From the IMG/VR virus record IMGVR_UViG_3300035523_000098, positions 1 to 24,688 of that record: a DNA stretch of 24,688 nucleotides. The stretch is one strand, 5' to 3'. Source of the stretch: a virus. The number at the start of each line of letters is the position of its first letter. The stretch's first letter is position 1. Positions 1 through 24,688 of this stretch are shown here, piece after piece. A program made the position numbers and the translations under genes. The notes under the pieces were generated by a model that was given only the letters and a program-made list of their open reading frames with translations, was not told the origin of the DNA and ran no database searches.

Positions 1-99
1 CAGCAGGAACGCAACAACCATCAGGCCACTATCAACTGGCAGTTCACAACCAAAGACGCACGCGTCAAGCTCAAAAGACTCTATCCGCAGATAAAGTAA
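1..99 (+). CDS. IS630-family transposase, C-terminal end (partial)
   Basis: An open frame runs in from the left edge and stops at TAA 97-99, giving 32 residues. The stretch INWQFTTKDARVKLKRLYP resembles the C-terminal signature of IS630/Tc1-mariner DDE transposases, which often end with a 'W.FtteDAR.KLkrLYP' segment. The catalytic DDE residues would lie outside the window. It is on the opposite strand from the phage late genes and marks an insertion sequence or host DNA at the left border. The family call rests on a short motif only; no terminal inverted repeat was recognised in the following 160 bases. Confidence 0.6.
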   Translation, partial: QQERNNHQATINWQFTTKDARVKLKRLYPQIK

Positions 100-201
100 C
101 ACATCCTCTCTAACTAACGACTTAGTAGCGTGAACCTCACGCCGGTGGTTCCGTCATTCGGGGATCGCAGCGCGTCTGGTCCGTCCACGGCCAATGGAAG
201 A

Positions 202-243
202 GGGGCGGTTGACGGATCGCGCCCGCAGTCCGCCAATCGCCCC
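202..243 (-). terminator. Candidate terminator of the late operon
   Basis: An inverted repeat has 15-base arms (202-216 and 229-243) with 13 Watson-Crick pairs plus one G-U and one mismatch, and a 12-base loop. On the minus strand it starts about 23 bases after the stop of the last late gene (267) and is followed by a short pyrimidine run (TCTTCC) rather than a strong U tract. It is the only strong hairpin between the last phage gene and the transposase remnant. The rest of 100-266 shows nothing recognisable. Confidence 0.5.
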
Positions 244-266
244 GACGATGAAGGCAATCGCCCCTC

Positions 267-563
267 CTACGTGGCGTATGCGCTGGTCAGCTTGTTCCTG
301 AGGTCGGTGATCGTCTCAGCCGACAGCTTATCGATCTCGGCCTTCAGGAAGTCGCGAATGTCGGCGCCGACACCCAGCCTTACCTTGATGGGGATCCCGA
401 AGATGCGGAAGCGAACCACCGAGATGGTCCCGGTGTTCTGTATCCACGCCTTCAGCCGCGCCTTGTAGGCCTCCACCGCCTCGCCTGCCTGCGGGGCGAC
501 CGACGTCAACCCAGCCGCCAAGAGGGCGCGCAACGTCGCCCAGTAGAGATCGTTACCCTTCAT
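267..563 (-). CDS. Hypothetical protein at the end of the lysis cluster
   Basis: The predicted protein has 98 residues, starts at ATG 563 and overlaps the preceding holin gene by four bases (ATGA-type junction), so it is probably translationally coupled. The first half is helical and mildly hydrophobic (DLYWATLRALLAAGLTSV). The middle has a short beta-like hydrophobic segment (ISVVRFRIFGIPIKVRL), and the C-terminus is a charged helix. There is no signal peptide and no clear membrane span. I do not recognise the family. As the last gene of the lysis block it may be a lysis accessory protein, but nothing in the sequence proves it. Confidence 0.7.
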   Translation of the reverse strand: MKGNDLYWATLRALLAAGLTSVAPQAGEAVEAYKARLKAWIQNTGTISVVRFRIFGIPIKVRLGVGADIRDFLKAEIDKLSAETITDLRNKLTSAYAT

Positions 564-841
564 GCCTTCGGGGCCTCCTCCGCCCCGCTTCCCGCATTGG
601 CCGCGTTCGCCGCGGCGATCTGCACGCTGGCCGCGGCGTGCGCCTGCTGCCCGTCCTCGTAGGCCATGGCGGCGGAGATCGCGCCGAACAGGACGGAAAT
701 CGCCGTCGCCAGGCGCATCAGGTACTCGGCCCGGTCTGGCCAGATGACGCCGGCGACGCCGGCGGCCGCGATGGCCACGCCGCCGAGCTTGGCGAGCTGG
801 AGTTTCCGCCCTCGAGGGGCCGGCGTTGCCGTTGGGTTCAT
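560..841 (-). CDS. Putative holin (two membrane spans)
   Basis: The predicted protein has 93 residues. After a short basic N-terminus (RGRKLQLAK) there is a small-residue-rich hydrophobic segment at about residues 17-34 and a second at about 40-60. An Ala-rich, partly acidic tail follows. Two spans, small size and a position directly after the endolysin gene, with an overlapping ATGA start/stop junction at 838-841, fit a class II type holin that permeabilises the inner membrane to time lysis. The upstream in-frame extension was rejected because ATG 841 is coupled to the endolysin stop. The family is assigned from topology and context, not a diagnostic motif. Confidence 0.65.
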   Translation of the reverse strand: MNPTATPAPRGRKLQLAKLGGVAIAAAGVAGVIWPDRAEYLMRLATAISVLFGAISAAMAYEDGQQAHAAASVQIAAANAANAGSGAEEAPKA

Positions 842-1251
842 GCCGTCTTCCCGCCTTCCGGAAGCTCCACGTGGCCCAGGTCCCAGCCCCACTGGTAGCC
901 GCCGTTCAGCCCGTGCGCGTGCGCCGATCGACCGATCAGCTTCCAGACGGGCGACTTGTCATCCCAGATGGGACGGCCGCCCTTGTCCACCGCCACCAGG
1001 TCCGCGGCCTCCCCGTCGCAGTGGCGCGATCTCCGCCGCTTGGTGACCACGGCCTTAGGGTTCACGATCACCCACTCGCCGCTGGCCAGCTGCCTCCTAC
1101 CCTTCGCCCAGTTCGCGGCGGCCTGCGCTTCGGAGCGCAGACCCTCCACCACGCGCAGGTTGTAGCCGTGGCCTTTCAGGTCCTCGATCACGGCCGTCAC
1201 CTTGCGGACCAGGTCCGGCTTGCAGCCGTGCAGTTTCTCAGCGTTCGTCAT
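838..1251 (-). CDS. Endolysin, M15-family peptidase (L-alanyl-D-glutamate/VanY-like)
   Basis: This 137-residue protein carries the metal-binding signature of peptidase family M15: an SRHCDGEAADL motif with His77 and Asp84, and a C-terminal WDLGHVEL motif with His127 and catalytic-type Asp124. Such single-domain phage endolysins cleave the peptide cross-links or stems of peptidoglycan using zinc. There is no separate cell-wall-binding domain and no signal peptide, so release through the adjacent holin is expected. It starts at ATG 1251, overlapping the previous gene's stop (1248), and ends overlapping the holin start, so the lysis genes form one coupled unit. The length is normal for the compact members of this family. 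Confidence 0.9.
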   Translation of the reverse strand: MTNAEKLHGCKPDLVRKVTAVIEDLKGHGYNLRVVEGLRSEAQAAANWAKGRRQLASGEWVIVNPKAVVTKRRRSRHCDGEAADLVAVDKGGRPIWDDKSPVWKLIGRSAHAHGLNGGYQWGWDLGHVELPEGGKTA

Positions 1252-1442
1252 TCGATGCCTCCTCGCCGGCGTAGCGGCTTCGCAGCCGTCTCTATGGCCG
1301 TTCCCTCCTCGCCGGCGGCGATCCCGGCGACCTCAGCCAGCAGCGCCTCCAGTTCCGCGACCCTGGCGGCCAGCGCTTGGTTGCGCTCGTGGACCGGGCA
1401 AGTCCGGCACTCGGGGATCAGCAGCGGCGTCTCGGTCGCCAT
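1248..1442 (-). CDS. Small hypothetical coiled-coil protein
   Basis: The predicted protein has 64 residues and begins at ATG 1442, five bases after the stop of the XhlA-like gene. It contains a CRTCPVH segment near the N-terminus (two Cys with CxxC spacing), then an Ala/Leu/Glu-rich helix at about residues 20-45 that should form a coiled coil, and a basic end (LRRRG). There is no membrane segment or lipobox, so a classical spanin is not supported. Its place between two lysis genes suggests a lysis or tail-tip accessory role, but the function is unknown. Confidence 0.6.
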   Translation of the reverse strand: MATETPLLIPECRTCPVHERNQALAARVAELEALLAEVAGIAAGEEGTAIETAAKPLRRRGGIE

Positions 1443-1447
1443 CTGGA

Positions 1448-1672
1448 TCAGCGCCCCTTCCTCGTCAGGTAATAGAGGATCACGCCGGTGAGGACGCCGG
1501 TGGCGACCGGCTGCACGATCATCAGGACCGTGAGGCCGCCCAACGCGCGATCGGCCAGCTTCTCCAGGCTCCGCACCGTCTCGGCGATGCTCTTCAGCGC
1601 TTCGTCGATCTTGTCCAGCCGTTCCTCATGGACCGCGCACGGCGTGTCTCGCGTCTGGCGTGTCTCTCCCAC
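1448..1672 (-). CDS. XhlA-like lysis accessory protein (coiled coil plus one membrane span)
   Basis: The frame encodes 74 residues from a GTG start at 1672, chosen because a GGAGGGG ribosome-binding site lies four bases upstream. The N-terminal half (HEERLDKIDEALKSIAETV and onward) is an amphipathic helix with heptad leucines and isoleucines. One hydrophobic span follows at about 46-69, then a short basic end (RKGR). This layout matches haemolysin XhlA-type phage proteins, which cooperate with holin and endolysin. It opens the lysis cluster and is preceded by one copy of the CGGCATAATC intergenic motif, so it may start its own transcript. The alternative is a simple anchored tail or membrane protein. 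Confidence 0.65.
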   Translation of the reverse strand: MGETRQTRDTPCAVHEERLDKIDEALKSIAETVRSLEKLADRALGGLTVLMIVQPVATGVLTGVILYYLTRKGR

Positions 1673-1700
1673 ATTTCCCCTCCGTGGATTGGTGTCCGCC

Positions 1701-1713
1701 CGATTATGCCGCC
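1701..1713 (-). promoter_or_regulatory. Intergenic CATAAT motif copy A (candidate late promoter -10)
   Basis: The minus strand reads GGCGGCATAATCG. It lies between the stop of the hub/Tal-like gene (1717) and the GTG at 1672, 30 bases before the start. It matches the motif seen upstream of four other late genes. No TTGACA-like -35 is visible 16-18 bases upstream. Confidence 0.45.
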
Positions 1714-1716
1714 CGC

Positions 1717-4533
1717 TCAGATCCCGGCGATCAGAGTCTCGTAACGCGCCTCGTAAGCGTCCGCCGCCGTGAAGGGAACGCCGGGAAGCGCCGAGACCGT
1801 GATCATCGATCCGTCCGCCGCCACGTCGACGTACGGCTGCCGCCACTTCTTCCCGCCCACCCAGACCTGCACGTCGTCTATCGCCGACGCGGCGACCGGC
1901 CGGCCGGCGACGTTCAGCGCGATCGTCTCGGCGCCCTCAGCGGCGTTCCCCTCCAGCCAGACCACCGACGCGGCGGAGGTCGCCATCCCCGCCGTAACGC
2001 CTGTGGTCGAAGCGGACAGCGCCGCGGCCTCGACCGCCGTGGAGAGGGTCGCGTGCGCGGCGTCCACCGATTGGCCAATCTGCGAGATCAGGGCGGTGAG
2101 GTCGGCCCGCTCCTCCGATCGCTCCACCTCGCAGGACCAGCCGGCGCGCCCGAACGTGTGGGTGACCTGCACCGGCATGAGCGTCAGCCCGCTGCGGCCG
2201 CCGGGAACGTTCGAGACGTGCAGCAGGCCGTCCGGCCGGATGTTCCGGATCCGGTCGACGATGCGCGCCGGCGAGGGGGAGGCCGGCGCGGCGCGCTGGT
2301 TGGCGTAGTTCACGAAGTACCGCTCGGCGTCCGCGGCGCTTCGCACCTTCGATTCGGAGACCCGCGCCTCGCGCGTCCCGAAGTGCGGCTGGCCGGCCAG
2401 CTCCCCGGAATGCCACACCGCGGAGTCCCGCGCCGCCTGGCTGGCGTACCGCCCGATGGGGTCGGCGTCGCTCTGGAACCACGCGTCCTCCGTGGTCAGC
2501 CGGTAGGTCACCATCGCGGAGCCTTCCACGAACGGGTAGAGGACCGGATCACCGGACGCGTCCACAGGCCACCCGACGTGCAGATAGACGCCGTCGAGAT
2601 ACGCCGTACCGGAGGCCGACGCGCCGAGCCCGCCGAACAGGAGAGCGGCCTGCCGACAGTCGCTCGACGTGCGGTAGTCCACGTGGTAGCGCCGCCACCC
2701 TCCGCCAGCGGGCAGGGAGATCCGGCGCCCGTCGTTCACGGCGCTTCCGTCACCGGCGATCGACGCCCGCCTTCGCCACTTGCTGCCGTCGTACTCGAAC
2801 AGGAGCGCGTCCAGGTTCTGGGCCTCCGTCTCGGAACCGGACCGGGCCCAGAAGGAGAGGCGGCACTCGGCGTTCGCGCCGATGGCGATCGCGTTCGGCC
2901 CCGTCTGGATGCCGGCGTAGCAGTAGGCGTCATTCCCGGTGGAGTAGCGCAGGCGGATGCAGTAGGCGCCCTGGGCGGCATCCCGAGCCGCCGCGTCCAT
3001 GGCGGCCACCGAGGAGGACAGCCCCTCCGTCGTGTCGTTGGCGTTCAGGAGCCAGCCCGTCTGTGTCATCGAGTCCGCGGAGAACAGCCGCACGTCGTCG
3101 ATCCCCATCCCGGCGCTCGATCCGGAATCCACCGCGGGCAGCCGGATGCAGACGGAGACGGTCGCCGCGGCGGCGGGCATGTCGAAGGCGTACTCCTTCA
3201 GGGACCAGACTTGCTGGCTGACGGTCCAGGCGTTGGGATATCCCGATGGCCCGGAGATGGGGACGGCGGAAAGCTCCGTCGCCGACCCGTCCCAGACCCG
3301 CAGCCAGATCTCCGGCGTGCAGGCGTGGGCCGCCGACTGCGCCGCCATGTTGACGCGGAACCGGTAGCGGACGCCGCCCGTGACGGAGACGGGATCCCCG
3401 CGGATCTCCTCCACGCCGGCGTTGTTGTCGAGCTCCATGTACCGGGACCCGCTCGCCGCGCTGAGGGTGTCGTTCCCGGACCGGCCCTCATTGCTCTTGG
3501 CGGCGGGGTCTCCCGATACCCGGTCCCAGTGCAGGGCCGTCTTGTCGTCGTCGGTCTGGACATCCTCGAACGACGGGTTCAAGACGACGTTCGCCCCTTC
3601 GTTGCTCGGCAGCTCGAATCCGCCGTTGGTGACCAGGTTGGGATAGAGCGCCGGGCCGGCCTCGATGGTGAGCGCGTTGACGACTTCCGATGCGTCGGTC
3701 TCGAAACCGAGCGATACGCAGTCCTTGCGGTAGAACGCGTGGTACGCGGCGTGTTGCGGCCTCGGGCGCAAGTAGATCCGCTCCAGCCCGTAGCCGTCCA
3801 GATCGACGCCCCATGTCACGCCGGGGACGCCTTTCACCAGCCCGGAGAGCACTTCCGAGAGGGAGCCCTGGAGGAGCTTCGTCTCGCCCACCGTGATCCC
3901 CACCGTCTGGATGTCGAGCGACGGCGCCGGTATTCCGAGCTCCTCATACCAGGGGAAGGCGTAGTCCAGGACGAGCGCGCTGAACAGAGCGGAGAGGTCC
4001 TGCTCGGAGAAGGCGTACTGGCGGTTCACGCTGACGCCCTTCAGGCGTTCCACGGCGCCGTAGGCCGTGAGCTCGAACGTGTCCGGCCGGCTGGAGTGGC
4101 GGCCCGACTGGTAGTATCCCCGCCACCATTCCAGCCAGCCGGACGCCTCCCGCACCCACACGCTGATGCGGTCGTTCGGCAGAAGGGCGCACTCGGTCCC
4201 GAGCGGCAGGGGGAAGGAGAGGTCGAGCTGGCTCATGCCGCCGTCCATGCGGTTCACGAAGCGGACCTCGACGACCCTTCGCGTGGGGAGCTCGTTCAGC
4301 AACCGCCGCCAGGCCCCGTCCACCAGGCGGTAGGCGCGGACCTGCCAGCCGCGCCGGCGTCCGTCCCACGAGCCGCCGGCGTCGCGGCTCCGGGGCAGGG
4401 CGTCGGCGTAGGGGGAGACGGGGACGATCGGGTCCGGCGCCGCGCCGTAGGCTGAACCAACCGACGCGATCCACGCCGTGGACGCGATGGAGATGGGAAT
4501 GGGGCCGGAGTATCCGGTGGGGGTGTCCGCCAT
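1717..4533 (-). CDS. Large tail-tip protein (hub/Tal-like) with carbohydrate-binding-like modules
   Basis: The 938-residue product starts at ATG 4533. Residues 1-15 (MADTPTGYSGPIPIS) nearly repeat the start of the 53-residue neighbour upstream. Residues about 60-290 look like a baseplate-hub fold seen in long siphovirus tail proteins. From about 300 come segments typical of CBM4/9-like galactose-binding beta sandwiches (VTNGGFE, VLNPSFED, then a strand ending GIDDVRLF), with a second similar sandwich at about 495-660 ending in YLDGVYLHVGW. Residues 690-830 return to hub-like sequence, followed by an Ala/Ser-rich linker and a small C-terminal domain. Order after tape measure and Dit supports a tail-tip, host-contact role. 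The sandwiches probably bind surface glycans; this is inferred from fold-like motifs only. Confidence 0.75.
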   Translation of the reverse strand: MADTPTGYSGPIPISIASTAWIASVGSAYGAAPDPIVPVSPYADALPRSRDAGGSWDGRRRGWQVRAYRLVDGAWRRLLNELPTRRVVEVRFVNRMDGGMSQLDLSFPLPLGTECALLPNDRISVWVREASGWLEWWRGYYQSGRHSSRPDTFELTAYGAVERLKGVSVNRQYAFSEQDLSALFSALVLDYAFPWYEELGIPAPSLDIQTVGITVGETKLLQGSLSEVLSGLVKGVPGVTWGVDLDGYGLERIYLRPRPQHAAYHAFYRKDCVSLGFETDASEVVNALTIEAGPALYPNLVTNGGFELPSNEGANVVLNPSFEDVQTDDDKTALHWDRVSGDPAAKSNEGRSGNDTLSAASGSRYMELDNNAGVEEIRGDPVSVTGGVRYRFRVNMAAQSAAHACTPEIWLRVWDGSATELSAVPISGPSGYPNAWTVSQQVWSLKEYAFDMPAAAATVSVCIRLPAVDSGSSAGMGIDDVRLFSADSMTQTGWLLNANDTTEGLSSSVAAMDAAARDAAQGAYCIRLRYSTGNDAYCYAGIQTGPNAIAIGANAECRLSFWARSGSETEAQNLDALLFEYDGSKWRRRASIAGDGSAVNDGRRISLPAGGGWRRYHVDYRTSSDCRQAALLFGGLGASASGTAYLDGVYLHVGWPVDASGDPVLYPFVEGSAMVTYRLTTEDAWFQSDADPIGRYASQAARDSAVWHSGELAGQPHFGTREARVSESKVRSAADAERYFVNYANQRAAPASPSPARIVDRIRNIRPDGLLHVSNVPGGRSGLTLMPVQVTHTFGRAGWSCEVERSEERADLTALISQIGQSVDAAHATLSTAVEAAALSASTTGVTAGMATSAASVVWLEGNAAEGAETIALNVAGRPVAASAIDDVQVWVGGKKWRQPYVDVAADGSMITVSALPGVPFTAADAYEARYETLIAGI

Positions 4534-4698
4534 GGGTTACTTCCGCGCGCTGACGGCGTTATCCGAGCCGGTGGTCACCGCGGCCGGATCGTGGGGTTTG
4601 TCGCCCTGGATGCCGATCCGCCCGAAGGTGGGAAGGTTGGCCGTCTGCGCGACGGAGATGGGGATGGGGCCGGCGTACCAGGTGGGGGTGTCCGCCAT
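4489..4698 (-). repeat. Direct repeat at the starts of two adjacent tail genes
   Basis: The 45 bases at 4489-4533 and those at 4654-4698 are near-identical direct repeats. Each encodes a MADTPT-Y-GPIPIS start. Differences are a handful of substitutions without gaps, showing a tandem duplication of the 5' end of a tail gene. Confidence 0.8.
4537..4698 (-). CDS. Small tail-associated protein, paralogue of the N-terminus of the hub/Tal-like protein
   Basis: This 53-residue frame starts at ATG 4698, whose A is shared with the TAA of the upstream gene, and ends at 4537, four bases before the next ATG. Its start MADTPTWYAGPIPISVAQTA parallels MADTPTGYSGPIPISIASTA of the 938-residue protein, after which the two diverge. 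The rest (FGRIGIQGDKPHDPAAVTTG) is Gly/Pro/Asp-rich with no hydrophobic span. Tight packing on both sides argues that it is translated. Function is unknown; it may be a small tail-tip or decoration peptide sharing an assembly or binding motif with the large protein. Confidence 0.6.
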   Translation of the reverse strand: MADTPTWYAGPIPISVAQTANLPTFGRIGIQGDKPHDPAAVTTGSDNAVSARK

Positions 4699-5564
4699 TA
4701 TTCCCACCTCATGAGGAGCCGTACGGAGCTGACCGATCCCGTCGGGAACGTGTTCCCCACCGCGCGATACGCCGCCGGCTTTCCGTAGGCGGAGACGGTG
4801 ACCGGCGTGCCGCCGGTGAAGTCCGCCGTCTGCCCGACGCAGGCGTTCAGCATGGGGTTGCCGAGCTTTCCGACCCAGGGGAACACGGGGGACACCGGGA
4901 CCGACCCGCCCATCCCCCCGCTAATGTTGTACGGCGGGGCAGCCGACACGAAGGCCCCGACGGGCGGCGACAGGGTTCCGTCCTTCGTCATCGTGGATTG
5001 GCCGGTCATGCCGTTGTTCACCGACGAGCAGACCACCAACGTGACGTACTCGTCCGTGGGGTCCCCCGTATTGCCGCGCGACCGGTCCAGGCAGATGAAC
5101 AGCCCGACACTGGACCCCTCCAACAACGAGAGCGCGAAACCGCCGGAGTCCGCGAACAAGCACGAAACGTAGGGGGCGGTCCCCGTTACGCTCCCCGTGT
5201 TCGTCGCGGAACCCAGGAAGGCTCCCACAGGGTTCGCCGCCGCATCGAAGGACCGCGCCAGCTGGATGGCCAGCTGCATGCCGTAGGTCGCGCTGATCCG
5301 ATACGTCAGCTTCACGGTGAATGGGAACGCGGCGAACAGGTCATCCCCGGGCCGGAAGATCTCGAAGTGCGTGTTCGCGCCGCCGGCGGGGACCGTGACG
5401 GTGGACCAATCGAGTTGCCCGGGTATGCCGGCGGCCCTCTGCCAGCCGCCGGCCAGGAGGCCCGCCGAGACGGGCTGATACATCATCCTGAACAGGTCCA
5501 GTTGCGAATAGGGCGAGATGCCCGCAACCGGGGCCGTTGGGTACGCGGTCCATTGGGATGTCAT
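4698..5564 (-). CDS. Putative virion/tail structural protein
   Basis: The product has 288 residues, starts at ATG 5564 after a GGAG ribosome-binding site, and lies 13 bases downstream of the Dit-like gene. The sequence is Gly/Ser/Thr/Ala-rich with alternating hydrophobic residues, as in all-beta virion proteins. It has no signal peptide or membrane span. Its position between Dit-like and hub/Tal-like genes points to an upper-baseplate or tail-tip component. I recognise no defined domain. The stop TAA overlaps the next ATG, implying coupled translation. Confidence 0.65.
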   Translation of the reverse strand: MTSQWTAYPTAPVAGISPYSQLDLFRMMYQPVSAGLLAGGWQRAAGIPGQLDWSTVTVPAGGANTHFEIFRPGDDLFAAFPFTVKLTYRISATYGMQLAIQLARSFDAAANPVGAFLGSATNTGSVTGTAPYVSCLFADSGGFALSLLEGSSVGLFICLDRSRGNTGDPTDEYVTLVVCSSVNNGMTGQSTMTKDGTLSPPVGAFVSAAPPYNISGGMGGSVPVSPVFPWVGKLGNPMLNACVGQTADFTGGTPVTVSAYGKPAAYRAVGNTFPTGSVSSVRLLMRWE

Positions 5565-5577
5565 GCGCGCTTGCTCC

Positions 5578-6495
5578 TTACCACCACCGGGAGCGGTGGC
5601 TGATCGTTACGGAAGTTGGTCCGGTCCCCGTCCAGGAGACCTGAAGGGTGTTCGCTCCCCGGTTGAGAGAGAGGAGTTCCCCGTCGCAGGTTGGCGGATC
5701 GCCCGCCGAGGCGACGATCGTTCCCTCGTCGCAGTCCACGGTCACCGCGCCGGCCGAGACGGCGCCGTCGATGGTGAGCCGTTCCCCGGTGTTCAGGTTC
5801 TCGACGAGGATGGCGACCTGGCCCTCCGCGACGTCGAAGGCGAGGACGGGAGCGCCGGGAGCGTTGCCCTCGTAGGCGATCGGGATGGCGGCGGGCCCCG
5901 CGCCGGTGAGCGCCAGCGTGGTCGTGTGGAGGGCGTCGTCGTACCGGATGGGATCCGGGCAGGTATAGGTGGCCTCCCAGGAGAGCGCGACGTCCGGGTT
6001 CTCCATCTGCTCGAAGGAGCGGGCCACGCACTGGGCGAAGTGGTAGCGGTCGGAGTCCAGATAGAGCTTCACGACGCCGGCGTGGAAGAAGCCGTCGTAG
6101 AGGTCGCGGGCCCACCGGACGCACTCGTACAGGGCCGCCCGCCGGCCCCATGTAACCGTCCCATCGGTCACCGCCTCGTCGCCCCAGTCCGGCTCATCGG
6201 CGCCGGTTGCGCCGGTCTGCGTGCACTGGTACAGCGTCCCGTCCGGAAGGGCGATCACGTCGCCGGCGTTGGCCAGGAGGCCCGGCCCCCACCGGTTCGG
6301 CGACACGAGCAGCTTCCCGCCGAAGGTCACCCGGCGCGGGTTCCACAGCGCATCGACGGCGACGGAGCCGTTCGCTCCTCCGCGGGCCTGCTCCTGGGCG
6401 TCGGCGTCGTCCTGCTCGGAGAGCGTCTCGGTGTCCCACAGGAAGACCAGCTCACCCGCCGGGTTGGACCGCGTCATCTTTCCGGCCAGATACAT
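5578..6495 (-). CDS. Distal tail (Dit-like) protein with an inserted surface-binding-like module
   Basis: The predicted protein has 305 residues. The start ATG overlaps the tape measure stop (TGATG, 6497-6493). Position directly after the tape measure gene and the beta-rich sequence (YLAGKMTRSNPAGELVFLW; later the WARDLYDGFF and SWEATYTCPDPIRYDD segments) fit a distal tail protein, which forms a ring joining tail tube and tip. Residues about 66-118 (NRWGPG... GDVIALPDGTLYQCTQTG... EPDW... DGTVTWG) match a small module found in many phage tail and adhesin proteins, with the pattern W-x-P ... G-D-x-V ... Y-x-C-T-x-x-G ... P-x-W ... D-G-x-V-x-W. It is probably inserted into the Dit core and could aid host binding. 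Confidence 0.7.
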   Translation of the reverse strand: MYLAGKMTRSNPAGELVFLWDTETLSEQDDADAQEQARGGANGSVAVDALWNPRRVTFGGKLLVSPNRWGPGLLANAGDVIALPDGTLYQCTQTGATGADEPDWGDEAVTDGTVTWGRRAALYECVRWARDLYDGFFHAGVVKLYLDSDRYHFAQCVARSFEQMENPDVALSWEATYTCPDPIRYDDALHTTTLALTGAGPAAIPIAYEGNAPGAPVLAFDVAEGQVAILVENLNTGERLTIDGAVSAGAVTVDCDEGTIVASAGDPPTCDGELLSLNRGANTLQVSWTGTGPTSVTISHRSRWW

Positions 6496-9400
6496 CAGGC
6501 GCGTCCTTTCGCGGCCCGCGTCACGAGGGCGCCGAGCTCCTGCACGGTCCCTGTGATCGGGCGCGGGTTGTAGTTGTTGATCGTCTGCTGCACGCTCACG
6601 GAGTGGGACTGGGCCACCGGCGCGGAGGGCGCGACGGGCGCTCCATACGTCCCGAGGGCGTAGACGTTCGGCGTGGTAAGCGTCGGCATGGCGAAGCTGA
6701 GGGCGCGCCGTTTCCTGCGCTTCTTGAACAGGGAGCCGAGCGCCCCGCCGATGAGGCCGCCCGCCAGCGCGCCCAGGGGGCCGCCGGCGGCCATGCCGAT
6801 GGCGGAACCGAGGCCGCCGCCGAGACCGCTTCGGTTGTTCTTCCCGAACAGCATCGGGGCGAGGAAGGAGCCGGCGAGCCCGGCCAGCGCCACGCCGCCG
6901 AGGGACGAGGCCCCGAGCTTCCGGCCGAGCAGCTTCCCGAACGCCTTGTTCAGCCCGCCGATCCCTGGGATGCCCTTGCCGCCGCTCGGCGCGCCGAACG
7001 GACCGCTGCCCGGGCCGCCCGCGATGGCGGCCGCGGCGCCGGCGATCCCGGTTCCGCCCGCCTGCTGCCCGCCGAGGCTGAGCAGGTTGGCGATCCCGTT
7101 CTTGACGCCGGCGTACACGAGGTCCTGCAGGGCCCGCTTGGCGATGTTCGTGAGGCTCTTCCAGAAGTCGGACCATGCCCCCTTGGCTCCGGTGAGGGCG
7201 TTGACGAAGGCGTCGGAGAAGGCGCGGATGGCATCCATGCCGGCGTTCTTGGCGATGTCCCCCCGCTCCCGCCACTCCTTGCGCCAATCGTCCCGGCCCT
7301 CCTTCGCGTCGGGCACGTCGATCGGCTGGACCTTCCCGGGCTCCTCAATGCCGGCGATCTTGGCCTTCGTGGCGGCGATCTGCTGCTCAAGGCGAAGGCG
7401 TTCCTTCACGTCGGCCGTCAGCGCCTTCCGGTTCTCCAGGAGTTGCAGATCGTTCTGGAAGTTGTGGAGGCTGACCTGCTCCAACCCCTTGGCGATGGTG
7501 AGCTGCTTCTCGGCCTCCAGCCCCTTGGCCGCCTCGGCGATGGCGTCCGCCTGGGCGGTCAGCGCGGCCGCCTTCGCCGCAGCGCCGAACATGGCGGCCA
7601 CGACCGCGGCGGTCAGGAGTTCCTGCTCGCGGGCCTTCTGCCGCCTGATCTGGAGGTCGTACCAGATCTCGTAATCGCTCTGGATGCCGGCCTTCTCCTG
7701 CTCGGAGATCTGCTTCGTCTTCAGCGCATCCTCTACCCGCAGGTCGATGGTGCGGCGCGCGTTGTCAGCCGCCGCCTGGTCCGCATCGAGCCGGGCCTGG
7801 CGCGCCTCCTGCAGGTCCTGCAACTCCTGCTGGTGAGCCTGGCTCTCCATATCCATGCGCTGCTGGAAGTCGTCGAGGATGTCGTTGGTCGTCTTGTCCC
7901 ACGCCTCGTCGAGCTCCTTGACATAGGCGGCCTCGGCCGCGGCCATGGAGGTCTCGAAGGTCCGGCGGTCGGTCTGGCGGGCGGAGAGCATCTTCTCGCC
8001 GGCGCCGGCGTGCGAGGCCCAGTTCTCGCGCAGCTTCTGGCCGGCTTCGATCTCGGCGGCGCGACGGCGGGAGAGAGGGGTATCCTGAGCGCGCAGCAGC
8101 TCGAGCTCGGCTTCCACGAGGGCGCCGTTCACCGCCTTGTAGAACTCGGCATAGGCGGCCTTGCGGCCCTTCTCCGCGGCGGCCAGTACGGCGGCGTGCG
8201 CCTTGGCGTTCGCCTTCGAGCCGGCCGGCTCCGAACGGAGCGTCTCTTCAACGTCATTCAGCGCCGAGCGCAGGCGGCCTTCCGGCGTCTGGTCCAGGCT
8301 GAGGATCTGCTTCGTGGCCTGCGCTCTCGCCTGGGCCGCCTCCTCGGCCAGCTTCTTCGCGGCCTTCTCGCCCTTCGTGTCCACCTGGGGAGTTCCGACG
8401 CGCGGGACCTCGACGTCGGGGACAGCCGGCGTGTCCAGGACCTTCGCCATGGCGGCGTCGACGGGGCCCCTCCCCTTCCACTTCCACACCGTTACGCCTG
8501 GGCGGGCCTTGACCGTGTACACAGGCGGGGTCTTCCCGTGCGTCGGGCTACCGATCCAGTCGTATTCCGGGCGGGCCGAAGGCATGTCTGCTTTCGCGCC
8601 CGGCACTGGCTCGTAGGCCTTGCTCACGCGGCCTTGCGCTATGAGGCTATTCTTGCGCGATGGAGCGAGAGCCTCCCATTCGTCGGCCGTATACCGGTGG
8701 TTCTCTTCGGGGACCCGGACGAACCCTCCGTGCTCTTTGAGGATCGCCGGGTTCTTCTTCGCGGCCTTCATATAGTCGGAGGCTCGGGACTGGTAGTAAT
8801 GGGCTTCGCGGTCCTGGGTGTTTCCGGCGGCCTCGCGCTCATGCTCAATCTGCTTGCCCCGCTGGTAGATCAGGTACATAGCTGCGGCGAAGGCCGCTAG
8901 CAGCTTCAGCCAGCCAGGTATCATCGCGACCATCGACGCCATGCCGGAGACCAATCCCTTACTGCCGCCGGCGGCTGCCAGCGACGCAGTATTCAGGCCC
9001 ACGTACGCTGAGGCAAGGAGCCGCACGCCGCCGGCCGCCTTCACCAGGTACGGACCGAGCACGAGAGCCGTCTGGATCACCTTCGCCAGCGCGCTCCCGG
9101 CCAGGGCGACGGCGGTAGCGATGCCCGCCCACTTCGCCGCGCTGAGGACGAGATCCGGGTGGCGGGCGAGGAACTTCAGCGCCTCGGAGGCGGCCTTGGC
9201 CAGCTTGCCGAACTCCTCCCCGATCTCGCGGGCCCACTTGCGCAGCGTGCCGTCCTTGCGGAGGCGCATAACCTCATTCAGCAGGTCGTTCAGGGCGGGC
9301 TTGGCCACGCGGTTGATCTCGTCGCCCAGGCCGTCCGCGTCGGCGTTGGCGAGGAACTGCGACCAGAGGTCCTTGAGGTTCGAGATGATGCCGTTCATCG

Positions 9401-10301
9401 TCCGGGCCTGGGAGGCCATGCCGCCGCCGAACGCTTTTTCGAAGCCGCGGAGGATGGCGCTGATCGCCTTCTCTACGTCAATGCCGGCGATCCCGATGTT
9501 CGCCATCTCCTTGCTCGTGAGGTGGAACTCCCGTTGCAGGATCTGGCCGGCATTGAGCCCCAGCTCGCCGATCTGGTTGATCTCCTCCTGGGAGACCTTT
9601 CCCTTGGCGCGCATCTGTCCCAGCGCCCGGATGACGGCATCCATGCCCTCAGCCCCAGCCCCCACGGCGGAGACGGCGTCTCCCACGCTGGTCAGAGTGG
9701 GGATGAGCTCCTTAGCGCTGAAGCCGTAGGCGAGGAGCTGCTTGGCAGCCTGGGTGACCTGGCCGAACTCGAAGGGGGTTTCCGCCGCGAACTTGCTGAG
9801 CGCCTGGATGGACTTCCTCGCGGCGTCCGAGGAGTGAAGCAGCGTGCCGAAGGCGACGGAGGTCTGCTCCATGTTCGCGGCGGTGGACATGGCGGTCTTG
9901 CCGAGCACGGCCATGCCGGCGGCGCCGATCCCGCCCACGAGGGCCAGGCGCGCGCTGATCGCGCCGGCGGAGTCGGCCAGGCTCTTCATGCCGTACTCGG
10001 CGTCGGCGAGGGTTCGGCGGGCGTTGGCCCCGTAGGCCGTGAACGCTCGGCCGAGGAGGCTCATACGCCGGGAGGCGGAATCCGCGGCGTCTCCCACGCC
10101 CTTGGCGGCCTGCTCGGCCTCCTTCAGGGCCGCCTTCGCCTTGGAGCCGGCGACCTTGACCTCTACGCCGAGCCTGCCGAACTGGGCTCCCGCCGCCTTG
10201 GCGACGGCCTCAAGCGTCTCCGCGGTCTTCGCGGTATCGAGGAGTTCCTTGCGCGCGGCCGCGCCGTTCGCACGGATGTAGATGCTGATCTGGTTGGACA
10301 T
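6495..10301 (-). CDS. Tail tape measure protein
   Basis: With 1268 residues this is the longest gene in the window. It sets tail length and is ejected during infection. After a helical N-terminus, the segment about residues 140-330 (MEQTSVAFGTLLHSSDAAR, TPFEFGQVTQAAKQLLAYGF, then the QMRAKGKVSQEEINQIGELG part) is characteristic of the tape-measure domain found in many siphophages. A hydrophobic patch lies near 390-480. Long Ala/Glu/Lys/Arg coiled coils follow, then a Gly-rich hydrophobic stretch at about 1120-1215. It starts at ATG 10301, only nine bases after the CATAAT of motif copy C and with no ribosome-binding site, so a nearly leaderless start is possible. It overlaps the Dit-like gene at its stop. 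Confidence 0.93.
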   Translation of the reverse strand: MSNQISIYIRANGAAARKELLDTAKTAETLEAVAKAAGAQFGRLGVEVKVAGSKAKAALKEAEQAAKGVGDAADSASRRMSLLGRAFTAYGANARRTLADAEYGMKSLADSAGAISARLALVGGIGAAGMAVLGKTAMSTAANMEQTSVAFGTLLHSSDAARKSIQALSKFAAETPFEFGQVTQAAKQLLAYGFSAKELIPTLTSVGDAVSAVGAGAEGMDAVIRALGQMRAKGKVSQEEINQIGELGLNAGQILQREFHLTSKEMANIGIAGIDVEKAISAILRGFEKAFGGGMASQARTMNGIISNLKDLWSQFLANADADGLGDEINRVAKPALNDLLNEVMRLRKDGTLRKWAREIGEEFGKLAKAASEALKFLARHPDLVLSAAKWAGIATAVALAGSALAKVIQTALVLGPYLVKAAGGVRLLASAYVGLNTASLAAAGGSKGLVSGMASMVAMIPGWLKLLAAFAAAMYLIYQRGKQIEHEREAAGNTQDREAHYYQSRASDYMKAAKKNPAILKEHGGFVRVPEENHRYTADEWEALAPSRKNSLIAQGRVSKAYEPVPGAKADMPSARPEYDWIGSPTHGKTPPVYTVKARPGVTVWKWKGRGPVDAAMAKVLDTPAVPDVEVPRVGTPQVDTKGEKAAKKLAEEAAQARAQATKQILSLDQTPEGRLRSALNDVEETLRSEPAGSKANAKAHAAVLAAAEKGRKAAYAEFYKAVNGALVEAELELLRAQDTPLSRRRAAEIEAGQKLRENWASHAGAGEKMLSARQTDRRTFETSMAAAEAAYVKELDEAWDKTTNDILDDFQQRMDMESQAHQQELQDLQEARQARLDADQAAADNARRTIDLRVEDALKTKQISEQEKAGIQSDYEIWYDLQIRRQKAREQELLTAAVVAAMFGAAAKAAALTAQADAIAEAAKGLEAEKQLTIAKGLEQVSLHNFQNDLQLLENRKALTADVKERLRLEQQIAATKAKIAGIEEPGKVQPIDVPDAKEGRDDWRKEWRERGDIAKNAGMDAIRAFSDAFVNALTGAKGAWSDFWKSLTNIAKRALQDLVYAGVKNGIANLLSLGGQQAGGTGIAGAAAAIAGGPGSGPFGAPSGGKGIPGIGGLNKAFGKLLGRKLGASSLGGVALAGLAGSFLAPMLFGKNNRSGLGGGLGSAIGMAAGGPLGALAGGLIGGALGSLFKKRRKRRALSFAMPTLTTPNVYALGTYGAPVAPSAPVAQSHSVSVQQTINNYNPRPITGTVQELGALVTRAAKGRA

Positions 10302-10308
10302 AACGCGA

Positions 10309-10321
10309 GGATTATGCCGGC
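10309..10321 (-). promoter_or_regulatory. Intergenic CATAAT motif copy C, upstream of tape measure
   Basis: The minus strand reads GCCGGCATAATCC. Nine bases separate CATAAT from the tape measure ATG. If it is a -10 element, transcription would start within about three bases of the ATG. It faces away from the moron 1 promoter that begins 41 bases further on. Confidence 0.5.
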
Positions 10322-10356
10322 CGTGCAGGGCGAAGACGCAACGATCCAGCCTGCCT

Positions 10357-10385
10357 TTGACTTCACAAAGCCGGCATGCTATCGT
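10357..10385 (+). promoter_or_regulatory. Sigma-70-type promoter of moron 1
   Basis: TTGACT (10357-10362) and TATCGT (10380-10385) are separated by 17 bases. The lipoprotein ATG is at 10421 with GAGGAGG at 10407-10413. Confidence 0.7.
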
Positions 10386-10420
10386 TCAGCAAATTCTGTT
10401 CGGTGCGAGGAGGTCACACG

Positions 10421-10867
10421 ATGAAGTGGTCGTTGTTCCTGGTGGCGATCGCATGCGTTGTCTGTTTGCCTGGCTGTTCTGGGCCCGCGGGCTCGACAGA
10501 GCCGAGGGGAGGGCTTACGATAGGACTCTCCCTCGTACCCGCCCTATCGGCCGATCCCGGCATCTGCGAATGCTGGGGCTTTTACGGCAACTTCGAAGGG
10601 TACTCCGTCCCAAACTTCTGGCAGACGCACGCCCGAACCTGGAGCGTGACCTTGGAAAACGGGGACCCCTCAGAAGCGGTATTCGTCGAAGAGCGGACCG
10701 AGCGGGTGGGAGGATACGAGAGAGTGGCCTACGCGTTCCGGCCCACGCGTCCCGCCTCGACCGTCTATCTCTGCACGCTGCAAGTGCACGAGACTGGCGA
10801 TCCGAAGAGCCTGGTGATCGCCACTAGGTCGACCACGATTGGCATTACGGCTTCTACCGCGCCGTAA
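10421..10867 (+). CDS. Moron 1: small secreted lipoprotein
   Basis: The protein has 148 residues from ATG 10421, chosen for its GAGGAGG site eight bases upstream rather than the earlier in-frame start. Residues 1-19 (MKWSLFLVAIACVVCLPGC) form a lipoprotein signal peptide: basic residue, hydrophobic core and a CLPGC lipobox with lipidated Cys19. The mature part has a CECWGFYGNF motif and beta-rich sequence (WSVTLENG, VYLCTLQVHE), possibly an Ig-like fold. It stands on the plus strand against the late operon with its own promoter and hairpin, the standard layout of a lysogenic-conversion cassette. Phage lipoproteins such as T5 Llp and Streptococcus phage Ltp block superinfection; a similar role here is inference, as no homologue is recognised. 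Confidence 0.8.
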   Translation: MKWSLFLVAIACVVCLPGCSGPAGSTEPRGGLTIGLSLVPALSADPGICECWGFYGNFEGYSVPNFWQTHARTWSVTLENGDPSEAVFVEERTERVGGYERVAYAFRPTRPASTVYLCTLQVHETGDPKSLVIATRSTTIGITASTAP

Positions 10868-10898
10868 GCGCCATATGGGCTGCCATTCAGGTAGACGA

Positions 10899-10929
10899 AG
10901 GGGCCAGGAGCATCGCGCTCCTGGCCCCT
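10899..10929 (+). terminator. Terminator hairpin after moron 1
   Basis: A perfect 13-bp stem (10899-10911 with 10917-10929) encloses a 5-base loop. It begins 31 bases after the lipoprotein stop. No long U tract follows (CTGCCTGTCT). The symmetric stem could also act on minus-strand transcripts. Confidence 0.65.
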
Positions 10930-10937
10930 CTGCCTGT

Positions 10938-11062
10938 CTATCCACCCATCCCAACCGTGAACAGCCCGCCTTTGGCCAGGACCTTCGGCAACCGGCGGAG
11001 GTAGCCTTCCCGTGGCCGACTGCTCCGCCGCATCACAGACACGCCCGGGCAGTAGTCGGCCT
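10938..11062 (-). pseudogene. Relic copy of the 3' end of the tail assembly chaperone second frame
   Basis: On the minus strand this region encodes YCPGVSV... EGYLRRLPKVLAKGGLFTVGMGG followed by TAG at 10938-10940. The genuine chaperone extension at 12836-13033 ends YYPGVRV... EGYLRRLPKVLEPQ... LLTAGMGR. DNA similarity is obvious over about 110 bases (for example the segment around 10981-11010 against 12906-12936) with a gap of roughly 25-30 bases in the relic. No intact upstream gene accompanies it. It is a decayed partial duplication sitting between morons 1 and 2. Confidence 0.8.
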
Positions 11063-11533
11063 TCCGTATTTGAGCAGTGGCCCTCAGCCTTTCGGCCCCT
11101 CTCTGAAGGAGCAAGCTCGGGTTTCGCCTCAATCCTCATCCGACCGGAGTCGCAATTTGCGGCGCGAAAGGTAGCAGATAAACCAGACTTCTTCACCCTT
11201 ACGCCGGCAGCGACCGATGCCATCATCTCTACTAATGGCATTGCGGCGGTCCCCTCCGCCGCGCGTCATTGGTGGTTCGCCCCGATCCGTGCACTTGTAA
11301 ACGGCTGGTAGATCGCTACGAGGCTCCTTCGCGGTCCAACGACGTACCGCACTGACCAGACGCTGCTGCTTGCGACGAAGTGGTGCACCCCTGTTCAATG
11401 CTGCATCCCCTGGATCCACGGAGATCACAGAAGCAGCGCCACGCCGCGAGGCAATGCTGTTCCACATGCGATGCCCCAGGCGTGCGTAGCGTAACACGCT
11501 ACTACACAGCAGGACACAGTTGAGGAACCCACT
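11063..11533. other. Intergenic region between chaperone relic and moron 2
   Basis: About 470 bases contain no gene I can support. Open frames exist on both strands (for example 11129-11497 minus), but they lack a ribosome-binding site, recognisable motifs or operon packing. The only structured element is the inverted repeat near 11487-11503. No convincing -35/-10 pair for moron 2 was found. Confidence 0.5.
11487..11503. promoter_or_regulatory. Perfect 7-bp inverted repeat upstream of moron 2 (operator candidate)
   Basis: GTAGCGT-AAC-ACGCTAC is a 17-base perfect dyad located 30 bases before the moron 2 ATG. It could be an operator for a dimeric repressor or a small leader hairpin. Nothing shows which. 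Confidence 0.35.
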
Positions 11534-12670
11534 ATGACTTTACCGCGCGTTTCCCTCTTGGCCCTCGTAGCCCTTTTGGGCTGCACTTCCGCCAAGGCCA
11601 GTTACCTGTTCGCGAATAAGGCCGTGGCCAAACCTTGGATAGCGGCCGACTACCAGACCGGGGCCAGCGACTATTGCACGAACACGGTTCGAGCCCTGCT
11701 CCTGCAGAGCATTCCACGTGGAATGTACGTCCCGGCGCCCAACACGGCGGTGCGGGCAATCAGCAGCGATGGGTCCATGTTCATCAAGCTGGACGATGGG
11801 AGCGTCACCCAGTGCGAGGACCTTTACACCGACTCGAACGGCTATATGACGGTGACAGTGACTGCGACGGCTCCCGGCACACGCACCCTGCGTCTGGTCG
11901 GTCCGGGCATGGAGGACACCATCTACTGCGGCTTCGCCAACGGGCATTTCACCACAGCGCAGCACATCAACAAGGTCCAGCTCTTTGAGCCTGCCGATCC
12001 CTGGTGGTACTCCTGGAATGAGATTTACAACTCCTCGATCCAGCCGACACCCGTCCCTGCTCCGCTCGCTGGGGACGCAACTCCGCTCATCGACTCCAAC
12101 AGGATCGCGCTGTCAGCGCACTCGTTGTGCCCCGTGGGCGGGATAGGGGGCTACTTCCAGAACTACTATGCCGACCTGACCATGGATTCGGTGATCACGT
12201 GGGTAGCCGATAGCCCAACTAACGCAACGATGACTCCGGGTTGGCAGTACAGAGTGGGGTTCTGGGGCCGCGCTGAGGCGTCTGAGGCAGCGCCGCGGCA
12301 CACGCATTCGTATTCCTTTGTTGGTGAACAGGCCAGCGTTAGCGGGATCATTAACTCCGGCACGCAGGGAACCGAGAGCATTGCCGTGGCGCTGCAAGAC
12401 ACCATGGATTACCAGTCGCTGGACACGGATTGGACTCCGCTTCACACCCTCTCATATACGCCGCAGCCGCTCACGCAACCGCTCACAAGCAGTCCCACCG
12501 ATGCCGACTACATAATCCGGCTCACCGCGTATGCCGATCCGCCAGCCGAGGAGGGTCACACATACGAAGGCTGGGCTCAGGCCTTGTGTGACATCAGGGC
12601 GACGATTCCAGAGAAGACCGAATCGTGCCCCTATATCATCGAGCACGTGCATACGCAGAGCGTGTTCTAG
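11534..12670 (+). CDS. Moron 2: secreted or lipidated surface protein of unknown function
   Basis: The protein has 378 residues from ATG 11534, with a weak GAGGA site upstream. Residues 1-22 (MTLPRVSLLALVALLGC, then TSAKA) form a signal peptide. LLGC fits a lipobox, while SAKA followed by S also fits signal peptidase I, so the anchor type is uncertain. The rest is beta-rich, with Trp/Tyr-rich segments (PADPWWYSWNEIYNSSI), a Pro-rich linker and several paired Cys (Cys47, Cys93, Cys128 region, then C-terminal Cys) consistent with extracytoplasmic disulfides. There are no catalytic motifs I recognise. It is on the plus strand with a strong hairpin behind it. Base composition is visibly less GC-rich than the tail genes. 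It is likely a lysogenic-conversion gene; the role is unknown. Confidence 0.75.
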   Translation: MTLPRVSLLALVALLGCTSAKASYLFANKAVAKPWIAADYQTGASDYCTNTVRALLLQSIPRGMYVPAPNTAVRAISSDGSMFIKLDDGSVTQCEDLYTDSNGYMTVTVTATAPGTRTLRLVGPGMEDTIYCGFANGHFTTAQHINKVQLFEPADPWWYSWNEIYNSSIQPTPVPAPLAGDATPLIDSNRIALSAHSLCPVGGIGGYFQNYYADLTMDSVITWVADSPTNATMTPGWQYRVGFWGRAEASEAAPRHTHSYSFVGEQASVSGIINSGTQGTESIAVALQDTMDYQSLDTDWTPLHTLSYTPQPLTQPLTSSPTDADYIIRLTAYADPPAEEGHTYEGWAQALCDIRATIPEKTESCPYIIEHVHTQSVF

Positions 12671-12708
12671 GTCGCGTCTGAAGTGCGTGGGCCGGGAAAC
12701 CCCCTAGG

Positions 12709-12747
12709 TGAAACGCCGCCTCTCAACGTTCGAGAGGCGGCGTTTCA
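12709..12747 (+). terminator. Terminator hairpin after moron 2
   Basis: A perfect 16-bp stem (12709-12724 with 12732-12747) encloses a 7-base loop, 38 bases after the moron 2 stop, followed by TCCTTTCGG. The perfect dyad suggests it may work in both directions. Confidence 0.75.
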
Positions 12748-12835
12748 TCCTTTCGGCGTATCCCCGCTTCGGCCAGTACGCAGGCGGCGGCCCGCGCCCC
12801 CTGCCCGCGAAGCTCCGGGATCTTTCCGAGTTACG

Positions 12836-13033
12836 CTATCGACCCATCCCAGCCGTTAGCAGCCTGCCCGTGGCAAGGGCCATCGCTCCGGCCTGTGGCT
12901 CCAGCACCTTCGGCAGCCGGCGGAGGTAGCCCTCCAGTTGCGGGAGGCTCTGCCGATCCACCCTCACGCCGGGGTAGTAATGGGCCATCAAGGCGAACAC
13001 CTCCGCCCAGTCCGTCCTCTGCCCCGGCTCTAC
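12836..13033 (-). CDS. Tail assembly chaperone, -1 frame extension (GpT-like)
   Basis: In the frame -1 relative to the chaperone gene, coding continues across the TAG at 13030 for 65 codons: VEPGQRTDWAEVFALMAHYY, a PQLEGYLRRLPKVLEPQ segment, and LLTAGMGR before TAG 12838-12836. A second, shifted part following the first chaperone and preceding the tape measure is the usual G/GT arrangement of siphophages, where a programmed frameshift makes a longer minor product. No canonical X-XXY-YYZ heptamer is visible in the overlap; CCC-CGG just before the TAG is a weak candidate. Independent translation from an internal GTG or ATG cannot be excluded. A decayed paralogue at 10938-11062 supports that this frame was real. 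Confidence 0.65.
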   Translation of the reverse strand, partial: VEPGQRTDWAEVFALMAHYYPGVRVDRQSLPQLEGYLRRLPKVLEPQAGAMALATGRLLTAGMGR

Positions 13034-13533
13034 CGGGGCGGCGTAGGGTTCAGCCCGCTGCAGTCGAGCACGGCGCGCAGGATCGCCGGGAACGCCGGCG
13101 CCGAGACGTGGCGGCCGATGGTCTCCCGTGTGACATCCACCGTATCCGGCGGGTTGAACGCGATCTCGCAGATGTCGAGCATCGCCTCGATCTGTTCGGG
13201 CGTCAGGGAGGCGGAGGCCATCCGCATGGATGTGGCGATGTCCTCCGGCGTGACTCCCTGCGTCTCCGCGTCGAGGAGCCGGGCCAGCCGGCCCAGCGCG
13301 CCGGGATTGTCCTGAGCGAGCGCCGGCATGAGGTACTCCTCGCCGAGCACGCTCATGGCCTCCTGGAGGCGAGCGTGGTTCATCAGGGGGACGGGGTGGA
13401 TGCGGAACTCGCGGCCGCAGAGGTTCACTGTGGGGCCGTTCCCCAGCATGACGTCGAGATCGACGGGCGCGCTCGCCTCCGCCTCCTTGGCGACCGCCCT
13501 GCGCGCCACGCTTCCGGCTTTCGGTGTGCTCAT
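13030..13533 (-). CDS. Tail assembly chaperone (GpG-like)
   Basis: The protein has 167 residues from ATG 13533, preferred over GTG 13545 because GAGGAG lies five bases upstream. The Ala/Glu-rich start is followed by a beta segment with a conserved-looking GPTVNLCGREFRIHPVPLM and then a helical domain (LDAETQGVTPEDIATSMRMA; TPEQIEAMLDICEIAF). This composition, an EIAF-type helical end and the position between tail tube and tape measure are typical of chaperones that bind tape measure protein during tail assembly. Its stop lies inside the -1 frame extension that follows. It starts immediately after the tail tube gene stop. Confidence 0.75.
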   Translation of the reverse strand: MSTPKAGSVARRAVAKEAEASAPVDLDVMLGNGPTVNLCGREFRIHPVPLMNHARLQEAMSVLGEEYLMPALAQDNPGALGRLARLLDAETQGVTPEDIATSMRMASASLTPEQIEAMLDICEIAFNPPDTVDVTRETIGRHVSAPAFPAILRAVLDCSGLNPTPPR

Positions 13534-13541
13534 ATCACTCC

Positions 13542-14540
13542 TCACGTATATACGATGGCCGTGCCGTTGGTCGTGAGGACCGTGTTCGCCTCGGCGTTGA
13601 CCAGCGTGAACGTGACGCCAGGGCTGGCCACGGTGATCGTAACCGGCTGCTTGAGATAATCGGAGCCCTCAATCGCGGGCTCGGGGGCGGTGACGTAAGC
13701 GACGGTGGCCGCGGCGGTTAGGCTGTGCCCCGTCGTACCCGAAGCGAAGGCGGCGGTGAGGGCGCACGGCGTGGGGACGGCGCCGCGGCTGAACGGCCAG
13801 CCGGCGGCCGCGCCCAGGTGCTTGCGGAGCAGCGCCTCGCTCTCATAGTACATGTCCAGCTCGAAGGTCACCTCGGCGACCTGCGGGCCATGCCCTGTCG
13901 GGAAGGCGCTGCCGAGTACCCGCTTGGCGGAGAGGTTGTTCTTGATGACCGCCTTGATCGATCCGCAGTCGTTGCTTGCCGTCCCGTCGAGGTTCAGGGT
14001 CGCGCCGGTGAACGAGAACGGCAGCCCAACGGGCAGGCTCGCCGCGCCGAAGACCTTCCCGGCCGGATCCTCCGGGTAGACGTCGAACTTCTCCCCGATC
14101 CCGACCATCTCCGCCTCGGCGTTCACGAACTCATCGAGCACGGCGTTCAGGGTCAGCGTCTCGATCTTGCAGCTCACAACGGAGATGAGGTTCCCCTTAG
14201 CGGTGGCCACCGTGATGGGCTTCGGGCCCGCGGCGGCCGCCGTGATCGCGTGCGTGTAGAGCGACGCGGCGCCCGTGGTGGTGACCGCTCCCAGCGCCGC
14301 GTACAAGAGCAGGCTGAAGCCATCCGGGGTGGCCTCGCAGCTGAGAGAGCCGCCGATCTCGGCGCTTCCCATCACGGACCGGGCCGGCAGGAACCTCCCG
14401 CGGCCGAGAGCCTTGCTGTCGATCCGGTTGTAGGTCCCGGCGACGCCGTTGGCCAACGTGTCGATCAGGGCCTGGGACTTGACCGGCGCGCCGTAGGCGG
14501 CCTCCAGGCCGATCCCGGTCTTGACGTCCATTCCGTTCAT
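13542..14540 (-). CDS. Major tail tube protein
   Basis: The protein has 332 residues starting at ATG 14540, overlapping the upstream 60-residue gene by four bases. Segments such as GIGLEAAYGAPVKSQALIDT near the N-terminus, GSLSCEATPDGFSLLLYAAL at about 65-85, and beta-rich strands (EVTFELDMYYESEALLRKHL) match the general layout of siphophage tail tube subunits. The last 75 residues (after about 255) form a small beta domain of Ala/Thr/Val-rich sequence, likely an Ig-like or exposed decorating domain on the tail surface. Position before the chaperone supports the call. Confidence 0.8.
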   Translation of the reverse strand: MNGMDVKTGIGLEAAYGAPVKSQALIDTLANGVAGTYNRIDSKALGRGRFLPARSVMGSAEIGGSLSCEATPDGFSLLLYAALGAVTTTGAASLYTHAITAAAAGPKPITVATAKGNLISVVSCKIETLTLNAVLDEFVNAEAEMVGIGEKFDVYPEDPAGKVFGAASLPVGLPFSFTGATLNLDGTASNDCGSIKAVIKNNLSAKRVLGSAFPTGHGPQVAEVTFELDMYYESEALLRKHLGAAAGWPFSRGAVPTPCALTAAFASGTTGHSLTAAATVAYVTAPEPAIEGSDYLKQPVTITVASPGVTFTLVNAEANTVLTTNGTAIVYT

Positions 14541-14719
14541 ACGGCCTCACCGTCCTTTCGGGAGGCCTTCGGCAGCGGCTCAACGCTGAAGGCCGGATCC
14601 TCGGCGAAGCGGGTCCGCTCACGCTCCGGAACCTCAACGGGCACGCCGGCGACGAAGACGACGACGACGCCGCCGTCGAGGGGGATGTGCCGCTCCCCCT
14701 GCTTGAGAGTCACTTTCAT
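14537..14719 (-). CDS. Small hypothetical protein preceding the tail tube gene
   Basis: The 60-residue frame begins at ATG 14719 with GGAAGGAG at 14730-14737 as ribosome-binding site and overlaps the tube gene start. The sequence has a beta-like first half (KVTLKQGERHIPLDGGVVVV) and a charged tail. It carries motif copy D 24 bases before its start, so it may open a transcript for the tail genes. Function unknown; a small tail-joining or decoration role is possible. Confidence 0.65.
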   Translation of the reverse strand: MKVTLKQGERHIPLDGGVVVVFVAGVPVEVPERERTRFAEDPAFSVEPLPKASRKDGEAV

Positions 14720-14742
14720 AGCTATGGAACTCCTTCCGGGGC

Positions 14743-14754
14743 GATTATGCCGGC
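14743..14754 (-). promoter_or_regulatory. Intergenic CATAAT motif copy D
   Basis: The minus strand reads GCCGGCATAATC in the 40-base gap between the tail terminator stop (14760) and ATG 14719. CATAAT is 24 bases from the ATG, a normal promoter-to-start distance that leaves room for the ribosome-binding site. Confidence 0.5.
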
Positions 14755-14759
14755 TGCCC

Positions 14760-15239
14760 TCAGTTGCGCCCGTCGTAACGGGCTTCTTCGGCGACCTCCC
14801 AACGGATGCGGCGATAGCGGCACTGGATCACGCCGCGATAGAAGCGGATCCCGTTGGCGTCCTCCAAGGCGCGCGGCGGCTCGGACCGGCTGACGAGCCC
14901 GAAGAGCCTGGGATGATCGGCGAGGGCCTGGAGGATCGCGTCTACGCGTTGGTCGAACCGTTCCTCGGCTCCGGCGGCGGCCTGGTTGCTGGAGACGTCC
15001 ATCGGCAGGTAGACGTCGATGTCGATGGCGTGCACGCGGTCCATCTTGCCGGCGCCGCTCCCGCCCAGGGTACGGCGGGTCTGGCTGACGCCGTTGCGGG
15101 TAATGCTGGTGAAGAACCCGGAGAAGTCGCCGGCAGCCGCGGCGTCAAGCTCCGCGCCGGGGAAGGCGACAACCTGCCCGGGCTGGGGCAGGGCAAATAG
15201 CAGCTCAACGATCTTCGCCTTGATGGCGGCGATGCTCAT
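14760..15239 (-). CDS. Tail terminator / tail completion protein
   Basis: The protein has 159 residues from ATG 15239, overlapping the stop of the HK97-gp10-like gene. An N-terminal helix (SIAAIKAKIVELLFALP), a central beta region (HAIDIDVYLPMD), an acidic helix (FDQRVDAILQALADHPRLFG) and a C-terminal strand pair fit gpU-type tail terminators. These cap the tail tube and join it to the head. The call rests mainly on gene order, size and secondary-structure pattern. Confidence 0.6.
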   Translation of the reverse strand: MSIAAIKAKIVELLFALPQPGQVVAFPGAELDAAAAGDFSGFFTSITRNGVSQTRRTLGGSGAGKMDRVHAIDIDVYLPMDVSSNQAAAGAEERFDQRVDAILQALADHPRLFGLVSRSEPPRALEDANGIRFYRGVIQCRYRRIRWEVAEEARYDGRN

Positions 15240-15772
15240 AGGTTCAGGCTCCTTGCGAGGATCGACATGGCGTCCTCAAACGTGGCGGTGACGTCGGGCG
15301 CGGAGGCTATCGCCGCGTCGCGGAACATGTGGTGGCCGGGCTGGCCGCGCTTCCCGATGGCCCGGGCGATGAGGAAGGCGCGGCTCTTGTCCGTGGGGGC
15401 TTTACGGTGACTGCGGTTCCCCTTGGCGGTGAGGAAGCTCATCGGGGGCGACGGGTGGCGCTTCACCCACGGGATGAGGGCGTCATACGGCGGCGCCTTC
15501 TTCCCCGCCTTGCGGCCTTCCTCCAGAGTCGGCAGGTACTGCAGATTGCCGGCGATCTCGACCGTCACCCCATATAGCTCGCGGGTGACGTGAAATGAGA
15601 TGTTGTTGCGGGCGGCCCCGAGGTCCACCGGCATGCGGGTGACGACTTCGGCCTGCACCCTTGCGCCAGCCTGGAAGGCCGCGGCGGTGAGGACGCGCTC
15701 AATCTCGTTGGCGGCGCCCTTCAGCCCGGCGAGCCCGGACAGGTCCACATCGATGCTGAACGGCTCGGCCAT
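15236..15772 (-). CDS. HK97 gp10-like tail completion protein
   Basis: The 178-residue protein starts at ATG 15772, overlapping the previous stop. The order of features is typical of HK97 gp10/tail-component proteins: an N-terminal helix (LKGAANEIERVLTAAAFQAG), the RVQAEVVTRMPVDLGAARNN motif (paralleling 'aP.dTG.Lr.si' in the family), a beta segment with VTVEIAGNLQYLPTLEEG and a PYDALIPWVKRH helix. It acts in joining tail to head. Coupled junctions on both sides place it in the connector block. Confidence 0.8.
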   Translation of the reverse strand: MAEPFSIDVDLSGLAGLKGAANEIERVLTAAAFQAGARVQAEVVTRMPVDLGAARNNISFHVTRELYGVTVEIAGNLQYLPTLEEGRKAGKKAPPYDALIPWVKRHPSPPMSFLTAKGNRSHRKAPTDKSRAFLIARAIGKRGQPGHHMFRDAAIASAPDVTATFEDAMSILARSLNL

Positions 15773-16191
15773 CAGGGGAGCCTCAAGGCGGCGGGAACAT
15801 CCTCCGCGGGCACGAGCTCCAGGCCCGCGCGGATCCTCGGCCGCCCGTGCACATACTCGGCCGGCTCGAATACCAGCCAGACCGTCCCATCGGTTTCGCG
15901 CAAGACGTCGCCGGCCTGCACCTTGCCGCGTTCGGAGATCCTGGCGCGGAATAGCCCGCCCGCCCGGTCCGGCTCCGCGAAGGCCTTCAGGGTTTCCGGC
16001 TTTGGGTTGCGGATCACGACGCCGGCGACGTCGGCCTTGCGGGTCCATGCGGCCGCCGGGATGCCGGCGGCCTGGCCGATATTGTCCAAGGCCCGGCCGC
16101 AGGTGAAGACGGCAATAGCCGCCTCGCCATGGCTGTCCATGTAGAGAGCGTCCAGATCGCCGATCTCGCCGGGTTTGAGGATGCTGGCCAT
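15772..16191 (-). CDS. Putative head-tail stopper / head closure protein
   Basis: The 139-residue product starts at ATG 16191, overlapping the adaptor-like gene stop. It is beta-rich in its second half (GGLFRARISERGKVQAGDVL, TDGTVWLVFEPAEYVHGRPR), consistent with the small beta-barrel stopper proteins that close the connector after DNA packaging. The assignment is from position between adaptor and gp10-like genes; no specific motif was recognised. Confidence 0.5.
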   Translation of the reverse strand: MASILKPGEIGDLDALYMDSHGEAAIAVFTCGRALDNIGQAAGIPAAAWTRKADVAGVVIRNPKPETLKAFAEPDRAGGLFRARISERGKVQAGDVLRETDGTVWLVFEPAEYVHGRPRIRAGLELVPAEDVPAALRLP

Positions 16192-16619
16192 CAGTAGGTG
16201 GGGCTCGGTTCGTAGATGTCGAGAGTCAGCGCGCCGGTCTCGAAGGCGGGAGTGAGAACGCTCTCCGCGTCCTTCCTCGCCTGGTCGAGCAGGGCCTTGT
16301 AGGCGCGGTAGCGCTGGCTGTAGTTCTTGGCCGTCTTCGGGTCGTCCACCTCCACGTCCACCCACAGGGCGAAGGCCCGAGTGAACGCCTGGAGCGAGTG
16401 GTAGGCCAGCAGCGCGAGGAAGTCGCTGACGCTCTCCTGGGTCACGACGGCCGTCGGCAGGCTCTCCTCGTCGACGCCGAGGCCTCGCAGCGCGTTGTCG
16501 ATGACGCCGGCGAGGCGGCCCTCCGGGTCGGCGTCGGTGAACGTCCAGCCGAGATCGGAGTCCGCCAGAGCGTCGGCGAACTCCGCCTTCAGCCAGCTAA
16601 GAGTCTGCTTGCGGGTCAC
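16191..16619 (-). CDS. Putative head-tail adaptor (connector) protein
   Basis: The 142-residue protein starts at GTG 16619, chosen over longer in-frame starts because they would overlap the upstream gene and because AGGAAGAGG lies just upstream. It is almost all helical (RKQTLSWLKAEFADALADSD; SVSDFLALLAYHSLQAFTRA; TAKNYSQRYRAYKALLDQAR), like adaptor proteins of HK97 gp6/SPP1 gp15 type that sit below the portal. No diagnostic motif is visible, so the call relies on helicity, size and order. Confidence 0.5.
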   Translation of the reverse strand: MTRKQTLSWLKAEFADALADSDLGWTFTDADPEGRLAGVIDNALRGLGVDEESLPTAVVTQESVSDFLALLAYHSLQAFTRAFALWVDVEVDDPKTAKNYSQRYRAYKALLDQARKDAESVLTPAFETGALTLDIYEPSPTY

Positions 16620-16842
16620 CTTGGGCCTCTTCCTCGCTGTCAGTCTCCATCGCCTGCTCCAAGCTCTCCAGGTCGGAGGCGATCGCCTCCAGCGCCCGGA
16701 TGTGGGCAAGTTCGGGATCGCGGTCCAGGCCGCTGTAGCGGGACGGGGTCAGTCCCCTGGCGCCGAGCAGACGGCTCGCCGCCCCGTTCAGACGGTTCAG
16801 CGCCGCCAGCCGCATCCGCCCCTTCGCTTCCGTGGATGCCAT
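16597..16842 (-). CDS. Small hypothetical protein after the capsid gene
   Basis: The frame encodes 81 residues from ATG 16842 with a GGAGG site nine bases upstream. The first 30 residues are basic and helical; the last 25 are strongly acidic (SLEQAMETDSEEEAQGDPQ). It overlaps the following adaptor-like gene by 23 bases. No family is recognised. Placement after the major capsid gene suggests a small head or connector component. Confidence 0.6.
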   Translation of the reverse strand: MASTEAKGRMRLAALNRLNGAASRLLGARGLTPSRYSGLDRDPELAHIRALEAIASDLESLEQAMETDSEEEAQGDPQADS

Positions 16843-16858
16843 CGTGGTCCTCCATCCC

Positions 16859-16890
16859 GGAAGCCCCCAGCCGCAGGGACCGGGGGCTCC
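16859..16890 (-). terminator. Hairpin downstream of the major capsid gene
   Basis: On the minus strand an imperfect stem of about nine pairs (arms 16882-16890 and 16859-16868, five central G-C pairs, loop 13 bases) lies in the 71-base gap after the capsid stop (16914). There is no U tract, so it is more likely an attenuator or RNA-stabilising 3' end than a full terminator. Confidence 0.4.
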
Positions 16891-16913
16891 TCCAGGATCG
16901 GTCTTGGGCCGCC

Positions 16914-17984
16914 TTACGCGTAGGCGGCCGGGGTGTCGTAGCTCGGGTCCGCGGTGAGCTCCATGCAGACCGCGCTCAGGCGGGAGGCCACGGCGTAGCC
17001 GCAGCGCTCTCCGTAGATGGCCTCCTGCAGCGGGTACTGCGGGTTCGCGCCGGGGATGAGCCCGTAGCCCTGGAGCTCGGCCTCCGGGTCGACGCGCTTC
17101 TTCAGGGGAGCCTCCTGGGACAGGTTCAGCGACAGGATGTAAGCTGCCGGGATGTGCCCCCACTCGAACACGTGACAGCCCACGCCGCCCGAGCCCTTCA
17201 TGCGGCCGAGGTAGGTCCCCGGGGCGTTCCCGAGCTGCTGGACGATGACGTCGCTGTTGGCGCCGGCCCGGATGGCCGCGTCTGACGCTTCGACGAACGC
17301 CGAGAGGGCCGTGACCTTGTCGGTCTCGGCGCTGTTAATGAACGCCACGAGGTCCCCGTCGCCGTGCTGGATCAGCTCGGGGCGGATCAGCGCGAACGGG
17401 TTGTGCGCGTCATCGATGGCGGAGGACGCATAGCCGCTCACCAGGTAGTGGTTGTCCTCGGCGGTCACCTCGGAGCCGGGGACCGGCGGGTACTGCGTGC
17501 CGTCCTGGTTGGCGAGGCGGCGGATGGTGAGGTCGCCCCACTGGGGGTCGGTCCACACTTCGTTGGCCTTGTTGAACAGGGCGCGCAGGATCTCGTAGCG
17601 GATGGCGTTGACGTGGCGGTCCGAGATGTTGTCAAGGTGGCGCTGGTACTCGCGAAGGCTCATCTTGGCGCGGGTGACGCGGTTGATGGCGATGCTGTCC
17701 TGAAGCTCGAAGATGGGATAGGCGACGTCGTACTGGCCGGTCGCCTTGACGCTCAGGGGCTGGCCATACTCGTTGACCTTCTGCATCTTCCCGCCGGAGA
17801 TCAGCTTGTAGATCTCCTTGTGCAGCGTGGTGGTCTGGGGCTGGACGAACAGGTCCATGACGCGGTTGAGTTCCGCGTCGTGCGCCTGCATGATCTGGGA
17901 GGCCGCCGTGTAGACGGCCTGCTCCCCGACGGTCCCGACGGTATCGAGGTCGGAAACGTTGAGGAGCCCGTAGACGGTGGACAT
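16914..17984 (-). CDS. Major capsid protein
   Basis: The 356-residue protein starts at ATG 17984 and follows scaffold and decoration genes, the usual order. The N-terminal helical region (AVYTAASQIMQAHDAELNRV) is followed by a beta/alpha core with QYDVAYPIFELQDSIAINRV, SLREYQRHLDNISDRHVNAI and, near the end, GCHVFEWGHIPAAYILSLNL with an Arg/Cys-containing C-terminus. These are compatible with an HK97-fold coat subunit. No protease-cleaved N-terminal delta domain is obvious, consistent with a separately encoded scaffold. A hairpin follows it. Confidence 0.85.
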   Translation of the reverse strand: MSTVYGLLNVSDLDTVGTVGEQAVYTAASQIMQAHDAELNRVMDLFVQPQTTTLHKEIYKLISGGKMQKVNEYGQPLSVKATGQYDVAYPIFELQDSIAINRVTRAKMSLREYQRHLDNISDRHVNAIRYEILRALFNKANEVWTDPQWGDLTIRRLANQDGTQYPPVPGSEVTAEDNHYLVSGYASSAIDDAHNPFALIRPELIQHGDGDLVAFINSAETDKVTALSAFVEASDAAIRAGANSDVIVQQLGNAPGTYLGRMKGSGGVGCHVFEWGHIPAAYILSLNLSQEAPLKKRVDPEAELQGYGLIPGANPQYPLQEAIYGERCGYAVASRLSAVCMELTADPSYDTPAAYA

Positions 17985-17999
17985 AGCCGTTTCCTCCTC

Positions 18000-18407
18000 C
18001 TAGACGATGGCCGGGCAGACGAGAAGGACCTTGGTGCGGTCCAGATCGCTGGTGGGCCAGACGACTCCCATCTTCCGGCTGGTGGTTCCCGCCGCGTCGG
18101 CGAGGATGCCGGAATCGGAGTCCGAGAGATAGACGGTCGCTCCGTAAGCCAGAGCGGAGAGATCGAATCCGGCGACGAGGCCGTGCACGAGCACCTCGAC
18201 GGCCTGGCCGGCGGAGACGTCGGAGAGACATACGCCGATGGAACCGGCGGTCCCGGCGGCGGAGGCGTCGGCTCTCCAAACCTTGCCGTCGGCCTTGATG
18301 TAGACGGCCTTGCCCTTCTTCAGGGCCTCGCCGGCGATGAACGTGTAGCTCTCGAAGAGCGACTTGGCCGGCGCGACGGCGGCCGGGGTGACTGGGATAT
18401 CTGCCAT
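18000..18407 (-). CDS. Head decoration / capsid cement protein
   Basis: The 135-residue protein starts at ATG 18407 and ends 15 bases before the capsid start. The repeating beta segments (SYTFIAGEALKKGKAVYIKA; VCLSDVSAGQAVEVLVHGLV; ALAYGATVYLSDSDSGILAD) match the general pattern of DUF2190-type and gpD-like cement proteins, with 'G.~l.kG.~Vy...dG.v..a' near the start. These bind the expanded capsid surface and stabilise it. Position next to the capsid gene supports this. Confidence 0.75.
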   Translation of the reverse strand: MADIPVTPAAVAPAKSLFESYTFIAGEALKKGKAVYIKADGKVWRADASAAGTAGSIGVCLSDVSAGQAVEVLVHGLVAGFDLSALAYGATVYLSDSDSGILADAAGTTSRKMGVVWPTSDLDRTKVLLVCPAIV

Positions 18408-18440
18408 GGGTGGTTCCCCCTTGGGATGCTGAGTAGGTGG

Positions 18441-19073
18441 TTACAGGCGGACGGGCCGGGAAGGGGTCACCTTCCCCTTGGCGTCGCCCGCGGGCTTGGG
18501 GCCTGGTCCTGAGCCGGGAGCGGCGGCCTTCCCGGCCAGCGCCTCCACGGTGGGTTTGAGGCCCTCGACGACGGCCTGCTTCTCCTCCAGCGTGCCCGCC
18601 TTCTCGACGAGCTTCTTGAGGTTCTCGGGCCAGTCGTTGATTGATGCGGCGATGCGCTCGGTTTCGCGCTTCTCGTAAGCGGAGACGCGGTCCTGGAGCG
18701 GCTCAAGCTCCTTGATGCGGGCTTCCCGCTTCTCGGCGAGTTCCTTCCACTGCTGCTGTTCGGCGAGCTTGGCCTCGTCGGCCGCCTGGGCCGATTCCTC
18801 CAGCTTGCGCAGCTTGGTGCGGTAGTTGGCCGCCTCCTTGCGCGTGGTCTCCAGTTCCTTCTGGATGGCCTCGAGTCGCTTCGCGGGGTCTTTCTCGTCC
18901 GCGGCCTCCTGGGCAGCGGCTGGGTTGTCGGGAGCGCCTGGCCCGCCGTTCTGGTCGCCCGCCTGGGGCTTCGCGGAGCCGGCCGGGTCCTGCCCGCCGC
19001 CTCCTCCGGAACCGCCGCCCGTCTCCGGCGAAAAGACGGTGAAGGGCAGGCGGCTGAATGTGCGTGTGAACAT
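18441..19073 (-). CDS. Capsid scaffold protein
   Basis: The product has 210 residues. ATG 19073 was chosen because GGAGGAAT sits directly upstream and motif copy E lies 25 bases away; the longer in-frame start at 19181 would run through both. A Gly/Pro/Ala-rich, disordered N-terminus is followed by long charged coiled coils (ETTRKEAANYRTKLRKLEES; KELAEKREARIKELEPLQDR) and a basic C-terminus (KGKVTPSRPVRL) like those of scaffolds that bind the coat inner face. It lies between the protease-like and decoration genes, the usual scaffold slot. Confidence 0.8.
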   Translation of the reverse strand: MFTRTFSRLPFTVFSPETGGGSGGGGGQDPAGSAKPQAGDQNGGPGAPDNPAAAQEAADEKDPAKRLEAIQKELETTRKEAANYRTKLRKLEESAQAADEAKLAEQQQWKELAEKREARIKELEPLQDRVSAYEKRETERIAASINDWPENLKKLVEKAGTLEEKQAVVEGLKPTVEALAGKAAAPGSGPGPKPAGDAKGKVTPSRPVRL

Positions 19074-19096
19074 GGGATTCCTCCTGGGAAACGTGC

Positions 19097-19109
19097 CGAT
19101 TATGCCGGC
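19097..19109 (-). promoter_or_regulatory. Intergenic CATAAT motif copy E, upstream of scaffold
   Basis: The minus strand reads GCCGGCATAATCG, with CATAAT 25 bases from the scaffold ATG. Its neighbour on the plus strand is the sRNA promoter, whose -35 starts 50 bases away. Confidence 0.5.
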
Positions 19110-19153
19110 CGCGCTGGGGAGGATATCTGGCGCAAACAGCCTGTCCAGGGGGG

Positions 19154-19182
19154 TTGACAGGCGGGCATGCGTGGGGTACAAT
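19154..19182 (+). promoter_or_regulatory. Strong sigma-70-type promoter of a candidate small RNA
   Basis: TTGACA (19154-19159), a 17-base spacer and TACAAT (19177-19182): a perfect -35 and five of six at -10. It is the best promoter in the window. It points away from scaffold and antisense to the late operon. Confidence 0.8.
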
Positions 19183-19188
19183 GCGGGT

Positions 19189-19265
19189 ACGACTTCTACC
19201 GTTCACTTCAGTGACTGGGTGTCCCGGGGCCGCTCCAACGACGCAGCGGCCCTGGTTCCGTTTTT
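19189..19265 (+). ncRNA. Candidate small RNA in the protease-scaffold gap
   Basis: The predicted transcript runs from about 19189 to the T run at 19261-19265, about 75 nt. It contains a small TCAC/GTGA hairpin near 19202-19213 and ends with an 11-bp stem (19224-19234 with 19245-19255, one G-T pair) followed by TTCCGTTTTT. No start codon with a ribosome-binding site occurs in it; the only nearby ATG overlaps the -10. It may regulate phage or host mRNA or act as an antisense transcript. Its ends are inferred from promoter and terminator geometry only. Confidence 0.6.
19224..19265 (+). terminator. Rho-independent terminator of the candidate small RNA
   Basis: An 11-bp GC-rich stem with a 10-base loop is followed by TTCCGTTTTT on the plus strand. 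On the minus strand the same hairpin lies about 20 bases after the protease-like gene stop but lacks a U tract. Confidence 0.7.
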
Positions 19266-19274
19266 GGGGCGTCG

Positions 19275-19859
19275 CTACTGGGCGGAGCGGGCGAGATCGA
19301 CCAGGGCGCCGGCGATGAGGTCGATGGCCTGCTCCTGAGCGGCGTCGGCCGGCGTTCCGATCTCGGCCTCGAAGGGGGAGAAGTGCAGATGGAGCAGCTC
19401 GTGGACGAGGGTGCGCTCCATGTCGTTGGGCCAGAGGCCGCCCTCGTAGAGGTGGCCGGGCTCCAGGATGTCGATGATCGCCATCTTGCGGCTGAGGGTG
19501 GCGTCGCAGCGGCCCTCGCTGTCCCGCTCCATGTTCCAGTGCGGGACGATCCGCACCGCCACCAGCCAGTCCTGAAGCCGCAGCCGCTTCTGCCACAGGG
19601 CGCACAACTCCCGCACTTCCTCCAGGCTGAGGTGGGCTGGATCCGGCCGAGCGGGAGATGCCGGCGAGGGAGGCGGTCCCATGGCCCGGCTGAGGGCGAG
19701 TTGGATGGCGGCGCGGGCCCTGCGGCCGGGCGTGGTGTCCCAGCAGTCGGAGCAAACGGGGACGGCCGTCGCCATGAAGACGAACGGGCGCCGGCAGGCG
19801 ACGCACTCGGTCCTATTGCCGGGGCTCTCGCCGGCCGGCCCGCCCATCGGCTCGTTCAT
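19275..19859 (-). CDS. Zinc-ribbon HExxH metallopeptidase-like protein
   Basis: The 194-residue protein starts at ATG 19859, six bases after the CATACT of motif copy F; the upstream extension lacks a start site or motif. Residues 19-39 contain CVAC and CSDC, a four-cysteine zinc ribbon. The C-terminal half holds ERTLVHELLHLHF with HELLH at 153-157 and a later EQAID (Glu176) that could supply the third zinc ligand. This is a zincin-type metallopeptidase. It occupies the slot between MuF and scaffold where siphophages usually encode a serine-type prohead protease, so it may process scaffold or capsid. That role is inferred. No ribosome-binding site precedes the ATG, so leaderless translation is possible. 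Confidence 0.7.
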   Translation of the reverse strand: MNEPMGGPAGESPGNRTECVACRRPFVFMATAVPVCSDCWDTTPGRRARAAIQLALSRAMGPPPSPASPARPDPAHLSLEEVRELCALWQKRLRLQDWLVAVRIVPHWNMERDSEGRCDATLSRKMAIIDILEPGHLYEGGLWPNDMERTLVHELLHLHFSPFEAEIGTPADAAQEQAIDLIAGALVDLARSAQ

Positions 19860-19864
19860 GAGCC

Positions 19865-19876
19865 GAGTATGCCGGC
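19865..19876 (-). promoter_or_regulatory. Intergenic CATACT motif copy F, upstream of the metallopeptidase gene
   Basis: The minus strand reads GCCGGCATACTC. Exactly six bases separate CATACT from the ATG, so a -10 role would put transcription initiation at or next to the start codon. It differs from the other copies by one base in the hexamer. Confidence 0.45.
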
Positions 19877-19922
19877 ATCCCTCAAGCCAATCACATAGGC
19901 GCCTTCTCGGACAGGAAAGGGA

Positions 19923-19951
19923 TTGACATCCTCCAAAGGGTGTGATACATG
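19923..19951 (+). promoter_or_regulatory. Extended -10 promoter of moron 3
   Basis: TTGACA (19923-19928), a 17-base spacer ending in TGA, then TACATG (19946-19951). The TG at 19943-19944 gives an extended -10 that may offset the weak hexamer. The leader to ATG 20073 is about 115 bases with no feature I recognise. Confidence 0.6.
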
Positions 19952-20072
19952 AGACTTCAGTTGGCCACGAGCTCATAGTGTCCAGCTCATCCCGAAGCTG
20001 CTGAACGGATTGCAGGCGACGCTGAGATCAATGCAGACCGTTCAGAGCATTCAATGCACGGAGGATTGTGCA

Positions 20073-20798
20073 ATGGCTGAGGTGATTTCTGTCAGGGCAG
20101 GGGCGGTCACCAGGGGTGATCAAGGGAGTCGTTTACAGGGCGCCAATGAGGCGAATGCCGGTACCGAGAACTATGAGATAATCGAGATCCTGAACTACTG
20201 GGTACAGAACGGTATCGCAACTAGGCCGCTGAATGGACCGGGGCATAGCGACGCCGCGACTGAGCGTTCGGGCGAACCGGCGGGGGCAGGAGTACTAGGC
20301 CGGTTCCCTTGCGTTAACGCCGTTGATGGGACGTACCCTGGTACGAAGATCCCTCTGTACAACGCCTGCGACACTTGGCGCGTCGCCGTGTTCTCCTGGG
20401 TTACTGGAGCGCTGTCCCGACACCCGGTACCGCCGAAGAGCCAGGTCTGGATTGAGGTTCAGGCCTACTCGGGTCGACAGGTCGACGATGTTCCGCTCAA
20501 GCAAATGCCCGAGGACCTATCTTCTGTTGAGGGCGTCGAGCCGCCAGAGGACATCCGCGAACTGGTTGCGATGCTTCTGGATCGGTCCGGATTGACCAGT
20601 GTGGTTGAGCGGAAACAGATTCCGAGAGCTGTGATTCGGTTACTCGATGAGTATGCTTCATCGGTCCACCAAACAGATTGCCAGATCAATGCCATATACG
20701 GTTGTGGCTCGTGCTGCAACAGCGGCAACAGAGCCAACCTTGTAGATAGTACATGCGGTTGGATGTGTTGGACGTGCGCGAACGAACCCTGTGGCTAG
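20073..20798 (+). CDS. Moron 3: hypothetical protein with a cysteine-rich C-terminus
   Basis: The 241-residue protein starts at ATG 20073, chosen for GGAGG at 20060-20064 (8-base spacing) over earlier in-frame starts. There is no signal peptide, so it is probably cytoplasmic. The middle contains a mixed alpha/beta region (YEIIEILNYWVQNGI; SQVWIEVQAYSG) and a helical stretch (DIRELVAMLLDRSGLTSVVE). The last 40 residues hold nine cysteines (CQINAIYGCGSCC, then TCGWMCWTCANEPCG), with several CxxC-type spacings, suggesting a zinc- or metal-binding knuckle. It is on the plus strand between minor head and protease-like genes, with its own promoter and hairpin, and is less GC-rich than its neighbours. 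No family recognised. Confidence 0.75.
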   Translation: MAEVISVRAGAVTRGDQGSRLQGANEANAGTENYEIIEILNYWVQNGIATRPLNGPGHSDAATERSGEPAGAGVLGRFPCVNAVDGTYPGTKIPLYNACDTWRVAVFSWVTGALSRHPVPPKSQVWIEVQAYSGRQVDDVPLKQMPEDLSSVEGVEPPEDIRELVAMLLDRSGLTSVVERKQIPRAVIRLLDEYASSVHQTDCQINAIYGCGSCCNSGNRANLVDSTCGWMCWTCANEPCG

Positions 20799-20812
20799 GC
20801 GGTAGGGCAACG

Positions 20813-20849
20813 AGAGCGAAGGGCATTCACCCGAAATGCCCTTCGCTCT
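20813..20849 (+). terminator. Terminator hairpin between moron 3 and the minor head gene
   Basis: A perfect 15-bp stem (20813-20827 with 20835-20849) has a 7-base loop. It sits between two convergent stops (20798 plus, 20857 minus), so it can serve both transcripts as a bidirectional terminator. Confidence 0.75.
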
Positions 20850-20856
20850 TCGGCGT

Positions 20857-21927
20857 TCATTGGGTGCGGTTTCGCCCCCGTTTCCCTGGAGACGTACCAT
20901 CGTTGGGGTTGGCTCCGCAGTTCTTCAGCGACCGTTCCACGCGGTACGGCCCCCAGCGTTCGTCCTCGCCTTCGTGAACCAGGTCGGAGAGCCGCATAGA
21001 GCCCTTCCGGTAGAGGTCGAACTTGCCGGGTCCGAGGATCTTCCTCTGCTCGCTCTCGTCAAGGTTGGCGAAGACCTCCTCACCTGTCTCCTTGGGCTTC
21101 CACGTCCGGTCCGGCATGTCGGGATAGCCGAGCTCCGCCCATGACTTTGCGGCCGGTATCGTGGTGCAGCGACAGCACACGTGGCTTGCGAACGGCTCAT
21201 CCAGGGGGTGAAAGGTCCCGTCCATCGCCCAGCATACCGGGCAGCACCGCAAGCCGCCAGACGCCTTCCACCACCAGCCGGCGACGTATTCGCTGTTCTC
21301 CTTCAGGTACTCCGCGGCGGACGTGCGGTAGGCGCGCAAGGTCTCAGTGCGGGCGATGCGCAGAGACCGGGAGAGAGGCACGCCGAGTTCGTCCCGCACT
21401 TCGGCCGCGATCCGCTCCGGGCCGAAGCCCAGCGCCAGGCCGGAAAGCAGCCGATCGCGAACGGCCTCTCCGGCGGCCGGCGCGATCTCGGCGAAGAGCG
21501 CGGCCAATGGCGAGCCGTCCGAGGCGAAGCCGGCCAGGCTCTCCGCGGCGCGGACAGGAAGTCGGGTGAACAGGCTCTCGATGCGGACGGTGGGCGGCGC
21601 CGGCGTCAGCGCCAGGGTTAGCTGCTCCGCCGTCGCTCCCACGGCCAGCTCCACCGCGGCGGCCTGGGCCTGGGCGATGGAGTCCGCGGCCGTCCCGCCG
21701 TAGCGGGCGATCCGCTCAACGACCTGGGCCTCCAGAGCCCGCAGCCGTGAGACGCGGTAGGCGACTGACTCGGGACTAGCCTTCACGTCGGCGAGCGCCG
21801 CGGCGAAGTCGCGCTTCAAGCGTTCGTAGACGGCGGTGTACGCCTTCACGAGATCGGCGGCCAACTCCCGATCGGCGGCAAGGAGGCGTTTCCGGTAGGC
21901 CTCGTGGACAGCCAGGATGCTCGCCAT
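20857..21927 (-). CDS. Minor head protein, SPP1 gp7 / Mu F-like
   Basis: The 356-residue protein starts at ATG 21927, one base after the sigma-fusion stop. The N-terminal half is helical. Residues about 160-260 carry the head-morphogenesis domain of the Mu F/SPP1 gp7 family: GFGPERIAAEVRDELGVPLS, then RIARTETLRAYRTSAAEYL and the Cys/His cluster CCPVCWAMDG (Cys228-232) with HVCCRCTTIPA (His249, Cys251-254). This matches the family pattern CxxC...HxxCRC. Members bind the portal region or DNA and affect genome delivery. It follows the portal in the classic order except for the fusion gene inserted between them. Confidence 0.9.
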   Translation of the reverse strand: MASILAVHEAYRKRLLAADRELAADLVKAYTAVYERLKRDFAAALADVKASPESVAYRVSRLRALEAQVVERIARYGGTAADSIAQAQAAAVELAVGATAEQLTLALTPAPPTVRIESLFTRLPVRAAESLAGFASDGSPLAALFAEIAPAAGEAVRDRLLSGLALGFGPERIAAEVRDELGVPLSRSLRIARTETLRAYRTSAAEYLKENSEYVAGWWWKASGGLRCCPVCWAMDGTFHPLDEPFASHVCCRCTTIPAAKSWAELGYPDMPDRTWKPKETGEEVFANLDESEQRKILGPGKFDLYRKGSMRLSDLVHEGEDERWGPYRVERSLKNCGANPNDGTSPGKRGRNRTQ

Positions 21928-21928
21928 C

Positions 21929-23011
21929 TCAGGCAGCCGCCGCTGGGAAGTTCAGGACGGCCCACTCCCCGAGCAGCTCCCTCGCCGCCTGGTCGTAGGC
22001 CATCGCCGCTGCCTTCGGGGAGCCAAACAGGCCCAGCTTGTGAGCGGTCCCATTCGCCATCAGTTCTGCTGTCCATTTTCCCGAAACAGCGTGCTGGCTG
22101 ACCCCCTTGAAGCCCGTCCGGTTCCTCGCCCGCTGCTGGTGGTAGGCCTGCCATGCCGGCACGATGACCAGGTTGGAGCGCCGGCAATCGAGAACGTTCC
22201 GGTTCACGGCAAGGACGCGATGGCCTTCGGGGACGGTCCCGACGACCACGTGGTGTAACCGTACCTGAAGGCGGCGCCCGCTTCTGCGGTCCTCGCTGTA
22301 GGCAAAGCCCTTGGCGTGCCGGTGCCAGCGGTAACTGCCGAGCCGGCCTGAGTCCAAGGCATCGACGATGGCGCTCCCGCCATTGGTGAGTGAGAGTTGG
22401 ACCGTCCCGCCCGCCACCATCTCGGCCACCCGCCGGGAGGCGCGCAGCCTGCCGGCGATCTCGACCTTGAACCGCCGCTGGAACCGCTCCGTCTCGGAAG
22501 GCTTCCAGCCGCGGCTGGCTCCGAACTCCTTCCACGGCAGCCCGCCCAGGATCACCTCGCGGACGGCAGCGGCGTCATCTCTTGGCAGCCCCGCCACGGC
22601 CGCGGCGATCTCCCCCGCATCAAGACCGGTCAAGGCCTCGGCCGCCACGTCCACCGAGGCGGGAAGCGTTTCCAGCATCGTGTCGCCGTCGCTGGTGAGG
22701 CCCATGGGCTTCAACTCGTTCAGGCTGTCCACCCGGATGGAGCCCGCTAGCGCCTTCGGGATGCCGTGCAGGTATCTGGCCCACGCGCGGATTTGGTGCT
22801 TGATCTCCCCTCGCACCCACGAGCCCGCCATCGTCTTGAAGGCGTAGCCGCGGCCCGGGTCGAACGTCTCGGCCGCCTTCATGAGGCCGAGGGCGCCGGC
22901 GCTGTAGTGGTCGTCATACGAGATGGCCGGGCACTTCCTCGTGAACTTTCCGGCCTCGGCCTCGACGATGTACAGATGGCTCGCTATAAGCGCTTCCCGT
23001 TCGGTCGTCAC
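21929..23011 (-). CDS. Sigma-70-like factor fused to a degenerate HNH-AP2 endonuclease-like domain
   Basis: The 360-residue protein starts at GTG 23011 (GTGA overlap with the portal stop); the longer frame back to 23827 lies inside the portal gene and is rejected. Residues about 5-88 match sigma-70 region 2 (SYDDHYSAGALGLMKAAETF, then DPGRGYAFKTMAGSWVRGEI). Residues 125-190 look like region 4 (GLPRDDAAAVREVILGGLPW before a helix-turn-helix). Residues 203-290 resemble phage HNH proteins (LHHVVVGTVPEGHRVLAVNR, LDCRRSNL), and 297-355 an AP2 DNA-binding domain (TGFKGVSQH, GKWTAELMANG, AAAMAYDQAARELLGEWAVLNF in pieces). The usual catalytic D-H of the HNH motif is Leu267-Ala268, and the usual N of LDN is Cys276, so nuclease activity is doubtful. 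It may be a transcription factor built from a homing endonuclease. Confidence 0.8.
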   Translation of the reverse strand: MTTEREALIASHLYIVEAEAGKFTRKCPAISYDDHYSAGALGLMKAAETFDPGRGYAFKTMAGSWVRGEIKHQIRAWARYLHGIPKALAGSIRVDSLNELKPMGLTSDGDTMLETLPASVDVAAEALTGLDAGEIAAAVAGLPRDDAAAVREVILGGLPWKEFGASRGWKPSETERFQRRFKVEIAGRLRASRRVAEMVAGGTVQLSLTNGGSAIVDALDSGRLGSYRWHRHAKGFAYSEDRRSGRRLQVRLHHVVVGTVPEGHRVLAVNRNVLDCRRSNLVIVPAWQAYHQQRARNRTGFKGVSQHAVSGKWTAELMANGTAHKLGLFGSPKAAAMAYDQAARELLGEWAVLNFPAAAA

Positions 23012-24513
23012 GCCTGCCCCCTGTCGAACGCGGCGAGGAGCTTGGAGCCCATCGCCTCCTGGGCCTCCCGCTTCTCGGCAATCATCGCCTGAACCTGCTC
23101 GTCGGAGTAGCCAAGCTCGGTGAGGATCTGCTTCTCGGAGACGCCGAGCTGCTGCTTCAAGAGCAGCGTCTGGGCCGACTCCTGGCCCGTCTCCCGGATC
23201 AGGGGCCTTGGCGCGATTGCCATGTCGATATCCCCTCGCTCGTAGCTGTCGAGGCTGAACGGCGCGAACTTGGCGCGCTGGGCGCCGAGTTCTCCCTTGC
23301 TCCCCCACGCTCCGGACTGGGCCCGCCACCCCGCGATGGCCACCGCCATCTGGAAGAGCTTCACGCTCTGCTGATCGTAGCCGGCAGCCGCGTCGCTGAG
23401 CCGGTTCACGGCGTCGCCCATGATCCTGGCGGCCGCCGGGCCGGTGACCTGGCTCATCTCCCGCAGTTGGGCGTGGACGGTCAACTCCGGCAGGTCCTTC
23501 TCGATCTCCGCGATCTGCTTGTCCAGAGCCGGGTAGGCGTCGGCGATCTGAAGCTCCAGCATGTGGATCCCGGAGCCCTGCGGCACCCGCCACAGGCCGA
23601 GGCTGTCCTTGTCCCGCTCCGGGGACGCCTGGTCCGCGGTTGGCGGCCGCTTCCCCCGCTCGTTGGGCAGCTTTCCCTCGGCATCCACGATGAGCGGGCT
23701 GTTCACGATCTTCATCACCCGGTCGTTGAGAGCGCTGGCCAGCTGGTTCAGCTCGTCCACCTTCTGGTAGCACGCCGCGATGGCCGGCTCGCCGTGGTCG
23801 CTCCCCACGTTCCGGTGCCTCGCCCACGCTGCCGGCACGAAGCCGTAGGGGTTGGGGACGGTCGCCTCCTGTCCGGGCTGGTAGCTGAACGGCTTGTCAT
23901 CTCGGAACGTGGTGATCGCCTCGGGCGTGACCTCCTTCCCGTACTTGTACTCGCGGCCGTTCTCATCGGCGGCGTACTCCTGCAGGTAGCGCTTCACGTT
24001 CCCCTGGCTGTCGAGGTCGAGCGCCGCGATCTGACCGGGCCACACGATGTCCAGGTAGACCTTCCTGCGCTCCATGTCGTCCACCACGGCCACGAGCACG
24101 TCGCCGAGGCTGGCCCCGTAGCGCACGAAGACGGACTTCCCGTCCAGCCAGTTCGACCACTGCCAAACCTGCTGGATGGCGGGCAGAAGCGCCTCGTTGT
24201 CGCTCTCGATGGGGATGGCGTCATCCAGCGGCCCCGGGTAGACGAACCCGGCATAGAAGTCTGCGAGCCGTCTTGCCGGGTTGTAGAGGCCGCGGATGTT
24301 GCGGTAGAGGTTGTAGTTCACCCGGTAGGCGACCGCGCTCCGGAAGCCGTCGTAGACGGAGTTCTCGTGCAGGCTCCAGAGGTAGCCGTACCACTCCTGC
24401 ATGCGCTGGTAGGCCTGCCCTTTACCCGACGGGTCCTGGAACACGCGCTTCCACGTCCCCACCGCCGCCCGCGTCGCCATGATCGCCCTCCTCGGTATGC
24501 TCTGTGCGCTCAT
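23008..24513 (-). CDS. Portal protein (SPP1 gp6-like)
   Basis: The 501-residue protein starts at ATG 24513, overlapping the upstream terminase-like stop. The N-terminal part (YRVNYNLYRNIRGLYNPARR, then LADFYAGFVYPG), the acidic-hydrophobic region VAVVDDMERRKVYLDIVWPG, NPYGFVPAAWARHRNVGSDH with a following KVDELNQLASALNDRVMKIV helix, and the C-terminal ILTELGYSDEQVQAMIAEK helix fit the SPP1 gp6 portal family. It forms the twelve-subunit channel through which DNA is packaged. Its stop overlaps the GTG of the sigma fusion, so that gene is probably translationally coupled to the portal. Confidence 0.88.
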   Translation of the reverse strand: MSAQSIPRRAIMATRAAVGTWKRVFQDPSGKGQAYQRMQEWYGYLWSLHENSVYDGFRSAVAYRVNYNLYRNIRGLYNPARRLADFYAGFVYPGPLDDAIPIESDNEALLPAIQQVWQWSNWLDGKSVFVRYGASLGDVLVAVVDDMERRKVYLDIVWPGQIAALDLDSQGNVKRYLQEYAADENGREYKYGKEVTPEAITTFRDDKPFSYQPGQEATVPNPYGFVPAAWARHRNVGSDHGEPAIAACYQKVDELNQLASALNDRVMKIVNSPLIVDAEGKLPNERGKRPPTADQASPERDKDSLGLWRVPQGSGIHMLELQIADAYPALDKQIAEIEKDLPELTVHAQLREMSQVTGPAAARIMGDAVNRLSDAAAGYDQQSVKLFQMAVAIAGWRAQSGAWGSKGELGAQRAKFAPFSLDSYERGDIDMAIAPRPLIRETGQESAQTLLLKQQLGVSEKQILTELGYSDEQVQAMIAEKREAQEAMGSKLLAAFDRGQA

Positions 24514-24688
24514 TCGTCTTCCTCGTCGCCGTCCAGCAAGTAGCTCAGGTCGACGATCTCATCGCCCCGCTCGTCTCTCATCTGCGAGGCCATCAGGAGC
24601 AAGGTCATCAGGCAGTCGGTGACGAGCTCGTCATCGTCCTCCTGGTAGGTCAATGCCTCCGCCTTCAGCTGCGGGTCGGAGAAGCGGA
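24510..24688 (-). CDS. Probable terminase large subunit, C-terminal end (partial)
   Basis: The frame enters from the right edge and ends at TGA 24512-24510, overlapping the portal ATG. The 58 visible residues (RFSDPQLKAEALTYQEDDDE, then LVTDCLMTLLLMASQMRDER and an acidic end) include a D-D-x-L-V-T-D-x-L-M helix, like the late nuclease-domain region of terminase large subunits. Gene order (immediately upstream of portal) supports this. Most of the ATPase and nuclease domains lie outside the window, so the call is contextual. Confidence 0.55.
   Translation of the reverse strand, partial: RFSDPQLKAEALTYQEDDDELVTDCLMTLLLMASQMRDERGDEIVDLSYLLDGDEEDE

Follow-up and report, generated by a model that had tools for sequence, protein, structure and literature searches.

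The window, by which is meant the whole stretch of 24,688 nucleotides analyzed here (IMG/VR record IMGVR_UViG_3300035523_000098), carries on its minus strand a fused gene at 21929..23011, an ORF that runs from a GTG start at 23011 to a TGA at 21929 and comprises 360 codons with no internal stops; the same ORF is present in a second phage, described below. The gene is located between a portal protein gene (23008..24513, minus strand), assigned from a PHROG portal match (4e-4), portal relatives by sequence and the gene context, and a Mu F-like head morphogenesis (MuF) gene (20857..21927, minus strand), assigned from a Pfam Phage_Mu_F match (2.1e-13) and context; a portal search of the phage collection gave no match. 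In both phages, the portal stop and the GTG of the fusion gene overlap as GTGA, with the TGA common to both genes, which agrees with the coupling described in the first-pass annotation, and the MuF start is positioned one base past the fusion-gene stop. A purine-rich stretch, CAGGGGGCAGGC (23012..23023, minus strand), which resembles a ribosome-binding site by sequence only, sits just 5′ of the GTG, and an alternative ATG start is found nine bases downstream of the GTG in the second phage. The gene order by itself suggests that the fusion gene is expressed late.

Elsewhere in the window, a stretch just after the MuF gene (19888-20922) has no match between the two phages; it includes a plus-strand ORF (20010-20798) without a PHROG match, and the second phage carries different ORFs there. 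Two further plus-strand ORFs, at 11534-12670 (no Pfam or PHROG match) and 10376-10867 (no PHROG match), lie among minus-strand structural genes and have signal-like N-termini.

The N-terminal half of the predicted protein resembles a sigma factor. Region 2 of the sigma-70 family occupies residues 4-76 (22784..23002, minus strand) and is recognized by Pfam Sigma70_r2 (residues 11-76, E 9.7e-9, 35.3 bits against a cut-off of 24), by PHROG 351, annotated as sigma factor (residues 4-83, 1.7e-16), and by PDB sigma chains. An alignment to TIGR02937 covers both sigma regions (residues 4-173) at 38.5 bits, under the cut-off of 42.9 for that model, and the top NCBIfam sigma matches of the protein are the SigF and FliA/WhiG models. 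Region 2 is followed by a linker (residues 77-124; 22640..22783, minus strand), delimited by sequence, alignment and low model confidence, in which a stretch SLNEL..SDGDTMLETLP is similar to the region 3.2 linker of sigma factors; neither sequence nor alignment revealed a region 3 domain in the sigma half. Region 4, a helix-turn-helix, occupies residues 125-198 (22418..22639, minus strand) and is delimited by TIGR02937, the structure model and fold matches to sigma region 4 (Z 7-7.8).

The structure model used was the second one built, from 48 sequences, an earlier one from only two having reached a pLDDT of just 37. In the model used, pLDDT exceeds 90 over most of the HNH-AP2 half and is mostly 66-89 in region 4 and about 43-60 in region 2, and the assignment of region 2 therefore rests on sequence profiles; the trimmed structure comparison returned no separate rows for region 2, which belongs to the low-confidence part, and this does not count as evidence against it. 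The predicted region 4 (approximately residues 128-195) resembles sigma region 4 of WhiG, SigW and SigR (Z 7.6-7.8 over 61-65 residues), and this portion of the model also has a fold match to 9n9q, titled “RNA-guided transcription complex”. Thus, the protein has two elements of a sigma-70 family member, region 2 by profile and the region 4 helix-turn-helix by fold, and the sigma-likeness of the N-terminal part that had been proposed from the letters is borne out by sequence profiles and, for region 4, by structure prediction.

Without a stop codon, the sigma regions continue into an HNH domain (residues 203-291; 22139..22405, minus strand) and an AP2 DNA-binding domain (residues 299-348; 21968..22117, minus strand). 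The former was assigned from Pfam HNH_3 (residues 257-286, E 4.5e-5, marginally under the cut-off), PHROG 99, annotated as HNH endonuclease (residues 257-354, 3.9e-18), and a fold match of model residues 218-289 to I-HmuI (Z 6.9); the latter was assigned from Pfam AP2 (residues 299-348, E 7.9e-9, above the cut-off) and matches of model residues 294-360 to WRI1 (Z 10.9), TEM1 and AtERF1 (Z 9.4). The architecture and the domain boundaries given in the first-pass annotation are therefore upheld by Pfam, PHROGs and fold matches; the loss of the HNH catalytic residues had been missed. The catalytic residues of I-HmuI have been named as D74, H75 and N96 (PMC12724721). A profile alignment to 1u3e places the family Asp-His on I-HmuI D74-H75, where the window protein has Leu-Ala (residues 267-268; 22208..22213, minus strand), and the structural alignment with I-HmuI ends at model residue 289, corresponding to chain residue 96, where the window protein has Ala (22145..22147, minus strand) in place of the Asn of its relatives. 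At these three positions, the second phage has L, V and A. The best 80 HNH-AP2 relatives retrieved from viral contigs all carry the catalytic Asp and His (80/80 each), and 79/80 carry the Asn. In one of two scan patterns, the Asp-His columns were restricted to D/L and H/A/V; this pattern, which permitted the window's own residues, cannot by itself produce the contrast with the relatives. Residue 282, Arg in all 80 of these relatives, is V in the window protein and S in that of the second phage; N280 (I-HmuI N87) is retained. The fold of an HNH-AP2 homing endonuclease is thus present in the usual order and the catalytic Asp-His and Asn are absent, and the HNH of the fusion protein is almost certainly inactive as a nuclease.

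Other unusual HNH genes were encountered in the viral contigs. A single ORF in L035 (853-1665; IMG/VR 3300044816_000066) contains two HNH units, the first without Asp-His (VVSMKNRDGLDCRAANLK) and the second intact and followed by AP2. In L026 (1875-1955; IMG/VR 3300035525_000072), a phage with a sample number close to that of the second fusion phage, a 27-codon HNH motif remnant located between stops looks like a decayed HNH gene. In L075 (415-2073; IMG/VR 3300032893_000001), HNH-AP2 appears to be inserted in frame in a nucleotide-kinase-like protein, with GLCGQAGSGKDTVADFL preceding the HNH-AP2 and an apparent continuation afterwards.

The first-pass annotation had recommended a search for homologues with the same fusion and had named a sequencing error as a possible origin. 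One homologue was found, in a second, independently assembled contig (L001; IMG/VR 3300035523_000050), in which the ORF at 1687-2769 encodes a 360-residue fusion protein with 86% identity to that of the window over 356 amino acids and is likewise located between the portal and MuF genes; a sequencing or assembly artefact is thereby ruled out. In the collections searched, these two sequences alone carry the fusion, and this is the main weakness of the case. A tblastn search of 50,697 phage and 72,556 plasmid records returned none that covers 80% of the fusion protein; viral contigs, scanned with the complete protein, with its sigma and HNH halves separately, and with two DNA patterns as well as two alignments, yielded only L001, and two scans of genome contigs retrieved no fusion, although these contig scans depend on short conserved stretches that distant fusions could escape. 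Some of the best 80 HNH-AP2 relatives are N-terminally extended; by eye, the ten longest all lack a sigma-like appearance. In two relatives with distant portal proteins (L009 and L010; approximately 28-29% identity), the MuF gene directly follows the portal gene and no sigma-like ORF is found there; in the distant portal relatives as a whole, no sigma factor was detected by profile, several of those loci being short. Accordingly, the lineage of the window phage seems to have gained the fusion gene, at the type of site where homing genes sit, with L009 and L010 too distant for the addition event to be reconstructed.

The two copies of the fusion gene differ in a sharply bounded manner. Their DNA is 94% identical across codons 10-203, 64% across codons 204-326 and 95% across codons 327-360, with corresponding dS values of 0.21, 1.58 and 0.22; identity in the adjoining portal and MuF genes mostly exceeds 90%. 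A two-breakpoint fit placed the edges of the divergent tract (22034..22402, minus strand; HNH and AP2 sheet) at codons 204 and 326 and improved the log-likelihood by 71, as compared with at most 9.9 in 20 shuffles. The left edge coincides with the sigma/HNH junction and the right edge, according to the model, with the final strand of the AP2 sheet; the AP2 helix, which follows immediately, lies outside the tract, where DNA identity has returned to 95%. Because dS in the tract is high, selection on amino acids alone is excluded as the cause of the divergence; the simplest explanation would be recombination with a third, unseen allele. The computation shows that a DNA-reading tract has been exchanged in frame, with the sigma part constant. 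In the AP2 domain, the two phages carry different residues at the positions that correspond to AtERF1 R150, R162 and W172 (S/R, M/T and K/Y, respectively), and R162 is presumably a DNA-binding residue. R150 and W172 are cited as such (PMC3602543).

Despite its divergence, the module is constrained. Over codons 204-326, 132 of 369 bases differ, 72 of the 132 at third codon positions, with no indels, and the 44 resulting amino-acid changes compare with a neutral mean of 77 and a minimum of 65 in 5000 simulations. The dN/dS is approximately 0.2 (0.315/1.58), a ratio to be read with the tract dS near saturation and with part of the divergence possibly older than the loss of catalysis; in the sigma half, dN/dS is approximately 0.07, indicating strong purifying selection. 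The HNH-AP2 module is thus shown by computation to be under purifying selection; the absence of stop codons, which has a probability of 0.11 under neutral drift, was not by itself used as evidence. Changes shared by both modules, namely D-to-L, N-to-A, N276C and T285P, nevertheless speak for a common ancestor that was already dead. Because both copies have the same catalytic losses, their common ancestor was most likely already nuclease-dead, and given that the module is nevertheless conserved, selection would have acted on something other than cutting, for which AP2 DNA binding is the obvious candidate.

These observations suggest, with moderate confidence, that the gene encodes a phage FliA/SigF-like sigma factor with regions 2 and 4, the C-terminus of which is an exapted, nuclease-dead HNH-AP2 module that helps to choose the promoter. 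The sigma half would bind the host core RNA polymerase and read the -10/-35 elements of phage promoters, and the AP2/HNH module, positioned just after region 4, would contact DNA upstream of or around the -35 element, thereby adding or altering promoter specificity. Since the gene is coupled to the portal gene, the protein would be active while the structural genes are expressed, serving as a late or middle switch that reinforces itself. Exchange of the module would re-aim one and the same sigma factor at different sites. The first-pass annotation had offered two readings, that the DNA-binding half was recruited to target polymerase or that a homing gene had captured a late regulator; with the catalytic residues gone from both copies and the module under purifying selection, the former is favored and the latter, in the sense of a protein that is still homing, is disfavored. 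More tentatively, the tail may be a modular promoter-recognition cassette that is swapped in frame between phages while the sigma core stays constant.

The loss of catalysis would also be expected if a homing endonuclease had landed at the end of a sigma gene and become fused to it by read-through, leaving a useless nuclease half behind a sigma factor that works alone. HNH-AP2 genes are frequent and mobile, and their degeneration in phages is documented (PMC2248197); moreover, no sigma gene lies at the portal-MuF junction of the two distant relatives in which this junction can be read. However, the module has remained open and free of indels, its AP2 domain passes the Pfam threshold, and its amino acids are strongly conserved although the DNA has diverged by 36%; such features are unlike useless sequence and make this origin unlikely. 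Homing by an endonuclease with an altered active site, targeted by its sigma half, is highly improbable: the tract exchange is somewhat like homing-caused gene conversion and N280 is retained, but the three I-HmuI catalytic residues are lost in both copies, and the tract ends inside AP2 with both gene ends alike, whereas homing normally carries the whole gene.

The same anatomy would serve a protein in which the sigma half binds the host core enzyme, which is held on DNA by the AP2/HNH half, with the purpose of shutting off host transcription or holding polymerase on phage DNA and not of initiating at new promoters. Phages often encode polymerase-binding proteins; retention of region 4 and of the SLNEL..GDTMLETLP linker, together with a dN/dS in the sigma half as low as expected of full initiation function, nevertheless makes such a role decidedly unlikely. 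The coupled gene order between portal and MuF would also fit a DNA-binding protein made together with these head proteins and acting on genome ends, its sigma-like half reused for binding DNA or protein, and some phage HNH proteins do serve packaging (PMC12724721). Packaging HNH proteins are, however, expected to need their catalytic residues, and the two distant relatives with adjacent portal and MuF genes do without the fusion gene; we regard this as very unlikely.

If the promoter-choosing role of the exapted tail is correct, the two phages constitute a natural chimaera experiment in which the swap of the tract can be set against a shift in regulon. The routes from nuclease to transcription factor are known mainly from finished products, namely plant AP2/ERF factors, WhiA and CapR; here, a nuclease remnant is joined directly to a phage sigma factor, and the two variants differ almost only in the DNA-reading tract. 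The fusion may thus show a parasite gene in the course of turning into a transcription factor.

In the open papers searched, no report was found of a sigma-HNH or sigma-AP2 fusion, nor of any sigma factor that carries a large DNA-binding domain in addition to regions 2-4; for this sigma factor fused to a homing-nuclease remnant, without precedent in those papers, the most likely mechanism is a sigma factor with an exapted tail. The free-standing phage HNH-AP2 homing endonucleases (I-HmuI-type, PHROG 99) share the HNH-AP2 order, approximately 31-40% identity and a similar fold, whereas the window protein is fused behind a sigma factor and has lost the catalytic D, H and N. With phage and FliA/SigF-type sigma-70 factors it shares region 2, the region 3.2-like linker and region 4, but it is without a recognizable region 3 and has a 160-residue DNA-binding tail derived from a homing endonuclease. 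An extra C-terminal domain is also found in ECF sigma factors such as ECF41, which carry fused regulatory tails (PMC3426412); those of the ECF41 type are SnoaL-like regulatory domains, whereas the tail described here is a nuclease-derived DNA-binding module in which HNH-AP2 and no other Pfam family, SnoaL-like or otherwise regulatory, was found. WhiA, a transcription regulator made up of a degenerate LAGLIDADG endonuclease and a helix-turn-helix (PMC3781837), likewise puts a dead homing endonuclease to use in transcription control, but it is a chromosomal regulator with the opposite domain order and no sigma region 2, and the nuclease half of the window protein is HNH-AP2 and contains no LAGLIDADG domain. 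CapR and plant AP2 factors derive from the DNA-binding parts of homing endonucleases (PMC10448857) and are thus similarly turned into transcription regulators. Both CapR and the plant AP2/ERF proteins stand alone, in contrast to the window protein, and none is joined to a sigma factor. A functional parallel to the sigma-HNH-AP2 fusion is provided by nuclease-dead Cas12f, which acts with a partner sigma factor in RNA-guided transcription.
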